From Streptomyces sp. R41 (GTDB taxonomy: Bacteria > Actinomycetota > Actinomycetes > Streptomycetales > Streptomycetaceae): DNA of 64,000 bases. The notes under the pieces are model-generated. The model did no database searches. It had not been told where the DNA came from and saw only the letters and a program-made list of their open reading frames with translations. Shown here one piece after another: positions 1-64,000 of the stretch; within the stretch, counting starts at the first letter, position 1, and each line of letters opens with the position of its first letter. The DNA is taken from NCBI RefSeq assembly GCF_041053055.1, contig NZ_CP163443.1, positions 10,027,001-10,091,000 of the forward strand, written 5' to 3'. The translations under genes and the position numbers were made by a program.

Positions 1-2790
1 GGCTTCTTCCCCGGCGGCCTCGGCTGGTACCGCACCGCCTTCACCCTGCCGCCCGCCCTCGTCGGCAAGCGGATCTCCGTGGAGTTCGACGGCGTCTACA
101 TGGACGCGTACGTGTACTGCAACGGCAAGGAGGTCGGCCGCCACCCCTACGGATACACGGGGTTCGCCTTCGACCTCACCGACCTGCTGCACACGGACGG
201 CACCACCGTCAACGTCATCGCGGTCAAGGTCCAGAACCAGCTCCCCAGCAGCCGCTGGTACTCGGGCAGCGGCATCTACCGCGAGGCCCGCCTGGTCGTC
301 ACCGAGCCGGTGCACGTCCGTCGGTGGGGTACGTACGTCACGACGCCGGACATCACGGCGGAGCGGGCGGCCGTACGGGTGCGAACGACCGTCGTCAACG
401 AAGCCGGTACCTCTGCCGACGTCCAGGTGGCATCACGGATCGTCGACCCCGACGGCCGTACGGCCGCCCGTACGGTCACCACGGTCACGGTCGGCGACCA
501 GGTGGACGAGACCCATGAACTCACCGTCGAGAAGCCGAAGTTGTGGGACTTCGCGACCCCCGACCACCGTTACACCGTGGAGACGGAGCTGCGCGTCGGC
601 GGCGAGACCGTCGACACCTACCGCACCCCCTTCGGCATCCGGCAGTTCCGCTTCGACCCGGACGAGGGCTTCCACCTCAACGGCGCCTACGCCAAGATCA
701 AGGGTGTCGACCTGCACCACGACCAGGGCGCGCTCGGGGCGGCGATCAGCATCGACGCCGTACGCCGGCAGATGACCATCATGAAGTCGATGGGCGTCAA
801 CGCCTTCCGGACCTCCCACAATCCGCCCTCACCGCAGATGATCCAGGTCTGCGAGGAACTGGGCATCGTGATGATGGTGGAGGCGTTCGACTGCTGGCGG
901 ACGGGCAAGACGACCTACGACTACGGCCGGTTCTTCGACGAGTGGTGCGAGAAGGACACCACCGAGATGGTCCTCGCGGCCCGCAACTCGCCCGCCGTGG
1001 TCCTGTGGTCCATCGGCAACGAGGTCCCCGACTCCACGTCCACCGCCGGGCTCGCCATGGCCGACCGGATCATCGGCGCCATCAAGGCCGTGGACGACAC
1101 CCGACCGCTGGTCATCGGGTCCGACAAGTACCGCCGCGTCCCCGCGAAGGGCTCCGCGGCCGACCTCATGCTCGCCAAGCTGGACGGGCTCGGCCTCAAC
1201 TACAACACCGCCAAGTCGGTGGACGCCCTGCACGCCGCCTATCCCCACCTGTTCCTCTTCGAGTCGGAGTCGTCGTCCGAGACCTCGACCCGCTCGACGT
1301 ACCAGGAACCGGAGCACCTCAACACCGGTGAGAATCACACCCCCGGCAAGCGCGCGACCTCCTCGTACGACAACAACCTCGCCTCCTGGACGATGAGCGG
1401 CGAGTACGGGCACAAGAAGGACCGGGACCGGAAGTGGTTCGCCGGCCAGTTCCTGTGGTCGGGCATCGACTACATCGGCGAGCCCACGCCCTACGACGTC
1501 TTCCCGGTGAAGGCATCCTTCTTCGGCGCGGTCGACACGGCCGGCTTCCCCAAGGACATGTACCACCTGTTCAAGAGCCAGTGGACGGACGAGCCCATGG
1601 TCCATCTGCTGCCCATGAGCTGGAACCACGAGGCGGGGGACACGGTCGAGGTCTGGGCCTACGCGAACGTCGACACCGTCGAGCTGTTCCTCAACGGCAA
1701 GTCCCTGGGCACCCGGGGGTTCGACACCAAGAGGACCGCCGACGGGCGCCCTTACCTGGAGACCACGGAGGCGACCGGCGATGACAAGACCTTCACCGGC
1801 GGCCCCTATCCCGGGAGTTACACCAGCCCGAACGGCAGCGCGGGCAAGCTGCACCTCAGCTGGAAAGTGCCGTACGAACCAGGTGAGTTGAAGGCGGTCG
1901 CCCGCCGTGACGGCAAGGCGGTGGCGACGGACGTCCTGCGCACCGCCGGGGCGCCCCGTGCGATACGCCTCACGGCGGACCGCAAGACGTCGGCGGCGGA
2001 CGGCCGTTCACTGTTGTTCGTGACCGCGGAGGTGGTCGACGCCCACGGTGTCGTGGTGCCCGACGCCGAAGACCTGCTCACGTTCGAGGTGGCGGGCGGC
2101 TCGCTCGCCGGTCTCGACAACGGCCGGGAGGAGAGCGCCGAGCGCTATCAGGCCAGTACCCGAACCGCCTTCCACGGCAAGGCGCTCGCGATCGTCCGGT
2201 CCGGGACGAAGGCGGGCACCTTGAAGGTGACCGCCCGCGGTGAAGGACTGCGCGCGGCCTCCACGACCGTACGCACCACCCCCGCCGAGTCGAAGGCGGC
2301 CACTCCGCCGACGGCGTTCAAGCCCGACCACCCCGCGGCCCCGAACTACCCGTACGCGGACGCCAGTTACTCCGGCCGCACCGACACCCTGCCCGCCGCC
2401 ATGCTCGACGGCGACGCGGCCACCGGCTGGTCCAACGCCTTCTACAAGTCGGCGACGGCCCTGCTGCCCGCGTTCAACGGAGCCCGTCCCGAGGACTGGG
2501 TCTCGGTCACCTGGGCGCGCCAGCGCACCGTCGACCGGGTCGAGGTCTCCTTCACCGTCGACGCGACGCACGCCCTGCCCGCGTCGGTCGAGGTCTCGGT
2601 CTGGGACGGCAAGGAGTATGTGCCGGTGAAGGACGCGGCCATCGACTGGGCCACCGCGTCCGACACGCCCACGGTGATCACCTTCGACGCGGTACGCGGC
2701 TCACGGCTCCGTCTCCTCATGACCAGCGGGCACCCGGGTGCCGCCGACGGCGGGCTGCGGATCAGCCGCCTGGAGGTCCCGGTCGGCTGA
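1..2790 (+). CDS. Glycoside hydrolase family 2 protein (beta-galactosidase-like), 5' end outside window
   Basis: The frame is open from base 1, so the N-terminus is missing and 929 residues remain. Order seen: end of the GH2 jelly-roll sugar-binding domain (residues 1-95), Ig-like domain (about 100-210), TIM barrel (about 215-520, with FRTSHNPPS), a DUF4982-like domain (VELFLNGKSLGTRGF), an Ig-like/Big domain, and a C-terminal discoidin-like F5/8 type C domain. The likely acid/base is E341 in IGNEVPDS and the nucleophile E421 in FLFESES. Family knowledge suggests a retaining exo-glycosidase on beta-galactosides or related plant oligosaccharides; the extra C-terminal modules suggest polymer binding. 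A signal peptide cannot be judged. Its last 90 bp overlap the oppositely oriented cytochrome b gene. Confidence 0.9.
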   Translation, partial: GFFPGGLGWYRTAFTLPPALVGKRISVEFDGVYMDAYVYCNGKEVGRHPYGYTGFAFDLTDLLHTDGTTVNVIAVKVQNQLPSSRWYSGSGIYREARLVVTEPVHVRRWGTYVTTPDITAERAAVRVRTTVVNEAGTSADVQVASRIVDPDGRTAARTVTTVTVGDQVDETHELTVEKPKLWDFATPDHRYTVETELRVGGETVDTYRTPFGIRQFRFDPDEGFHLNGAYAKIKGVDLHHDQGALGAAISIDAVRRQMTIMKSMGVNAFRTSHNPPSPQMIQVCEELGIVMMVEAFDCWRTGKTTYDYGRFFDEWCEKDTTEMVLAARNSPAVVLWSIGNEVPDSTSTAGLAMADRIIGAIKAVDDTRPLVIGSDKYRRVPAKGSAADLMLAKLDGLGLNYNTAKSVDALHAAYPHLFLFESESSSETSTRSTYQEPEHLNTGENHTPGKRATSSYDNNLASWTMSGEYGHKKDRDRKWFAGQFLWSGIDYIGEPTPYDVFPVKASFFGAVDTAGFPKDMYHLFKSQWTDEPMVHLLPMSWNHEAGDTVEVWAYANVDTVELFLNGKSLGTRGFDTKRTADGRPYLETTEATGDDKTFTGGPYPGSYTSPNGSAGKLHLSWKVPYEPGELKAVARRDGKAVATDVLRTAGAPRAIRLTADRKTSAADGRSLLFVTAEVVDAHGVVVPDAEDLLTFEVAGGSLAGLDNGREESAERYQASTRTAFHGKALAIVRSGTKAGTLKVTARGEGLRAASTTVRTTPAESKAATPPTAFKPDHPAAPNYPYADASYSGRTDTLPAAMLDGDAATGWSNAFYKSATALLPAFNGARPEDWVSVTWARQRTVDRVEVSFTVDATHALPASVEVSVWDGKEYVPVKDAAIDWATASDTPTVITFDAVRGSRLRLLMTSGHPGAADGGLRISRLEVPVG

Positions 2791-4320
2791 CGGCAGCCGT
2801 CGCGTGTGCTCGGTCAGCGTGTGCAGTTCGGCACGGCTGAGCGGGCGGTGCACCTCGACGTACTCGCCGTGCGGCAGGCGTTTGATCACGCCCGTCGCAC
2901 GGCCGTGCGCCACCAGTTCGCGATCCCGCCGCTGCAGTCCCAGGCAGATGCGGCGGGTCACCACGAAGACGACGACCGGCACCACGAACAGGGCGGTCCG
3001 CACGGTCCAGGTCACGGTGTTGATCGACAGATGGAAGCGTGTCGCCACGATGTCGTTGCCGCCGCCCGCGAGCAGGATCAGATAGAGGCTGATCCATGCC
3101 GTCCCGAGCGACGTACGGATCGGCCGGTTGCGCGGGCGGTCCAGCAGATGGTGCTCGCGCCGGTCCTTGGTCACCCACGCCTCCACGAACGGGTAGACAC
3201 CGATGGCGACGAGGAGCAGCGGGAAGACGACGACGGGGATGAGTACGCCGAGCACGAGCGTGTGCCCCGCCACGGTGATCTCCCAGCCCGGCATGACACG
3301 GACCAGCCCCTCCGCGAAGCCCAGGTACCAGTCCGGCTGAGCGCCCGTCGACACCTGGTCGGCGCGGTAAGGGCCGTACGCCCAGACCGGGTTGATGGTC
3401 GCGACCGCCGAGATCAGCGCGATGACGCCGAACACCAGGAAGAAGAAGCCGCCCGCCTTCGCCATGTAGACCGGCATGAACGGGGTGCCCACGACGTTGC
3501 GTTCGGTCTTTCCCGGTCCGCCGAACTGCGTGTGCTTGTGATAGACGACCAGGATCAGATGGGCGACGACGAGTGCCGCCATGATGCCCGGAATCAGCAG
3601 GACGTGCAGTGAGTAGAAACGGGCCACGATGTCATGACCGGGGAACTCCCCGCCGAAGAGGAAGAACGACAGATAGGTGCCGACGATCGGCATCGACAGC
3701 AGGGCCCCGTCCACGAACCGCAGCCCGGTGCCCGACAGCAGATCGTCCGGCAGCGAGTAGCCGAACAGGCCCTCGAACATGCCGAGGAGCAGCAGTGTCC
3801 AGCCGAACAGCCAGTTCACCTCGCGGGGCCTGCGGAACGAGCCCGTGAAGAAGTGCCGCATCATGTGCGTCAGCATCCCGGCGAGGAAGATCAGCGCGGC
3901 CCAGTGGTGGATCTGCCGGATCAGCAGCCCGCCGCGCACGTCGAAGCTGATGTCCAGCGTGGAGGCGTAAGCCTCCGACATGCGGATGCCGTTCAGCGGG
4001 ACGTAACTGCCGTGGTAGACCACCTCGTTCATCGACGGGTGGAAGAACAGCGTGAGATAGACGCCGGTGAGGACGAGGACGACGAAGCTGTACAGGCATA
4101 TCTCACCCAGCAGGAAGGACCAGTGGTCCGGGAAGACCTTGCGCAGGTACTGCTTGCCGAGCGAGTAGACGCCGAGACGGCCGTCGAACCAGTCGGCCAC
4201 CCGCTCGCCGGACGACGCCTTCTCGGCTGTGCCCGCGCCCGAGGACGGCTTCTCGGCCATGCGCTCGCCGGACGACGCTTTCCCGGGTGGGCGCGAGGCG
4301 GGCCCTTCGACGGTGGTCAC
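2701..4320 (-). CDS. Orphan cytochrome b of bc1 type (QcrB paralogue)
   Basis: This is a 539-residue membrane protein homologous to the cytochrome b subunit of actinobacterial cytochrome bc complexes, which passes electrons from menaquinol to the Rieske and c-type partners. Paired heme-ligand histidines are visible in RQIHHWAALIFLAGMLTH and in the YSLHVLL...AHLILVVYH segment, and several hydrophobic helices follow through residue 460. The length is close to usual QcrB (about 545). The GTG start at 4320 overlaps the stop of the upstream sigma gene (GTGA). No Rieske (qcrA) or cytochrome c (qcrC) gene is adjacent, so it is not the housekeeping qcr locus. The N-terminal 50 residues contain a repeated EKxSSGxxxAEKASSGE stretch. 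The 3' end runs 90 bp into the GH2 gene on the other strand. Confidence 0.88.
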   Translation of the reverse strand: MTTVEGPASRPPGKASSGERMAEKPSSGAGTAEKASSGERVADWFDGRLGVYSLGKQYLRKVFPDHWSFLLGEICLYSFVVLVLTGVYLTLFFHPSMNEVVYHGSYVPLNGIRMSEAYASTLDISFDVRGGLLIRQIHHWAALIFLAGMLTHMMRHFFTGSFRRPREVNWLFGWTLLLLGMFEGLFGYSLPDDLLSGTGLRFVDGALLSMPIVGTYLSFFLFGGEFPGHDIVARFYSLHVLLIPGIMAALVVAHLILVVYHKHTQFGGPGKTERNVVGTPFMPVYMAKAGGFFFLVFGVIALISAVATINPVWAYGPYRADQVSTGAQPDWYLGFAEGLVRVMPGWEITVAGHTLVLGVLIPVVVFPLLLVAIGVYPFVEAWVTKDRREHHLLDRPRNRPIRTSLGTAWISLYLILLAGGGNDIVATRFHLSINTVTWTVRTALFVVPVVVFVVTRRICLGLQRRDRELVAHGRATGVIKRLPHGEYVEVHRPLSRAELHTLTEHTRRLPSADRDLQAADPQPAVGGTRVPAGHEETEP

Positions 4321-5357
4321 GGGTGCTCTCCCTCCGGCTCCTCGGCGCCCTCGTCCCTTCGTACGTGCGCGAGCTTCTCGGGATTGGTGACGATGTAGAC
4401 GTCGGACACCCGCTCGCCGTCCGGGGTGAGGTCCATGACCATGACGGCGTACGGGGACTCGCCCTCGAAGATCACCGCGGAGTCGTCGCCGTTGACGCGG
4501 CGATAGCGGATGTCGAGGTTCGTCGCGCGGCGCGTGGCATAGCCGGCGAACAGGCGTGCCGCCTTGTCCCGGCCGTGCACAGGGCGCAGCCCGGCCGAGC
4601 GGGCCTTGCCGCCGCCGTCCGTCCACACCGTCACGTCCGGCGCGAGGATCTCCATCAGCGCGGCGATGTCACCGCCGAGCGCGGCCTCCACGAAGCGTTC
4701 GGTCGCCTGCCGGCGTACGCGGGGATGGGCCCGGTACAGCGGACGGCGGGCGTGGACGTGCTCACGGGCGCGGTGCGCGAGCTGGCGCACCGCGGCGGGG
4801 CTGCGGTCGAGGACCTCCGCGATCTCGGTGTGCGGGTAGCCGAACACCTCGTTGAGGACGAACACCGCCCGCTCCAGCGGGGTCAGCGACTCCAGGACCA
4901 CGAGCATCGCGAGCGACACCGACTCGGCCCGCAGGGTCCGGTCGTCGGCGGAGCCGGCGGGGGCGGGTTCGTCGAGCAGGGGCTCCGGCAGCCAGGGGCC
5001 GACGTACGTCTCGCGGCGGCGGGTGATGGCGGCACGGCGCGCCAGCGCGTGGTTCACGGCGATGCGGACGAGATAGGCGCGCGGGTTGGTGATTCCGTCG
5101 AGCGGAGAGCGGTCGGCGCGGCCCTGCCAGGACAGCCAGGTCTCCTGGAGCACGTCGTCGGTGTCCGCGACGCTGCCGAGCATGTTGTAGACGATCGCGA
5201 ACAGCAGCTCGCGGTGGTCGACGAAGACCTGCGTCGCGCCATCGCTCCGGGACGTCGCGCCGTCGCTCCGGGACGTCGCGCCATCGCTCCCGGACGTCGC
5301 GGCGACGCCGCCGGATGCCGTGCCATTGGTGGTCCCGGACACGGGGCTTTCGGACAT
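4317..5357 (-). CDS. ECF41/SigJ-type RNA polymerase sigma factor with SnoaL-like C-terminal domain
   Basis: This is a 346-residue ECF sigma factor. Region 2 lies at about residues 45-110 (ELLFAIVYNMLG, DDVLQETWL) and region 4 at about 160-215 (LTPLERAVFVLNEVFGYPHTEIAEVL). A SnoaL-like domain follows to the end. Three ECF41 hallmarks are readable: WLPEPL in the linker, DGGGK in the SnoaL domain and NPEKL near the C-terminus. In this family the C-terminal domain controls sigma activity in place of a separate anti-sigma factor. The ATG at 5357 has GGGAGG six bases upstream. ECF41 genes are often next to carboxymuconolactone decarboxylase, oxidoreductase or epimerase genes; here the coupled partner is a cytochrome b. 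The N-terminus carries a three-unit 7-residue repeat. Confidence 0.9.
   Translation of the reverse strand: MSESPVSGTTNGTASGGVAATSGSDGATSRSDGATSRSDGATQVFVDHRELLFAIVYNMLGSVADTDDVLQETWLSWQGRADRSPLDGITNPRAYLVRIAVNHALARRAAITRRRETYVGPWLPEPLLDEPAPAGSADDRTLRAESVSLAMLVVLESLTPLERAVFVLNEVFGYPHTEIAEVLDRSPAAVRQLAHRAREHVHARRPLYRAHPRVRRQATERFVEAALGGDIAALMEILAPDVTVWTDGGGKARSAGLRPVHGRDKAARLFAGYATRRATNLDIRYRRVNGDDSAVIFEGESPYAVMVMDLTPDGERVSDVYIVTNPEKLAHVRRDEGAEEPEGEHP
5236..5298. repeat. Three tandem 21-bp units inside the sigma factor N-terminus
   Basis: Units at 5236-5256, 5257-5277 and 5278-5298 differ by one or two bases. They encode (SDGATSR)-like heptapeptides before sigma region 2. The 21-bp length keeps the frame, so copy number could vary without disrupting the gene. 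Confidence 0.9.
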
Positions 5358-5407
5358 GCCTTGCCTCCCTTGTTGCGCTCACTACTGCGAGGGGAAAAGG
5401 GGGCCCG

Positions 5408-5435
5408 AATGTGACATCGGACGACGAAATGTGAC
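5408..5435 (-). promoter_or_regulatory. Direct repeat AATGTGAC, candidate ECF41-type -35 elements
   Basis: AATGTGAC occurs at 5408-5415 and 5428-5435, exactly 20 bp apart, between the divergent sigma and MFS genes. Read on the minus strand the copy nearer the sigma gene gives TGTCACA, the -35 motif described for ECF41 sigma factors; the other gives CGTCACA. I could not find a convincing matching -10 element at the expected spacing, so autoregulation is only inferred. Confidence 0.4.
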
Positions 5436-5529
5436 GTAGGTCTCAGGGGGCTTCCTGCGCGTCACACCGGCCGTCGCGGCCGCCCTCTTGAACGCGAGTC
5501 CGATGTTTCGGCACAAGGAGACACACATC

Positions 5530-7143
5530 GTGTTCAAGAAATGGCACGGCAACCCATGGGCGATCCTCATCACGCTCTCCCTGGGTTTCTTCATGACGCT
5601 GCTCGATCTGACGATCGTGAACATCGCGATCCCCGACATGGGGCAGGATCTGGACGCCTCCCTCGACGAGATCCTGTGGGTCGTCAACGCCTACTCCCTC
5701 GCCCTGGCCGTCCTGCTGATCACCGCGGGCCGCCTCGGTGACCTGCGCGGCAAGCGCAACCTGTTCATCGCGGGCGTCGCGCTGTTCACGCTCGCCAGCC
5801 TGGCCTGTGGCCTGGCCCAGGACCCGGCTCAGCTGATCGGCTTCCGCGCGGTGCAGGGCCTCGGCGCGGCGCTGCTCATGCCGCAGACCCTGTCGATCAT
5901 CGCCGAGGTGTTCCCGGCCGACCGGCGCGGCGCCGCGATGGGCGTGTGGGGCGCGGTCGCGGGCATCTCCGGCGCCCTGGGCCCGATCATCGGGGGCGCG
6001 CTGATCAACCGTCTCGACTGGCGGTGGATCTTCTTCGTCAATCTGCCGCTCGGGGTGCTGGTACTGGGGCTCGCCGTGGCGATCATTCCCGCTTCCCGGC
6101 GCACGGTACGGCACCGCTTCGACACCTTCGGCGTGCTGCTCGCCTCAAGTGCCCTGTTCTGCCTGGCCTTCGCTCTGACGGAGGGGCAGCGCTACGACTG
6201 GAACGGCTGGATCTGGGCGCTGTTCGGCGCGGCGGTCCTGCTCTTCGCCGGTTTCCTGGGGCACGAGCGCGGCCAGCAGGCCGGCGACCCGCTCGTCCCG
6301 TTCTCGCTCTTCAAGGACCGCAACTTCACCTTCATCAACTTCGTGGGCATCACCGTGTCGTTCGGCGTCATCGGGATGTTCCTGCCGCTGACGATCTATC
6401 TGCAGTCCGTCCTCGGCTTCAGCGCCCTCAAGTCCGGGCTGGTCCTGCTGCCCCTCGCGCTCGGCTCATTCGTGATGGCCGGGCCCGCCGGAGTCCTCGC
6501 GGACAAGATCGGCGGCAAGTTCATCCTGATGACCGGGCTGCTCGCCTGGGCGGCCGCGCTGATCTGGATCGTGGCCGCGGCCGACGTCGGATCGAGCTGG
6601 ACGGCGGTCGCCTTCCCGCTCTTCCTGGCCGGACTGGGCGCCGGCTGCACCTTCGCGCCGATGGCCACGGAGGTCATGCGCAACGTACCCGCACGCCTGT
6701 CCGGTGCCGCCTCTGGCGTCAACAACGCGCTGCGGCAGGTCGGTTCGGTGCTCGCGGGCGCCGTCGTCGGCGCCGTGCTCCAGGCCCAGCTCGCGAGCTC
6801 GCTCACCGACCAGGCGCGGCAGCGCGCCGGACAGCTCCCCGCCGCCTACCGCGACGGCTTCGTCGCCGCCTTCTCCAAGGCGGAGTCCGACGTGAACGCC
6901 CGGCAGTCGGCCGGTACTCCGTCCGGGGTGCCGCACGACGTCGCCGACCGCATGCGAGAGCTCGGCGGCCAGGTATTCGGCCACGGCTTCGTGGACGCGA
7001 TGGGTCCCGCGATCCTCGTCTCCGCCCTGGTCCTGCTGGCCGGCGCGCTCGCCTGCCTTGCCGTACGCCGTCACCGCGGGCCGTCCGCCAACCCGCACGC
7101 CCTGCCCGTGTACGAACCCGAACTGGAGGATGCCACCTCATGA
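5530..7143 (+). CDS. MFS transporter, DHA2 (EmrB/QacA) drug:H+ antiporter family
   Basis: This is a 537-residue integral membrane protein with about 14 hydrophobic segments. It has DHA2 motifs in the first helix (DLTIVNIAIPDM) and motif A (GRLGDLRGKRNLF). Motif C-like GPIIGGALI is present near residue 150. Such proteins export drugs or metabolites with the proton gradient. I choose GTG 5530 because AAGGAG lies nine bases upstream, although the frame is open from ATG 5488. The stop overlaps the next ATG (ATGA), so it is translationally coupled to the hemerythrin-like gene. It is divergent from the ECF41 sigma gene and could be a target of it, but nothing proves this. The substrate is unknown. 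Confidence 0.88.
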   Translation: MFKKWHGNPWAILITLSLGFFMTLLDLTIVNIAIPDMGQDLDASLDEILWVVNAYSLALAVLLITAGRLGDLRGKRNLFIAGVALFTLASLACGLAQDPAQLIGFRAVQGLGAALLMPQTLSIIAEVFPADRRGAAMGVWGAVAGISGALGPIIGGALINRLDWRWIFFVNLPLGVLVLGLAVAIIPASRRTVRHRFDTFGVLLASSALFCLAFALTEGQRYDWNGWIWALFGAAVLLFAGFLGHERGQQAGDPLVPFSLFKDRNFTFINFVGITVSFGVIGMFLPLTIYLQSVLGFSALKSGLVLLPLALGSFVMAGPAGVLADKIGGKFILMTGLLAWAAALIWIVAAADVGSSWTAVAFPLFLAGLGAGCTFAPMATEVMRNVPARLSGAASGVNNALRQVGSVLAGAVVGAVLQAQLASSLTDQARQRAGQLPAAYRDGFVAAFSKAESDVNARQSAGTPSGVPHDVADRMRELGGQVFGHGFVDAMGPAILVSALVLLAGALACLAVRRHRGPSANPHALPVYEPELEDATS

Positions 7144-7748
7144 GCATCGACCTCACCGCCATGTACGCCTCCCACGACGCGTTCCGGCGCGACCTGGTAC
7201 GTCTCGGCAAGGCCGCGGCGGACGGCACCGCCTTCACCCCCCAAGTCCGCGCCGGCTGGGACAACTTCACCCACCAGCTGCACATCCACCACACCGCCGA
7301 GGACAGCGACCTGTGGCCCCGGGTGCAGCGCAAGGTCGAGGGCCGGCCCAAGGACATCGCCCTCCTCGCGGAGATGGAGGCGGAGCACGCCCGCCTCGAC
7401 CCGCAGCTCACCGCCGTCGACGCGGCCCTCAGGAACCGGTCGGCCGAACTCGCCGAACTCGTCCACGCGTTGGCCACGACCCTCGACGACCACCTCGCGC
7501 ACGAGGAGGCGAGCGCCCTGCCGCTCATCCAGGAGGTGCTGACGCCCGCGGACTGGGGTGCCTTCACCGGACGTATCCGCGAGACGCAGGGCCTGCGCGG
7601 GGCGGCCGTCTTCGTGCCGTGGATCGTCGACGGCATCCCGCCCGCCGACCGCGCCGCGTTCCTCGGCGCGCTGCCCCCGCCCGTCCGCGTCCTCAACCGC
7701 CTGTTCTGGGAGGCGGGTTACCGCAGGCGCGGGCTGTGGCGAACCTGA
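7140..7748 (+). CDS. Hemerythrin-like (HHE) domain protein
   Basis: This is a soluble protein of 202 residues with a hemerythrin-like four-helix pattern. Candidate metal ligands are H12 in YASHDAF, the cluster HQLHIHHTAED near residue 45, EAEHARLD near 85 and DHLAHEE near 120. The C-terminal 70 residues (WIVDGIPPADRAAF...) are typical of the actinobacterial HHE proteins that bind a di-iron site and sense or carry oxygen or NO. It overlaps the exporter gene by four bases, so both are probably made together. A link between the exporter and redox sensing is an inference from the coupling. Confidence 0.85.
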   Translation: MSIDLTAMYASHDAFRRDLVRLGKAAADGTAFTPQVRAGWDNFTHQLHIHHTAEDSDLWPRVQRKVEGRPKDIALLAEMEAEHARLDPQLTAVDAALRNRSAELAELVHALATTLDDHLAHEEASALPLIQEVLTPADWGAFTGRIRETQGLRGAAVFVPWIVDGIPPADRAAFLGALPPPVRVLNRLFWEAGYRRRGLWRT

Positions 7749-7780
7749 CCGGGCGCTCGGCGGCCCTCGTCCGTGGGCGC

Positions 7781-8239
7781 TCAGGCGGGCTTCGGTTCCA
7801 TCCAGCTGTCCGGGCCGGGGTCACCGCCGGGCGCCCGTACGGCGAGCCGGTCGAGGTAATGGTCCCAGCCCTCCTGGTGCGGCTCGCGGGCCGGCTCGGG
7901 CAGGCCGGAGTGGGTGAGCGTGAGCAGCGTGCCGTCCGGTTCGGGGGCGAAAGTGACCTCGACCCGGCTGCTGCCGGGCGGCACCGGGTCGCCCTCGTTC
8001 TCCCAGCCCCAGGTGAAGACGATCCGGGTGTACGGCTCGACCTCCTCGAAGCGTCCGGAAGCGGTGGCGTCGCCGACGACTCGCATCCGGTACGCGCCGC
8101 CGGGCGTCGGGTCGAGCGTGCCCTCGATGCCTTGCCAGGACAGCCATCGCTCGGTGTCGGTGAAGAAGGAGAACACGGTCTCCGGGCGGGCCTTGATGTG
8201 CCGCTGTACGACGACGGAGCCGTCGGGGGTGATGGTCAC
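7781..8239 (-). CDS. SRPBCC / AHSA1-like domain protein
   Basis: This is a protein of 152 residues with the START-like fold of the Aha1-type SRPBCC family: the N-terminal strand and helix VVVQRHIKARPETVFSFFTD, the RWLSWQG segment, and IVFTWGWENEGDPVPPGSSRVEVTF. Members bind hydrophobic ligands; no specific ligand can be read here. The GTG start at 8239 overlaps the stop of the ArsR gene (GTGA). Fused or paired ArsR-SRPBCC units are common in actinobacteria, with the ArsR protein repressing the pair. Confidence 0.82.
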   Translation of the reverse strand: MTITPDGSVVVQRHIKARPETVFSFFTDTERWLSWQGIEGTLDPTPGGAYRMRVVGDATASGRFEEVEPYTRIVFTWGWENEGDPVPPGSSRVEVTFAPEPDGTLLTLTHSGLPEPAREPHQEGWDHYLDRLAVRAPGGDPGPDSWMEPKPA

Positions 8240-8547
8240 TTCTGCTCCTCCTCCCGCTCGGCCTGTTCGGCGAGCGCGGCCAGGGCGTCCAGGGAGTCGC
8301 CCCACGTGGACTCCAGGTAGGCAGCCAGCGGTCCCATCCCAGCACGGTCCGCGCGGTAGTACCGCTTGGTGCCGTCCTTTCGGACGACGACCAGGCCCGC
8401 CTCGCGGAGCACCTTCAGATGCTGGGAGACCGCGCCGAAGGTGACGTCGAAGCGCTCGGCGATCTCTCCGGCCGACAGCTCCTCGTGCCACACGAGCTGC
8501 AGAATCGCCCGCCGCCGCGGCTCACTGATCGCCTTCACCTGATCCAC
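8236..8547 (-). CDS. ArsR-family transcriptional repressor
   Basis: This is a 103-residue winged helix-turn-helix protein. Features are the start helix VKAISEPRRRAILQLVWHEEL, the recognition region AGEIAERFDVTFGAVSQHLKVL and the wing VVVRKDGTKRYYRAD. No Cys pair for metal sensing is present, so it is probably not an As/Cd sensor. I place the start at GTG 8547; the frame is open to 8643, but the AT-rich repeat that looks like its own operator lies just upstream of 8547. It is coupled to the downstream SRPBCC gene and divergent from a second SRPBCC gene. Confidence 0.85.
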   Translation of the reverse strand: MDQVKAISEPRRRAILQLVWHEELSAGEIAERFDVTFGAVSQHLKVLREAGLVVVRKDGTKRYYRADRAGMGPLAAYLESTWGDSLDALAALAEQAEREEEQK

Positions 8548-8550
8548 GCT

Positions 8551-8611
8551 GCTTATTTTAGTCACGGCTTTAACTTGCGCCGCGTTCGGGCTTATTTTAG
8601 TGTCGACTAAA
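8551..8611. promoter_or_regulatory. Candidate ArsR operator region
   Basis: The 12-mer GCTTATTTTAGT occurs twice, at 8551-8562 and 8590-8601 (39 bp apart). The second copy merges into the inverted repeat TTTAGT-GTCG-ACTAAA at 8596-8611. This AT-rich patch lies in an otherwise GC-rich background between the divergent arsR and SRPBCC genes, as expected for repressor binding over both promoters. Confidence 0.65.
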
Positions 8612-8675
8612 GGAAGAGCTTCGGGGCATTCCCGGACACTCACGAAAGATCTTGACGATCCCGAGAGGACATCCG

Positions 8676-9092
8676 ATGCCCGACATCGCGATGCAGCTGA
8701 CCATCGAGGCCGAGGCGGACACCGTCCGCGCGGCCATCACCACCGAGACCGGCGTACGTGGCTGGTTCACGGCGGACGCCGAGATAGGGGAGGGTGTCGG
8801 CGCGGAGCACGCGCTGAGCTTCCCCGGTGTGCCGGAGCCCTGGCGGCTGCGGATCACCGACTCAGGCGACCGGCGCCTGGTGCTGGCGGGGGAGAACGGC
8901 CCGTGGGCCGGCACCACGCAGACCTACGAGATCCTCGACGTCCCGGAGGGCGGTGTCCTGCTGCGCTTCACGCACGCTGGATTCCCGGCGCAGGACGAGG
9001 CCTATCGCAACTTCACCTACGGATGGGCCACCAAGTTCACGGCGCTCAAGTCGTACGCGGAGACGGGCAAGGCCGATCCCTTTTTCGGCTGA
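8676..9092 (+). CDS. SRPBCC / AHSA1-like domain protein, divergent from arsR
   Basis: This is a START-like protein of 138 residues (LTIEAEADTVRAAITTETGVRGWFT; VLLRFTHAGFPAQDE; YRNFTYGWATKFTALKSYAETG). It is only distantly similar to the one in the arsR operon. I use ATG 8676 because GAGAGG lies eight bases upstream. The upstream in-frame start at 8652 has no ribosome binding site. The gene shares a control region with arsR and is probably repressed by it. Ligand and function are not readable. Confidence 0.8.
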   Translation: MPDIAMQLTIEAEADTVRAAITTETGVRGWFTADAEIGEGVGAEHALSFPGVPEPWRLRITDSGDRRLVLAGENGPWAGTTQTYEILDVPEGGVLLRFTHAGFPAQDEAYRNFTYGWATKFTALKSYAETGKADPFFG

Positions 9093-9106
9093 GCCGGGTC
9101 TGTCCT

Positions 9107-9144
9107 TGTAAGCCATCCCTTTCCGTGTAAGCCGTCCCTTTCCG
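9107..9144. repeat. Two tandem 19-bp units
   Basis: TGTAAGCC(A/G)TCCCTTTCCG is repeated head to tail at 9107-9125 and 9126-9144 with one mismatch, in the leader of the TIGR03086-type gene. It may be a replication-slippage product or a regulatory repeat. Confidence 0.85.
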
Positions 9145-9189
9145 TCTTCTCTATGACGGTCCAAACCCTTCTGAACGGGAGCACCTCTG

Positions 9190-9762
9190 ATGAACGCCAC
9201 TCCCGCCGAACTCACCGACCAGCTCGCCCGTGCCGCCCGCAATCTGCAGGCGTACGCCCAGCAGCCCGCCCTCACCGGCAAGCGTGAACTCCCCACGCCC
9301 TGCTCCGGCTTCGACGTCCACCGGCTCAGCGAGCACCTGCTCGGCGCGCTCGTCATGGGCGGATACGCCGCAGCGAAGGAGCCGCTGCCCGCCGACGCCC
9401 CGATCACTCTGACGGAGGCGCCCTGGGTGGCCTTCCCGCCGCTCGTCGACCGGCTCGCCGCCGCCTGGGCCGAGCCGGGCGCCTGGGAAGGGGAGACACC
9501 CTTCGCGTCGAGCACCTACCCGGCGCCCTTCGCCGGGATGATCACCATCATGGAGCTGACCGTGCACGGCTGGGACCTCGCCGCCGCCACCGGTCAGTCG
9601 TTCACGGCCGACGACGACGTGGTCGCCACCGCGACTGCCATCGCCGGACAGATCGCCGAGGGCGCCCGCGCAGGCGGAGCCTTCGGCCCGGAGGCCGAAC
9701 CCGCCGCCGATGCCACCCCGCTGGAGCGGCTGCTCGCCCTCACCGGACGGAAGGTCGCCTGA
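9190..9762 (+). CDS. TIGR03086-type metal-binding (DinB/maleylpyruvate isomerase-like) protein
   Basis: This is a 190-residue protein resembling the actinobacterial TIGR03086 family, related to the N-terminal domain of mycothiol-dependent maleylpyruvate isomerases. Typical segments are the TPCSGFDVHRLSEHLLG helix with a metal-ligand histidine and MELTVHGWDLAAATGQ with a second. The family is predicted to bind a divalent metal and may use mycothiol; the actual reaction is not known. The TGA stop shares its last base with the next ATG, so the downstream TfoX-like gene is coupled. Confidence 0.82.
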   Translation: MNATPAELTDQLARAARNLQAYAQQPALTGKRELPTPCSGFDVHRLSEHLLGALVMGGYAAAKEPLPADAPITLTEAPWVAFPPLVDRLAAAWAEPGAWEGETPFASSTYPAPFAGMITIMELTVHGWDLAAATGQSFTADDDVVATATAIAGQIAEGARAGGAFGPEAEPAADATPLERLLALTGRKVA

Positions 9763-10076
9763 TGGCGGACGCGGACCAGTTGTTCGCGCGTCTGGCCGAA
9801 GACCTCGAACCACGCGGGGCGAAGCTCTCCAAGATGTTCGGGATGCCCTGCCTCAAGGACCCGAACGGCAAGGCGTTCGTCGGCCTCCACAAGGGCGAAC
9901 TGGTCGTCCGCCTGCACCGGGACACCCCCGAACACGCCGAGGCCCTCGCCCTCGCCGGCGCGCACCTCTTCGACCCCATGGGCGGTCGCCCGATGAAGGA
10001 CTGGATCTGTGTGCCGCTCGCCGCGTCGGCGCACTGGCTGCCCCTGACGGAGGCGGCGCGCGCCCAGCCACGCTGA
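9762..10076 (+). CDS. TfoX/Sxy N-terminal domain protein
   Basis: This is a small protein of 104 residues with the TfoX N-terminal fold: KLSKMFGMPCLKDPNGKAFVGLHKGELVVRL, then DPMGGRPMKDWICVPL near the end. Proteobacterial TfoX regulates competence, but stand-alone N-terminal domains in actinobacteria have no defined role. It begins at the last base of the preceding stop codon, so the two genes form an operon. Confidence 0.8.
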   Translation: MADADQLFARLAEDLEPRGAKLSKMFGMPCLKDPNGKAFVGLHKGELVVRLHRDTPEHAEALALAGAHLFDPMGGRPMKDWICVPLAASAHWLPLTEAARAQPR

Positions 10077-10109
10077 GTCCGGACGCGACGCCGCCCGGCG
10101 CGGGGCCCG

Positions 10110-10589
10110 CTAGGGTGCTCCGGTCGGGGCTGTGGCGCGCCCCGCGCGCAGGGCCACCGCCTCGCCCGCGCTCTGGCCCGCCACCAAGGTGCGCAGGAAG
10201 GCGAGCACCGCGTCGACGTCGTGACCGGCCGCCGCGGTCTCGATGCGGGCGTGCAGTTCCGTCTCGACGGCGGCCACCGCGCGGGCCGTCTCATGGCCCG
10301 CGGGAGTGAGCGTCAGCTCCACATGACGCCGGTCGTGGCTGCCCTCCTCGCGGCGTACGAGTCCCGCGGTCACCAGGCGGTCCACCAGACGGCTGGGATT
10401 GCCGCCGCTCTCGCACACCAGCAGGGCCCCGAGTCCGGACATGCTGAGCGGCTGCCGCTCCGAGAGGAGCCGCAACACCTCGGCCTGGGCGGGCGTCACC
10501 CCCAACGGGCGCAGCCCTTGGGCGAGTTGGCGATTTCCCTCACGCTGCGCGGCCAGGATGAGGAAGCGGACTTCTTCGGCCGGCTCCAT
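10110..10589 (-). CDS. MarR-family transcriptional regulator
   Basis: This is a 159-residue winged-helix regulator. Readable features are the dimerization helix (LILAAQREGNRQLAQGLRPL), the recognition area (MSGLGALLVCESGGNPSRLVDRLVTAGLV) and the wing with RREEGSHDRRHVELTLTPAG. It is divergent from a quinone-oxidoreductase gene, with repeated inverted sites between them. This is the usual arrangement in which a MarR protein represses itself and a neighbouring detoxification enzyme until a phenolic or oxidant ligand appears. A Cys in the recognition region (LVCES) could be an oxidation sensor, which is only a suggestion. Confidence 0.87.
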   Translation of the reverse strand: MEPAEEVRFLILAAQREGNRQLAQGLRPLGVTPAQAEVLRLLSERQPLSMSGLGALLVCESGGNPSRLVDRLVTAGLVRREEGSHDRRHVELTLTPAGHETARAVAAVETELHARIETAAAGHDVDAVLAFLRTLVAGQSAGEAVALRAGRATAPTGAP

Positions 10590-10626
10590 CGTGCTGCACT
10601 CCCGGATCGATAGACGACGGAACTAC

Positions 10627-10707
10627 GTTACACGGCACCTATTCACTCCGCCGTTGCCCCGGGGCCTGGTCGGACCAATATATGTCGTGTAACTTAATGA
10701 CACGACA
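10627..10707. promoter_or_regulatory. MarR operator candidates: repeated ACACGRC half-sites
   Basis: GTTACACGGCAC at 10627-10638 is matched in inverted orientation by ATGTCGTGTAAC at 10682-10693 (10 of 12 pairs). A perfect inverted repeat TGTCGTGT (10683-10690) / ACACGACA (10700-10707) with a 9-bp spacer lies directly before the oxidoreductase gene. Three half-sites of one motif in a 127-bp divergent region are strong evidence for an operator. Confidence 0.7.
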
Positions 10708-10725
10708 CAGGAAACGGTGAGGTTC

Positions 10726-11757
10726 ATGAGCGAGATCGCGTACCGAAAGATCGTCGTGGAGCGGTTCGGCGGCACCGAGACCATGCGGCCCGTCGAGGCC
10801 ACCCTGGCGGAGCCGCCGCCGGGGTATGCCCGACTGAAGGTGCTGGCCTCCGGAGTGGGTTTCACGGACCTGATGGCACGTTCGGGCGACTATCTGCTGC
10901 AGCGCAAGGTGCCCTTCACGCCCGGCTACGAACTCGTCGGCGAGATCGTGGACTTCACGCCCGACGGCCCCCGGCCGGCCGGGCTCCGGGAGGGTGCGCG
11001 CGTCGCGGGCGCCCTGACGAAGATGGCCGCGTACACCGAGTACATCTGCCTGCCGCTGTGGCAGCTCGTCCCGCTGCCCGACGGTCTCGACCCGGTCCTG
11101 GCCGCCGCGATCCCGCTCGACCACCTGACAGCACTCAGTGTTCTGGAGACCCACGGCCGTCTCGTGGCCGGGGAAACGGTGCTCATCCAGGGTGCGAGCG
11201 GGGGAGTGGGGCAAGCGCTCAGCCGCCTCGGTGCGCTGCGCGGACTTCGGATGTACGGCACCGCCTCGGCGCCCGGTGCCGAGGAACTGCTCGCCCAGCA
11301 CGGCGTGACCTTGATCGACTATCGTCGGCAGGACTTCGAGGCGGTCCTGCGCGAGCGCGAACCGGGCGGTGTCCAGGCGGTGTTCGACCACATCGGCGGG
11401 GCCGGGCTGCGCAAGGCGTACCGCGTCCTGTCGCCCGGGGGAGTGCTGGTCAGCTACGCGTTTTCGGGCCGCCCGGGACGCATGGTCGGCGACACCGTGC
11501 GGGGCGCGGCACGCGTGAAGCTGATGAATCTGCGGCCGGGCCGGCGCACCGCGCTGAGCATGGTGCCGGCCGAGATCAAGGGCGATCACGCCTGGTACCG
11601 GGCGGGTCTGGAGCGCGTGCTCGACATGGCGGCGCGCGGTGAGATCGCGCCGCGGATCGGTTCCGTCCACCCGCTGATGAAGGCCGCCGACGTGCATGCC
11701 GCGCTGGAAAGGCGGGAGATCACCGGGAAAGCGGTCCTGGTGACGGACCAGGCGTGA
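10726..11757 (+). CDS. Quinone oxidoreductase / MDR-family NADPH-dependent reductase
   Basis: This is a 343-residue medium-chain reductase without the zinc-ligand pattern of alcohol dehydrogenases. It has the GroES-like N-terminal half (GYARLKVLASGVGFTDLMARSGDY) and a Rossmann domain whose nucleotide loop reads GASGGVGQALS near residue 160. Family members reduce quinones or enones with NADPH. I use ATG 10726; GTG 10717 is an alternative in the same frame. It is divergent from the MarR gene and probably controlled by it. Confidence 0.85.
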   Translation: MSEIAYRKIVVERFGGTETMRPVEATLAEPPPGYARLKVLASGVGFTDLMARSGDYLLQRKVPFTPGYELVGEIVDFTPDGPRPAGLREGARVAGALTKMAAYTEYICLPLWQLVPLPDGLDPVLAAAIPLDHLTALSVLETHGRLVAGETVLIQGASGGVGQALSRLGALRGLRMYGTASAPGAEELLAQHGVTLIDYRRQDFEAVLREREPGGVQAVFDHIGGAGLRKAYRVLSPGGVLVSYAFSGRPGRMVGDTVRGAARVKLMNLRPGRRTALSMVPAEIKGDHAWYRAGLERVLDMAARGEIAPRIGSVHPLMKAADVHAALERREITGKAVLVTDQA

Positions 11758-11822
11758 CGGACTGGGGTGTGCCTCCGTTGGTTTGGTACCGCCCTGCACT
11801 GCCCTTGAACTGGGAGTATTTA

Positions 11823-11836
11823 CGGGTAAGTACCCG
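11823..11836. promoter_or_regulatory. Perfect inverted repeat CGGGTA-AG-TACCCG
   Basis: Six-base arms with a 2-bp spacer lie 18 bp before the start of the ribbon-helix-helix gene. This is the position expected for autoregulation by an RHH antitoxin-like dimer. Confidence 0.55.
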
Positions 11837-11853
11837 CGCGGTACCGTGAGGGC

Positions 11854-12099
11854 ATGCCAGCTCTCAACGTGGAGTTCAGCGACCGCGAGCTAGAGGACCT
11901 GCGGCAGATAGCCAAGGAGCGCGGTACGTCGATGAAGGCCCTGGTGCGGGAGGCGGCCGCGGCCGACATCGTGCGGCACCGGGCGCTGCAGGAAGGCGCG
12001 GAGGTGTTCCGCCGGTTCTTCGCCGCGCACGCGGACGAGTTCGCCGCCGCCTTCCCGGAGGACGAGCCACCCGCCAAGGGCGAGGGGCGGGTCGCCTGA
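11854..12099 (+). CDS. Ribbon-helix-helix (CopG/Arc-type) antitoxin-like protein
   Basis: This is an 81-residue protein whose first 45 residues form an RHH DNA-binding motif: beta strand LNVEFSDRELEDLRQIAKERG, then helix MKALVREAAAADI. The C-terminal half is acidic and could wrap a partner protein. GTGAGGG lies just upstream of the ATG. It ends three bases before the Doc-like gene, the usual antitoxin-first order. Confidence 0.82.
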   Translation: MPALNVEFSDRELEDLRQIAKERGTSMKALVREAAAADIVRHRALQEGAEVFRRFFAAHADEFAAAFPEDEPPAKGEGRVA

Positions 12100-12102
12100 C
12101 CG

Positions 12103-12480
12103 ATGGCTCCCGTCATCCATATCGACGTGCCCTGGCTGCTCCAGCGCCACGAAGAGGTACTGCCCGACCAGCCCACGGTCAACGACTTCTCGGCGCTCGT
12201 CGCCGCCGTGGCCCGCCACCGCGTCGACCCGCCCAGGCTCGGCGTCGACTCCGACCCGGCCTGGCGCGCCGCCGCGCTCCTGCACACCCTTGCCCTGCTG
12301 AAGCCGTTACCGGCGGCAAACGCCCGCTTCGCCTGCTCGGCGGCGGTCGCGTACATGTTCGTCAGCGGCGTCGGCATCGACCCGCCGTACGGCGCCCTCG
12401 TCGATCTCGCCCGCGATCTGATCTCCGGCAAGACGGACGTCTACGGCGCGGCCGACCGGCTGCGCTCCTGGCAGATCTGA
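12103..12480 (+). CDS. Doc/Fic-like toxin component with degenerate active-site motif
   Basis: This is a 125-residue protein of the Doc type (VNDFSALVAAVARHRVDP; AAALLHTLALLKPLPAANARFACSAAV). The Fic/Doc catalytic motif H-x-F-x-(D/E)-(A/G)-N-(K/G)-R is present only in part. Here it reads KPLPAANAR, so the catalytic His is Lys, the acidic residue is Ala, and only the Asn and final Arg remain. Active Doc phosphorylates EF-Tu; with this motif such activity is doubtful. It is probably co-transcribed with the RHH gene. It may be a non-toxic relic or have a different binding role. Confidence 0.72.
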   Translation: MAPVIHIDVPWLLQRHEEVLPDQPTVNDFSALVAAVARHRVDPPRLGVDSDPAWRAAALLHTLALLKPLPAANARFACSAAVAYMFVSGVGIDPPYGALVDLARDLISGKTDVYGAADRLRSWQI

Positions 12481-13513
12481 AAGAGCGTCCCCATATGGGG
12501 TCGTTGTCACCAGGCCGTTGTCACCGGATGACCCGTGGTGCGCGCGGGTTGCGGGCGGCGGTGAGGGCGTGCCCCGCGATCGCACGGTGCCGCCGGCGAT
12601 GGGCAGGGGGGCCGGCCGTGAACAAGGCCTCGTCGAACGCCTGTCCATCGATGGGCTTCCTGCCGACCGACAGGGTGCTGACCACCGCGGTCGTACCGGG
12701 TGGGCGACCAGCCGGTCGGGCTCCCGGTCTCGAAGCCGCCGTAGCCCAATCGGCCTGAACTCGTGGCCCTCCCGGCCGGCGTGAGAATCCCTGGCGCAGG
12801 CAGCCGCGGTGCCCTACGACAGCCGCCGTACCCACGGCCAGGTCCGATGTCCGTGGAACCCGAAGCGGCGTCCTGCGTTCTGGCGAGCTTCGCCCACGGC
12901 CGACCGACGAACGTGACCACCGGCAACGCCGTCACGGCGGGGCCCAATTGCGGTACGCCGTCCAGCCTCGCGCCATCCGTCCGGAAGTCCGGCAAGGGGC
13001 CCCGCCCTCGGGGCCGCCGACCGAGGGCGGGAGGATCGGGGCCGGCGGCCGGTTTCGCGCGGGAGAGCCGCCGTCCTGCGCGGGGCCTCCGAGAAGGGCC
13101 GGTTCCAGTGGACTACGCAGCCCCGTGTGCCGGGAGCGTGCGCGGGCCGCCGGCGTGTGCGCGCGGTTCACACGGGGCGCATCGAATTTCGAAAGTCGGT
13201 GCGAGTGGCGCGAGTTGCCGCAGGATCTGACTTTATTTCAATGATGCAGATGTTGCTCAAGTGCCTTGTTGGTCATGAGCGTGTTGTGCGAGGGTGAACA
13301 TCCTGCGCAGGGTCAATGACCGGGTCTGAATCGCCGTTCGTTATTCCGGTCCGTCGTCGAGCTCATGAGGCTCTTGACCGACGGTCGCCGTACGGTCTTC
13401 GCCCCCGACCGTTTTCCCGGCGCTCCGTCAAAAAGGTACGCACCAATCAGGGCTCCTTTTCGGCGGACAAGAACTTCTGTGTGCCACCTTGCACCTTGGA
13501 AGGAACCCGCTCA
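12481..13513. other. About 1 kb with no convincing gene
   Basis: The palindrome CCCCATATGGGG at 12489-12500, directly after the doc-like stop, may be a weak terminator. The rest holds only open frames of Arg/Gly/Pro-rich composition without ribosome binding sites. The GC content drops around 13,190-13,280 and again near 13,430, so promoters for the next gene are likely in the last 300 bases. No tRNA or mobile-element ends are visible. Decayed genes cannot be excluded. Confidence 0.5.
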
Positions 13514-15394
13514 GTGCACACCCCCCACCCCCCTCGTCCCCCTTATCCGCCCAGTGGCGTTCCCGGCGAATCCGACGAGAGTCTCGCCGCCCTGCTGAGA
13601 GGCCGGCCGGAGAGCGATGCCGCCCATCCCGTCGCCCTGTTGATGGCCCGGCACTGGCAGCCGACGTACGACTACGCGGTCATCTGCCTCGCTTCCTCTG
13701 CGAACGTCGCCTCCATGGTCGCCGCGACCTCCTTCCACCGGATGCTCGATCGTCTCGTACAAGGGGAGTCCGGTCTCGCGCTCCGGCCCCAACTCCTCGT
13801 GACGGTAAGGGACACCGTCAAGGAGTGGTCCCCGGACGATCGGATATCCGGTGTTCTGCCGGACTTGAGGAAACCCGCCGGAGGCCGCGGTATGCGCGCG
13901 GCGAAGTCCATGACGGCCGAAAATCGGAAGCTCGCCGAGCGCGCATTCCACGGCCTCCCGGCACTCGCCCGGTGCTTGCTGTGGCACACCGAGGTCGAGG
14001 CCGAGCCCATATCCGTACCAGCCGGTCTGTCGGGCATGGATACCGACATAGCGTCGGCGGCTCTGGAGCAGGCCCGCGAGCAATTCCGGGAAGGCTGTGT
14101 ACGCGCCCACCGGGAACTCGCGCCGAGCAAGGAATGCGGCTTCCACAACCGGTTGCTGGACGTACCGATTCGCCGCGGCGGCGCCTTGCTGCCCGATGTC
14201 CAAGAGCATCTGATGGAGTGCCCGTACTGTCGTTACGCGGCCGAGCAGCTCAGCCATTTCGAGGGCGGGCTGGGCGTGCTGCTCGCCGAGTCGGTACTCG
14301 GCTGGGGCGCACGGCGGTATCTCGACTCCCGTCCAGGACGCGCGGGGCGAGCTGTGCGCCCCCGGGGCGGATCCCCCTTCGCCGGCAGGCGGCAGGGGAG
14401 TGGCGGCGGTCCCGGCAGCGGCGGCCGTCCGGGAAGCGGTGGACGTCATCGCCTGCTGTCCCAGATCCCCGCTCCGCGCCGTCGCGCGGCCCAGCCGGGG
14501 CAGCGGCCCCCGAAGGCCCTGCTCACCGGGGCGGGCCTGTCGGCCGCCCTGCTCGTGACCGTCCTCGCCACCAGCCTGTGGTCCCACGACGACGGCGGCG
14601 CCGACCCCACGGCCTCCACCGGCGCGAGCAGCAGCCGCACCCTGTCACCCACCCCCGGCTCCCAGGCCCCGCCCGCCGTGTCCTCGCCGCCCACCTCGGC
14701 CGGACTCCCGACGACCACCGAGCAGACCCGGCTGCGCAACCTCGCCGCCGATCTGTGCCTCGACATCCGGGGCGGCACGGCGAAGGCGGGCGCCGAGACC
14801 AAGCTGGCGGTGTGCTCGTCCGCCTGGACCCAGCAGTGGTCCTACGAGGGAGACGGTCTGCTGCGCAGCATCGCCAACCCCGAGCTGTGCCTCGACTCGC
14901 ACGCTGACAACGGTGTCGTCTTCCTGGACCGCTGTGCCGCCAAGAGCGCGGCCCGCGGCGACGACGAGCGCTACGACCTCACCGTGCGGGGCGAGTTGCT
15001 GCCCCGATGGAACGACGGACTCGCCGTCGCTCCCGCGTCCACCGACCCCGACGCCGACATCGTCGTGAAGGTGCGCGACGGCTCCGATCTGCAGCGGTGG
15101 CGGACCGACGCGGCCTCGGCCGGCCCCCAGTCGCTGTCGATCGCGGGCACGACCAGCCCCTCGACACAGCCCGCCGGCGACCCGCCCTCGGCCGACAGCA
15201 CGCCCGAGGCGCCCGGCGAGCCGCAGGACGAGCAGCCGACGGGCGTGCCCGATGCCTCGGAGGCCACTCCGTCGGACACTTACCAGGAGCCGCGCGCCGT
15301 GGCCGTCAGCGACGACGACGGCGACGCGAGCCCGGCGCCCGCGTTGCCGCTGCCCCTGCAACTCCCCGACGTCGCTGCGGGAGTTGGGCTGTGA
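13514..15394 (+). CDS. Membrane protein joining a sigma-like N-terminus, HxxxCxxC zinc finger and ricin-type lectin domain
   Basis: This is a 626-residue protein. Residues 15-180 look like an ECF sigma factor with weak region 2 (HPVALLMARHWQPTYDYAV) and a following helical part. Around 225-240 the HLMECPYC pattern matches the HxxxCxxC of zinc-binding anti-sigma domains. A Gly/Ser/Arg-rich linker follows, then one membrane helix (ALLTGAGLSAALLVTVLATS, about 334-356), a Ser/Thr/Pro spacer and a ricin B-like lectin domain (about 395-530) with two Cys pairs (ADLCLDIRG, KLAVCSS, PELCLDS, LDRCAAK). The tail is acidic and Pro-rich. Cytoplasmic regulator plus extracellular carbohydrate binding suggests signalling across the membrane, which is an inference. 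The start is GTG 13514 behind GGAAGGA. Confidence 0.75.
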   Translation: MHTPHPPRPPYPPSGVPGESDESLAALLRGRPESDAAHPVALLMARHWQPTYDYAVICLASSANVASMVAATSFHRMLDRLVQGESGLALRPQLLVTVRDTVKEWSPDDRISGVLPDLRKPAGGRGMRAAKSMTAENRKLAERAFHGLPALARCLLWHTEVEAEPISVPAGLSGMDTDIASAALEQAREQFREGCVRAHRELAPSKECGFHNRLLDVPIRRGGALLPDVQEHLMECPYCRYAAEQLSHFEGGLGVLLAESVLGWGARRYLDSRPGRAGRAVRPRGGSPFAGRRQGSGGGPGSGGRPGSGGRHRLLSQIPAPRRRAAQPGQRPPKALLTGAGLSAALLVTVLATSLWSHDDGGADPTASTGASSSRTLSPTPGSQAPPAVSSPPTSAGLPTTTEQTRLRNLAADLCLDIRGGTAKAGAETKLAVCSSAWTQQWSYEGDGLLRSIANPELCLDSHADNGVVFLDRCAAKSAARGDDERYDLTVRGELLPRWNDGLAVAPASTDPDADIVVKVRDGSDLQRWRTDAASAGPQSLSIAGTTSPSTQPAGDPPSADSTPEAPGEPQDEQPTGVPDASEATPSDTYQEPRAVAVSDDDGDASPAPALPLPLQLPDVAAGVGL

Positions 15395-15396
15395 CG

Positions 15397-16374
15397 CTAC
15401 GAGACGACATCGCGCGGCGGTTTGCCGGCCACGAAATCGGCGGCGTTCTGGACGGCCGCCAGCGCGATCCGTACGAGCGTCTCGCGCGTCACGCCCGCGA
15501 CATGCGGTGAGAGCACCACGTTCGGGGCCTTGAGCAACCGCAGGGCCTCGGTGGGCGGTTCGGGGTCGAACACGTCGATGCCCGCTCCGGCCAGGGCGCC
15601 CGCCTCCAGCGCGTCCGCGAGGGCGTCCTGGTCGATCAGGGCGCCCCGCGCGGTGTTGATCACGAACGCGGTCGGCTTGAGGAGCGCGAGCCGCTCGGCG
15701 TTCAGCAGGTGCCGGGTGTCATCCGTGAGCGGCGCGTGCAGCGTGATGTAGTCCGACGTGCGCAGCAGTTCATCGAGCTCGACATGGCGCGCACCGCCGA
15801 GCCGAGCCGCCGTCTCCGCGTCGACGGGCTGCGGACCGGCGTACACGATATTCATGTCGAACACGACCGCGCGGCGGCCGACTTCCTCGCCGATGTGCCC
15901 GAGTCCGACGATGCCGAGCGTCTTGCCGGACAGTTCGGTGATGGACTGCTGCAGTCGCGGCAGCGCCCAGTCGGCGTCGACGAGCGCGGTGTGCGCCGGC
16001 ACCAGCTGCTTGGCGAGGGCCAGCATCAGTGCGAAGGTCTGCTCGGCGACATTCTGCTTCTCGGCGCCACTGGAACCGATGTTGCAGACGGGCACGCCCT
16101 TGGCGCGCGCCGCGTCCAGGTCGACGTAGTCGAAGCCGTGACTGGCGCACTGGATGAGTTCCAGGTCCGGTGCGGCGGCGATGTGTTCGGCGGTCACCGG
16201 GCCGAGTCCGGTGATGATGACGTGCGCCTCGCGCAGCGCGGCGGGATCCTCGCCGGTCGCCTCCACGACGGTGACGTGGGCCTGCCCGGGGAAGACGGTG
16301 GCGAGCGCCGCGCCCGCCGTGCGGCCCCCGACGTGCGGCGAGACGACGGCCAGGACGTTCTTCGTGTCGGTCAT
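15397..16374 (-). CDS. D-isomer-specific 2-hydroxyacid dehydrogenase
   Basis: This is a 325-residue NAD(P)-dependent dehydrogenase. The dinucleotide motif GLGHIGEEVGRRA lies at about residue 158. Catalytic residues are expected in INTARGALID (Arg), DVFDPEPP (Glu) and LSPHVAGVT (His), all present. Such enzymes interconvert 2-keto acids and D-2-hydroxy acids (glyoxylate, hydroxypyruvate or D-lactate type). Its ATG overlaps the stop of the upstream oxidase gene (ATGA), so both act in one pathway of 2-hydroxy/2-keto acid metabolism. Confidence 0.88.
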   Translation of the reverse strand: MTDTKNVLAVVSPHVGGRTAGAALATVFPGQAHVTVVEATGEDPAALREAHVIITGLGPVTAEHIAAAPDLELIQCASHGFDYVDLDAARAKGVPVCNIGSSGAEKQNVAEQTFALMLALAKQLVPAHTALVDADWALPRLQQSITELSGKTLGIVGLGHIGEEVGRRAVVFDMNIVYAGPQPVDAETAARLGGARHVELDELLRTSDYITLHAPLTDDTRHLLNAERLALLKPTAFVINTARGALIDQDALADALEAGALAGAGIDVFDPEPPTEALRLLKAPNVVLSPHVAGVTRETLVRIALAAVQNAADFVAGKPPRDVVS

Positions 16375-17540
16375 GCGGATTCCTCGATCAGGTCGTCGGA
16401 GCCGATGGTGGCGGGACTGGCATGCCCGGACAGGGCGAGCGTGAGGTCGAACTCGGCGAGCAGACAGCGGATGACGTGCTCGACGCCCGCCTGCCCGTCG
16501 AGGCCGAGTCCGTAGGCGTACGGGCGTCCGACGAGGACGGCCTGGGCACCGAGCGCGAGCGCCTTGAAGATGTCGTCGCCCGTACGGATCCCGCTGTCGA
16601 AGAGGACGGTCAGCCGGTCGCCCGCCGCCTCGACGACGCGGGGCAGCGCGTCGGCGGCCGCGACCGACCCCGCCACCTGTCGGCCACCGTGGTTGGAGAC
16701 GACCACACCGTCCATTCCGGCGCTGGCGGCACGGCGGGCGTCGTCCGGGTGCAGGATCCCCTTGAGGACGATCGGCCCCTCCCAGTTCTCCCGCAGGAAC
16801 TCCAGGTCCGGCCAGGTCTTGCCGGGGTCCGCGAACATGCCGACGAAGTGCATCACGGCCGCGTTCGGGTCCTCGTGCACCGGCTTGGCCAGGCCCGCCT
16901 GGAACGCCGGGTCGGTGAAGTAGTTGGCGGTGCCGACGCCGTGCAGGAACGGCAGATACGCCTGGTCCAGGTCGCGCGGGCGCCAGGCCAGCAAGGGAGT
17001 GTCGAGGGTGACGAGCAGCGCGGTGAACCCGGCCGCCTTCGCCCGGTTCAGGAAGCTCCGGGTGACCTCGCGGTCCTTCGCCCAGTACAGCTGGAACCAG
17101 CGCTCCGCGTCACCCATCGCCTCCGCGACCTGCTCCATGGGGGTGCTGGAGGCCGACGACAGGATGTACGGGACGCCCTGCGCCGCCGCGGCCCGCGCGG
17201 CGGCGGACTCCGCGTCCGGGTGCATGATCGACAGCACGCCCACCGGAGCGAGCGCCAGCGGCGCGGGCAGCGGACGCCCCAACACCTCGACGGACAGGTC
17301 GCGTTCGTGCACATCGCGCAGCATGCGCGGCACGATCCGGCGCCGGTCGAGGGCGGCCCGGTTGGCGCGCGCGGTACTGCCGTTGCCCGCGCTGCCCGCC
17401 ACATAGCCGACCGGACCGGGCCCGAGCCGCTGCTCGGTGAGCTCCTCCAGCCGCGTCAGATCGGTGGGCAGCCGCGGCACGGCGCCCGTCATTCCGTTCA
17501 GATAGATCTCGTACTGGAAGTCGGCCCAATGCTTCGCCAT
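16371..17540 (-). CDS. FMN-dependent alpha-hydroxy acid oxidase (lactate 2-monooxygenase-like)
   Basis: This is a 389-residue TIM-barrel flavoprotein. FMN/substrate residues are visible in PLALAPVGVLSIMHPD, SSASSTPMEQVA and FQLYWAKDREV. The active-site His/Arg motif is SNHGGRQVAG, and the phosphate-binding GSGIRTGDDIFKALALGAQ appears as DSGIRTGDD. The N-terminal 40 residues (DFQYEIYLNGMTGAVPRLP) are typical of lactate 2-monooxygenase-like members, which oxidize L-lactate to acetate, CO2 and water, or act on related acids. I set the start at ATG 17540; longer frames lack this family's normal N-terminus. It is first in an operon with the dehydrogenase and divergent from a PucR regulator. Confidence 0.88.
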   Translation of the reverse strand: MAKHWADFQYEIYLNGMTGAVPRLPTDLTRLEELTEQRLGPGPVGYVAGSAGNGSTARANRAALDRRRIVPRMLRDVHERDLSVEVLGRPLPAPLALAPVGVLSIMHPDAESAAARAAAAQGVPYILSSASSTPMEQVAEAMGDAERWFQLYWAKDREVTRSFLNRAKAAGFTALLVTLDTPLLAWRPRDLDQAYLPFLHGVGTANYFTDPAFQAGLAKPVHEDPNAAVMHFVGMFADPGKTWPDLEFLRENWEGPIVLKGILHPDDARRAASAGMDGVVVSNHGGRQVAGSVAAADALPRVVEAAGDRLTVLFDSGIRTGDDIFKALALGAQAVLVGRPYAYGLGLDGQAGVEHVIRCLLAEFDLTLALSGHASPATIGSDDLIEESA

Positions 17541-17596
17541 CCGTACGTCCCGCCTCTCGTCCCTGAGACCGCGCTGTACGACGTCGATCCTGGCGA

Positions 17597-17661
17597 CTGT
17601 GACAAGGTCCGTCCACTGTGGTGCGCACATCGCGCGGCTGGGATTATCACCCTGTGACAAG
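17597..17661. promoter_or_regulatory. Direct repeat CTGTGACAAG in the oxidase-pucR divergent region
   Basis: Identical 10-mers at 17597-17606 and 17652-17661 are 55 bp apart. The second covers the GTG start of the PucR-type gene. They are candidate sites for the adjacent regulator. Confidence 0.4.
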
Positions 17662-18844
17662 CAAGCCCGCACAAGGCCCTGCCGAAGCCAGGGAGCGCAT
17701 CTGGCAGGAGATGATCGCCGATCCGCGTGTCGTGGAGGCGATCGTCGCCGCGGTGCACGAACAGGTCCCGGTGTACGCCGCGCTCGACGACAGCCGGCTG
17801 CCGGAGGTACGGGCCATCGCGGCCTGGGGGCTGGAGCGGCTGTTGCACCTCTGGGCGACCGACGGCACGCTGGAACCCGCCGATCTCAGGCGCTTCCGGG
17901 GCATCGCCGCGGCCCGCGCGGCCGACGGACGCCCCGTGCAGGCGGTGCTGCGCGCCTACCGGGTGGCGGGGACCGTCCTCACGGACGAGATCGCGGCCCG
18001 CGCGCCCCGACTCACCGCCGAGGACGCCTTCGCGCTCGCCCGGATGCTGCTGACCACGCTCGACACGCTCTCCGAGGAGATGGCCACGGCGTACGCCGCG
18101 ACCAGCGAAGACCTCACAGGGGACCGCGACCGCGCACTGCGACTGCTGCTCGACGACCTGATCGCCGGGCGGCACGCCTCCGTGGGCGCGCTGACGGACC
18201 GATCGGCCCGGCTCGGCATCCAACTGCCGGACCCGTACTGCTTGTTGGTGGCGGAGCCGGTCGGCGCGGACCGCCCCGACATGGCGCACGACGCGGCGGC
18301 GGGACTGCTCGACGCGCTGGCCGTTCCGGGCGGCGAGGTCACCTCATTGGCGACGGTACGCGGCTCCCGTGCCGTCCTGCTGCTGCCGGCCGGAGCGGCC
18401 GCCGGGGCGGGAGCGGTCCTGGGCGCGCGGTCCTGGCGGGGTTGCGCGATCACCGGTGAGAGCCTGGACCGGGTCGCCGTCGCCCACCGCCTCGCCGCCG
18501 ACGCCCTCGACACGGCACCCGCCCACGCCCACCGACCGGGCCGCCTCCTCACCGACGCCGACGCACACGTCCTCGCTCTGCTCGCCGGGCACCCGGCCGC
18601 CGCGCCGGACCACATCGCCCGCCTGGTCCTCGGCCCCCTCACCGACCCGGGCCGGCAGCACCTCCTGGAGGCGCTCACCGCATACATCGACACGGGCTCG
18701 GCGAACGCCGCCGCCCGCGAACTGCACCTCCACGCCCAGTCCCTGCGCTACCGCCTGCGCCGCATCCACGAACTGACGGGCCGCGATCCCCGCGACCCCT
18801 GGCAACGGCTGACGCTGGACATCGCTCGCACGGTCAGGCCCTGA
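17654..18844 (+). CDS. PucR/CdaR-family transcriptional regulator
   Basis: This is a 396-residue regulator with an N-terminal sensing region (about 1-150), a GGDEF-like middle domain (about 165-290) and a C-terminal PucR helix-turn-helix (TGSANAAARELHLHAQSLRYRLRRI). Family members sense carbon or nitrogen metabolites and activate nearby catabolic operons. It is divergent from the hydroxy-acid oxidase/dehydrogenase operon, which is the probable target. The GTG start has little leader and no clear ribosome binding site, so the mRNA could be leaderless. Confidence 0.85.
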   Translation: MTSKPAQGPAEARERIWQEMIADPRVVEAIVAAVHEQVPVYAALDDSRLPEVRAIAAWGLERLLHLWATDGTLEPADLRRFRGIAAARAADGRPVQAVLRAYRVAGTVLTDEIAARAPRLTAEDAFALARMLLTTLDTLSEEMATAYAATSEDLTGDRDRALRLLLDDLIAGRHASVGALTDRSARLGIQLPDPYCLLVAEPVGADRPDMAHDAAAGLLDALAVPGGEVTSLATVRGSRAVLLLPAGAAAGAGAVLGARSWRGCAITGESLDRVAVAHRLAADALDTAPAHAHRPGRLLTDADAHVLALLAGHPAAAPDHIARLVLGPLTDPGRQHLLEALTAYIDTGSANAAARELHLHAQSLRYRLRRIHELTGRDPRDPWQRLTLDIARTVRP

Positions 18845-18871
18845 CACCTCGCGGGGGTGCACGGACAGGAC

Positions 18872-19303
18872 CTAGTCACCGGACGGGGTCTCGTGGACCG
18901 TCCGCCGCGACGGGTACCACTCCTTGCCCGCCGGGCGGCCTTCCAGGTTCCAACTCCAGGAGACCGTCGGCGTGATGCGCATATAGAGGCCCGGGCCGAC
19001 CATCCCCACGCGCTCGACCGGCTCTTCGGCGCGGCCGTAGACCCGTACGCCTCGGGCGATGAACGGGTCGAGGGACACCAGATCGTCGATGACGAGGGCC
19101 ACCTCGTGGTGGCCAGCCATGACATTGCGGAACTTGCGGGTTCCGGCGACGGCCGCGCCGGTCCCGCCTACCCAGAAGTACGTGCCGTCGTACTCGAAGG
19201 CGAGCGGCACCACATCGGGCTGCCGACCGTCGGGAGCCAGCGTGGCGACACGGGTGAGCGGCTGTGACCGCATGTAGGCGATCTCCTCGTCGGTGAACGA
19301 CAT
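18872..19303 (-). CDS. PPOX-class F420-dependent oxidoreductase (pyridoxamine 5'-phosphate oxidase-like fold)
   Basis: This is a split-barrel protein of 143 residues. The order is FTDEEIAYMRSQPLTRVATLAPDGRQPDVVPL, then a core strand with FWVGGTGAA, a helix and KFRNVMAGHHEVALVIDDL. These small barrels bind FMN or deazaflavin F420 and reduce varied substrates. GGAGG lies six to ten bases before the ATG. It is alone on this strand and convergent with the PucR gene (27-bp gap). Confidence 0.84.
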   Translation of the reverse strand: MSFTDEEIAYMRSQPLTRVATLAPDGRQPDVVPLAFEYDGTYFWVGGTGAAVAGTRKFRNVMAGHHEVALVIDDLVSLDPFIARGVRVYGRAEEPVERVGMVGPGLYMRITPTVSWSWNLEGRPAGKEWYPSRRTVHETPSGD

Positions 19304-19451
19304 GACATCCTCCGGGCGTACGGGCGAAGGGGGGCCTCCACCGTCCATACGAACGGCGACCGTCCGGATCGACACGATCCGACATGCCCGGAGGGGAAAT
19401 CCGACAGCCGGTGCGCCGCGCGAGGCCGTGCGTCGAAGTAATCGCAAGAGC

Positions 19452-19479
19452 CTTGTTATTGAAAGTAATATGCAACAAG
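19452..19479. promoter_or_regulatory. AT-rich inverted repeat with a partial Zur-box match
   Basis: CTTGTT (19452-19457) and AACAAG (19474-19479) flank an AT-rich centre. Inside, TGAAAGTAATATGCA (19460-19474) agrees at 11 of 15 positions with the Streptomyces Zur consensus TGAAAATGATTTTCA. It lies 44 bp before the MFS gene. Operator status is likely; the identity of the regulator is a guess. Confidence 0.35.
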
Positions 19480-19522
19480 CTGGTGCGGCCCTTACCGCCT
19501 GCCCAGGACGCGGAGCCATGTC

Positions 19523-20746
19523 ATGCCCCACCTGATGCCGAACGCTGGACCACAGCGCGTCATCGCCGTCTCGAACTTCGTCTACACCGTCGGCAGCGGC
19601 CTCTTTCTGACCGCCGGGGTGCTGTACTTCACCCAGGCGGTGCACCTTCCGGCCGGCCAGGTGGGGCTCGGACTGGGCATCGCCGGTTTCGTCTCGCTGG
19701 CCGCGGGCATCGCCGTCGGCCATCTCGCCGACACGCACGGAGCACGCGGCGTCTACGCGACCACTCTTGTCGTCCAGGCGCTGGCAACGGCGGGCTTCGT
19801 GCTGGCGGACAGCTTCTGGCCGTTCGTCCTTACGGTGTGCACCGCCACCGGGGCCAAGGCGGCCGGACTGGCCGCACGCAGTCCGCTCATCAGGCACTAC
19901 GGAGGGGACCGGCCGCAGGAGTTCCGTTCCTACCTCCGGGCTGTCAGCAACGTCGGCATCTCCTTCGGTGCCCTGCTGGCGGGCTGGGCCGTCCAGGTGG
20001 GCACGCTCACCGCCTACCAGCTGCTGGTCGTCGGCAACGCGATCGCCTTCGCGGCCTCCGCGGCGGTCCTGGTCCTCCTGCCGCCGGTCACGCCCGCGCC
20101 CACCGTCGGCGGCCCACGCTGGATCGCACTGCGGGACCGGCCGTACCTGCTGATCACCGCCCTCGACGGCATCATGGCCATCCAGTTCAAGGTACTCACC
20201 GTGGCCATTCCGCTCTGGCTGGTCACGGCCACCACGGCACCGCGCTGGCTCGTTTCGGGCACCATGCTCATCAACACGGTCCTTGTCATCGCGGTTCAGG
20301 TACGAGCCGGCCGCTCCATCGATTCCCCCGCCGCCGGCGGAGGCGCCTACCGTCGATCAGGCCTGGCCTTCCTCGTCTCCTGCTCGCTGATCTCGTTGTC
20401 CGCGGGGATACCGACGTGGGCCGCCGCAACGCTGCTCATGACCGCGGTGATCATCCATACGGTCGGCGAACTATGGCACTCCGCCGCGGGCTTCGAGGTG
20501 TCCTTCGCCCTCGCTCCGCAGTACGCCACCGGCCAGTACCTCGGCGTGTTCGGCCTGGGCGCCGGCCTGGCCGAGGCCCTCGGCCCCACCCTGCTCATCT
20601 CGCTCTGCATCACCTGGGGCCGCCCCGGCTGGTACGTCGTAGGAGCGTTGTTCGCTCTCACGGGCCTGGCGGCACCGCTCGCCGTCCGCTGGGCACAACG
20701 CCGGCAGCACGCCCGGCAGCCGCCTCCGGAAGCCGCGTGGGTCTAG
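19523..20746 (+). CDS. MFS transporter, 12-helix type
   Basis: This is a 407-residue membrane protein with about 12 hydrophobic segments and a motif A-like loop GHLADTHGARGVYA between helices 2 and 3. The first helix reads FVYTVGSGLFLTAGVLYF. The substrate is unknown. GGAG lies seven bases before ATG 19523. The gene ends convergently with the next one, with the two stop codons sharing CTAG (20743-20746). Confidence 0.85.
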   Translation: MPHLMPNAGPQRVIAVSNFVYTVGSGLFLTAGVLYFTQAVHLPAGQVGLGLGIAGFVSLAAGIAVGHLADTHGARGVYATTLVVQALATAGFVLADSFWPFVLTVCTATGAKAAGLAARSPLIRHYGGDRPQEFRSYLRAVSNVGISFGALLAGWAVQVGTLTAYQLLVVGNAIAFAASAAVLVLLPPVTPAPTVGGPRWIALRDRPYLLITALDGIMAIQFKVLTVAIPLWLVTATTAPRWLVSGTMLINTVLVIAVQVRAGRSIDSPAAGGGAYRRSGLAFLVSCSLISLSAGIPTWAAATLLMTAVIIHTVGELWHSAAGFEVSFALAPQYATGQYLGVFGLGAGLAEALGPTLLISLCITWGRPGWYVVGALFALTGLAAPLAVRWAQRRQHARQPPPEAAWV

Positions 20747-21291
20747 GGCAGGACCTGGGTGACCCAGTCGCGATCGATGTGCCAGGTGGTGCCGTCGGTG
20801 TTCGCGCCGCGCAGGCCGTGCAGGGTGCGGGCGCCCGCGAGTGCCGGGACGCGGGAGTCGCCGAGTGCGGCGAAGGCGTACGTGCGCCGAGGGTCCCAGT
20901 CGGTGGAGTGGCGCAGACGGCGGGCCAGTTGGGCGAAGCCGAGCGGGGCGGCCGCGATCACCCAGGCGTCCGGCGCCTGGGCGGTGAGGCGCTGGGCGGG
21001 CCGCAGCCAGGAGGCGGCCTGCTCGGGCCAGTCCACGATCGCGAGGACGTCCTTGCCGGCCACCCTCCACACGGCGGTGAACGCCTTGGCGGCCGCACGG
21101 GAAGCGGCGTCGCGGCTGTGACCGATGGCGATGGACTGGACACGCGAGCGCGGCCCGGTGAGCAGGGCGAGCAGCGCGGTGAGTTCCGCGTCGGTGTGGG
21201 AGGGCGGGACGGGCAGGTCGCCGAGCGCGGCCAGTTCGGTGGGTTCGATCAGCGGCGAAACGGACTCGTCCGCGCTGCGGAAGGTGTTCAT
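20743..21291 (-). CDS. Conserved hypothetical protein of the alkylation-repair cluster
   Basis: I do not recognize a family with certainty. This is a soluble 182-residue protein with alternating strands and helices (VQSIAIGHSRDAASRAAAKAF; DVLAIVDWPEQAASW; APDAWVIAAAPLGFAQLARRL), somewhat like half of a type I periplasmic-binding fold but without a signal peptide. Its ATG overlaps the stop of the Ada-like gene (ATGA), so it is made with the DNA-repair genes. A role in alkylation damage is inferred only from this coupling. Confidence 0.7.
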   Translation of the reverse strand: MNTFRSADESVSPLIEPTELAALGDLPVPPSHTDAELTALLALLTGPRSRVQSIAIGHSRDAASRAAAKAFTAVWRVAGKDVLAIVDWPEQAASWLRPAQRLTAQAPDAWVIAAAPLGFAQLARRLRHSTDWDPRRTYAFAALGDSRVPALAGARTLHGLRGANTDGTTWHIDRDWVTQVLP

Positions 21292-21587
21292 GACGTGCTG
21301 CCCTTCCGGCTCTTGTGGGCGGCTTTCCACCGCTGGTATTTGGCGGGCAGGCACACCGCGCACGGCCGGTACCCGGCGGCGATCGCGGTGCCTTCGTCGG
21401 CGAAGAAGACCCGGTACCGCACGTAGCGGCCGCGGGCCATCGCACACAGCGCCGAAGGGCAGTCCAGGAGCCCGTACAACTTTCCGCGCCGATGCCCGCC
21501 GAGCGTGCCCGGCGTGCCGCTCCGGCACGGCTTGTTGTCGGGGCCGCGCAGCGTGTACGTGGGCTGCCCGCTTGTCCGGTCGGTCAT
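21288..21587 (-). CDS. Stand-alone Ada-type metal-binding domain protein
   Basis: This is a protein of 99 residues resembling the N-terminal zinc domain of Ada. In Ada four Cys bind zinc and one accepts a methyl group from phosphotriesters in DNA. Here the four candidates are in LDCPSALCAM and GYRPCAVCLPAKY, with the family-like FFADEGTAIAAGYRPC between them. The AraC-type and methyltransferase domains of full-length Ada are absent. It overlaps both neighbours by ATGA junctions. It could repair methylphosphotriesters or sense them. Confidence 0.75.
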   Translation of the reverse strand: MTDRTSGQPTYTLRGPDNKPCRSGTPGTLGGHRRGKLYGLLDCPSALCAMARGRYVRYRVFFADEGTAIAAGYRPCAVCLPAKYQRWKAAHKSRKGSTS

Positions 21588-22315
21588 GTGGCGTCGTGAA
21601 AGACGAGGCCGAGGGTGTGCCGCCGACCGGAGCGGACGGTGCTCACCCCGTGTCGCACGGGGCCGATGGACCAGCCGCGCTGGGAGGCGACGGGCCGGTC
21701 GCGAGTGGTGAAGATCAGCCCGTGACCCCGCGGCAGCGTGGTGGAGGATCCGCGGGACTGGGCGCGGGGGCGCTGCTCGGTCATGATGAACTCACCGCCG
21801 CTGTAGTCGACTCCGGGTGCGTCGAGGCCGATGACGACCTGGAGCGGGAAGACGGCATCGCCGAACACATCGCGGTGCAGGGCGTTCCAGTCTCCGGCCC
21901 CGTAACGCAGCAGGATCTGCGCGGACTTGGCCTGTCCGGCCTCATGGCAGTGCGCCAACCACTCCCGCAGGCTGTCCGGCCAGGGTGATGGCTGACCGAG
22001 CTTGGCGGCCCAGTCCCGCGCGATGGGCAACAGGTGCGGGTAGAGCGCTTCCCTCAACTTCCCGACAGCATCCGGTAGTTCGTGAGTGAAGTAGCGGTAC
22101 TGTCCGGAGCCGAACCGGTGGCGGGCCATGTCGACGGTGGTGCGGAAGCGCTCCGGCTCGTCATAGAGGCCTGCCATCGCCGTGCACTCGTCGGGGGTGA
22201 GCAGCCTGCCGGTGAGGGCGTGGCCGTACTCGTTGACCTCCGCGGTCAGTGCGTCCCAGTCCTGCGAGTCGACCCGCTCGGTGAGCGTGCCCGCAGGTTG
22301 AGTGGTGTCGATCAT
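21584..22315 (-). CDS. 2-oxoglutarate-Fe(II) oxygenase (AlkB-associated type)
   Basis: This is a 243-residue double-stranded beta-helix dioxygenase. The HxD metal pair is visible in LHRDVFGDAVFPLQVVIGL and the later His/Arg in RHGVSTVRSGRRHTLGLVFHD, the Arg being the 2-oxoglutarate ligand. GGEFIMTEQRPRAQSR is typical of this actinobacterial group. AlkB-type members oxidatively remove methyl groups from bases; the neighbours suggest such a role here. GGAGG precedes the ATG. It heads the tightly coupled part of the cluster. Confidence 0.82.
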   Translation of the reverse strand: MIDTTQPAGTLTERVDSQDWDALTAEVNEYGHALTGRLLTPDECTAMAGLYDEPERFRTTVDMARHRFGSGQYRYFTHELPDAVGKLREALYPHLLPIARDWAAKLGQPSPWPDSLREWLAHCHEAGQAKSAQILLRYGAGDWNALHRDVFGDAVFPLQVVIGLDAPGVDYSGGEFIMTEQRPRAQSRGSSTTLPRGHGLIFTTRDRPVASQRGWSIGPVRHGVSTVRSGRRHTLGLVFHDAT

Positions 22316-22389
22316 GGTGCCCTCCGGGGAGGTGGAAGCCGCAGGGCCGCTTTTGTGATGTTGCGAGCCCTGCGACTGATGGGGGCCGG

Positions 22390-22902
22390 TCATGCGGCCT
22401 GACGGACGTTCTCGAGGTCCAGCAGCCGCCGCTTGCGCTCCAGGCCGCCGGCGTAGCCGGTCAGCGCACCGCTGCTGCCCAGCACGCGGTGACAGGGGCG
22501 GACGACGAGCAGCGGATTCGCGCCGATCGCGGTGCCCACCGCGCGCGAGGCCGAGCGTGGGATGCCGACGCGGTCGGCGACCTGCGCGTAGGTGAGGGTG
22601 GTGCCGTGGTCGATGCCGATGCCCTCCAGGGCCTGCCACACCTGCTGCTGGAAGGGCGTGCCGCTGGTGGTGTACTCGATGTCGAAGCGGGTGAGCTTGC
22701 CGTCGAAGTACGAGCCGAGTTGGCGGATGATGTCGGCGAAGGCTTCGGTGTCCTCGCGCCAGTCGCGCTGGACGGTGACGCCGCGCTTCTGGCCGGGCAT
22801 CGACAGCGAGGTGAGCGCCGTGCCGCCCTTCGCGGTCGCCGACTCCTCGCCCACCAGCAGGAGTTCACCCAGTGGGCTGTCGAGCGTCGCGTAGATAGTC
22901 AT
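22390..22902 (-). CDS. ogt: Methylated-DNA-[protein]-cysteine S-methyltransferase, copy 1
   Basis: This is a 170-residue suicide alkyltransferase that moves methyl groups from O6-methylguanine to its own Cys. The active site PCHRV and the Arg-finger helix RSASRAVGTAIGANP are intact; DNA-binding helix FQQQVWQALEGI is present. It is about 60% similar to the neighbouring copy by eye, so the pair looks like an old duplication. AAGGAAG precedes the ATG. It lies 74 bp before the 2OG-Fe(II) oxygenase on the same strand. Confidence 0.92.
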   Translation of the reverse strand: MTIYATLDSPLGELLLVGEESATAKGGTALTSLSMPGQKRGVTVQRDWREDTEAFADIIRQLGSYFDGKLTRFDIEYTTSGTPFQQQVWQALEGIGIDHGTTLTYAQVADRVGIPRSASRAVGTAIGANPLLVVRPCHRVLGSSGALTGYAGGLERKRRLLDLENVRQAA

Positions 22903-22967
22903 GACTCTTCCTTCTTGTTGCTGTTTCTGGCTACATGCACGAGTCTGCGGCTCGTGCGGCGTCATGT

Positions 22968-22987
22968 CTGGCGGCATTCGGACGTCA
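22968..22987 (-). promoter_or_regulatory. 20-bp element upstream of ogt copy 1
   Basis: CTGGCGGCATTCGGACGTCA lies 66 bp before the ATG. A copy with one difference lies before the second ogt gene (23610-23629). It could be a shared promoter/operator or left over from duplication. Confidence 0.5.
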
Positions 22988-23042
22988 TATTTCCGCTGGC
23001 GTGACGGTGCGCAGGCCACACCCTCGGCTCGACGGGGGTGGT

Positions 23043-23564
23043 TCAGCCGAGCGGCAGCTGAGGCGGCAGCGCGCCTTCGAGGACGAGGAGTTGCTCCTTG
23101 CGCTCCACGCCGCCGGCGTAGCCCTTGAGAGTGCCGTCCGCCCCGATGACACGGTGGCACGGGCGCACCACCAGCAGGGGGTTCTGCCCGATCGCGATGC
23201 CCAGGTCCTTGACCTCGGCGCGGGGGATGCCGAGTTGCTCGGCGATTTTGCCGTAGGTGGTGGTGGCGCCGTACGCAATCGCCTCCAGCGCTTTCCACAC
23301 CCGCTGCTGGAAGGCGTTGCCGCGGGCGGTGAACTCGATGTCGAACGCCGTGAGTTCACCGGCGAAGTAGGCACTGAGCTGCCGCTCGATCTCGGTGAAG
23401 GCGTGCGGGGCGTGTGTCCAGTCGTCGCGCACCCTGGCCCGGTTGCGCTGCCCGGTCATGGACAGCGAGGCCAGCGCGGTACCGCCCTTCGCGGTCTGCG
23501 ACGCCTCGCCCACCAGCAGCAGTTCGCCGAGCGGGCTGAGGAGCGTCGCGTAGAGGGTGTTCAT
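23043..23564 (-). CDS. ogt: Methylated-DNA-[protein]-cysteine S-methyltransferase, copy 2
   Basis: This is a paralogue of 173 residues with intact PCHRV active site, FQQRVWKALEAI helix and AEVKDLGIAIGQNP segment. The first ten residues (MNTLYATLLSPLGELLLVGE) are nearly those of copy 1. AAAGGAG lies before the ATG. It is the first gene of the leftward cluster; 140 bp separate it from copy 1, long enough for a second promoter. Two copies with different helix residues may favour different adducts or DNA contexts. Confidence 0.92.
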   Translation of the reverse strand: MNTLYATLLSPLGELLLVGEASQTAKGGTALASLSMTGQRNRARVRDDWTHAPHAFTEIERQLSAYFAGELTAFDIEFTARGNAFQQRVWKALEAIAYGATTTYGKIAEQLGIPRAEVKDLGIAIGQNPLLVVRPCHRVIGADGTLKGYAGGVERKEQLLVLEGALPPQLPLG

Positions 23565-23609
23565 AGTTCTCCTTTCACCCTCCATGCTGCGGGGGTGCGA
23601 TGCCATGCG

Positions 23610-23629
23610 CTGGCGGTATTCGGACGTCA
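23610..23629 (-). promoter_or_regulatory. 20-bp element upstream of ogt copy 2
   Basis: CTGGCGGTATTCGGACGTCA lies 46 bp before the ATG and matches the element before ogt copy 1 at 19 of 20 positions, while the flanking bases differ. Confidence 0.5.
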
Positions 23630-23633
23630 CACT

Positions 23634-23695
23634 GCGGTGGCGGTGGCGGTGGCGGTGGCGGTGGCGGTGGCGGTGGCGGTGGCGGTGGCGGTGGC
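23634..23695. repeat. Hexanucleotide tandem repeat (GCGGTG) of about ten units
   Basis: An uninterrupted run of the 6-mer GCGGTG spans 62 bp immediately beside the ogt control region. It is purine/pyrimidine-biased and G-rich on the plus strand, so it is prone to slippage and could form G-quadruplex-like structure. Confidence 0.97.
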
Positions 23696-23965
23696 CGGTC
23701 GGACCGGCTGTGTCGCGCCCGATGTGTGAAGTGTGGAAAGGAAACTGCCCATTGTCTGGCCGGCGTGCCGACGGTTTCCATCACCCAAGGGCTCCCGGAC
23801 AGGTCGGACAGCCCTTGGACGGCGGCTCCCGCAGCGGCGCGCCGACCTCGGACACCAGCAAGGTCAGTTGCTGGGAGACGGCGGACGGGCTGCACGACAT
23901 GGCGGACGGCGCTTTGGGAACGTAAGAGAGGCAAGCGAATCTCGGGCAGATGGGAAATCACCGGC

Positions 23966-25147
23966 ATGGACATCGACGCGCTCCGCAAGGACACCCCGGG
24001 CACGGCGAACCGCGTCCACCTCAACAACGCCGGGGCCGGTTTGCTCTCCCGGCAGACCCTCGAGGCGATGACCTCCCATCTGGAGCTCGAAGCGGCCATC
24101 GGCGGATACGAGGCGGCAGGCCAGGAGCGGGAGAGAATCGACGGCACCTACACGAACATCGCCCGGCTGGTGGGCGGACGGGCTGACGAGATCGCGCTGT
24201 TCGACAACTCCACCCACGCGTGGAACGCCGCCTTCTACTCCATGACCTTCGAGCCCGGCGACCGCATCCTGACCGGCCGGGCCGAGTACGGCAGCAATGT
24301 GCTGGCCTACCTGCAGGTCGCCCAGCGGACCGGCGCCGAGATCGTCGTGGTCCCCGACGACGAGTCCGGACAGCTCGACACTGCGGCCCTGGCCAACCTG
24401 ATCGACGAGCGCACCAAGCTGGTCGGCGTCAGCCACATCCCCACCAGCGGCGGCCTGATCAACCCGGCGGCCGACATCGGCAGGATCGCTCGGGCGGCCG
24501 GCGTGCCCTTCCTGCTGGACGCCACACAGTCCGTGGGGCAACTCCCCGTCGACGTCGCCGAGATCGGCTGCGACATGCTCACCGCCACCGGCCGCAAGTT
24601 CCTGCGCGGACCGCGAGGAATCGGCTTCCTGTGGGTTCGCCCGGAGGCCCTGGAGTACCTCGACCCGTTCGTCACCGAGATCGAGGCCGCCACCTGGGAC
24701 GGCGATCGTGGCTTCACCTGGCACGACGGCGCGCGGCGCTTCGCGACCTGGGAGGTGAGCTACGCCAACGTCCTCGGGCTGGACGCGGCCGTGGTCCAGG
24801 CCCTTGACCTCGGCCTGGACCAGATCGGCAAGCGAGCCGTCGCCCTCGGCGCGTACCTGCGCGACCGGCTTGAGGCGTTGCCCGGCGTCACCACGTACGA
24901 CCTGGGCCGGGACCGGTGTGCCATCGTGACCGCCAAGGTCGACGCCGTACCCACGGCCGACGTCGCCTCGGCACTCGCGCAGCGCGGCATCAATGTCACC
25001 ACGACATTCCCTGAACACACTCAGTTCGACACCGAGAACCGGGGCGTCCACCCCCTGGTGCGCCTCTCCCCGCACTACTACAACACCGATGGCGAACTCG
25101 ACCGGGCTGTCGAGGTCTTCGCCGAACTCGCCCACGCGGCCGGCTGA
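23966..25147 (+). CDS. Aminotransferase class V (cysteine desulfurase/SufS-like fold)
   Basis: This is a 393-residue PLP enzyme. PLP-site features are the HLNNAGAGL start, ATQSVGQLPVDV with the PLP-ring Asp/Gln, and the lysine in TATGRKFLRGPRG that forms the internal aldimine. The catalytic Cys loop of true cysteine desulfurases is not obvious, so it may be an isopenicillin-N-epimerase-like or kynureninase-like member. ATG 23966 is the best start, but the ribosome binding site is weak. It stands alone; the reaction cannot be named. Confidence 0.82.
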   Translation: MDIDALRKDTPGTANRVHLNNAGAGLLSRQTLEAMTSHLELEAAIGGYEAAGQERERIDGTYTNIARLVGGRADEIALFDNSTHAWNAAFYSMTFEPGDRILTGRAEYGSNVLAYLQVAQRTGAEIVVVPDDESGQLDTAALANLIDERTKLVGVSHIPTSGGLINPAADIGRIARAAGVPFLLDATQSVGQLPVDVAEIGCDMLTATGRKFLRGPRGIGFLWVRPEALEYLDPFVTEIEAATWDGDRGFTWHDGARRFATWEVSYANVLGLDAAVVQALDLGLDQIGKRAVALGAYLRDRLEALPGVTTYDLGRDRCAIVTAKVDAVPTADVASALAQRGINVTTTFPEHTQFDTENRGVHPLVRLSPHYYNTDGELDRAVEVFAELAHAAG

Positions 25148-25208
25148 CCGAGTGCCATGTCCCATTGGTCGCAACTGTTAGGGATACGACACACCGTGCC
25201 AGGGGCGC

Positions 25209-25898
25209 CTACGCCAACCCCGCCCGGCCCCCGATGCGTGCCGTCGCCCGGACCGGGGCTCCGTCCGCCCCGGGCAGGTGCAGCGGGAAGAGGAACACCT
25301 CCACCAGGCTGCCCGCAGCCTGCGCGTCGGCGACGTGGCCTAGATGCGTCAGGTTCTCGGCGATCACGCCTTCCGTGCCGCACAGGATGCGGTGGGCCGG
25401 AAGATCGGTGCCGCCCGTGGGGTCCACGCTCAGCGCGTCGATGCCGACGGTGCGGACGCCCGCGTTGACGACGGCCTGGGCCGCCTCGGGTGTGAGCCAG
25501 GGATGCGCCAGGTAGTGGTCCGTTCCCCAGTACGCCGACCAGCCGGTGGCCAGCAGGAGGATCGCGCCGGGCCACAGGCGCAGGAGGGCCAGCGCGGGCG
25601 CGAGCAGGTCGGGGGTGATCGGGGCCCGCGCCGGGAGGCCGCGGACGTCGGCGACGACCGCGGGCCCCGCGAACCGCTCCAGCGGCAGTTCGTCCAACGT
25701 GGGCCATGCCTCGTCCACGTGGTACGGCGCGTCGACATGCGTTCCGGACTGCGAACCCATGTGCAGCCGCAGGACGTTGACGCCGTGCTCGGCGACCCGC
25801 AGCGCGCGGTCCACTTCCACCTGCGGGTCACCGGGATAGACGGGCATCCCGGTGACCAGGGGGACGGAGAGATCGAGCCAGGACTCCATCACATTCAT
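25209..25898 (-). CDS. Cyclase-family (kynurenine formamidase-like) metal hydrolase
   Basis: This is a 229-residue protein of the KynB/isatin hydrolase fold. The manganese/zinc motif HxGTHVDAPxH is present as SQSGTHVDAPYHVDE near residue 50. Further family segments are PAHRILCGTEGVIAENLTHL. Members hydrolyse aryl formamides, isatin or related lactam/amide bonds. AAGGA precedes ATG 25898. It follows an NCS1 permease gene after 14 bp, so the pair probably imports and opens a ring or amide compound. Confidence 0.82.
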   Translation of the reverse strand: MNVMESWLDLSVPLVTGMPVYPGDPQVEVDRALRVAEHGVNVLRLHMGSQSGTHVDAPYHVDEAWPTLDELPLERFAGPAVVADVRGLPARAPITPDLLAPALALLRLWPGAILLLATGWSAYWGTDHYLAHPWLTPEAAQAVVNAGVRTVGIDALSVDPTGGTDLPAHRILCGTEGVIAENLTHLGHVADAQAAGSLVEVFLFPLHLPGADGAPVRATARIGGRAGLA

Positions 25899-25912
25899 GT
25901 CCTTCGCGGGCT

Positions 25913-27496
25913 TCAGTTGCTCTCGACGGCGAGCACCGGCTGCGTGCCGTCGGTCTCCGTGCCGGGGCCGGTGATCGGCGGCACCGGCACGTCGACCGTA
26001 CGGGCCAGCCGCGCACCCTCGGGTCCGTAGACGGCCCGGGGTTCGGGGAAGAGCCGCAGCAGGGCCAGGAACAGGACGGCGGCGACGGCCAGCGACAGCG
26101 GCAGGCTGATGTCGATGCCGTTCGCCAGGTCGCCCAGCGGACCGACGAACTGCCCGGGGATGTTGGTGAACAGCACACCGATCACCGCGGACACCCACCA
26201 GGCGGTCATGCCCCGCCAGTTCCAGCCGTGTGTGAACCAGTAACGGCCGCCGCGCTGGCGGCGGTTGAAGACCTGGAGCGCGTCCGGGTCGTACCAGCCG
26301 CGCCGGGTGTAGAAGCCGAGGATCATCACGACCATCCACGGAGTCGTGCAGGTGATGATCATCGTGGCGAACGTCGAGATGGACTGCACCAGGTCGAAGC
26401 CGAAGCGCCCGACGAAGATGAACGCGATCGACAACACGCCGACCAGGAAGGTCGCCTGGACCCGCGACAGACGCGGGAACACCGACGAGAAGTCCAGCCC
26501 GGTTCCGTACAGCGACGTCGTTCCGGTCGACATGCCGCCGATCAGCGCGAGCAGACACACCGGCAGGAAGAACCAGCTCGGCGAGATGGCCAGCAGCCCG
26601 CCCACGAAGTCGGGGGCGGCCGGGTCGACGTACTTCGGAGCCTTGGTCGCGATGATGCTCGCGGTCGCGAGTCCGAAGACGAACGGCAGCAGGGTCGCGA
26701 TCTGGGAGAGGAACGCGGCGCCGACGACCTTGCGGCGCGGCGCGTTCGCCGGGATGTAGCGCGACCAGTCGCCCAGGAAGGCGCCGAAGGAGACCGGGTT
26801 CGACAGCACGATCAGCGCCGAGCCGATGAAGGAGGGCCAGAACAGCGCCTGCGTCGCCGAGTCGGCGGAGGCCGTGAAGACACCGGCGTACGACGGGTCG
26901 AAGTCGCCGGCGAAGGCGATCGCGCCGAGCAGGAACAGCACGGTCGCCGAGGTCACCGCGATCTTGTTGACGAACAGCATGAACCGGAAGCCGTACACGC
27001 ACACCGCGAGCACCAGAGCGCCGAACAGTGCGTACGCGACGACGTACGACAGCGTGCTGCGCTCCAGGCCGAACAGCCGGTGCGCGCCGCCGACCAGGGC
27101 GTCGCCGGAGCTCCACACCGAGATCGAGAAGAACGCGATGGCCGTGAGAAGCGAGAGGAACGAGCCGACGACTCGGCCGTGCACACCCAGGTGCGCGGAG
27201 GAGGCGACCGCGTTGTTCGTGCCGTTGACCGGGCCGAACACCGCCATCGGGCACAGGATCAGCGCGCCGACGACGACTCCGAGGAGTGTCGCCGCGAGCC
27301 CCTGCCAGAAGGAGAGGCCGAAGAGGATGGGGAAGGCCCCCAGGACGCAGGTGGAGAAGGTGTTCGCACCGCCGAAGGCGACCCTGAACAGGTCGAGCGG
27401 CGATGCGGTGCGGTCGGCGTCGGGGATGCGCTCGACGCCGTAGGTCTCCACCTCGGTGAGGGACGGCGACGCTGTGGCGGGGGAGTTCTCGGACAA
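25913..27496 (-). CDS. NCS1-family permease (purine/cytosine/hydantoin type)
   Basis: This is a 527-residue transporter with about 12 membrane helices. NCS1 features are the N-terminal FRVAFGGANTFSTCVLGA, GPVNGTNNAVASSAHLGVHG and LGDWSRYIPANA. NCS1 proteins bring in nucleobases, hydantoins, allantoin or related rings with H+ or Na+. The start is TTG 27496 with GGAG five bases upstream; later GTG codons lack a ribosome binding site. The partner cyclase-family hydrolase suggests an N-heterocycle as substrate, which is an inference. Confidence 0.85.
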   Translation of the reverse strand: MSENSPATASPSLTEVETYGVERIPDADRTASPLDLFRVAFGGANTFSTCVLGAFPILFGLSFWQGLAATLLGVVVGALILCPMAVFGPVNGTNNAVASSAHLGVHGRVVGSFLSLLTAIAFFSISVWSSGDALVGGAHRLFGLERSTLSYVVAYALFGALVLAVCVYGFRFMLFVNKIAVTSATVLFLLGAIAFAGDFDPSYAGVFTASADSATQALFWPSFIGSALIVLSNPVSFGAFLGDWSRYIPANAPRRKVVGAAFLSQIATLLPFVFGLATASIIATKAPKYVDPAAPDFVGGLLAISPSWFFLPVCLLALIGGMSTGTTSLYGTGLDFSSVFPRLSRVQATFLVGVLSIAFIFVGRFGFDLVQSISTFATMIITCTTPWMVVMILGFYTRRGWYDPDALQVFNRRQRGGRYWFTHGWNWRGMTAWWVSAVIGVLFTNIPGQFVGPLGDLANGIDISLPLSLAVAAVLFLALLRLFPEPRAVYGPEGARLARTVDVPVPPITGPGTETDGTQPVLAVESN

Positions 27497-27659
27497 GGGG
27501 GCTCCAGCGAAGTGCCTGTATCGGAAGGGCGATGGAGCGCGTCGTGGCGCCGGGGAGGGATGGCCGGTTGTCGCTGCTGGGGTGTGCGGCGTGAGCGGAT
27601 GCCGTCCTTGTGGGATCTGCCGACGCTATGGCGGTGCGGCCGCCTCGCAACAGGAGGCG

Positions 27660-27693
27660 AATCATCCATCTTTCCCGCCCGAGATGGAGGATT
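27660..27693 (-). terminator. Hairpin after the F420-oxidoreductase gene
   Basis: Arms AATCATCCATCT (27660-27671) and AGATGGAGGATT (27682-27693) pair with one mismatch around a 10-nt loop, 28 bp after the stop at 27721. No U run is visible, as is common in Streptomyces. Confidence 0.5.
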
Positions 27694-27720
27694 GGTCCAC
27701 CGGGTGGGATGGTCGGCGGC

Positions 27721-28218
27721 TCAGCCGGGCCGGTCGGCCTCCCGTGCGGCGCGCCAGCCGTGCCACCGGTGGACGGTGATCGCGATCACCGGGCCGTCCG
27801 GTGGCTGCGAGCGGTACGGCGCGTACTTCTCCCGCAGCAGGGCGATCGCCGCGGCGTACTCGTCCCGGACGCGGAACTCCGACGCGTCGGGCGGCAGGAT
27901 ACGGGCGTCGCCGTCCGCCCGTACCCACCACAGCCGGTCCCAGTCCTCGTCGTACGCGTCCACGAGCAGGCAGACGGCCGGGTGGGCGGCGATGTTGCGC
28001 AGCCGCTTCAGTCGCGCTGATCTCTTGGGCTTCCGGTCGACGGCGGTGACGATCTCATCGCCGCGCCGCGCGAAATCGCCGTACCGCGCGCAGACGCCGT
28101 GCTGCGCGAACACGACCGGCACCAAGTGGGGGCGCCCCTCGGCGTCCACCGTCGCCAGGCGCGCCACCCGTGCCGTCAGAAACCGGCGGCGCGCCTCGTC
28201 CTCGTCCATGTCCGGCAC
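27721..28218 (-). CDS. TIGR03668-like PPOX-class F420-dependent oxidoreductase
   Basis: This is a split-barrel flavin/F420 protein of 165 residues (RVARLATVDAEGRPHLVPVVFAQ; KPKRSARLKRLRNIAAHPAVCLLVDAYDEDWDRLWWVRADG). The family is frequent in F420-using actinobacteria. I choose GTG 28218 because GGAG lies six bases before it; ATG 28209 is in the same frame. The next upstream gene is an LLM F420-dependent oxidoreductase, 33 bp away on the same strand. Confidence 0.82.
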   Translation of the reverse strand: MPDMDEDEARRRFLTARVARLATVDAEGRPHLVPVVFAQHGVCARYGDFARRGDEIVTAVDRKPKRSARLKRLRNIAAHPAVCLLVDAYDEDWDRLWWVRADGDARILPPDASEFRVRDEYAAAIALLREKYAPYRSQPPDGPVIAITVHRWHGWRAAREADRPG

Positions 28219-28251
28219 GGTGGGCTCCGTATCCCCGGCGACCGGGCGCGG

Positions 28252-29079
28252 TCAGCGGTAGGCGGACGCGGCTTCGGCCAGCTCGTCCAGCGTGCCCAGC
28301 GTCTGGTCCTTCGGCCGGGTCGGCAGATAGAGCAGTACGCGTTCGACGCCGAGTTCCGCGTAGATGTCGAGGGACTCACGGTCGTGCCGGGCCGCGTACA
28401 CCACCACGGCCGGCCGGTCACCGGCGATCTCGCGCATGCGGTCGATCCGCGCGCCGAGCTCCTTGGGCGGTACGCCGCTGGGCATCCACGCCGTCCCGTA
28501 CTCGGCGACGCGGGCGAAGGCGCGGTCGCTGTTGCCGCCGACCCAGAGCGGTGGGTACGGCTGCTGGACCGGCTTGGGCCAGCTGTAGACCGGGTCGAAG
28601 TCGACGAACTCGCCGTGGAACCCGGCCTCGTCCTTGGTCCACAGTTCGATGATCGCGCGGATCCGCTCGTCCATCAGTCGGCCGCGCTTGGCCGGATCCG
28701 TCCCGTGGTTGCGCATCTCCTCCCGGTTCCAGCCGGCGCCGACACCGAACACGGCACGGCCGCCGGAGACCAGATCGAGGCTGGCCACTTCCTTCGCGGT
28801 GATGATCGGATCACGCTCGACCACCAGCGCGATCCCGGTGCCCAGGAGCAGTTCGCGGGTCACGGAGGCGACCGCGGCGAGTGCCACGAACGGGTCGAGC
28901 GTGCGGTAGTACACGCGCGGCAGATCACCCCCTGCCGGGTACGGCGTCTCCCGCTTCACCGGAATGTGCGTGTGCTCGGCCAGCAGCAGCGCGTCGAACC
29001 CGCGCTCCTCCAGGGCCGGTCCGAGCGCCGCCGGACCGATGCCCTCGTCGGTGAGAAACGTCGACACCCCGAACTTCAT
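28252..29079 (-). CDS. LLM-class F420-dependent oxidoreductase
   Basis: This is a 275-residue luciferase-like TIM barrel (MKFGVSTFLTDEG; ALLLAEHTHIPV; LVSGGRAVFGVGAGWNREEM; PPLWVGGNSDRAFARVAEYG). It fits the TIGR03619 group that transfers hydride with reduced F420. The substrate is unknown. It probably forms a two-gene unit with the PPOX protein downstream. Confidence 0.87.
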   Translation of the reverse strand: MKFGVSTFLTDEGIGPAALGPALEERGFDALLLAEHTHIPVKRETPYPAGGDLPRVYYRTLDPFVALAAVASVTRELLLGTGIALVVERDPIITAKEVASLDLVSGGRAVFGVGAGWNREEMRNHGTDPAKRGRLMDERIRAIIELWTKDEAGFHGEFVDFDPVYSWPKPVQQPYPPLWVGGNSDRAFARVAEYGTAWMPSGVPPKELGARIDRMREIAGDRPAVVVYAARHDRESLDIYAELGVERVLLYLPTRPKDQTLGTLDELAEAASAYR

Positions 29080-29130
29080 TCGCGACCACCTCGTCTCGTC
29101 GGCACCTTGGTGCCAGTGTGGCGCGGTTCG

Positions 29131-29682
29131 TCACTCCTCGTCGGACGGAGCGTCTTCCGGTTCGGCGTCGGGGCCCTGTGCCCGGACCCGCTGGACGTGC
29201 TCGAGTGAGTCGCGCAGCTCGGTGAGCCAGTCGTCGGTGTGCCGCTGCACGAGGCGTACGCACCAGGCGAGGGCGTCGCTGCGGCTGCGGGCGACACCGG
29301 CGGCGACGAGGGTGTCGAGGACCTGGCGTTCGGGCTGGCGCAACCGGGTCATGACCGGCGCGGCGATGTGCGTGAACAGCGCGCGCTCGTCGCCGCACTC
29401 CACACCCCAGGAGACCTTCTTGCGGAACCGGTGCTCGGCCTCGCGCGCCACCGCGACCCGGCTCTCGCGGGTGCGCTCCCGGAATTCCTGGATGCGTGAC
29501 TGGACGGCCGCCTCCTTCTCGGCGTCCGAGGCGCCTTCGGTGAGCCGGGGCTCGGGGATGCGGCCGATGACCGTGATCTCCTCACGGTCGACCGTCACCT
29601 CCGCGAGGCTCTCGAAGAGATCGTCGGGCAAGCGGCCGGCGAACCAGCCGCGCAGCTTCTCGTGCTGCTCCGTTGTAATCAT
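29131..29682 (-). CDS. Conserved actinobacterial hypothetical protein
   Basis: I cannot assign a function. This is a 183-residue soluble protein: an acidic N-terminus ([18 protein letters not shown]), a strand segment [12 protein letters not shown], a long charged helix with [24 protein letters not shown] and a helical tail that could be RHH- or DNA-binding-like ([28 protein letters not shown]). The latter phrase resembles RHH motifs that end in RSEALAWAV. The start ATG 29682 sits within GTAATCA repeats, so autoregulation is possible. Confidence 0.7.
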
Positions 29683-29689
29683 GTAATCA
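29675..29689. promoter_or_regulatory. Two direct GTAATCA repeats at the start codon
   Basis: GTAATCA occurs at 29675-29681 and 29683-29689, 8 bp apart, covering the ATG of the preceding hypothetical gene. The spacing suits a small dimeric DNA-binding protein acting on its own gene. Confidence 0.35.
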
Positions 29690-29991
29690 CCATTACTCCG
29701 TTGCTCGGCATATGCAAGGGCCTCCGCCATGGGCTGAAGCGGAATGTTTCAGGCCTATTGCCGAGCCAGGGGAATCCGGCCAGGAAGGCGCTTCCTGTGA
29801 TCAACAACCGCCCAGTTCTGGGGCTTGAACTTTCGAATTCCGTAACTTCGCGCCACTGTTTCAACACTCAAAGTTACCGAAACGCATGGGGTCGATGTGT
29901 GTTTCCGGTGCGGACTCGGCAGACTCGCGCTCGCCGATCCGGCAATCAACCGAGCCGGTATGGCATTCAATCGAGCGGAAGGATGCACACA
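29683..29991. other. 309-bp divergent control region with AdpA-box match
   Basis: TGGCCGGATT (minus strand, 29773-29782) fits the AdpA consensus TGGCSNGWWY at every position and lies about 210 bp before the inhibitor gene. Next to it is a small inverted repeat CAGGAAG-GCG-CTTCCTG (29781-29797). The region 29810-29900 is AT-richer and probably contains the inhibitor promoter. Confidence 0.45.
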
Positions 29992-30426
29992 ATGCCGACC
30001 ACCGCGCGCTGGGCAGCGACTCTCACCCTGACGGCCACCGCCGTCTGTGGACCCATGGTCGGGTCCGCCCACGCGGCCCCGAGCCTCGGTCCGTCCGGGC
30101 TCTACGCCCCCTCGGCCCTGGTGCTCACCACCGGCCACGGCAACAGCGCGGCCACCGTCACTCCGGAACGGGCGGTCACCCTGAACTGCGCCCCGACCGC
30201 CTCCGGCACCCACCCCGCCGCCGGCCTGGCCTGCGCCGAACTCCGTGGAGCCGGCGGCGACTTCGACGCCTTGACCGTCAGAGACGGGGCCTTCTGTACG
30301 AAGCAGTTCGACCCCGTGGTCGTCACCGTCGACGGCGTCTGGCAGGGCAAGCGCGTCTCGTACGAGCGCACCTTCGCCAACGAGTGCGTGAAGAACTCCT
30401 ACGGGATGACGGTCTTCACGTTCTGA
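29992..30426 (+). CDS. Subtilisin inhibitor-like (SSI) secreted protease inhibitor
   Basis: This is a 144-residue preprotein. A signal peptide of about 32 residues ends in GSAHA|APSL. The mature part has the SSI four-Cys pattern ([28 protein letters not shown]) and the signature [20 protein letters not shown]. In SSI the P1 residue follows Cys by two; here CTKQF places Lys at P1, so trypsin-like and similar proteases are the likely targets. ATG 29992 is chosen because GGAAGGA lies eight bases upstream. In Streptomyces such inhibitors control extracellular proteases during mycelium turnover. Confidence 0.92.
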
Positions 30427-30603
30427 GGGACCGGGATCGCGCGGTTCTCGTGAACGTCGATCGAGGTCCGTAACTGGGGAGTGCGGGCCCCGTCGCGGGG
30501 CGCCACGCGATTTCGCACCGGGGGTCGGCCGGACAGAGTGGGGCTGTCGGCCGGCCCTCGGCATTTGTATGTGCTCTTCGCGTTGCCTTTTGCGGCAGGT
30601 CTG

Positions 30604-30996
30604 TCAGGGCGGTTCCGGCAGCGGTGGGAAACGGTCGAGCAGGCCCGAGGCGTGCAGCAGACGGTGGATGCGAGGGTGGTCGCAGACGATGCGGAGGCGC
30701 CCGCCACGTTCCCGCGCTCGGGTGTCCGCGCGGCACAGCACCCGCAGGCCGGAGCAGTCGAAGAAGTCGACCCGGCGCAGATCGACCAGCACGTCCGGCC
30801 CGGGGCCGGTGGTAGCGGCCACCAGGTGCTCGGCCAGGAAATCCGCCGTCGCGATGTCCATCTCGCCGCAGACCTCGACCACGGTGAACGAGCCGCGCCG
30901 AAAGCTCCTTGCGTAGGCATTGGCCGGAGGCGGCCCGGATTCGGCAGCCGTGCCCTCGGGAGGATCGGCGGCACGATCGCGGGACTCCGGCGGCAT
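30604..30996 (-). CDS. STAS-domain anti-sigma factor antagonist
   Basis: This is a 130-residue protein, mostly one STAS domain after a disordered 35-residue N-terminus. The phosphorylatable Ser is in FFDCSGLRVL, and VCGEMDIATADFLAEHL is typical. In the sigma-B-type partner switch an unphosphorylated STAS protein binds an RsbW-like kinase and frees the sigma factor. GGAG lies six bases before ATG 30996. No kinase gene is adjacent, so the partner is elsewhere. Confidence 0.88.
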   Translation of the reverse strand: MPPESRDRAADPPEGTAAESGPPPANAYARSFRRGSFTVVEVCGEMDIATADFLAEHLVAATTGPGPDVLVDLRRVDFFDCSGLRVLCRADTRARERGGRLRIVCDHPRIHRLLHASGLLDRFPPLPEPP

Positions 30997-31040
30997 GGTG
31001 GCTCCACCTCGGCGGGGGAGGGGCTGTTCGATCTCGGTAA

Positions 31041-31066
31041 TTACCCCGACACGGCCGGAACCATCC
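31041..31066 (-). promoter_or_regulatory. Sigma-B-like promoter before the STAS gene
   Basis: On the minus strand the sequence reads GGAT-N16-GGGTAA, one base from the Streptomyces stress consensus GnnTN14-16GGGTAY. The -10 lies about 45 bp before ATG 30996, giving a plausible leader. Confidence 0.45.
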
Positions 31067-31227
31067 ACACGGCGCCGCCCTCAAGATCTGGTTCACTCGA
31101 CCAGGTGAATTCAGCGGCGGATGTATTGACTCTCGAAGGCGCTACCGCCTCGACAAGCCCTGTTCAAGCAGCTGTTGTTGCGGTGGAGACCGGGAGGGAT
31201 CGGGAAGGGTGCCTCGGAGGCATCCGC

Positions 31228-32238
31228 TCAGCGCACCGGGGTCGCGATGCGCAGATGGGCCCCACCGGACGGCTGCGCGGCCTCGTCGCTGTGCCGGGTG
31301 ATGTCCGCCCACCACGAACCGCCCTCCTCCATGTGCCGCAGCAGGATGCCCTCGCGGATGGCCCAGGGGCAGATGGAGACCTTCTTCAGGCCCGTCAGTT
31401 TCATCGCCGTGTGCCCGACCACCGCACCGGCCAGGCTCTGGGCGGCCCGTGGCGCCGAGATGCCCGGCAGCAGCGCACGCTCCGCGGCCGTGAGCCGGGC
31501 CAGGCGGTCGAGTGAGCCGCGTAAGTCCGCCCGGTGCAACTCCCGTTCCACGAACGGGCCGTGACGTCCGGGCGATGCGCCGCACAACCGCGCCAGCTGC
31601 TGGAAGGTCCGTGAGGTCGCCACGGCGGTGCGCGGCCCCTCCCACCGGATCCGTGCGGCCACGTCCCGCAGCTGATGGCGTACGTTGCGGCGCAGCGCCT
31701 TGACGCTCTCCTCCGACGGCGGGTCCTGGCCCTCGAAGAACTCGCGGGTGAGCCGGCCCGCGCCGAGCGGCAGCGACGCCACGAAGTCCGGCAGCCTGCC
31801 CCGGCCGAACGCAACCTCCAGCGAACCGCCGCCGATGTCGAGGAGCGCGAGTGGCCCCGAACGCCAGCCCATCCAGCGGCGCGCCCCGAGGAACGTGAGC
31901 TCGGCCTCCACCTCGCCCGGCAGAGTGCACAGCCGCACTCCGGTCTCCGCGCGTACGGCGCGCAGCACCTCCTGACGGTTCGGGGCGTTGCGCACCACGG
32001 TGGTCGCGAAGGCCAACGGGCCCGCCGCGCCCCATCGTTGGGCCATGCCGCCCGCCGCACGCACAGCCTCGACCAGTTGCCCCACCGCCTCGTCGGGGAT
32101 CGGGCCACCGTGCGCCATCCGCTCGGACAGTCGCAGCCGCCACTTGGCGGTGTGCACCGGCAGCGGCAGCCCGCCCTCGGCATCCGCCACCACGAGCCGC
32201 ACCGTGTTCGACCCCACATCCAGCACACTCACCCGCAT
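31228..32238 (-). CDS. Ppx/GppA-family phosphatase (exopolyphosphatase-like)
   Basis: This is a 336-residue protein of the ASKHA fold. The first phosphate loop is VSVLDVGSNTVRLVV and the second is LALLDIGGGSLEVAFG, near residue 135. The E of FATTVVRNAPNRQEVL near residue 105 corresponds to the catalytic Glu region. Members split polyphosphate or pppGpp. It appears monocistronic; the next gene upstream is 200 bp away. Confidence 0.87.
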   Translation of the reverse strand: MRVSVLDVGSNTVRLVVADAEGGLPLPVHTAKWRLRLSERMAHGGPIPDEAVGQLVEAVRAAGGMAQRWGAAGPLAFATTVVRNAPNRQEVLRAVRAETGVRLCTLPGEVEAELTFLGARRWMGWRSGPLALLDIGGGSLEVAFGRGRLPDFVASLPLGAGRLTREFFEGQDPPSEESVKALRRNVRHQLRDVAARIRWEGPRTAVATSRTFQQLARLCGASPGRHGPFVERELHRADLRGSLDRLARLTAAERALLPGISAPRAAQSLAGAVVGHTAMKLTGLKKVSICPWAIREGILLRHMEEGGSWWADITRHSDEAAQPSGGAHLRIATPVR

Positions 32239-32437
32239 GCCGCTGCATGTACCCCCGGTGCTCCAGCGGCACGCCCCGCGTGCACCTTCGCGCCGTGCGA
32301 GCTGCGGATCGCGGAGATGCGATCGTCCTCGCCGCCGGCCCGGGGGCCGGCTCCCCGCTGGACACCCGTCTCCCGCCCGCCGTGCCCTGGCTCGTCCTCG
32401 CCGCGATCCCCCTGATGCCGATCGCGCCGCTGCCGTG

Positions 32438-32935
32438 TCACTCCGGGGCGCGCCAGGGGCGGAGCCTGGGCCACCAGCCGGGCACCGCTCGTCGGTAGCG
32501 CTCGTACTCCGCGCCGAATCTGTCGATCAGTTCCGGTTCCTCGTACCAGCGCGCGAACGCCGCCATCACGAGCCCCGCGATCGCGCCGTACCCCAGGAGT
32601 ACCGGCCGGGCGAGCAGCAGGGCCTGCCCGGCGATCGCCGCGACGACGGCCACGTACATCGGATTGCGGACATGCCGGTAGAGCCCGCCCACGACCAGGT
32701 GCTCCGTGGGCGCGACCGGCGCCGGGGTGCCGAGGCCCTCGGCGACGAACCGCGCGAAGGCGGACAGCAGGACCACCGCGCCCGCGACCAGTGGCACCAA
32801 GCCCAGCACGCGCACGGGCAGCCACCAGTGGCCGGCCCGCCAGCCGGTCAGCCACCAGGGGAGGAGGACGGCCACGGTGCCGGGAGCGAGCACCAGGAAG
32901 AGCGAGCTGCCGACCGCCGCCGCGGATCTGCGCAT
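32438..32935 (-). CDS. Isoprenylcysteine carboxyl methyltransferase-like membrane protein
   Basis: This is a membrane protein of 165 residues with four or five hydrophobic stretches and the ICMT/PEMT signature LVVGGLYRHVRNPMYVAVV plus RWYEEPELIDRFGAEYERYRR near the C-terminus, where S-adenosylmethionine binds in the family. Its substrate in bacteria is unknown. The start ATG 32935 has only a weak ribosome binding site; the frame remains open to 32998. Confidence 0.8.
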   Translation of the reverse strand: MRRSAAAVGSSLFLVLAPGTVAVLLPWWLTGWRAGHWWLPVRVLGLVPLVAGAVVLLSAFARFVAEGLGTPAPVAPTEHLVVGGLYRHVRNPMYVAVVAAIAGQALLLARPVLLGYGAIAGLVMAAFARWYEEPELIDRFGAEYERYRRAVPGWWPRLRPWRAPE

Positions 32936-33199
32936 ACGGCCACCATGGCGGCTGCGCGGCACGACGTAAACGGGCGCGGTCGGCGGGCGGCCGGTCACTG
33001 ACCAGTGGCGCCGGCGGGCAGTCGGTCACCGGCGTCGGCGGACAGCCCGTGACCGGCGTGTGCCGCCGGTCGGCAGCCCCTCTCCGGCCTTCGCCGGCCG
33101 GAGCGGACACGTCGCTGACATGCGCCGCCCGGAGCAGACACGTCACCGGTCCGAGTCGCCCGGGATGCCGACGCGGCCCAGGACCCGTAGCGATGGAGC

Positions 33200-34798
33200 A
33201 TGCGTGTACTCGGCGAGCTGGACCAGCGGCTGTTCACACGGGTGGCCGCCGCGCGGGTGCCCGGAGCCGATCCGGCGCTGCGGCGGCTCAGCCACTCCGC
33301 CGACCACGGGCGCCTGTGGCTGGGAACGGCGGCCGGGCTCGCGGCGATCGGCGGACACCGGGCCAGAAGAGCGGCACTGCGCGGTGTGGGCTCGCTCGCC
33401 CTGGCCTCGCTGACCGTCAACACCGTCGTGAAGTGGAGCGCCCGGCGCCCCCGCCCGCTGCTGGACCTCGTACCGCAGATCCGGCACCTCAGGCATCAGC
33501 CGCAGACCACGTCCTTCCCTTCCGGGCACTCCGCCTCCGCCGCGGCCTTCGCCACCGCAGTGGCCCTGGAGTCCACCCGCTACGGCGCCATGGTCGCGCC
33601 ACTCGCCGCCACGGTCGCCTTCTCACGCGTCTACGTGGGCGTGCACTACCCGGGGGACGTGCTGGCCGGTGTGGCGATCGGGGCCGGAGCCGCCGCGCTC
33701 ACCTGCCGTTGGTGGCCACCGCGCGCGACTGCCCCGGAGCGGGAACGCCCCGCGGCACACGCGCCCGCGCTGCCCCGTGGCGAGGGACTGGTCGTCTTCG
33801 TCAACAGCCGGGCCGGCACCGGCGCGCCCGCCGCGCCGTTGCCGCACGTCGAGCGGCTGCGCGCACTGCTGCCCGGGGCCGAGCTGATCGAGCGCGGCCC
33901 CGGCGACGACTTCGCCGCGCTGCTCGCCGAGGCCGCCGACCGGGCCTCGAGGGCGGGCGGCGCGCTGGGCGTGTGCGGAGGCGACGGCAGCGTCAACGCC
34001 GCGGCCCGTGCGGCGGCCGAACGGGGGCTCGCGCTGGCGGTGTTCCCCGGCGGCACCCTCAATCACTTCGCCCAGGACGTGGGCGTACCCGACTTCGAGG
34101 ACACCGCCGTCGCGGTCGCCCAGGGCGAGGCGGTGGCCGTGGACTTCGGTGTGGCGAGATCGGGGGCCGGGCAGGACGTGCGGTTCCTCAACACCTTCAG
34201 CATCGGCCTCTACCCCGAACTCGTCCGGCTGCGCGAGCATTTGGAGGAGCGGTGGGGCAAGTGGCCCGCCGCGGCCTTCGCTCTCATCCGGGTGCTGCGC
34301 ACCGCGACCCCCATCGAGCTGAGCGTCAACGGTCACCCGCGCCGGCTGTGGCTGCTCTTCGCGGGCAACGGCCGCTACGTGCCCGAGGGCTTCGCCCCTG
34401 CCTTCCGGCCGCGCCTGGACGACGGACTGCTCGACCTGCGGCTGGTCGACGGCGACCACCGGCTCGCGCGCACCCGCGTCATCGCCTCCGCGCTCGTCGG
34501 GGGGCTCCGCCACTCCCGGGTGTACAGCGCCGAACACGTCCCGTGGGTGCAGTTGGAGGGTCTCGCCGGTGCGGACAGCCTCGCGTACGACGGTGAAGTC
34601 GCCGTCGGCTCATCGGAGTTGAGGCTGGAGAAGGCGCACCGGGCCCTCGTCGTGTACCGGCCCGCGCAGCCGCAGAACGAGCTGGCTCAGCAGGCCCGCC
34701 TGGCCGCCGACACGGCCCGGTACCGGAGACGGACGAGACAGTCCGCCACTGGAGACGCGGGAGACGCCGGAGGTGCCGGAGACGCCGGACAAGGATGA
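33200..34798 (+). CDS. Fused PAP2 phosphatase and diacylglycerol kinase-like protein
   Basis: This is a 532-residue fusion. Residues 1-175 are a type 2 phosphatidic acid phosphatase with the three motifs KWSARRPRP, PSGH (FPSGHSASA) and SRVYVGVHYPGD. Residues 195-500 form a DAGK catalytic/LCB5-like domain (VVFVNSRAGTG, GGDGSVN, FPGGTLNHFA). The two halves catalyse opposite steps on phosphatidate or related lipid phosphates, possibly in recycling of undecaprenyl or phosphatidyl lipids. The C-terminus has short Gly/Asp repeats. A ribosome binding site is unclear. Confidence 0.88.
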   Translation: MRVLGELDQRLFTRVAAARVPGADPALRRLSHSADHGRLWLGTAAGLAAIGGHRARRAALRGVGSLALASLTVNTVVKWSARRPRPLLDLVPQIRHLRHQPQTTSFPSGHSASAAAFATAVALESTRYGAMVAPLAATVAFSRVYVGVHYPGDVLAGVAIGAGAAALTCRWWPPRATAPERERPAAHAPALPRGEGLVVFVNSRAGTGAPAAPLPHVERLRALLPGAELIERGPGDDFAALLAEAADRASRAGGALGVCGGDGSVNAAARAAAERGLALAVFPGGTLNHFAQDVGVPDFEDTAVAVAQGEAVAVDFGVARSGAGQDVRFLNTFSIGLYPELVRLREHLEERWGKWPAAAFALIRVLRTATPIELSVNGHPRRLWLLFAGNGRYVPEGFAPAFRPRLDDGLLDLRLVDGDHRLARTRVIASALVGGLRHSRVYSAEHVPWVQLEGLAGADSLAYDGEVAVGSSELRLEKAHRALVVYRPAQPQNELAQQARLAADTARYRRRTRQSATGDAGDAGGAGDAGQG

Positions 34799-34831
34799 GG
34801 GGCCGCCGTCTCCCTGCAGACGGCGGCCCCT
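34798..34831. terminator. Strong bidirectional hairpin terminator
   Basis: Perfect 14-bp arms AGGGGCCGCCGTCT (34798-34811) and AGACGGCGGCCCCT (34818-34831) enclose a 6-nt loop. It lies between convergent PAP2/DAGK and MFS genes. Confidence 0.88.
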
Positions 34832-34862
34832 CGGCCTGGCGGGTGATCGGATCAGGAGCCGG

Positions 34863-36374
34863 TCACATGTGGACGACCGGAGCGGCGTCCGCACCGTTCT
34901 CGGCCCGCTCCAGCTTCCCGCGGCGGTAGAGCAGGAAGCCGATCAGCGCGCCCGCGACGAAGAAGCCGGCCGACCACCAGAAGGCGGTGGTGTAGCTCTC
35001 GATCGTCGACTGGGCCTGGACCAGCTTGTCGGTCGCGTCCTTGCCGGACAGATAGCTCGTCGCGGCGCTCGCGGCGAGAGTGTTCAGCAGCGCCGTACCG
35101 ATCGAACCGCCCACCTGCTGCATGGTGTTGACGGTCGCGGAGGCGACACCGGCGTCCTCCGGGGCGATTCCGCTGGTGGCCAGCGACATGGCCGGCGGCA
35201 TCACGATGCCGAGGCCCGCGCCGATCAGGAGCAACTGCGGCAGTACGTCGGTCGAGAAGGACGAGTCGAGGCCGATGCCGGTCAGCCATGCCATGCCCAC
35301 CGCGGCGATCGCGAAGCCCGCGGGGATGACGGCCTTCGGCCCGATCCGCGGCACCAGCATCGTGGTGGAGACCTGGGCCATGACCATCAGGGCCGCCATC
35401 ATCGGCAGGAAGGCGACGCCGGTCCTGGTCGGACTGAAGCCCAGGTTCAGCTGCAGGTAGTAGGTGAGGAAGAGGAAGACGCCGAACATGCCCGCGCCGG
35501 TGATCAGGACGGTGAGGAACGAGGCGGCGCGGTTGCGGTCGAGCAGTACGCGCATGGGCAGCAGCGGGTGCTTGGCCCGGGTCTGCCACCAGGTGAACGC
35601 GGTCAGCAGGACACCGCCCGCGGCCAGGAAGCCCCAGGTGGCGGGCGAACTCCAGTCGTGCGTCTCGGCGTTGGAGAAGCCGTAGACCAGGGCGAAGAGA
35701 CCGGAGGAGACCAGCAGCGTGCCCGGCAGGTCGAGCTTGGAGTTCGCCGCGTCACGGTGATTGGTCAGCAGCACCCAGCCACCGGCGAAGGCGACGATCG
35801 CGAAGACGATGTTGACGAACAGTGTCCAGCGCCAGTCGAGCGCGTCGGTCAGCACACCGCCGAGCAGCAGACCCACCGCGCCACCGGCGCCGGCGATCGC
35901 GCCGTACACGCTGAACGCCTTGGCGCGTTCCCTGGCGTCGGTGAAGGTCGTGTTCAGCAGCGAGAGCGCGGCGGGCGCGAGGAGCGCGCCGAAGACGCCC
36001 TGGAGGGCGCGGGCGGTGACCAGCATCCCGAAGCTGGTGGACGCGCCACCGAGCACGGAGGCCGCGGCGAAACCGGCGACACCGATCAGGAAGGCGGGCT
36101 TGCGCCCGAAGAGGTCCGCGATGCGCCCGCCGAGCAGGAGGAGCGAGGCGAAGGCCAGGGAGTACGCGGTGACGATCCACTGCCGGTTGCCGTCGGAGAA
36201 GCCCAGATCCGCCTGGGCGGACGGCAGGGCGATGTTCACGATGGTGGCGTCGAGGACCACCATCAGCTGCGCGATGCCGATGATCGCGAGGATCAGCCAG
36301 CGCCGCTTCGACGCCTCTGCGGGCGGTGCGTCGACCGCGCCCGCTCGGGTGCCGTCGGTCAGGGTCTGAGACAT
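34863..36374 (-). CDS. MFS transporter, DHA2 (EmrB/QacA) family
   Basis: This is a 503-residue exporter with 14 predicted helices. The D1 motif VVLDATIVNIALPSAQ and motif A GGRIADLFGRKPAF are clear; motif C-like GAGGAVGLLLGGVL follows in helix 5. The substrate is probably drug-like. It differs from the exporter at 5530. The promoter region has two GAAAC/GTTTC palindromes that look like a TetR-type operator, although no tetR gene is near. The start is ATG 36374 with GGAG ten bases upstream. Confidence 0.88.
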   Translation of the reverse strand: MSQTLTDGTRAGAVDAPPAEASKRRWLILAIIGIAQLMVVLDATIVNIALPSAQADLGFSDGNRQWIVTAYSLAFASLLLLGGRIADLFGRKPAFLIGVAGFAAASVLGGASTSFGMLVTARALQGVFGALLAPAALSLLNTTFTDARERAKAFSVYGAIAGAGGAVGLLLGGVLTDALDWRWTLFVNIVFAIVAFAGGWVLLTNHRDAANSKLDLPGTLLVSSGLFALVYGFSNAETHDWSSPATWGFLAAGGVLLTAFTWWQTRAKHPLLPMRVLLDRNRAASFLTVLITGAGMFGVFLFLTYYLQLNLGFSPTRTGVAFLPMMAALMVMAQVSTTMLVPRIGPKAVIPAGFAIAAVGMAWLTGIGLDSSFSTDVLPQLLLIGAGLGIVMPPAMSLATSGIAPEDAGVASATVNTMQQVGGSIGTALLNTLAASAATSYLSGKDATDKLVQAQSTIESYTTAFWWSAGFFVAGALIGFLLYRRGKLERAENGADAAPVVHM

Positions 36375-36438
36375 GGGAGAACCACTCCAGGGAAGTCGCT
36401 CAGGGAAACGGACGTCGCTCGAGGTAACACGTACGTAA

Positions 36439-36453
36439 ACGAAACTGTTTCGT
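36439..36453. promoter_or_regulatory. Palindrome ACGAAAC-T-GTTTCGT (TetR-type operator)
   Basis: This is a perfect 15-bp dyad with an odd centre, 65 bp before the MFS start, flanked by further partial symmetry. The GAAAC/GTTTC pattern is typical of TetR-family operators for DHA2 exporters. Confidence 0.6.
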
Positions 36454-36470
36454 ACACATCGAGCCTAGAC

Positions 36471-36506
36471 CACCCTCAGCGAAACGGCAACGTTTCGCTG
36501 AGGGTG
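36471..36506. promoter_or_regulatory. 16-bp inverted repeat containing a second GAAACG/CGTTTC site
   Basis: CACCCTCAGCGAAACG (36471-36486) and its exact complement (36491-36506) enclose GCAA. It could be a hairpin or a second binding site; it lies between the divergent exporter and arsR genes. Confidence 0.6.
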
Positions 36507-36584
36507 CGGGTGAGGCGCCCGTCACACCTGCCGACGCCCGCGTATTCCTTGACGGGAATATAACTGCAGAGGCATATTGGAGCC

Positions 36585-37022
36585 ATGTCCGACGCCTCTC
36601 TCTGGGCCGCGCTCGCCGACTCGCACCGCCGCGCGATCGTCGCGCTGCTCCTGGAGCGGCCGCGAGCCGTCGGTGAGATCGTCGAGGCGTGCGGTCTGAG
36701 TCAGCCGAGCACCTCGAAGCATCTGCGAGTGCTGCGGGACGCGGGACTCGTGCGGGTACGGCAGGACGCGCAGCGCCGTGTCTACGCCCTCGACCCCGCG
36801 CCGATCGCCGTGCTCGACGCCTGGCTGGCCCCGTACCGCAAGCTGTGGAACGAGAGCCTCGACGCCCTCGGCCGTCGCCTGGACGAGGCGGTGGGGGAGC
36901 CGTCGGACGACCCCGAAGGACTCTTCGCGAACGCCGAAGGACTCTTCCCGAACACCGAAGAATTCTTCCCGATCGACGAAGAGCCCCTCCTGAACGACGA
37001 AGCCCCCTCCCCGAAGGACTGA
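36585..37022 (+). CDS. ArsR-family regulator with a heptapeptide-repeat tail
   Basis: This is a protein of 145 residues. The first 95 are an ArsR winged helix (LWAALADSHRRAIVALLLERPRAV; LSQPSTSKHLRVLRDAGLVRVRQDAQRRVYALD). The last 40 form acidic 7-residue repeats of the EGLFPNT kind. ArsR proteins of this type usually control the adjacent SRPBCC gene, here 6 bp downstream. Metal-binding Cys residues are missing except one in the recognition region (EACGLSQ). Confidence 0.86.
   Translation: MSDASLWAALADSHRRAIVALLLERPRAVGEIVEACGLSQPSTSKHLRVLRDAGLVRVRQDAQRRVYALDPAPIAVLDAWLAPYRKLWNESLDALGRRLDEAVGEPSDDPEGLFANAEGLFPNTEEFFPIDEEPLLNDEAPSPKD
36912..37016. repeat. Five degenerate 21-bp units in the arsR 3' end
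   Basis: The core CCGAAGGACTCTTC and its variants recur every 21 bp (36913, 36934, 36955, 36976, 36997 approximately), encoding xEGLFxN-like heptads. Divergence rises toward the stop. Confidence 0.75.
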
Positions 37023-37028
37023 GCCGCC

Positions 37029-37565
37029 ATGTCCGCCGAACCCATCGCCCTGACGGGCACCTACCTCACCCTCGACGACGGGCGCCCCGCCGTCCGCTTC
37101 AGCCGGACCTACGACCACCCCGTCGACCGCGTCTGGCAGTTCGTGACCGACCCGGACGAGCTGGCCGAGTGGTTCCCGTCCCGCGCCGAGATCGAACTGC
37201 GGCCCGGCGGCACCATCACGTTCAGCGGCGATCCGAACATGGAGGAGTCGACGGGGCGCGTCATCGCGGTCGACGCGCCGCGCCACCTCTCCGTCGAATG
37301 GGGCGGCGACGAGCTGCACTTCGACCTCGAAGCCCTGGACGAGAAGCGCACGCACTTCACGCTGACCAACGTGCTGGTGGCGGAGAACACCGCCGCGCGC
37401 AACGGGGCGGGCTGGGAGGTGTGCCTGGCAGCCCTCGACGCGAAGGCGCGGGGCGAGCGCTTCGAAGGCCCGCACGCCGGTGCCGGTGCGCCCTGGAAGG
37501 AGATCTATCGCGGCTACATCGAGGCCGGCGTCCCCTCGGGCGCACCGGTCCCGGGCCTCGACTGA
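37029..37565 (+). CDS. SRPBCC / AHSA1-like protein of the ArsR operon
   Basis: This is a 178-residue START-like protein (RFSRTYDHPVDRVWQFVTDPDELAEWFPS; VIAVDAPRHLSVEWGGDELHFDLEAL; ARNGAGWEVCLAALDAK). It is the usual companion of ArsR-type regulators. Ligand unknown. It follows arsR after 6 bp and ends convergently, 4 bp from the stop of the ABC transporter gene. Confidence 0.84.
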   Translation: MSAEPIALTGTYLTLDDGRPAVRFSRTYDHPVDRVWQFVTDPDELAEWFPSRAEIELRPGGTITFSGDPNMEESTGRVIAVDAPRHLSVEWGGDELHFDLEALDEKRTHFTLTNVLVAENTAARNGAGWEVCLAALDAKARGERFEGPHAGAGAPWKEIYRGYIEAGVPSGAPVPGLD

Positions 37566-37569
37566 CCGC

Positions 37570-40398
37570 TCACCGCATCTGCCGCCGCACCAGCTCGTGC
37601 AGCCGCCCGCCCGTGTCCGCCAACAGCTGCGCGGGCGGGCCCTGCTGGGCGACCCGGCCGTCCTCCATCACGATCACACGGTCCGCGTCCATCACCGTGG
37701 ACAGGCGGTGCGCGATCACGACCCTTGTGGCGTTGAGCGCCCGGGTGCTCTCGATGACCGTGCGCTGCGTCTCGTTGTCCAGGGCACTGGTCGCCTCGTC
37801 GAAGAAGAGGATGCGAGGGCGGCGGATCAGCGCCTGGGCGATCATCAGACGCTGGCGCTGACCGCCGGAGATCGCACCGCTGCCCGAGACGATCGTGTGC
37901 AGACCCATCGGCATGCGCTTGATGTCCTCGGCCAGGCCCGCCATCTCGGCCGCCGCCATCGCCTCCTCGGGGGTGTACGGCTCGGTGCCGCAGATGCAGT
38001 CCAGGATCGAGCCGGTGAACGGCTGCGCGTGCTGGAGCACCACACCGCACTGACGGCGTACGGCGGACTGGTCGAGGGCCGCCAGATCCTGGCCGTCGTA
38101 CAGCACGCTGCCCGAGACCGGCTTGTCGAAGCCGATGAGCAGCCGTAGCAGCGTGGACTTGCCGCAGCCGCTGGGGCCGACGATCGCCACGAACTCGCCC
38201 GGCCTGATGTCGAACGACACGTCGTCGAGGACGAGCGGGCCGTCGTCGGTGTACCGGAAGGAGAGCCGTCGGGCCTCGATGCCGCCGGACAGGATGCCCG
38301 GACGGGTGCTCGCCACGCGTACCTCGGGCGTCGCGTCGAGCACCGGCCTGATCTCCTCGAACATCGGCAGCGCGGCCGCCGCCGAGACGAACGCGCCGGT
38401 GATCTGGGTGACCGAGGTCAGCAGCATCGTCATCGACGTGTTGAAGGTGAGGAAGTCCGCGGCCGACAGCGAGCCGTGCGCCGGGCCCGCCAGCAGCATG
38501 AACATCAGCAGGGAACAGAGCGGCAGATACACCGCGCCCATCACCGTGGTGAGGTTCTTGATGCGGCCGACCTTCTGCTGGAGCTCACGGCTGCGCGCGA
38601 ACTCGCTCGCCCAGGCGGCGTACGCGTAGTTCTCGGCCGCCGCGACCCGCAGCTTGGGCAGTCCGCGCAGGGTCTGGAAGGCCTGGTTGTTCAGCTTGTT
38701 GCTGAGCACGACAAGCCGTCGCTGCCAGCGCACCTGCCACAGGCCGAGGCCCAGGAACACGGCGGCGATGACGACGAGCATGCCGATCGCGGCCAGCGCC
38801 ATCGGCACGCTGTACCAGAACAGCAGCCCCAGGTTCATCGCGCCGACCGTGCCCGCCTGCGCGACCGTCGGGCCGACACCGGCGAGGAGCCGGCGGATCG
38901 CGCTGATGCCCATGGCGGCACTGGCGAGTTCACCGGTCGAGCGGGAGGTGAAGAACTTGGTCGGCAGCCTGAGCAGCCGGTCCCACACGGCCGGTTGGAG
39001 GGTGGCCTCGATCCGGCCCTCCATCCGCAGCATCGTGAGGTTCTGCAGCAGCATGAACGCCGCCGACACGATGCTGGTGATCATGATGGCCAGGCAGACC
39101 TGCACGATGAGGCCGTGCTGGGCCCTCGGCACGTACTCGCCGAGCACCTTGCCGGTGGCGATCGGCACCAGCGCGCCGATCGCGACGGTCACCAGACCGC
39201 TGATCGCGAGGTTGCGCAAGTCGCCACCTGTGCCCTGAAGGCAGAAGCGCAGCAGCCGCAGCGGGCTCAGCTTCCGCTCGGGCAGCGGACGGTAGAACAT
39301 CACGGCCCGCGGCTCGAACTCCGCCGCGTTCGCCTTCTCGACCGGCGTCTCGCGCCCCGAGGACGGCTGCACGGCCACATATCCGCCGCGCCGCCACAGC
39401 AGCGCGACCGGCGCACCGGACACGGCCCGGTGGCCGATCAGCGGACCGATGTTGTCGCGCCACCAGCGCCCGTCGAGGCGTACGGCACGGGTGCGGACGC
39501 GCGAGGCGAGCGCGATCCGTTCGACCGGGTCGAGCCGGTCGCTCTCCGTCCCGCTCTGCGCGGACTCCGCGAGAGTGATCCCGGCCTCGCGCGCGACCAG
39601 CTTGCACGCCGCGTACGAGGCGTCCGCGTCGGCCGCTGTGGGGCGCTTGGCCGACGACTTGCCGATGGAGGCGAGCAGGGTCCGGTCGGCCTGGGCGCGG
39701 ACGGCCTCACCCGCCTTGATGCCGGCCGCCGTACGGTCCTCGTGGCTGGCCTCCAGCTGCTCGATCCAGCGGTCGAGCGTGGTCAGCAGCCGGTACTGCT
39801 GATCGACCATGCCCTGCCAGACACCGGAGTCCATCAGCAGATCGGCTGCCGCTTCCGCGCCGTACAGCGAGCCGTACTGCACACTGCCCGGCGGCACCTG
39901 CATCCAGAAGACGTCGTCGTCCGTGAGCGCGGCGGCGTTCTCCGTGGCCATCGGAGCCTGGAACAGAACGGAGAGGCTACGGCCGACGCCGAGGGCGAGG
40001 GCGTACTCCAGCGGGCTCGACGTCGGCGGAACGTACTGGGGGTTGCCGTAATCGTCGTACGACCAGGTCTCGGTGTTGACCGGCTGGTACAGCTCGCGCA
40101 GCACGATCCGGTGCACCACGCAGTCGCGCAGCGGCCGTCCCACGAGCGTGTGTTGGGGTCCCGCGACCGGGCCGAGGAGAAGGGAGCCCGCCTCGAGGCG
40201 GCCGAGGTGGTGCCAGTGGCCCTGCTGGGCGGCGTCGACCGCGAACAGGTCCATGGCGCCCGCCGCGACGAGCCAGAGGACTTGCGGGCCTTCCAGATCG
40301 AGGCGGTTGAGGCCGGAGCAGTCGATCGGCGTGCCCATACCGCCGAGCGCGCCGAGGACGAGGTCTCCCTCGTGAACGCCCTCGTGAACCGTGGTCAT
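37570..40398 (-). CDS. NHLP-type bacteriocin export ABC transporter, permease/ATPase without peptidase
   Basis: This is a 942-residue protein. An N-terminal region of about 370 residues, cyclic-nucleotide-like at first and otherwise of unknown fold, is followed by six membrane helices (about 390-680) and an ATPase domain. Walker A is VGPSGCGKST, signature ISGGQRQRL and Walker B ILFFDEATSALD. This matches the second ABC subunit of the NHLM/NHLP bacteriocin export system (TIGR03797 type). There is no C39 domain. One base separates it from the C39-containing exporter, so the two are co-translated and probably form one heteromeric machine. Confidence 0.88.
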   Translation of the reverse strand: MTTVHEGVHEGDLVLGALGGMGTPIDCSGLNRLDLEGPQVLWLVAAGAMDLFAVDAAQQGHWHHLGRLEAGSLLLGPVAGPQHTLVGRPLRDCVVHRIVLRELYQPVNTETWSYDDYGNPQYVPPTSSPLEYALALGVGRSLSVLFQAPMATENAAALTDDDVFWMQVPPGSVQYGSLYGAEAAADLLMDSGVWQGMVDQQYRLLTTLDRWIEQLEASHEDRTAAGIKAGEAVRAQADRTLLASIGKSSAKRPTAADADASYAACKLVAREAGITLAESAQSGTESDRLDPVERIALASRVRTRAVRLDGRWWRDNIGPLIGHRAVSGAPVALLWRRGGYVAVQPSSGRETPVEKANAAEFEPRAVMFYRPLPERKLSPLRLLRFCLQGTGGDLRNLAISGLVTVAIGALVPIATGKVLGEYVPRAQHGLIVQVCLAIMITSIVSAAFMLLQNLTMLRMEGRIEATLQPAVWDRLLRLPTKFFTSRSTGELASAAMGISAIRRLLAGVGPTVAQAGTVGAMNLGLLFWYSVPMALAAIGMLVVIAAVFLGLGLWQVRWQRRLVVLSNKLNNQAFQTLRGLPKLRVAAAENYAYAAWASEFARSRELQQKVGRIKNLTTVMGAVYLPLCSLLMFMLLAGPAHGSLSAADFLTFNTSMTMLLTSVTQITGAFVSAAAALPMFEEIRPVLDATPEVRVASTRPGILSGGIEARRLSFRYTDDGPLVLDDVSFDIRPGEFVAIVGPSGCGKSTLLRLLIGFDKPVSGSVLYDGQDLAALDQSAVRRQCGVVLQHAQPFTGSILDCICGTEPYTPEEAMAAAEMAGLAEDIKRMPMGLHTIVSGSGAISGGQRQRLMIAQALIRRPRILFFDEATSALDNETQRTVIESTRALNATRVVIAHRLSTVMDADRVIVMEDGRVAQQGPPAQLLADTGGRLHELVRRQMR

Positions 40399-40399
40399 C

Positions 40400-42622
40400 T
40401 CATCGCTCCTTGACCAGCTCGGCGTACGGGCCGCCGGCCGCCACCAGGGCGTCGTGCCGCCCGCGTTCCACGATCGTGCCGTGCTGAAGTACGACGATCT
40501 CGTCGCTGTCGCGCACCGTGCTGAGCCGGTGCGCGATCACGACACAGGCGCAGCCGCGCTTGCGCAGGTTGTCCATGACGGTCTGCTCGGTCTCCGCGTC
40601 CAGCGCGCTGGTCACCTCGTCGAGCACGAGGATGCTGGGCCTGCGGACCAACGCCCGTGCGATCTCCAGCCGTTGACGCTGGCCACCGGAGAAGTTGCGC
40701 CCGTCCTGCTCGACCTGGCTGTGGATGCCGCCGGGGCGGCGCATGACCACGTCGTACAGCGCCGCGTCCTCAAGGGCCGCGACCACGGCGTCGTCCGGGA
40801 TCGACGGGTCCCACAGCGCGATGTTGTCGCGGACCGTTCCCTCGAAGAGGAAGACGTCCTGGTCGACGAAGGAGACCGAGGCCGCGAGGGCGCCGCGCGG
40901 GATGTCCTCCAGGCGCTGTCCGTCGATACGGATCGTGCCTTCCCAGGGGGCGTACAGGCCCGAAATCAGCCTGGAGACCGTGGACTTGCCGCTGCCCGAG
41001 CCGCCGACAAGGGCGACCTGCTGCCCCGGGCCGACCGTCAGCGAGAAGCCGGTGAGGAGCGGCTTGTCGAGCGGGCTGTAGCCGAACGTGATGTTCTCCA
41101 GCTCGACATGGCCGTGCAGACGGCGGGTGGACTCGCCGGTGCCGGAACGGGCGTAGAGCGGGTCGGCCTGGAAGTTCTCGACGTCCTTGAGGCGGGCGAC
41201 ATCGGCCGCGAAGTCCTGGATGCGGCCCGCGACCCCGTTGAGGCGGGTGATCGGCGCGGTGAAGCGGGTGACGAGGGCCTGGAAGGCGACCAGCAGACCC
41301 ACCGAGATGTGCCCCTCGATGGCGCGCATACCGCCGATCCACAGGATCAGCGCCGAGTTGAGCGTGGCGAGCGTCGGCGCGACCACGCCCAGCCAGGCGC
41401 TGGGCACACCGAGGCGCTGCTGCTCCTCCAGAGTGGTGGCGTGCTGTCCCGCCCACTTGCGGAAGTAGCCGTCCTCGCCGCCGGTGGCCTTCATCGTCTC
41501 GATCAGCTGGAGTCCGGTGTAGGCCGTGTTGGTGAGCCGGGCGGTGTCCGCGCGCAGCTTCGCGGTGCGGGTCGCGCGCAGCCGGATCACCACCCGCATG
41601 GCCACCACGTTGAGCAGCGCGACGCCGATGCCCACGGCGGTGAGCTGCGGGTCGTAGGTGTAGAGCAGCACGGCGTAGAGCACGACCACGACCGCGTCCA
41701 CACCGGCCGCCGCGAGATCGCGGGCCAGGGTCTCGGCCACGGCGTCGTTCGACTGGAGCCGCTGCACCAGGTCGGCCGGGCTGCGCTGGGAGAAGAACGT
41801 CACCGGCAGCCGCAGCAGATGCCGCAGGAAGCGGGCGCTGGAGAGCGTCGAGGAGATGATGCGGCCGCGCAGCAGATTCGCCTGCTGCAACCAGGTCAGC
41901 ACCACCGTGAGCAGCACGGAGGCACCCATCGACGCGAACAGCACGCCGAGCAGCGAGCTCTGGCCACCGATCAGATACTGGTCGATGTACGTCCGGCTGA
42001 GCGCGGGCACCGCCGCGCCGACCGCCACCAGCAGCAGACTCGCCAGCACCGCTGCGGGCATGGTGCCCGACGTGCCGCGCAGCCGGGCCGGCATGGCGCC
42101 CAGGACCCCCGGTTTGCGGCCGCCCTTGCGGAAGTCGGGCCCCGGCTCCATGACCAGGACGACCCCGGTGAAGCTCGTGTCGAAGTCCTCCATCGGCACG
42201 AAACGGCGGCCCTTGCCGGGGTCGTTGATGTGCACGCCGCGTCGTCCGAAGCGGCGCCCCATGCCGTCGTACACGACATAGTGGTTGAACTCCCAGAACA
42301 GGATCGCGGGCGCCCTCACCTCGGCGAGCGCGGCCGTGTCCATCTGCATGCCCTTGGCCGTCAGGCCGTAACTGCGCGCCGCCTTCAACAGGTTGCTGGC
42401 GCGTGAGCCGTCCCGCGAGACACCGCACGCGATGCGCAGCTCTTCGAGCGGGATGTGCCGGCCGTAGTGGCCGAGGACCATGGCGAGGGAGGCCGCGCCG
42501 CACTCGACGGCCTCCATCTGGAGCACGGTGGGCGTGCGGACGGTCTTCCGCCTGCCCTTGGGAACCGTGCGCTTCGGTGGGGCGGCCCGGCGTCTGCCCC
42601 GGGTGTCGTGTGCGGTGGTCAC
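40400..42622 (-). CDS. NHLP-type export ABC transporter with C39 leader peptidase
   Basis: This is a 740-residue protein of TIGR03796 type. The C39 domain occupies residues 30-155, with Cys41 (EAVECGAAS), His114 (EFNHYVVYD) and Asp134 (HINDPGKG) as a complete catalytic triad that cuts after double-Gly leaders. A transmembrane part (about 180-470) and an ATPase follow: VGGSGSGKST, FSGGQRQRLEIARAL and ILVLDEVTSAL. The GTG start at 42622 overlaps the HlyD-like stop (GTGA). It should process and export the precursor encoded upstream. Confidence 0.92.
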   Translation of the reverse strand: MTTAHDTRGRRRAAPPKRTVPKGRRKTVRTPTVLQMEAVECGAASLAMVLGHYGRHIPLEELRIACGVSRDGSRASNLLKAARSYGLTAKGMQMDTAALAEVRAPAILFWEFNHYVVYDGMGRRFGRRGVHINDPGKGRRFVPMEDFDTSFTGVVLVMEPGPDFRKGGRKPGVLGAMPARLRGTSGTMPAAVLASLLLVAVGAAVPALSRTYIDQYLIGGQSSLLGVLFASMGASVLLTVVLTWLQQANLLRGRIISSTLSSARFLRHLLRLPVTFFSQRSPADLVQRLQSNDAVAETLARDLAAAGVDAVVVVLYAVLLYTYDPQLTAVGIGVALLNVVAMRVVIRLRATRTAKLRADTARLTNTAYTGLQLIETMKATGGEDGYFRKWAGQHATTLEEQQRLGVPSAWLGVVAPTLATLNSALILWIGGMRAIEGHISVGLLVAFQALVTRFTAPITRLNGVAGRIQDFAADVARLKDVENFQADPLYARSGTGESTRRLHGHVELENITFGYSPLDKPLLTGFSLTVGPGQQVALVGGSGSGKSTVSRLISGLYAPWEGTIRIDGQRLEDIPRGALAASVSFVDQDVFLFEGTVRDNIALWDPSIPDDAVVAALEDAALYDVVMRRPGGIHSQVEQDGRNFSGGQRQRLEIARALVRRPSILVLDEVTSALDAETEQTVMDNLRKRGCACVVIAHRLSTVRDSDEIVVLQHGTIVERGRHDALVAAGGPYAELVKER

Positions 42623-43428
42623 GGCAGGAGCCAATCGATGGGGCGCTGATCGGCCATGCGGATCGAACCCGTGGCCAGGGTCATGGAGGTGAGCGCGAAC
42701 GGCGGCCCGTCAGCCGAGGACCACTTGAGGCCGCTCTTCGTGCCGGAGGAGCGGTCGAGGCGGACCAGGACGGCCACCGGCCTGCCCTTCTTGGTGAACT
42801 GCTCGCCCAGTTGGCTGTCACCGAGGAAGGAGGCGATCTGCTGCTGGGTCTGCACGGTCCGGTCGACCGACTTCACATGGCCGCGCAGCACCCCGTACTG
42901 CTGGGTCGGCACCGACTGGACGGTGAGGTCGACGGCGGCGTTCGCGGGAATCGTGGAGGCGTTCTCGGCGGGGACGTACACGGTCGCGTACAGCGGATCG
43001 TCGGCATGCGCGACTTTTTCCACGGCGGCGACATTCGCGCCGGTCGAGATGATCGCGCCGATGGTGGCGGCGAGCGCGGTGATGCGGCCGGCGGCGACCG
43101 TCCGGACGACGGCCGTTTCCCCTTGCGCCGTACGGACCTTCAGTACGGGGGCGTTCGCGGCGAGCCGTTCGCCCTCCTTGGCGAGGACCGCGGTGACCTG
43201 CCCCGCGACGGGGCTCTGCAGGACGTAACTGCCCTCCCCGTGCGTGAGGATGGCGGGTGCGCCGACCGTGGACGCGACGGTGCCCGTCACGGCCCACACC
43301 GACGCGGCCGCCATGACGACGACCGTCACGGACAGCACGAGCCAGCCCTGAGGGCGGGCGAAGCGCACCGGAAGGTCCAGCTCTTCGGGTGATTGCAGCT
43401 TGGCGAGGGCCTGTTGGCGGAACTGCAC
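42619..43428 (-). CDS. HlyD-like membrane fusion protein of the NHLP export system
   Basis: This is a 269-residue protein with a short cytoplasmic start, one membrane helix (about 28-50) and a biotinyl-lipoyl-like/beta-barrel periplasmic-type domain (SPVAGQVTAVLAKEGERLAANAPVLKVR). It matches the NHLM secretion protein group (TIGR03794 type). In a monoderm host it probably links the exporter to the wall. The start is GTG 43428 with GAGGGAAG upstream. The precursor gene lies 90 bp before it with a hairpin between. Confidence 0.87.
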   Translation of the reverse strand: MQFRQQALAKLQSPEELDLPVRFARPQGWLVLSVTVVVMAAASVWAVTGTVASTVGAPAILTHGEGSYVLQSPVAGQVTAVLAKEGERLAANAPVLKVRTAQGETAVVRTVAAGRITALAATIGAIISTGANVAAVEKVAHADDPLYATVYVPAENASTIPANAAVDLTVQSVPTQQYGVLRGHVKSVDRTVQTQQQIASFLGDSQLGEQFTKKGRPVAVLVRLDRSSGTKSGLKWSSADGPPFALTSMTLATGSIRMADQRPIDWLLP

Positions 43429-43468
43429 GGGACTTCCCTCACCTGTTCGAGAGATTTACGACATCCGA

Positions 43469-43501
43469 GAGTCCCGGAACCGGGAAGCGGTTCCGGGACT
43501 C
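43469..43501 (-). terminator. Hairpin between precursor gene and transporter genes
   Basis: Perfect 13-bp arms GAGTCCCGGAACC (43469-43481) and GGTTCCGGGACTC (43489-43501) enclose 7 nt. It sits 18 bp after the precursor stop, so most transcripts may end here, giving much precursor and little transporter. No U run. Confidence 0.75.
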
Positions 43502-43518
43502 AACGGCATGAAATGCGA

Positions 43519-43734
43519 TCAGAGACCGGCAACCAGGCCGGTGACCGGGGCGGTGTTCAGGCCGGTCACACCCTCGACGGTGCCGACGGCCGTGCCCACG
43601 AGGCCGGAGACCGGGGCAACGCTGTCGACCAGGCCGGTGACGGTGCCAACGGCGTTCAGCGACAGGCCGCCGGAGACGTTGTCGAGGTCGGCGTCCGAGA
43701 TCTCAGCGGTCTCAACACGGGGGGTGGAGTTCAT
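43519..43734 (-). CDS. Double-glycine-leader precursor peptide, Cys-free Gly/Val/Thr-rich core
   Basis: This is a peptide of 71 residues. Residues 1-23 form a leader with the acidic ETAEISDADLDNVSGG end typical of C39 substrates. Cleavage after GG23 gives a 48-residue core starting LSLNAVGTVTGLVDS. The core has no Cys, His, Lys, Arg or aromatic residue, two Asp/Glu, and repeated (T/S)GLV motifs; APVSGLV and APVTGLV are 22 residues apart. AAGGGAAG lies before the ATG. It is probably an exported bacteriocin-like, structural or signalling peptide. No lanthipeptide synthetase, radical-SAM or cyclodehydratase gene is near, so lanthionine bridges are impossible here. Confidence 0.82.
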   Translation of the reverse strand: MNSTPRVETAEISDADLDNVSGGLSLNAVGTVTGLVDSVAPVSGLVGTAVGTVEGVTGLNTAPVTGLVAGL

Positions 43735-44214
43735 GGTGGAACTTCCCTTCGTCTGGATATTTCATAAGGGGGGAGCGGCCCCCTCTGGGGGACAGATGAC
43801 GGCCGCCACCGCGAGCGCGCGGCGCCCGTTTCCGGGAGCCTTGGTGCGACCCCCGCGGTGCAACGGATCAAAGCACGCCCGCATGGCGCGTATCCAATCA
43901 ACCAGGGCTCTCACCTGGGCACTTGAGCACTTCCACCGTCCAACCGTGCAGGCGTGCACACGTCTTTGCGGCGACTTCTTCACATGCTGCGCGGCATCGG
44001 TTCGTGCGCACCCTTGCCGACCCGGGATCGAATGGGACAGTCCCGTCGCAATGGCGCGGAGGGGGGCGCGCGACTGTGCAGATCTGTCGCGCGCCGTGGC
44101 TTCGTTGCGTATTCGATGTGCAGATTCGCTGAAGCCAGGATTCCGTTCTTGGTCGGGAACGGACCGTTACCGATCAGTAGCGGACTGTGTCGTGCGCGGA
44201 GGTGCGCGGACCGC
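43735..44214. other. 480-bp region upstream of the precursor gene
   Basis: The precursor promoter should lie in 43750-43950; an AT-rich patch (ATGAAATATCC on the minus strand) is near 43763. A hairpin with perfect 10-bp arms GGCGCGCGAC/GTCGCGCGCC at 44065-44095 is probably the terminator of the thioesterase gene. TGTGCAGAT occurs twice (about 44075 and 44117). No gene on either strand is convincing. Confidence 0.5.
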
Positions 44215-44637
44215 TCAGCCCAGGAGCGCGTACACCGTGCTCGCCCGCGCCGCGATCTCCTGCGACCCCTCGGCGGTCATGGTGATGTCCGCGAAGGCCA
44301 TCCGGCGGCCCAACTTGGTGAGGACCGCCTCGACCAGCACGTCCGCGTCCGTCACCGCCCGCTGGAAGCTGGTGGACTGCTGGACGGTGGTCATGGGCAC
44401 GAAGGCGCCGCGCGCCGCGGACACCGCGATCACGGTCGCCGTGTCGGCCGCGGCCATCAGCGCCTGGCCGGACAGCGAGCCGCCCTCCCGGGCGAGTCGC
44501 GCGGACCACGGCAGCCGCAGGACGGCGCGCTGGTCACCCAACTCCACCACGGACAGGCCGAGGTCGAGCACCCAGGGGGCGAAGTGGTCGGCGAGGATCT
44601 TGTCGGCTTCGGCGAGGTTCAGCGTCATACGAGGCAT
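44215..44637 (-). CDS. PaaI-type hotdog-fold thioesterase
   Basis: This is a protein of 140 residues with the hotdog fold: APWVLDLGLSVVELGDQRAVLRLPWS, SLSGQALMAAADTATVIAVSAARG with the catalytic helix, and QSTSFQRAVTDADVLVEA. PaaI-type enzymes hydrolyse acyl-CoA esters. The start ATG 44637 has GGGGAAC five bases upstream. Monocistronic. Confidence 0.84.
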   Translation of the reverse strand: MPRMTLNLAEADKILADHFAPWVLDLGLSVVELGDQRAVLRLPWSARLAREGGSLSGQALMAAADTATVIAVSAARGAFVPMTTVQQSTSFQRAVTDADVLVEAVLTKLGRRMAFADITMTAEGSQEIAARASTVYALLG

Positions 44638-44822
44638 TGTTCCCCGGTCACTCGGCACAAGGGCGGGATTGCCTGGTAATCCATGCCTTTCGCCGAGGTA
44701 ACTCCTGCCTTTCTTAAAGGCAGTTGAACAACCCACGTGGCTCACGCGTATCAACAACCATCCAGGCGCCCCCAGTCAGCTGCCGGACGGCGGCATCGAC
44801 CCCGTCCCCAGGAGGTCAAGAG

Positions 44823-46178
44823 TTGAGTCACAAACGGATACCCAAGCGCAAGGCCGCCCTCGCGGCAGGAAGCGTGGCGGCGCTCGGAGCGGCGGCACTT
44901 CTGCTGCCCAATGCCAACGCGTCCCAGACGAACTCGGACGACGCCACCCCGAAGACGTTCAAGGCGACCGATGTCGCGGACGTCGCCTCGCAGCTCGCCT
45001 CCCAGTTGGGTGACGCCTTCGCCGGGTCGTACTACGACGGCTCGAAGCAGCAGCTCATCATCAACGTCGTCGGCGACAACAGCAATGTCGTCAACCAGAT
45101 CGAGAAGGCCGGCGCCGTCGCCAACGAGGTGCAGAACAGCACCTCCACGCTCCAGGCCGCCGCCAAGACGCTGAAGACGGACGCGACGATCCCGGGCACG
45201 GCGTGGGCCGTCGACCCGAAGACCAACAAGATCCAAGTCACCGCCGACAGCACGGTCACGGGTGCCAAGTGGAACAAGCTGACGTCGACCGTCGACTCGC
45301 TCGGTTCCGGTGTGGCAGCCGTCAAGAAGTCCGCCGGCACGTTCAAGACGTTCGTGTCGGGCGGTGACGCCATCTTCGCCCAGGCGAACGGCGGCGGCGT
45401 CCGCTGCTCCCTCGGCTTCAACGTCACCGCGAGCGACGGCAGCCCCGCCTTCCTCACCGCCGGGCACTGCGGTGTCGCGGCCGCCCAGTGGTCGGACTCG
45501 CAGGACGGCCAACCGATCGCGACCGTCGACCAGGCAACCTTCCCCGGTGCCGGCGACTTCTCACTCGTGAAGTACGACGACCCCAACACGCAGGCGCCGA
45601 GCGAGGTCAACGTCGGCAACGGGCAGACCGTCCAGATCACCCAGGCGGCGGAGGCCACGGTCGGTCAGCAGGTCCTCCGGATGGGCAGCACCACCGGTCT
45701 GCACGATGGTTCGGTCACGGGTCTCGACGCCACCGTCAACTTCCAGAGTGAAACCGACCCCAACGGTGTCGACACCGTCACCGGTCTCATCCAGACCGAC
45801 GTCTGCGCCGAGGCGGGCGACAGTGGCGGCTCCCTGTTCACCCAGGACGGCAGCGCGATCGGCCTGACCTCGGGCGGCAGCGGCGACTGCACCACCGGCG
45901 GTGAGACCTTCTTCCAGCCCGTCACGACCGCGCTGGCAGCGGTCGGTGCGACGCTCGGCGCGGGAGACGCAGGGGCAGGGGCCGGGGCCGGGGCCGGGGC
46001 CGGCGACGACGGCGCGGCCGACCCGAGCGCCGGCGCCAGCGACCCGGCGGGCGCGGGCGACCAGGCCGGTGGCGCCGACGATCAGGCCGGTGGCGCCGCG
46101 GACCCGAGCGGAGCCGCGGACGACCAGTCCGGCACCGGCGTGGACGACGGCTCGGGCCTGGTGACCACCACCCCCTGA
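44823..46178 (+). CDS. Secreted S1-family serine protease (streptogrisin-like)
   Basis: This is a 451-residue prepro-enzyme. Signal peptide (KRIPKRKAALAAGSVAALG..., about 1-36), alpha-lytic-type propeptide (about 45-175) and S1 protease (about 190-375). The triad is His in FLTAGHCG, Asp in GAGDFSLVKYD and Ser in CAEAGDSGGSLF; disulfide Cys residues are present. The C-terminal 75 residues are Gly/Ala/Asp low-complexity with AG repeats, unlike plain streptogrisins. TTG 44823 is chosen because GGAGG lies eight bases before it. It probably degrades extracellular protein and may be held by an SSI-type inhibitor such as the one encoded at 29992. Confidence 0.92.
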   Translation: MSHKRIPKRKAALAAGSVAALGAAALLLPNANASQTNSDDATPKTFKATDVADVASQLASQLGDAFAGSYYDGSKQQLIINVVGDNSNVVNQIEKAGAVANEVQNSTSTLQAAAKTLKTDATIPGTAWAVDPKTNKIQVTADSTVTGAKWNKLTSTVDSLGSGVAAVKKSAGTFKTFVSGGDAIFAQANGGGVRCSLGFNVTASDGSPAFLTAGHCGVAAAQWSDSQDGQPIATVDQATFPGAGDFSLVKYDDPNTQAPSEVNVGNGQTVQITQAAEATVGQQVLRMGSTTGLHDGSVTGLDATVNFQSETDPNGVDTVTGLIQTDVCAEAGDSGGSLFTQDGSAIGLTSGGSGDCTTGGETFFQPVTTALAAVGATLGAGDAGAGAGAGAGAGDDGAADPSAGASDPAGAGDQAGGADDQAGGAADPSGAADDQSGTGVDDGSGLVTTTP

Positions 46179-46240
46179 CGGCCGGTCACCAAGAACCACT
46201 GACCCGGCCGCGGAACAGCGGTCCCGGTCGGCAGTGGACG

Positions 46241-46270
46241 GGTCCGGCCCTCCGGCGGGAGGGCCGGACC
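46241..46270. terminator. Hairpin after the S1 protease gene
   Basis: Perfect 13-bp arms GGTCCGGCCCTCC (46241-46253) and GGAGGGCCGGACC (46258-46270) enclose GGCG. It lies between convergent genes. Confidence 0.8.
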
Positions 46271-46338
46271 GCCCGGCGTACGGACCGCCCGGCGTACGGA
46301 CCGCCCGGCGTACGGACCGCCCGGCGTACGGACCGCCC
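46266..46338. repeat. 16-bp tandem repeat, 4.6 copies
   Basis: GGACCGCCCGGCGTAC is repeated without mismatch at 46266-46281, 46282-46297, 46298-46313 and 46314-46329, then partly to 46338. The first unit overlaps the right arm of the terminator hairpin, from which it may have grown. Confidence 0.95.
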
Positions 46339-46363
46339 CCCCCGGGCGGCGCCCGAGGCCTGT

Positions 46364-48514
46364 TCAGTCGTGTGGGCACGCCCGCAGCAGGAGCAGCGCG
46401 ACATCGTCGGGCCGCTCCTGCGTCGCCGTCTCGCCATGCTGTACGAGGCTGTCGGCCAGCGTGTCCAGGGGCTGGTCGCCGGTCTCGGCGAGCTGCCGGC
46501 CGAGGTCGGCGAGGGCGTCCTCGATGTCGACGCCGGGGGACTCGATCAGACCGTCGGTATAGAGGGCGAGCACGGAGCCGGGGGTGAACGGCACCTCGGT
46601 CGTCGGATACGTGGCCGACGCGTCGATCCCGAGCAGCGGCCCGCCCGCCAGGTCGAGCACCCTGACCTTGCCGTCCGGCCGCCGCAGCAACGGCGGCGGG
46701 TGGCCCGCGCGCGCCATGACGGCCACCTCGCGCGCGGGGTCGAGACGCAGATACAGACAGCTGGCGAAGAGGTCGGTGCCCAGATCGATCAACAGGCGGT
46801 TGGTGCTGCGCATCACTTCCTCCGGTGACTGACCGACGGTCGTGTACGCCCGTACTGCGGTGCGGATCTGCCCCATCAGGCCCGCCGCCGTCACGTTGTG
46901 GCCCTGCACGTCGCCGATCACCGCCGCGGCCCGGCCGCGCGAGGGCATCAGGTCGTAGAAGTCCCCGCCGATGTCCATGCCCTGCGAGGCCGGGAGATAA
47001 CGCGCGGCCGCCTCGATCGAGGGCAGCGACGGCAGCGAGTGCGGCAGCAGCGCGGCCTGCAGACCGTGCGCCAGCTTGAACTTGGCGTCGTAGAGGAGGG
47101 CACGCTCCAGCGCCTGCGCGATCAGCCCGCCCAGACTCGTCAGGACGGCACGCTCATCGGCGGGGAAGGCGTGCGGCTGCGCGTACGCCAGGACGCAGGT
47201 GCCCACCGGCCGCCCGGACGCGATGAGCGGCAGATACGCCCACGCGGCCATGCCGTCCGGTGTCGCGTTCCGGGACGGGTAGACGCGCTCCAGCTGCTGA
47301 AGCGAGTCGAAGAAGGCGGGAACGCCGGAGTTCAGCGCATGGGTACCAGGAGTCTGCGCGCTGAGCGGCATCCCGTCGAAGCGCTCCACGATGTGCGCGT
47401 CCGGATACCCCCGATGCCCGAGCACATGGAGGCGCCCGGCCTGCGTGCCGAGGACGACCAGGGCCTGGCTGCCGACGGCGGGCGCGATCTCGTCCGCGAC
47501 CAGCTGCACCACGTCCTGCACGCCCGCCGCCTCCGTGAGCGCGCTCGCCAGACTCAGCACATGGGAGATGGTCACCAGGCGAGGGGTGTCGTCACCGCGC
47601 TGCGGCTCGGTACGCGTCATCTCGGCCACCGCCCGGGCCCGCGAGATGCGCACGCTCAGCCCGTTCGTACTGGGATAGAGGCGGAACGACAGCCAGTCGC
47701 CGGGCGGCCGCAGCGCCACGAACGAGGTCACCTGCTGGCTGAGCAGCGCGGCACGGTAGCGGTCCTCGTAGACGGGGTCGTTGAGCCAGGGCACCGCCGC
47801 CCACAGCTGGGTGCCCAGCAGTGCGCTGACCGGGACGCCGAGCAGCTCGGCCGTCGCCGTGTTCGCGTAGCTGATCCGCCCGTACAGATCCAGCGCGCAC
47901 AGCCCGTACGGCAGCCGCGCCGCCATCCGCGCGGCCTCCACCGTGCCGAGTGTGCCGGCCACGGTCGCTGCGGCGGCGGGTGCCAGCAGGTCCGGCTCGG
48001 GGTGTACGGGACGATGCTCCTCGGCGGCCCGTTCCAGGCGCAGCGCGAGCCGGTCGCAGGCCGCGGTGAGATGGTCGCGTTCCCGGTCGGACAGCTCCGG
48101 CGGGTGCGAGCCGGGCCAGGTCACGAAGACGGCGCCGTACGCCTTGTTCGCGGTCGCCACGGGGAGCGCCGCCAGCGCGAAGGGATAGGGGAGCACCACG
48201 GCGATCCGCGGATAGCGGCTGGCCATCTGCTCCTCGCCGCTGACCCAGATCAGCCGCCGCTCCCGTACCGCCTCGGCCACCGGGATCGGCGCGCTCAGCC
48301 CCACCCGCTCCCACGGCGCGGCGAAGGCCCTGGGCAGCCCCGCCATGACCGCCATCTCCAGGACCGGCTCGCGGGGCGCCAGCAGATAGACCGCGCCGGA
48401 GTGGGCGTGGACGTCGTCCATCATCGCGGCCAGCGTCAGCGACAGCAGCGGCCGTCCGACCGGCGCCGGTCGACCCCCCGCCGGCGCCTGCCCGGACCCC
48501 TGCCAGTCGGACAC
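46364..48514 (-). CDS. PP2C/SpoIIE-family phosphatase with PAS and GAF sensing domains
   Basis: This is a 716-residue cytoplasmic regulator. An N-terminal GAF-like region (about 20-160), a PAS domain (LPYGLCALDLYGRISYANTATAELLG, about 200-290), a second GAF domain (about 325-470) and a SpoIIE phosphatase (about 490-715: GGDFYDL, IGDVQGHNVTAAGLMGQ, RAGHPPPLL, DGLIES). Such proteins dephosphorylate STAS antagonists in partner switches. GTG 48514 has GAGGAG eight bases upstream; the GTG at 48523 lies inside that site. It is divergent from a related phosphatase. Confidence 0.87.
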   Translation of the reverse strand: MSDWQGSGQAPAGGRPAPVGRPLLSLTLAAMMDDVHAHSGAVYLLAPREPVLEMAVMAGLPRAFAAPWERVGLSAPIPVAEAVRERRLIWVSGEEQMASRYPRIAVVLPYPFALAALPVATANKAYGAVFVTWPGSHPPELSDRERDHLTAACDRLALRLERAAEEHRPVHPEPDLLAPAAAATVAGTLGTVEAARMAARLPYGLCALDLYGRISYANTATAELLGVPVSALLGTQLWAAVPWLNDPVYEDRYRAALLSQQVTSFVALRPPGDWLSFRLYPSTNGLSVRISRARAVAEMTRTEPQRGDDTPRLVTISHVLSLASALTEAAGVQDVVQLVADEIAPAVGSQALVVLGTQAGRLHVLGHRGYPDAHIVERFDGMPLSAQTPGTHALNSGVPAFFDSLQQLERVYPSRNATPDGMAAWAYLPLIASGRPVGTCVLAYAQPHAFPADERAVLTSLGGLIAQALERALLYDAKFKLAHGLQAALLPHSLPSLPSIEAAARYLPASQGMDIGGDFYDLMPSRGRAAAVIGDVQGHNVTAAGLMGQIRTAVRAYTTVGQSPEEVMRSTNRLLIDLGTDLFASCLYLRLDPAREVAVMARAGHPPPLLRRPDGKVRVLDLAGGPLLGIDASATYPTTEVPFTPGSVLALYTDGLIESPGVDIEDALADLGRQLAETGDQPLDTLADSLVQHGETATQERPDDVALLLLRACPHD

Positions 48515-48744
48515 GCCGACCACCTCCTCGCAGGGCCGCGCGACGGATCCCAGGGATCAAGGCTCTCTCCTGGCGGCCCTTCCCGCACGGCGAGCGGACC
48601 CGTCGTACGCGCCGCACGGTGGAAGACCCCCCGGGGTCCCCCGACGCTCGGATACCACGCCGTGACAGCGATGTCGCAGGCCCGACAGGCTCGGAACGGT
48701 CACAGGGGCTGCGCGAGCGTCCCGGAAGCGCTGTAATTGCGGAC

Positions 48745-51177
48745 GTGGTCAGTGAGGGCGCGGCGGAACGCAGAACGAGAACGCTGCGTGCCGAACTTGC
48801 CCTCAAGACGCTCACCACGGACCTGGACCCGCGCGAGCGGCTGCGCCGCGTCCTGGAACAGGCGCTCGTCTTCACCAGCGTGACCCTCGCCGCGGTGTAC
48901 TCACCGAGCGAGAGCGGCGACGAACTGCACCTGGCCGAGTCCGCCGGGCTGCCGAGGACGCTGTACGGGCTGCGCGACAGCTATCCCCTCTCCGGCGGGT
49001 CCCCCGCGGCGGACGCCCACCGCTCGGGCCGGCCGCTGTGGCACGGCCCCGAGGAGCTCGGCCGCTGGACGGACGCCCGGCGGCTGCCGTCGCAGGAGTT
49101 CTCGCTGGGCGTGCTGCCGCTGCGGGACGACGGTTGCCTGGTAGCCGTCACCGAGAACCCGGGCGGCTTCGGTTCCGAGGACCGGGAGTATCTGGGCCTG
49201 CTCGCCGAGGCCGTCGTCTGCCCCTCGCCCGCCGAGGCGCAGGACACCGAGGCCCTGCCCGCCAGCTCCTTCAGCCTCGCCATGGACACCGGGCAGGTCG
49301 AGGTCGACGACGAGATGCTGGAGCTGTTCGGTCTCAGCCCGGACGACTTCGACGGCAAGGTGGAGACGCTGCTGTCGATGACGGTGCCCGAGGACCTCCC
49401 CTCGCTGATGTCCGCGGTGGAGCCGGACCACATGTCCGTCGGCGACCGTGAGCTGGAGTTCCGGATTCTGGGGCCCTCCGGCGGGCAGAAGTGGCTGCGT
49501 CTGCGCGCCCGCCTGCTGCCCGGCATCGAAGGCCGGCCCGCACGACTCGTCGGCACGGTGTCCGAGGCTTCGAAGCTGCGCACCGGCGTCAATGACGTGG
49601 CGCGCGTCCAGCGGCTCGCCACCGCCCTCGCCACCGTGGGCACCGTCCGCGATGTGGGCCGCGCCGTGGTCACCGCCCTCCGCAAGCCCCTCCAGGCCGA
49701 CCGGATCGCCCTCGCCGAACTGGAGGGCGACCGACTCGTCGTCACGGTCCTGGACCCGCCGGAGCCCGAGGCCTGGCCCGAGCTGTGGCGCACCGAATGG
49801 CGCTCGGAATGGCCCGACGCACCCGTCCGGGCCATGCCGACGCTCGCCGCGGCCCTCAGCGAGGGGCGCTCCGCCATCTGGCCCGCCGGGGCGCCCCTGG
49901 AACCCGCTCTCGCCGAGGTGGGCCCCGGCGGCCTCGCCGTCCTGCCGCTGCCCGCCGGCGGACGGATGGCCGGCGCGTGCCTGATCGGCTGGGACACCCC
50001 GCACGACTTCGGCCCCGACGAACGCACCCTGCTCACCGCCGCCGCGGCGCTCACGGGCCAGGCCCTGGTGCGCGCCCACGCCTTCGACGCCGAACACGAG
50101 CTCATCGGCATGCTCCAGCGCTCTCTGCTCCCACGCCGGCTGCCTCGGCTGCCCGGCGCGGTCGCCGTCGCCCGCTATCTGCCGACCACGGCCGGTCTGG
50201 AGGTCGGCGGCGACTGGTACGACGTGATCCCGCTGCCCGGCAATCATGTCGCCCTCGTCATCGGCGACGTCCAGGGACACAACGCCTCGGCCGCGACCCT
50301 CATGGGCCAGATGCGTACGGCTCTGCGCGCCTACGCCATCGAAGGGCATCCTCCCGACGTGGTGGTCTCGCACGCCAACCGTCTCCTCATGGACCTCGAG
50401 ACGGACCTCTTCGCCACCTGCTGCTACGTTGACGTGGACATGGAGGAGGGCTCCGCCTGGTACGTCCGCGCCGGACATCTGCCGCCGGTGCTGCGTCACC
50501 CGGACGGCCGCACGGAGATCCTCGAGTCGGACGGCGGGCCGCCGCTCGGCGTCGTCACCCAGGCCGACTTCCCCATGAGCCCGCTGCGGCTCCAGCCCGG
50601 CTCGATCGTGGCCCTGACCACGGACGGTCTCGTCGAGTCCGTCGAGGTCGACATCGAGGACGGCCTGAACCGGCTCGCCTCGGAGCTGGCGGCCTCCGAC
50701 CCCGCCCACCTCGGACTCGTGGCCGACGGACTGCTCACGAGCGCCAACCGCAGCGACGACGTGGCCCTGCTCCTGATGCGCTACGACGGCCTGGCGACGC
50801 GTCCGCTCCGCGAGAGCTGGACCGTCTGGCGCGTCCCCGAGGCGGTCCGGCACGCCCGCCGCTTCACCAGGCGCACGCTGCGCACCTGGGGCGTGAGCGA
50901 CAACCTGGACGCCGTACTCCTCGTCGTCTCCGAGCTCGTCACCAACGCCCTCGTGCACACCGACGGCCAGGTCCGGATGGACCTCACCCTGATCAACCAC
51001 CGTCTGCGGGTCGCGGTCGCCGACAACTCGCCGCGCTCGCCGATCAAGCCCACCAGCATCGGCTGGGAGGCCACCGGCGGCCGCGGCATCCTCCTGGTCG
51101 AGGCCATGTCGGCGGCCTGGGGGACGGTGCCGGTGAGCGGCGGGAAGCAGGTGTGGAGCGAGGTCCTGCTGGAGTGA
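48745..51177 (+). CDS. SpoIIE-family phosphatase fused to an RsbW-like ATPase domain
   Basis: This is an 810-residue protein. GAF-like domain (about 30-150), PAS-like domain (about 180-270), GAF domain (about 290-440), SpoIIE phosphatase (about 455-680: GGDWYDV, IGDVQGHNASAATLMGQ, RAGHLPPVL, DGLVES) and a C-terminal HATPase (ELVTNALVHTDGQVRM; GGRGILLVEAMSAAWG). It therefore has both phosphatase and RsbW-type kinase modules for a STAS partner. The start is uncertain; I use GTG 48745 because homologous regions begin there, but the frame is open to 48619. The STAS protein at 30604 is a possible but unproven partner. Confidence 0.85.
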   Translation: MVSEGAAERRTRTLRAELALKTLTTDLDPRERLRRVLEQALVFTSVTLAAVYSPSESGDELHLAESAGLPRTLYGLRDSYPLSGGSPAADAHRSGRPLWHGPEELGRWTDARRLPSQEFSLGVLPLRDDGCLVAVTENPGGFGSEDREYLGLLAEAVVCPSPAEAQDTEALPASSFSLAMDTGQVEVDDEMLELFGLSPDDFDGKVETLLSMTVPEDLPSLMSAVEPDHMSVGDRELEFRILGPSGGQKWLRLRARLLPGIEGRPARLVGTVSEASKLRTGVNDVARVQRLATALATVGTVRDVGRAVVTALRKPLQADRIALAELEGDRLVVTVLDPPEPEAWPELWRTEWRSEWPDAPVRAMPTLAAALSEGRSAIWPAGAPLEPALAEVGPGGLAVLPLPAGGRMAGACLIGWDTPHDFGPDERTLLTAAAALTGQALVRAHAFDAEHELIGMLQRSLLPRRLPRLPGAVAVARYLPTTAGLEVGGDWYDVIPLPGNHVALVIGDVQGHNASAATLMGQMRTALRAYAIEGHPPDVVVSHANRLLMDLETDLFATCCYVDVDMEEGSAWYVRAGHLPPVLRHPDGRTEILESDGGPPLGVVTQADFPMSPLRLQPGSIVALTTDGLVESVEVDIEDGLNRLASELAASDPAHLGLVADGLLTSANRSDDVALLLMRYDGLATRPLRESWTVWRVPEAVRHARRFTRRTLRTWGVSDNLDAVLLVVSELVTNALVHTDGQVRMDLTLINHRLRVAVADNSPRSPIKPTSIGWEATGGRGILLVEAMSAAWGTVPVSGGKQVWSEVLLE

Positions 51178-51241
51178 CCGCGTGCGCGGTCGGGCCATGG
51201 GCGCGCGACGCGGAATCGTGGGGGAGTGACACCCTGAGGGT

Positions 51242-51748
51242 GTGCGTCTGCTGCTGATGTCCGACACCCACCTCCCGAAGCGGGCCAGGCAACTGCCTGC
51301 CCAGCTCCTTACCGAACTCCCGCTCGCCGACGTGGTCATCCACGCGGGCGACTGGGTGGACACCGCCACTCTCGACCTGCTGGAGGACCGCTCCCGCGCG
51401 GTCGTCGGCGTGTACGGCAACAACGACGGTCCGGCACTGCGCGCCCGCCTTCCCGAGGTCGCCCGCGCCGAACTGGGCGGCCTGCGCCTCGGAGTCGTCC
51501 ACGACACCGGTGCCGCCCAGGGCCGCGAGCACCGCTGCGCCGAGCGCTTCCCCGACCTCGACGTCCTGGTCTTCGGGCACAGCCACATCCCCTGGGACAC
51601 GACGACGGAGACCGGCCTGCGCCTCCTCAACCCCGGCTCGCCGACCGACCGCCGCCGCCAGCCCCACTGCACGTACATGACCGCGACAGCGGCGGACGGC
51701 CGGCTCACCGATGTGACACTGCACCGACTGCCGCCGCGGACCGGCTAA
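51242..51748 (+). CDS. YfcE/MJ0936-type metallophosphoesterase
   Basis: This is a 168-residue calcineurin-like phosphatase with all metal motifs: MSDTHLP, HAGDWVD, YGNNDG, FGHSHIPW and the intermediate VVHDT. The small size fits the YfcE group, which act on phosphodiesters. GTG 51242 is the start; a ribosome binding site is weak. Confidence 0.87.
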   Translation: MRLLLMSDTHLPKRARQLPAQLLTELPLADVVIHAGDWVDTATLDLLEDRSRAVVGVYGNNDGPALRARLPEVARAELGGLRLGVVHDTGAAQGREHRCAERFPDLDVLVFGHSHIPWDTTTETGLRLLNPGSPTDRRRQPHCTYMTATAADGRLTDVTLHRLPPRTG

Positions 51749-51781
51749 TCGACTGGACGGCCGGCACCCGCTCCCACTGAG

Positions 51782-52699
51782 ATGGACGGCGTGTTGATCG
51801 ACGCCGATCTCGTACGCCGTCTGCTGGCGGCGCAGTTCCCCCAGTGGGCCGAACTGCCCCTGTCGCCCGTCCCGTTGTCGGGCATGGACAACGCCACCTT
51901 CCGGCTGGGCGACGACCTGTCCGTACGGCTGCCGCGCTACTCCCACTGGGTCGGCCAGGTGGAACGCGAGCACACATGGCTGCCGCGTCTCGCGCCGCAC
52001 CTGCCGCTGCCCGTGTCCGAACCACTGGTGAAGGGAGAGCCGGGGGAGGGATACCCCTACCCCTGGTCCGTCTACCGATGGCTGGAGGGGGAGACGGCCA
52101 CGACGCAGGGCCTGGCCGATCCGGTCGGAGCGGCCGTGCAGCTCGCCGAGTTCATCACCGCACTGCAGAGGCTCGACGCCTCCGGCGGTCCCGGCCCCGA
52201 GCCGAGCAACGCGTTCCGCGGTGTGCCGATGGGGGACGCGCGGGACTCCCTGGCCGCCGACGCACGCGTCCGCCCCAAGATCGAGGCGCTCAAGGGCATG
52301 GTCGACACCGACGCGGTGACGGAGGTGTGGGAAGCGGCGCTCGCGGCGCCGGCCTGGGACGCTCCGCCGGTGTGGATCCACGGCGACCTGGCGACCGGCA
52401 ATCTCCTCGCCGTCGACGGCCGGTTGAGCGCGGTCATCGATTTCGGAACGCTCGCCGTGGGCGACCCGGCCGTCGATCTGCTGCCCGCGTGGATGTTCCT
52501 GCCCGCCCGGGCACGCGGCGCCTTCCGTGCCGCGCTCGATCTGGACGACGCGACATGGGCCCGGGGTCGCGGCTGGGCGCTCGCCGGATCCCTGCCCGTG
52601 TCGGACGATCCGTTCTTCCAGAAGGATCCGGCTCGGGTGACCGTGGCGCTGCACCACCTGGAGCAGGTGATCGCCGATCACCGCGACGCGGCCGGCTGA
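51782..52699 (+). CDS. Aminoglycoside phosphotransferase (APH)-family kinase
   Basis: This is a 305-residue APH fold protein. Brenner-like catalytic loop VWIHGDLATGNLL with catalytic Asp, then the metal site SAVIDFGTLAVGDPAVDLLPAW. The N-lobe has SGMDNATFRLGDDLSVRLPR. APH-like kinases include resistance and metabolic enzymes (choline, homoserine, macrolides), so the name does not show resistance. It ends 5 bp from the oppositely read coxG. Confidence 0.86.
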   Translation: MDGVLIDADLVRRLLAAQFPQWAELPLSPVPLSGMDNATFRLGDDLSVRLPRYSHWVGQVEREHTWLPRLAPHLPLPVSEPLVKGEPGEGYPYPWSVYRWLEGETATTQGLADPVGAAVQLAEFITALQRLDASGGPGPEPSNAFRGVPMGDARDSLAADARVRPKIEALKGMVDTDAVTEVWEAALAAPAWDAPPVWIHGDLATGNLLAVDGRLSAVIDFGTLAVGDPAVDLLPAWMFLPARARGAFRAALDLDDATWARGRGWALAGSLPVSDDPFFQKDPARVTVALHHLEQVIADHRDAAG

Positions 52700-52704
52700 C
52701 CGGC

Positions 52705-53382
52705 TCAGGGGCGCCGACGGCGTCGTAGGCGCAAGAACACCAGCGCCGCGGCGACGGCCGCGGCGAGCGCCACGCCCAACCGCTTGGCGACCGGTACCCC
52801 CGCCGTCCGGAGCAGGTCGATCGGCTCAGCCTCGGAACGCACCGAAACCGAAGGCTCGTGGAGCAGCTCGGATTCTTCGAGGCGGACGGGCTCCTCTGCT
52901 CGTGCCTCGGGTCGGTGGGACGCTTCCTCGGGCCGGCCCGATTCTTCGAGGCGCTCGGAGAGACAGTCCGCGAATTGCCCGACCAGCTTGTCGCCCACCT
53001 CCGCCATGACTCCGCGCCCGAACTGCGCCGGACGCCCCGTCACCGTCAGATCGGTGTCAACCGACACGGCCGTGCCGCCGTCGCGTTCGGCGAGTGTGCC
53101 CGTGACCCTGGCCCGCGCCGTGCCCTGGCCGCGTGACTCCTTGCCGCTCGCGATCAGCACCATCCGGTGCACCGTCTCGTCCTGCTCCTCGAAGACGGCG
53201 GTGCCCCGGTACGTCAGCGTGATCGGGCCCACCTTCACCTTCACCGAGCCGGTCACGGTCTTGCCGTCGTAGTCCTCGACCGTCGCGCCCGGCATGCAGG
53301 GGGCGACCCGCTCGATGTCGAGGAGCACCTGCCAGGCGTCCTCGACCGGGACGGGGACCGTGAACTCGTGGTGCAGATCCAT
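52705..53382 (-). CDS. coxG: CoxG-like SRPBCC protein with C-terminal membrane anchor
   Basis: This is a 225-residue protein. The START-like CoxG domain occupies residues 1-145 (FTVPVPVEDAWQVLLDIERVAPCMPGA; TVTGSVKVKVGPITLTYRG). A charged linker with Glu/Arg repeats follows, then a membrane helix (KRLGVALAAAVAAALVFL) and Arg tail. CoxG recruits CO dehydrogenase to the membrane in Afipia (Oligotropha) carboxidovorans. Two ATG codons (53385 and 53382) follow AGGAGG; the second has better spacing. It is last in the cox-type operon, 69 bp after xdhC. Confidence 0.84.
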   Translation of the reverse strand: MDLHHEFTVPVPVEDAWQVLLDIERVAPCMPGATVEDYDGKTVTGSVKVKVGPITLTYRGTAVFEEQDETVHRMVLIASGKESRGQGTARARVTGTLAERDGGTAVSVDTDLTVTGRPAQFGRGVMAEVGDKLVGQFADCLSERLEESGRPEEASHRPEARAEEPVRLEESELLHEPSVSVRSEAEPIDLLRTAGVPVAKRLGVALAAAVAAALVFLRLRRRRRP

Positions 53383-53451
53383 CATTTCCTCCTGGGTCGA
53401 GCTGGCCGGCAGACTCCTGGATCGGGCTCCTGCGACTGCTCCTGGATGGGA

Positions 53452-54570
53452 CTACCTCGGATGGATCGCCCCGCCCGTGGCTGACAGGGGCGCTCCGCTG
53501 CCGCCCCACCGCAGCGCGACGATCTCCGCGGCGACCGACACAGCGACTTCCTCGGGCGTACGGGCCCCGAGGTCGAGCCCGACGGGCGAGCGCAGCCGGG
53601 ACAGATCACGCTCCGAGAGACCGGCGTCGGTCAGCCGTTTCATCCGCTCGTCGTGCGTACGACGGCTGCCCATCGCCCCGATGTACGCGGCCGGGCGGCG
53701 CAGAGCCTCCTCCAGCAGGGGCACGTCGAACTTCGGGTCGTGGGTGAGAACGCAGATCACGGTGCGCGCGTCGGTCGTCGTACCGCCCAGATAGCGGTGC
53801 GGCCAGTCGACGACGACCTCCACGCCCTCCGGGAACCGTTTCGGTGTGGCGAAGACCGGCCGGGCGTCGCACACCGTGACCCGGTAGCCCAGGAAGGCGC
53901 CGATCCTGGCCACCGCGGCCGCGTAGTCGATCGCGCCGAAGACCAGCATCCGGGGCGGTGGCGCGAAGGAGTTGAGGAAGACCGTGACCGCGTCTTCGCG
54001 GCGCTCGCCGTGCGGCCCGTAGTGCCGCCGGATCGTGGCGCCCTGGGCCAGCTCGCCGCGCGCGTCGGCGGCGACGGCGACGTCCAGACCCGTCGATCCG
54101 AGGGAGCCCGACACCCCACCGGACGGCCCCGACTCCTCGTCCGGCCACACGGCGAGCGTGGCCCCGAGCGGCGCCGGTCCGTCGATCACCGTCGCCACCG
54201 TCACCGGGCGGCCCGCGGCCACCGACTCGGCCACCGCACCGAAGGACGGGTCGTCGGCGGGGGACACCCGGCGGACGAGCAGCGTGATCTCCCCGCCGCA
54301 GGTGAGCCCGACGGCGAAGGCGTCCTCGTCGCTGTACCCGAAGGTCTCCAAACGTGCCTCGCCGGACTCCACGACCTCCTGGGCCAGCTCGAAGACCGCG
54401 CCCTCCACACAGCCGCCGGACACACTGCCCACGACCTCGTCGGCCGGGCCCACGGCCATGGCCGCGCCCGGGTCGCGGGGCGTGCTGCGGCTCACCGTCA
54501 CCACCGTGGCGAGCCCGAACGGCGACCCCGCCGCGTACCACTGGTTCAGCGCCGGGAGGATGTCACGCAT
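53452..54570 (-). CDS. XdhC-family molybdenum cofactor maturation protein
   Basis: This is a 372-residue XdhC/CoxI-type protein. The N-terminal half has STPRDPGAAMAVG and SVSGGCVEGAVFELAQ; the C-terminal half is a Rossmann-like XdhC_C domain (RMLVFGAIDYAAAVARIGAFLG). XdhC proteins bind molybdenum cofactor and insert it in sulfurated form into the hydroxylase subunit. It lies between the VWA gene and coxG in the operon. Confidence 0.9.
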   Translation of the reverse strand: MRDILPALNQWYAAGSPFGLATVVTVSRSTPRDPGAAMAVGPADEVVGSVSGGCVEGAVFELAQEVVESGEARLETFGYSDEDAFAVGLTCGGEITLLVRRVSPADDPSFGAVAESVAAGRPVTVATVIDGPAPLGATLAVWPDEESGPSGGVSGSLGSTGLDVAVAADARGELAQGATIRRHYGPHGERREDAVTVFLNSFAPPPRMLVFGAIDYAAAVARIGAFLGYRVTVCDARPVFATPKRFPEGVEVVVDWPHRYLGGTTTDARTVICVLTHDPKFDVPLLEEALRRPAAYIGAMGSRRTHDERMKRLTDAGLSERDLSRLRSPVGLDLGARTPEEVAVSVAAEIVALRWGGSGAPLSATGGAIHPR

Positions 54571-54601
54571 CGCTCGCTCCCTTCACCGCGGGGTGCGTCT
54601 G

Positions 54602-54690
54602 CCTCAAGGGTCCGCCCTTTCCGTAGGGGCCGGTGCTCCTCAAGGCCCCGCCCTCTTCGCAGGATCCCGTTCTCCTCAAGGGTCCGCTCC
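54602..54690. repeat. 36-bp degenerate tandem repeat between xdhC and the VWA gene
   Basis: CCTCAAGGGTCCGC-type units begin at 54602, 54638 and 54674 (36 bp apart, last one partial, entering the VWA gene end). Each has poly-pyrimidine runs. They may have slipped from one another. Confidence 0.75.
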
Positions 54691-55797
54691 TCTCACCACC
54701 GCCGCCAGACGCTCCAGCGCGGCCAGGCTGTGCCCCTCGACGAAGGCGTCCACGCTCGGCAGCGCCGCCGCCATCCCGCCGGCCAGGGGTGCGTAGCCGG
54801 GGCGGGCCTTGCGCGGATTGGCCCAGATCACCCGGTGCGCGAGCCGGTGCAAGCGTCGCATCTGTGCCGCGAGCAGAGCCGGATCGCCACGCTCCCAGCC
54901 GTCCGAGAGCACCACCACGACCGCGCCGCGCGCCATGCCCCGCCGGCCCCAGCGGTCCAGGAAGCCGCGCAGCATCTCGCCGAGCCGGGTGCCGCCGCGC
55001 CAGTCGGGGACCGCCGCCGCCAGTGCCGCCATGGCCGCGTCGGGGTCGCGGTGCGCGAGCTCGCGGGTCACCCGGGTCAGCCGGGTGCCGATGGTGAACA
55101 CCTCCGTGCCGGTGCCGTGCGAGGCCGCGTGCGCGAACCGCAGCAGCGCGTCCGCGTACGGGGCCATCGAGCCGCTCACATCCACGAGCAGCACGACCCG
55201 GCGCGGGCGCTCGGCCCTGTCGTGCAGCCGCAGCCGGGCCGGCTCACCGCCGCGCCGCAGCATCTCCCGTACGGTGCGCCCCGGATCCACGCTGCCACGC
55301 CGAGCCGGGTGCCGCCGCGCGGAGCGCCGCACCTCGCCGCGCAGCCGGAACGCGGCCAGCAGCCGCCGCAGTTGCTCCCGCTCGGCCGCGGTGAGCCCGG
55401 CGAAGTCGCGGTGGCGCAGCACGTCGGTGGAGCTGGCGAGCGTGGCCGTCGGTACGGCGTCCTCCCGGGCCTGGGTCGCCGTGGGAGGAACGGGACCGGC
55501 GTCGCGGACGACCATGCGCAGCCGTGGCGCGGGCGTGGACCGCGGCGGGGCGCCTTCCGCCTTCGCGCCGAAGTAGGCCGCGAAGACCCGTTCGTAGCGT
55601 TCGAGATCGTCCTGGCTCCCGCACAGGGTGAGCCGTCCCGCCCAGTACACATCGGATCGCACGCCTGGGTCGAGGAGACCGAGCGCGCCGAGGAAGGCCT
55701 GCACGCGGTCGGGCGCGGCGTCGACACCGGCCGTGCGCAGGGCTCGGGCGAACCCGACCAGGACGGCGGACGCGTCGATGGTGTCCTCGCGTCCCAT
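54676..55797 (-). CDS. coxE: VWA-domain CoxE-like protein
   Basis: This is a 373-residue protein with a C-terminal von Willebrand A domain (from about 200). The MIDAS motif is DVSGSMAPY, with later Thr and Asp in GGTRLGEM and VLSDGWERGD. CoxE acts with the MoxR ATPase CoxD in maturing the CO dehydrogenase active site. It starts 4 bp after the MoxR gene. Confidence 0.88.
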   Translation of the reverse strand: MGREDTIDASAVLVGFARALRTAGVDAAPDRVQAFLGALGLLDPGVRSDVYWAGRLTLCGSQDDLERYERVFAAYFGAKAEGAPPRSTPAPRLRMVVRDAGPVPPTATQAREDAVPTATLASSTDVLRHRDFAGLTAAEREQLRRLLAAFRLRGEVRRSARRHPARRGSVDPGRTVREMLRRGGEPARLRLHDRAERPRRVVLLVDVSGSMAPYADALLRFAHAASHGTGTEVFTIGTRLTRVTRELAHRDPDAAMAALAAAVPDWRGGTRLGEMLRGFLDRWGRRGMARGAVVVVLSDGWERGDPALLAAQMRRLHRLAHRVIWANPRKARPGYAPLAGGMAAALPSVDAFVEGHSLAALERLAAVVRGADP

Positions 55798-55801
55798 GCT
55801 G

Positions 55802-56692
55802 CTACGCCCCCCGGGCGGAAAGGATCGACGTCAGGTCGAGACCCCGGGCACGCTCGGCGTCCTCCCGGTACTTCAGTACCGACCCCAGCGTGGCCACCGC
55901 CAGCTCGGCGTCCACCTCGGTCGCACCAAGGGCGTGCAGGGCCTCGGCCCAGTCGATCGTCTCGGCCACGCCGGGCGGTTTGAGCAGGTCCTCGCCGCGC
56001 AGGGCCTGGACGAGCGCGGTGACCTGCTCGGCGAGCCGTTCGGTGACCTCCGGCAGCCTCCGTCTCACGATGGCGAGTTCGCGGGCGAAGCCGGGGTGGT
56101 CGAACCAGTGGTAGAGACAGCGCCGCTTCAGCGCGTCGTGCACCTCGCGGGTGCGGTTGGAGGTGAGGACCACGACCGGTGGCGACTTCGCGCGCAGCGT
56201 GCCCAGTTCGGGGATCGTGACCGCGTACTCCGACAGCAGTTCCAGCAGGAACGCCTCGAACTCGTCGTCCGCGCGGTCCACTTCGTCGACGAGCAGCACC
56301 GACGGATGGGTCTCCAGGGCCTGCAGGAGGGGCCGGGTGATGAGGAACCGCCGGTCGTACAGCTCGCCTTCGAGCCGGTCGGCGTCCGTGACGCCCGCCG
56401 CCTCGGCGGCCCGCAGGTGCAGGAGCTGGCGCGGAAAGTCCCAGTCGTACAGGGCCTGCGACGCGTCGATGCCCTCGTAGCACTGCAGCCGGATCAGCGG
56501 AGCGCCGGTCGCCTCGGCGAGGGCGGACGCGAGCGCGGTCTTGCCCACGCCCGCGTCGCCCTCGCAGAAGATCGGCCGGTGCAGCCGCAGCGCCAGGAAG
56601 CAGGCCACGGCCAGCCCGTCGTCGACGAGGTACCCCGTCTTCTCCAGGCGGGCCCGCACCTCGTCCGGACCGCTCAAGCCGTCCACGGCCAT
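55802..56692 (-). CDS. coxD: MoxR-family AAA+ ATPase (CoxD-like)
   Basis: This is a 296-residue AAA+ protein: Walker A EGDAGVGKTALA, Walker B VLLVDEVDRADDEFEAFLLELL, sensor 1 VVLTSNRTREVHDALKRRC. CoxD is a chaperone ATPase for assembling the Cu-S-Mo or Mo site in CO dehydrogenases. It lies between coxM and the VWA gene. Confidence 0.9.
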   Translation of the reverse strand: MAVDGLSGPDEVRARLEKTGYLVDDGLAVACFLALRLHRPIFCEGDAGVGKTALASALAEATGAPLIRLQCYEGIDASQALYDWDFPRQLLHLRAAEAAGVTDADRLEGELYDRRFLITRPLLQALETHPSVLLVDEVDRADDEFEAFLLELLSEYAVTIPELGTLRAKSPPVVVLTSNRTREVHDALKRRCLYHWFDHPGFARELAIVRRRLPEVTERLAEQVTALVQALRGEDLLKPPGVAETIDWAEALHALGATEVDAELAVATLGSVLKYREDAERARGLDLTSILSARGA

Positions 56693-56708
56693 ATCGGTGA
56701 TGGGCTCC

Positions 56709-57563
56709 TCACCCCATCCCGCCGGCGGCCAGCACCGCCCGCTTGGTCAGGACCTGGGCGAGGTGCGCGCGGTAGGCGGGTGAGCCCGACGGATCGGACG
56801 ACGGGTGTGTCCCGTCCGCCGCCACCTCGGCGGCCCGCTGCACCGCGCCCGGCGCCGCGGCGCCCACGAGCGCCTCCTCGGTGGCCCCGGCACGCAGCGG
56901 CGTCGAGCCCATGTTCGTCAGCCCGATCCGGGCCTCGGCGATGTGCCCGTTGTCGCGCCGCACCAGCGCCGCCACGCCGACCACGGCCCAGGCCTGCGCG
57001 ACGCGTTGGAACTTCTCGTAGTGGAAACCCCAGCCGCCGACCGTCGGGATCTCCACCTCCACCAGAAGCTCGTCCGGCCGCAGTGCTGTCTGCAGATAGT
57101 CCACGAAGAACTCGCGCGCCGGGATGGCGCGCCGCCCCGCCGGCCCCTCCGCGATCAGCGTCGCGTCGAGCGCGAGGATCACGGAGGGCAGGTCACCGGC
57201 CGGATCGGCGTGCGCGAGCGAGCCGCCGAGGGTGCCGCGATGGCGTACGGCGGGATCGGCGACCGTCGCCGTGGCCGCCGCGAGCAGCCCGGCGTGCCGG
57301 CGTACCCGTGGGTCGCGGATGACGTCATGGTGCGAGGTCATCGCGCCGATGATCAGCGTGCCCTCGTCCTCGCGGATCCCGCGCAGCTCCGGAATCCGGC
57401 CGACGTCGACGACCAGTTCGGGAAAGGCGAGCCGCAGCCGGAGCAACGGCAGCAGGCTCTGCCCGCCGGCCAGCACCTTCGCGTCCTCGCCCGCGTCCGC
57501 GAGGGTGCGCACGGCCTCCTCGACGCTCGCGGGCCTGGCGTACTCGAATGCCGGGGGAATCAT
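56709..57563 (-). CDS. coxM: FAD-binding medium subunit of a CoxM/xanthine dehydrogenase-family enzyme
   Basis: This is a 284-residue FAD protein with two family FAD loops, LAGGQSLLPLL and TLGGSLAHADPAGDLP (the usual AHADP). It delivers electrons from the iron-sulfur subunit to an acceptor. Its ATG overlaps the coxL stop (ATGA), giving one tightly coupled unit. Confidence 0.92.
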   Translation of the reverse strand: MIPPAFEYARPASVEEAVRTLADAGEDAKVLAGGQSLLPLLRLRLAFPELVVDVGRIPELRGIREDEGTLIIGAMTSHHDVIRDPRVRRHAGLLAAATATVADPAVRHRGTLGGSLAHADPAGDLPSVILALDATLIAEGPAGRRAIPAREFFVDYLQTALRPDELLVEVEIPTVGGWGFHYEKFQRVAQAWAVVGVAALVRRDNGHIAEARIGLTNMGSTPLRAGATEEALVGAAAPGAVQRAAEVAADGTHPSSDPSGSPAYRAHLAQVLTKRAVLAAGGMG

Positions 57564-59941
57564 GCTGAGCCGTCCTTTCCGGAACGAGCCTGCTCGATGG
57601 CCTCCCAGACCCGCTGAGGCGTACAGGGCATCGCCAGCTCGGTCACCCCCAGCGGGCGCAGCGCGTCCACGATCGCGTTGACGACCGCGGGCGTCGAGGC
57701 GATGGTGCCCGCCTCGCCGACTCCCTTGGCACCCAAGGGATTCGAGGTGGCCGGCGTCTCCGTCCGGTCCGTCACGAACTCGGGCAGATCGGCAGCCGAG
57801 GGCACCAGATAGTCGGCCATCGTGCCCGACACCAGGTTGCCCTCGTCGTCGTACACCGCCTCCTCGTACAGCGCCTGCGCGATGCCCTGCGCGACCCCGC
57901 CGTGCACCTGCCCCTCGACGATCATCGGGTTGATGACACGGCCGACGTCGTCGACGCAGACGTACGAGCGGATGGTGGTCCGTCCGGTCTCGGTGTCGAC
58001 CTCGACGGCGCACAGGTGGGTGCCGTGCGGGTAGGAGAAGTTCTCCGGGTCGACCAGGTGCTCGGCGTTGATGGTGGGTTCCATGCCGTCGGGCAGGTCG
58101 TGCGAGGAGAACGTCTCGAAGGCGATCTCCTGGATGGTCTTGCGCGCCTCGGGCGAGCCCTTCACGGAGAACACGCCGTGCGTGAACTCCAGGTCGTGCT
58201 CGCTCGCTTCGAGCAGGTGCGCGGCCACCTTCCGCGCCTTCTCCACCACCTTCTGGGCGGCGTGATGCACGGCCGCCCCGCCGACGACGAGCGACCGCGA
58301 GCCGTAGGTGTCCATGCCCTGCGGCGCCGCCTTGGTGTCGCCGTGCAGCACCTCGACGTCCTCGAAGGGCACCCCCAGCACGTCGGAGGCGATCTGGCTC
58401 CAGCAGGTCACATGCCCCTGCCCGTGCGGGCTGGTGCCGGTGACCACCTCGACCTTGCCGGTGGGCAGCATACGGATGCTCGCCGCCTCCCAGCCACCGG
58501 CCGCGTACCGCAGATCCCGCAGCACCCGGCTCGGCGCGAGCCCGCACATCTCGGTGTACGTGGACACACCGATGCCGAGGCGCACCACGTCGTCGTGCTC
58601 GTTGCGCTTCTGCTGCTCGGAGCGCAGTTCGTCGTACCCGAAGAGCGCGAGCGCCTTGTCGGTGGCGGCCTCGTAGTTGCCGCTGTCGTACGTCAGTCCC
58701 GCGACGGCCGTGTACGGGAACTCCTCGTGACGGATCCAGTTGCGCCGCCTGAGCTCGATCGGATCCAGGCCGAGTTCGACGGCCAGCTCGTCCATGATCC
58801 GTTCGATGGCGTACGTCGCCTCGGGGCGTCCGGCGCCGCGGTAGGCGTCCGTGGGCGTCCTGGTCGTGAAGACGCCGGTGCAGGTGAAGTCGTACGCGTC
58901 CATCTTGTAGATCGCCGGATACATGAAGGCGCCCAGGATCGGGATGCCCGGAGTCACGAGCATGAGGTACGCGCCCATGTCGGCCAGCAGATCGACCTTG
59001 AGACCGAGCAGCTTGCCCTCGTTGGTGGCGGCGACCTCGATGTCCTGGATCATCCCGCGTCCGTGATGGGTGGCGAGATACCCCTCGGACCGCGACTCGG
59101 TCCACTTCACCGGGCGGCCGAGCCGCCTCGCCACGGCGAGCGCGAGGGCCTCCTCGCCGTACACCTGGAGTTTGGAACCGAAGCCGCCGCCCACGTCGGG
59201 GGCGATCACCCGCAGCTTGTGCTCGGGGACGCCGGTGACCATGGAGAGCATGATCCGCAGGATGTGCGGGATCTGGGTGGCGGAGTAGACGGTGTACTCG
59301 CCGGAGGCGGCCAGCGGCGTCACGACCACCGCCCGTGGTTCCATCGCGTTGGGGATGAGCCGCTGCTGGACGTATCGGCGCTTGAGGACCACATCCGCGC
59401 GCTCCCGGACCGGGGCGTAGTCCTCGCCGGTGGCGAGGGGCCAGTCGTAGCAGCGGTTGGTGCCCTTGTCGGAATGGACCAGCGGGGCGTCCTCGGCGAG
59501 GGCGGCCTCCAGGTCGAGGACCGGGGGCAGCGGCGTGTAGTCGACCTCGATGGCTTCCAGGGCGTCGGCGGCGGCGTACCGGTCGCGGGCCACCACGACG
59601 GCCACCGGGTCGCCGGCGTAGCGGACTTCGTCGACCGCGATCGGCGGGTGGTCGGGGAGGACGATGTCCTCGGTGACGGGCCAGGCGCACGGCAGGGAGC
59701 CGAGGCCTTCGGCGAGGTCACGGCCGCTGAACGCGGCGACCACGCCGGGGCGTTCGCGCGCGGGTGCCACGTCGACCCGGTCGATGCGGGCGTGCGCCAT
59801 GGGGCTGCGCAGGATCGCCAGGTGCAGCAGTCCGTTGACGCTGATGTTGTCCGTCCAGTTGGTCTGGCCGGTGACGAGTCGGGCGTCCTCCTTGCGCGGC
59901 CGGGAGCGGCCGACCTCGCGCTCGGTGACCTGGTCGGTCAT
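57560..59941 (-). CDS. coxL: Molybdopterin-binding large subunit, form II CO-dehydrogenase-like (CoxL/XdhB type)
   Basis: This is a 793-residue molybdenum hydroxylase. The active-site loop reads AYRGAGR, which marks form II CoxL-like enzymes, whereas true CO oxidizers (form I) have AYXCSFR with the copper-binding Cys. The conserved base Glu is in [12 protein letters not shown], and [11 protein letters not shown] binds the cofactor. The substrate is therefore unknown, probably an N-heterocycle or aldehyde instead of CO. The start ATG 59941 overlaps the coxS stop (ATGA). Confidence 0.92.
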
Positions 59942-60408
59942 GTCGTGACCTCCTGCCCGGAGGCGGCCAGGACCGCGCGCACGATGTTCTGGTAGCCGGT
60001 GCACCGGCAGAGGTTGCCCTCCAGGGCCTCACGCACTTCGTCCGAGGTCGGGTCGGGGTTCTCCCGGAGCAGATCCCGGGCGGCCATGATCATTCCCGGT
60101 GTGCAGTAGCCACACTGCAGGGCGTGCCGCTCGTGGAACGCCGTCTGCAGCGGATGCCACTCCCCGTCCCGGGCGAGCCCCTGGACCGTCGTCACTTCGC
60201 TCCCGTCGGCCTGGACGGCGAGCACCGAGCAGCTCTTGACGCTCTCCCCGTCGAGGTCGACCGTGCAGGCCCCGCAGTTCGACGTGTCGCAGCCGATGGG
60301 GGTGCCGGTCAGGCCCAGGCGGTCTCGCAGGTAGTGGACCAGGAGGAGGCGGGGTTCGACCTCGTCCTCGTACGTGGTGCCGTCCACCTTCACCGATATA
60401 CGGGTCAT
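59938..60408 (-). CDS. coxS: (2Fe-2S) small subunit, CoxS-like
   Basis: This is a 156-residue protein with the plant-type cluster [16 protein letters not shown] and the second [2Fe-2S] helical domain ([29 protein letters not shown]), all eight Cys present. It passes electrons between CoxL and CoxM. GGGAGG precedes the ATG. It heads the operon coxS-L-M-D-E-xdhC-G. Confidence 0.93.
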
Positions 60409-60451
60409 GTGCCCTCCCAGAGAGCCAGGTGAGGGGTATCAGCCATTTTAC

Positions 60452-60465
60452 GTGACGTGCGTCAC
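60452..60465. promoter_or_regulatory. Perfect inverted repeat GTGACG-TG-CGTCAC
   Basis: The dyad lies in an AT-richer part of the 247-bp region between the divergent coxS and ribosomal-protection genes, 44 bp before the coxS ATG. No regulator gene is adjacent. Confidence 0.5.
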
Positions 60466-60591
60466 TCTAGGGCCGAGCGTCGAGGGGGGCGAGCGGTGCG
60501 GCACGCATTTGTTGAGCGTTAATCCGTTGCTGTCGCACGCCGCCGACTGCTGCACTACGGGGGACGCGTCCACCAAGATCGAGGAGCAGCA

Positions 60592-60702
60592 ATGCGCACA
60601 CCGCTCATGTCCACCCAGGAAGGAATCACTCCCACTTCAAAGGACATGACGCCCGGTGCATATGCTCAACCTGGGAATTCTGGCGCACGTAGACTCCGGT
60701 AA
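60592..60702 (+). CDS. Short upstream ORF (36 codons) overlapping the ribosomal-protection gene
   Basis: ATG 60592 has GAGGAG six bases upstream. The frame runs 36 codons to TAA at 60700 and is in a different frame from the main gene, overlapping its first 47 bases. It begins MRTPLMSTQEG and is rich in Thr and Pro. Leader peptides that control ribosome-protection genes through stalling are known for tet(M). This one may couple or attenuate translation, which is an inference; a non-functional frame is possible. Confidence 0.5.
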   Translation: MRTPLMSTQEGITPTSKDMTPGAYAQPGNSGARRLR

Positions 60703-62635
60703 GACAAGCCTGACCGAGCGGCTGCTGCACTCGGTCGGGGTCATCGACGAGATCGGCAGCGTCGACGACGGAAACACCCAGACCGATTCCCTCGCGCTCG
60801 AACGACAGCGTGGCATCACGATCAAATCCGCCGTCGTCTCCTTCGCGATCGACGACATCACCGTCAACCTGATCGACACCCCCGGCCACCCGGACTTCAT
60901 CGCCGAGGTGGAGCGGGTGCTCAGCGTGCTCGACGGCGCCGTACTCGTCGTCTCGGCCGTGGAGGGCGTACAGGCGCAGACTCGTGTGCTGATGCGGACG
61001 CTCCAGCGGCTGCGGATTCCCACGCTCGTCTTCGTGAACAAGATCGACCGCGGCGGAGCGCAGTACGACCGTGTACTTGAGGGCATCTCCACGCGGCTCA
61101 CCCCGGCGATCGTCCCGATGGGCCAGGTGGGTGAACCGGGCACGCGGGACGCTCGCTTCACCCCGTTCGACGACGCCGGGCTCCAGGCGTCCCTCCTCGA
61201 TCCGCTCGCCGAGCACGACGACGACCTGCTGGCCGCGTACGGCCGGGTGTCGTACGACCGGCTCCGCGCCGCTCTTGTGCGGCAGACCGGGGAGGCCCTG
61301 GTGCACCCCGTGTTCTTCGGCTCGGCCATGACGGGAGCGGGCATCGCGGAACTGATCTCCGGGATCAAGGAGTTGCTGCCCTCGGCCGAGGGCGATGCCG
61401 ATGGTCCGGTCTCGGGCACCGTCTTCAAGGTCGAGCGCGGACCCGCGGGGGAGAAGATCGCGTACGCGCGGATGTTCTCCGGGACACTGCGGACGCGCGA
61501 CCGGTTGACCCTCCGCGACGGTGCGGAGGGCAAGGTCACCGCGATCAGCGTCTTCGACCAGGGCTCGGCCGCCCGGGAGGAGGCCGTGGCGGCGGGGCGG
61601 ATCGGCAAACTCTGGGGGCTGAGCGACATCCGCGTCGGCGACATGATCGGCGCACCGCGGAAATCGCCGATCGAGGAGCACTATTTCTCCCCGCCGACGC
61701 TCGAAACCGTCGTCGTCCCGTGTCATTCGGCCGACAAGGGCGCCCTGCATGTCGCGCTGACTCAACTCGCCGAACAGGACCCGTTGATCAATCTTCGGCA
61801 CGACGAAGTGCGCAAGGAGATCTCCGTGTCGCTCTACGGCGAGGTGCAGAAGGAGGTCATCCAGGCGACGCTGGCGGACGAGTTCGGTATGGACGTCATG
61901 TTCCGCGAGACGACGCCCCTGTGCATCGAACGGCCCGTGGGCACCGGTGCGGCGGTCGAGTTCAACAAGAAGGACGCCAATCCGTTTCTCGCGACCGTCG
62001 GACTGCGCATCGATCCGGCGCCGGTCGATTCCGGTGTGGAATTCCGGCTGGAGGTCGAACTGGGGGCGATGCCGTACGCGTTCTTCAAGGCGGTCGAGGA
62101 CACCGTGAAGGAGACGCTGGGGCAGGGAATCCACGGATGGCAGGTCACCGACTGCACGGTCACCATGACCCATTCCGGCTATTCACCACGGCAGAGCCAC
62201 GCCCACCAGGGCTTCGACAAGAGCATGTCCAGCACCGGAGCCGACTTCCGGGGCCTGACACCGCTGGTGGTGATGAGCGCGCTCCGGGAGGCGGGCAGCC
62301 AGGTGTACGAGCCGATGCACCGGTTCCGTCTGGAGGCCCCGGCGGACACACTCGCGGCGGTGCTGCCCGTGCTCGCCCAACAGCGCGCCGTGTCGCAGAC
62401 CACGGAAATTCGCGGCGCCTCATGTGTGCTGGAGGGCGTCGTCCCGGTCGCCCACGTGCATGAACTGGAGCGACAGCTACCGGGGTTGACGCGCGGCGAG
62501 GGCGAGCTGGAGTGCGCCTTCGACCACTACGCGCCGGTCGTGCGAGGCACGGTCCCGGACCGGCCGCGGACCGACCTCAACCCGCTCGACCGGAAGGAGT
62601 ACCTGCTGAACGTGACGCGACGGGTCGGCAGTTGA
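60656..62635 (+). CDS. Tet(M)/OtrA-type ribosomal protection GTPase
   Basis: This is a 659-residue EF-G paralogue. GTPase motifs are AHVDSGKT (G1), RGIT (G2), DTPGH (G3), NKID (G4). Domains III-V follow, with the loop SGYSPRQSHAHQGFD that reaches the decoding centre in Tet(O)/Tet(M). OtrA proteins in Streptomyces release tetracyclines from the ribosome. Length is right for the family (about 640-660). GTG 60656 has AAAGGA ten bases upstream; ATG 60662 is an alternative. Whether it gives resistance or is a housekeeping-like paralogue cannot be told here. Confidence 0.9.
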   Translation: MHMLNLGILAHVDSGKTSLTERLLHSVGVIDEIGSVDDGNTQTDSLALERQRGITIKSAVVSFAIDDITVNLIDTPGHPDFIAEVERVLSVLDGAVLVVSAVEGVQAQTRVLMRTLQRLRIPTLVFVNKIDRGGAQYDRVLEGISTRLTPAIVPMGQVGEPGTRDARFTPFDDAGLQASLLDPLAEHDDDLLAAYGRVSYDRLRAALVRQTGEALVHPVFFGSAMTGAGIAELISGIKELLPSAEGDADGPVSGTVFKVERGPAGEKIAYARMFSGTLRTRDRLTLRDGAEGKVTAISVFDQGSAAREEAVAAGRIGKLWGLSDIRVGDMIGAPRKSPIEEHYFSPPTLETVVVPCHSADKGALHVALTQLAEQDPLINLRHDEVRKEISVSLYGEVQKEVIQATLADEFGMDVMFRETTPLCIERPVGTGAAVEFNKKDANPFLATVGLRIDPAPVDSGVEFRLEVELGAMPYAFFKAVEDTVKETLGQGIHGWQVTDCTVTMTHSGYSPRQSHAHQGFDKSMSSTGADFRGLTPLVVMSALREAGSQVYEPMHRFRLEAPADTLAAVLPVLAQQRAVSQTTEIRGASCVLEGVVPVAHVHELERQLPGLTRGEGELECAFDHYAPVVRGTVPDRPRTDLNPLDRKEYLLNVTRRVGS

Positions 62636-62740
62636 GATCTATGGGGCGTACGAGGCCCATGAGACGGATGGAAGAAGTAGAAACTTACTCATAAGTCAGA
62701 ACCATTGACGCGTCCTGATGCGAACGGGACTGTAGTGGAC

Positions 62741-64000
62741 ATGTCGAAGTTACGTGCGCGTCTGCTCGGCGTTCTCGTGCTGATCACCGGCCTGCTGACG
62801 GCCGCGGGCACACAGCCCGCGGCCGCCGACCCCCTCCCCGACTCGCTGTGGTTCGACACCCAGGCGTCGACCACGCTCACCGTCGCGAACGGTCGTTTCA
62901 CCGACGGCCTCGGCCGCGAGGTCGTGCTGCGCGGCTACAACGTCTCCGGCGAAACGAAGCTGGAGGAGAACAGCGGGCTGCCCTTCGCCTCGGTCGCCGA
63001 CGCCAAGAAGTCCGCGACCGCGCTGCGCGCCCTCGGCGGTGGCAACTCCGTGCGTTTCCTGCTCTCCTGGGCGCACGCCGAACCCGTACGCGGACAGGTC
63101 GACACCGCCTATCTCGCCGCGGCCACCGACCAGTTGCGCGCCTTCCTCGACGTGGGAATTCGCGTGTACCCCGACTTCCACCAGGACCTCTACTCCCGTT
63201 ATCTCTTCAACACGGGCAGTTGGTACAGCGGCGACGGCGCCCCCAAGTGGGCTGTGGACGCGGGCAATTACCCCCAGGAGTCGTGCGGGATCTGTCTCTT
63301 CTGGGGCCAGAACATCACCCAGAACGGGGCCGTCAAGCAGGCGTCGTACGACTTCTGGCACAACGCCTACGGTGTCCAGGGCGCCTTCCTCGACACGGCC
63401 CAGGCCACCATGACGTACGTCAAACAGCACCTCACCACCGCCCAATTCGCGGGCGTCGTCGGCTTCGACCCCTTCAATGAGCCGTACGCGGGCAGCTACG
63501 ACTCCGGGCAGACCAGCCGCACGTGGGAGCGAGACGTCCTCTGGCCCTTCTATGTGAAGTTCCGGGCCCGCATGGACGCGGCCGGCTGGCAGGGCAAGCC
63601 CGCCTTCGTCGAACCGAACCTCTTCTGGAACGCCAATATCGACTCCCAGAAGCAGGAAGGCGGCCTGCTGGACGCGGGCACGCTGGGCTCGCGCTATGTG
63701 TTCAACACCCACTTCTACGACCAGAAGGCGATCTCGGGCATCCTCATGTGGGGCAAGGCGGGGGACGGCCAGTACGCCACCGACTTCGGGACGGTACGCG
63801 ACCGGGCCTCGGCGGCGGGGACGACGGCGATCGTCAGCGAATTCGGCCACCCGCTCTCCGGAACGGTCTCGGACAAGGCCCCGACGGTCGTCAAGGCGAT
63901 GTACCAGGCCCTCGACTCCCGGTTGCCGGGCTCCAGTTGGTGGTCGAAGGCGGCATCCTCCGGACCCGTCCTCTCCGGGGCCCAGTGGCAGTGGGACATC
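62741..64000 (+). CDS. Secreted glycoside hydrolase family 5 protein (cellulase/endoglycoceramidase-like), 3' end outside window
   Basis: The frame runs 420 codons from ATG 62741 to the window edge with no stop. A signal peptide (residues 1-32) has the core LLGVLVLITGLLTAAG and ends near QPAAADPL. The GH5 barrel follows: REVVLRGYNVSGE, DFHQDLYSRYLF, acid/base Glu in VGFDPFNEPYAG and nucleophile Glu in AIVSEFGHPLSG. The DFHQD and NEP segments resemble endoglycoceramidases or exo-glucanases of GH5. It starts 105 bp after the ribosomal-protection gene. An inverted repeat ACTTA-CTCA-TAAGT (62683-62696) lies upstream. Confidence 0.88.
   Translation, partial: MSKLRARLLGVLVLITGLLTAAGTQPAAADPLPDSLWFDTQASTTLTVANGRFTDGLGREVVLRGYNVSGETKLEENSGLPFASVADAKKSATALRALGGGNSVRFLLSWAHAEPVRGQVDTAYLAAATDQLRAFLDVGIRVYPDFHQDLYSRYLFNTGSWYSGDGAPKWAVDAGNYPQESCGICLFWGQNITQNGAVKQASYDFWHNAYGVQGAFLDTAQATMTYVKQHLTTAQFAGVVGFDPFNEPYAGSYDSGQTSRTWERDVLWPFYVKFRARMDAAGWQGKPAFVEPNLFWNANIDSQKQEGGLLDAGTLGSRYVFNTHFYDQKAISGILMWGKAGDGQYATDFGTVRDRASAAGTTAIVSEFGHPLSGTVSDKAPTVVKAMYQALDSRLPGSSWWSKAASSGPVLSGAQWQWDI

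Follow-up and report, generated by a model that had tools for sequence, protein, structure and literature searches.

The closest described counterpart of the locus analysed here is the sco0753-0756 cluster of Streptomyces coelicolor, known as a 'bacteriocin' or lantibiotic-like cluster, where a Cys-free, hydrophobic peptide was reported in 2019 to be conserved with an exporter in many Streptomyces (PMC6629963). According to the parts of that paper available to us, the strongest overexpression of any gene in a dispersed-growth strain carrying the Sco5282-D125G kinase was that of sco0753 (log2 6.3), with sco0754-0756 also up (log2 about 4.3), and sco0753 was almost silent in the null mutant; an effect of the sco0753 peptide on the hyphal surface was suggested, and a comparison with SapB was drawn. 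The available parts of a second paper report that sco0753 is also upregulated in an aor1 mutant (PMC5733086).

The operon studied here belongs to Streptomyces sp. R41, whose 10.46-Mb genome is a single contig and 99.56% complete. The window is the whole stretch of 64,000 nucleotides that was analysed (contig NZ_CP163443.1, positions 10,027,001 to 10,091,000), and feature coordinates are window positions unless stated otherwise. Matched by description to sco0753-0756, as given in the available parts of PMC6629963, the operon has the same four-gene order and likewise encodes a short, hydrophobic, Cys-free peptide, although the paper quotes 77 aa for sco0753 and the R41 precursor has 71. The locus itself is thus not new.

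The precursor and its exporter operon

Four genes, all on the minus strand, form one operon in the order precursor, HlyD, C39-ABC and second ABC. The precursor gene (43519..43734), whose homologues were found by protein search, starts with ATG and encodes 71 aa, divided into a leader of codons 1-23 (43666-43734, minus strand) that ends in SGG, with the Gly-Gly last, and a core of codons 24-71 (43522-43665, minus strand) with the sequence LSLNAVGTVTGLVDSVAPVSGLVGTAVGTVEGVTGLNTAPVTGLVAGL. NCBIfam and Pfam searches identified the other three products as a short-form HlyD-like membrane fusion protein of 269 aa (42619..43428), a C39 peptidase/permease/ATPase (TIGR03796; 40400..42622) whose GTG start overlaps the hlyD stop, and a second ABC permease/ATPase (TIGR03797; 37570..40398) without a peptidase domain. 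The two ABC subunits score 1027 and 906.8 bits against NCBIfam cut-offs of 853.3 and 709.4, respectively, in agreement with the NHLP-type exporter that a sequence-only reading of this DNA had proposed. The HlyD protein reaches 146.6 bits against TIGR03794 (cut-off 156.2), its best stretch, residues 97-269, aligning with model positions 245-417 of 421. Cys45, His118 and Asp138 of the C39 protein, which we take to be the catalytic triad motif of this domain, are present in 80/80 relatives. The minus-strand gene calls also bear out that reading's arrangement of a 71-aa precursor with a double-Gly leader placed before HlyD, a C39-ABC exporter with its triad and a second ABC subunit.

For the precursor itself, the best NCBIfam match was the plantaricin C family (12.5 bits against a cut-off of 29, E 0.15), Pfam gave nothing above cut-off, and neither database yielded an NHLP (nitrile-hydratase) or Nif11-like leader match. 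The 48-residue core contains no Cys, Lys or Arg and two acidic residues; a Cys-free core of this length had been claimed beforehand, and Cys is absent from the R41 core and from those of 80/80 homologues. The tetrapeptide (T/S)GLV occurs three times in the precursor, at residues 33, 43 and 65, and APV(S/T)GLV occurs twice in the core. When the core was shuffled 20,000 times, a single shuffle (a fraction of 5e-05) reached three (T/S)GLV and none reached two APV(S/T)GLV, which shows that the repeats exceed the shuffled expectation. The two repeated motifs are as first described, but the regular spacing of 10-12 residues once ascribed to them is not, since the observed intervals are 10 and 22.

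The protein search returned 683 homologues at E <= 0.01, among them one ascribed to S. violaceoruber that is 89% identical. With the R41 precursor as query, matches were found in 97 of 150 genus genomes and in 183 of 293 order genomes, representing 3/9 genera. Of 226 genome stretches that were confirmed, the best 80 served for locus comparisons, and in all 80 the precursor is 71 aa long, ATG-initiated and Cys-free; the reading frame is thus conserved across this set (80/80), a point on which the sequence-only reading had made its claim depend. Gene order from the precursor to the second ABC gene was likewise retained in 80/80 of these best loci. Leader and core gave dN/dS values of 0.26 and 0.49 (81 sequences), indicative of purifying selection, although these values are given little weight because the sequences were picked for their likeness and the code is GC-rich.

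One explanation of such a locus is that it makes unmodified class II-like bacteriocins exported by the C39 exporter. A Gly-Gly leader together with a C39-ABC exporter is the class II arrangement, a likeness of the leader to class II leaders is noted in the available parts of PMC2887384, and those parts of the S. coelicolor literature that we drew on class sco0753-0756 as a bacteriocin cluster. However, all 80 main cores lack Lys and Arg, as well as His and aromatic residues, and carry 2-3 acidic residues, with a median net charge of -2 over 53 cores of the wider family described below. No immunity-like gene conserved beside the precursor was seen in the 80 loci or in Pfam scans of the window, and the main core is strongly conserved between species, unlike most antagonistic peptides. 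A core without Lys or Arg and without a conserved immunity-like neighbour argues against a typical bacteriocin, and we regard this explanation as quite unlikely.

A divergent gene (44724..46178, plus strand; start uncertain, 44724 or later) encodes, according to Pfam, an S1 protease with an alpha-lytic-protease prodomain. Relatives of this protease are present in 78/80 loci, making it a possible partner of the peptide system. Two SpoIIE-type phosphatase genes upstream were each matched in 71/80 loci, counts that may overlap because the two genes are related to each other. Between the precursor and hlyD lies a hairpin (43469..43501, minus strand) with a perfect 14-bp stem and a 5-nt loop, and perfect stems of at least 8 bp were found at this place in 69/80 loci as compared with 2/80 shuffles. 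Since no T-run follows it, the hairpin is read as a putative attenuator or mRNA stabiliser, the likely outcome being that more precursor than exporter is made.

Modification enzymes and the lantipeptide label

Many of the homologues (best 120 of 683) carry the name 'type A2 lantipeptide'. This label is misleading because the near-complete R41 genome contains no LanC-like domain (PF05147, 0 matches). An earlier statement that the window holds no modification gene agrees with Pfam scans of 51 of the 56 called genes and three other ORFs, in which no known RiPP-modifying domain was found, and no conserved modifying enzyme lies beside the precursor across the 80 loci. The LANTHIPEPTIDE / lanthipeptide identity was rejected for this genome, both of its precursor cores (the second is described below) being Cys-free and LanC being absent.

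The cores could nevertheless belong to RiPPs that are tailored by enzymes encoded elsewhere, through dehydration, epimerisation or other reactions, and are then exported. NHLP exporters normally serve modified peptides, according to the available parts of PMC2887384, and the cores are rich in Thr and Ser. LanC-like proteins occur in 130 of 150 genus genomes, and the R41 genome itself encodes one radical-SAM/SPASM protein; this sole match is weak (30.5 bits) and lies 1.48 Mb from the locus. The possibility of a co-occurring modification enzyme elsewhere, raised with the original reading, was examined for LanC-like proteins: R41 has none, 17 of the 20 sampled genomes that lack such a domain still have the leader, and over the 150 genomes leader and LanC showed no positive association (Fisher p = 0.19).

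In 12 of the 68 loci with enough flank, a LanC-like fragment was also seen some 10 kb upstream, a further point in favour of tailoring. All 12 genomes have LanC-like matches, and the frames near the precursor, of about 860-960 aa, are presumably LanKC-like, judging by size. We read them as a separate class III cluster that adjoins the locus in some species. One further candidate, locus L141 (genome G099), was set aside as a family member: its Cys-rich core, Gly-Gly and adjacent LanC-like protein mark it as a real lanthipeptide-type decoy. With no LanC-like domain in R41, no conserved modifying enzyme at the 80 loci or in the window and the leader persisting in LanC-free genomes, we consider tailoring by distant enzymes unlikely, and the precursor peptides are apparently unmodified.

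Orphan precursors and a shared upstream signature

When the whole peptide was the query, many genomes showed a second, weaker match that aligned chiefly over the leader. In R41 the second precursor lies at genome positions 1568631-1568840, 8.5 Mb from the main locus, and encodes 69 aa with a different core, LSPEVGIAAGPTAISSSDLVGQFGAVKDGVLDTVGQYHQVGATVSF; it has 108 relatives. A profile of the leader (A1) matched 108 of the 150 genus genomes and the C39 domain (PF03412) matched 117. Whether leader and exporter co-occur had been posed as a check, and a C39 match was present in 107/108 leader-positive genomes versus 10/42 leader-negative ones (Fisher p = 9.6e-23), an association that is in part trivial, since the main precursor adjoins the exporter and related genomes do not count as independent. 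The only genome with a leader but no C39 match is 79% complete and in 630 contigs.

Among the matches listed, 151 leader genes were used (150 listed matches plus one main gene, from genome G128, added from the whole-peptide search), of which 97 lie within 6 kb of a C39 gene and 54, in 45 genomes, do not. Six of these 54 orphans come from genomes that lack an exporter-near gene, and they could be main genes cut off at contig ends. Fifty orphans were read, L141 being omitted from orphan counts and core statistics; 41 are Cys-free and nine have one Cys, so the cores that follow this leader are not always Cys-free, a point that had been posed as a check. Of the 58 loci, six (L107, L125, L128, L130, L132 and L139) were read separately; each encodes a leader peptide, and one of these peptides has a single Cys. 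Several dissimilar groups of cores can be told apart, but they resemble one another in make-up, being 42-62 residues long, with a median of 68% Gly/Ala/Val/Ser/Thr (53 cores, those six loci left out).

R41 encodes one C39 protein and two precursors, and orphans in other genomes lie away from C39 genes; it therefore appears, from this gene distribution, that one exporter serves several unlinked precursors, with export in trans, in place of the single precursor per exporter assumed at the outset. Several peptides sharing one exporter could also be secreted signals of a quorum or developmental kind. A family that varies in its cores but shares a leader and one regulatory signature (below) would suit such a role, as would the link to a two-component system and to morphology in S. 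coelicolor that is described in the available parts of PMC6629963. However, neither a receptor nor a kinase is conserved immediately next to the precursor, and the cores, at 42-62 aa, are rather long and hydrophobic to be signals. We consider signalling very unlikely.

Upstream of the main gene and of most orphans there is a common bipartite signature, TGG-N15/16-CGTGnTTTGATC. In R41 the CGTGCTTTGATC element (43866..43877, minus strand) lies about 140 bp upstream of the precursor ATG, and TGG (43894..43896, minus strand) stands 16 bp upstream of this CGTG element in a promoter-like pair. The main locus holds the one copy of the inner GTGCTTTGATC in the 10.46-Mb genome, and a search for CGTGNTTTGATC followed at 95-125 bp by GAAGGGNAG (ribosome-site pattern) gave two matches in the genome, which are the two precursors. 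The element was found at 11/12 or better in 74/81 main genes and 34/50 orphans, at about 53 to 171 bp from the start; shuffled controls reached 9/12 at best, and L141 was kept in the 53 rows of element scoring. Five of the six later-read orphans (the six loci named above) match at 12/12 and one at 10/12. Ten of the 50 orphans match at 9/12 or worse, which counts against the export regulon proposed below. TGG is present at spacer 16 in 79/79 main genes that match the element at 10/12 or better, at spacer 15 or 16 in 32/34 orphans, and at spacer 16 in 7/8 of a mixed group of others that includes the orphans L090, L092 and L097.

The exact CGTGCTTTGATC 12-mer occurs at 104 sites in 150 Streptomyces genomes, compared with 5 for the reversed-pattern control. 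Among the matches listed, 92 of these 104 sites precede leader genes, but they cover only 24 of the 54 orphans and 68 of the 97 exporter-near genes; reading all of the remaining 12 revealed no hidden Gly-Gly precursor. The incomplete coverage and these 12 sites likewise speak against the proposed regulon. Few columns are conserved among the orphans outside the TGG and CGTG blocks, which favours function over mere shared descent, although the element may in part have been inherited with the leader by duplication. Its geometry looks like that of a promoter pair, perhaps one read by an alternative sigma factor, and from the common signature we infer that main and orphan genes are co-regulated.

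A proposed export regulon and its relation to known systems

The explanation that we prefer, and hold to be somewhat more probable than its negation, is an export regulon in which one exporter and one signature serve several apparently unmodified secreted peptides. The operon would be an export line devoted to one family of peptides that are small, hydrophobic and acidic. Each precursor would be cleaved by the C39 domain behind the Gly-Gly of its leader, and the short HlyD protein and both ABC subunits would release the core outside the cell. Orphan precursors would be recognised by the same exporter through the common leader, and they and the main gene would be co-expressed from the TGG-N15/16-CGTGnTTTGATC promoter-like signature. 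The mature peptides may then act on or around the hypha, in a surface coat, matrix or clumping, rather than as antibiotics. This putative surface role is the most likely function within the export regulon, because it best fits strong conservation, the lack of an immunity gene and abundant peptides that are small, hydrophobic and poor in charge. A fuller proposal, in which a single C39-ABC exporter handles unmodified in-trans peptides with diversifying cores, a dedicated alternative sigma factor or regulator reads TGG-N15/16-CGTGnTTTGATC, and the products together form an as yet unrecognised class of hyphal-surface material, is tentative, and we consider it possible rather than probable.

The system is present in about two thirds of the sampled Streptomyces (leader in 108/150), yet databases call its product a lantipeptide, a label under which much mining would seek a modified antibiotic. 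Should the peptides prove to be unmodified and co-regulated, this would be a common Streptomyces secretion line with a structural or signalling role, and the DNA signature would offer a direct route to the full list of substrates in each genome, including gene calls now named 'hypothetical'.

Orphan precursors, a promoter-like signature and a hairpin such as those found here are not mentioned for sco0753-0756 in the available parts of PMC6629963. In relation to NHLP/NHLM systems (TIGR03794/03796/03797), the likeness lies in the two ABC subunits, which are above the curated cut-offs; the differences are the short HlyD protein, which is below its own, the lack of a nitrile-hydratase- or Nif11-like leader match and the lack of a maturation enzyme in the window. 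Class II double-glycine bacteriocins share the Gly-Gly leader, the C39-ABC exporter and the lack of a modification enzyme. They are recognised by a cationic core and an immunity gene, whereas the main core here is acidic and free of Lys and Arg, no immunity gene is conserved and the precursors lie at scattered genome positions. SapB (ramS) and the chaplins are likewise small, hydrophobic, secreted peptides tied to the hyphal surface, but no sequence match to either was found. A LanC-like enzyme takes part in making SapB, which is a lanthipeptide, whereas chaplins carry Sec signals; to our knowledge, neither uses a C39-ABC exporter. Searches of the openly licensed literature on the element, on orphan precursors and on Streptomyces NHLM peptides gave no title or abstract that describes such a regulon. 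Work on S. coelicolor had already made the locus and its peculiarity known; relative to the available parts of that work, what is new here is the set of in-trans precursors and their common upstream signature.

Genes around the precursor

Divergent from the precursor, the 71-residue double-glycine leader peptide, lies a secreted-type S1 protease with an alpha-lytic-protease prodomain (window 44724-46178, + strand, start at 44724 or later), and a relative of it was found close to the precursor in 78 of the best 80 of 226 related loci. This protease may be a partner of the precursor system, for example in processing or turnover, or it may simply be a stable neighbour. Two SpoIIE-type phosphatases with GAF/PAS domains (46364-48523, - strand; 48619-51177, + strand) each had a match in 71 of the same 80 loci, matches which may overlap since the pair is mutually related.

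The window also encodes a subtilisin-inhibitor-like (SSI) protein (29662-30426, + strand), whose ORF as listed has an N-terminal extension, and a 659-aa EF-G-like GTPase with EFG III, IV and C domains (60656-62635, + strand), possibly of the ribosome-protection type given its size and domains.

Tandem and single-cysteine leader peptides

In locus L138 (3989-4850, + strand, genome G144), two leader peptides stand in tandem 5' of the exporter, with Cys-free cores unlike each other. Orphan leader peptides with one Cys in the core were found in L139 (4001-4198, + strand) and in L085, L113, L118, L124, L129, L131, L133 and L136; these could form disulphide dimers.

A LanC-like fragment

Approximately 10 kb upstream of the precursor, a LanC-like C-terminal fragment was present at the edge of 12 of the 68 loci with sufficient flank (L014, L015, L020, L024, L032, L036, L046, L047, L051, L052, L066 and L067). 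Its parent frame is about 860-960 aa, which we take to be LanKC-like.
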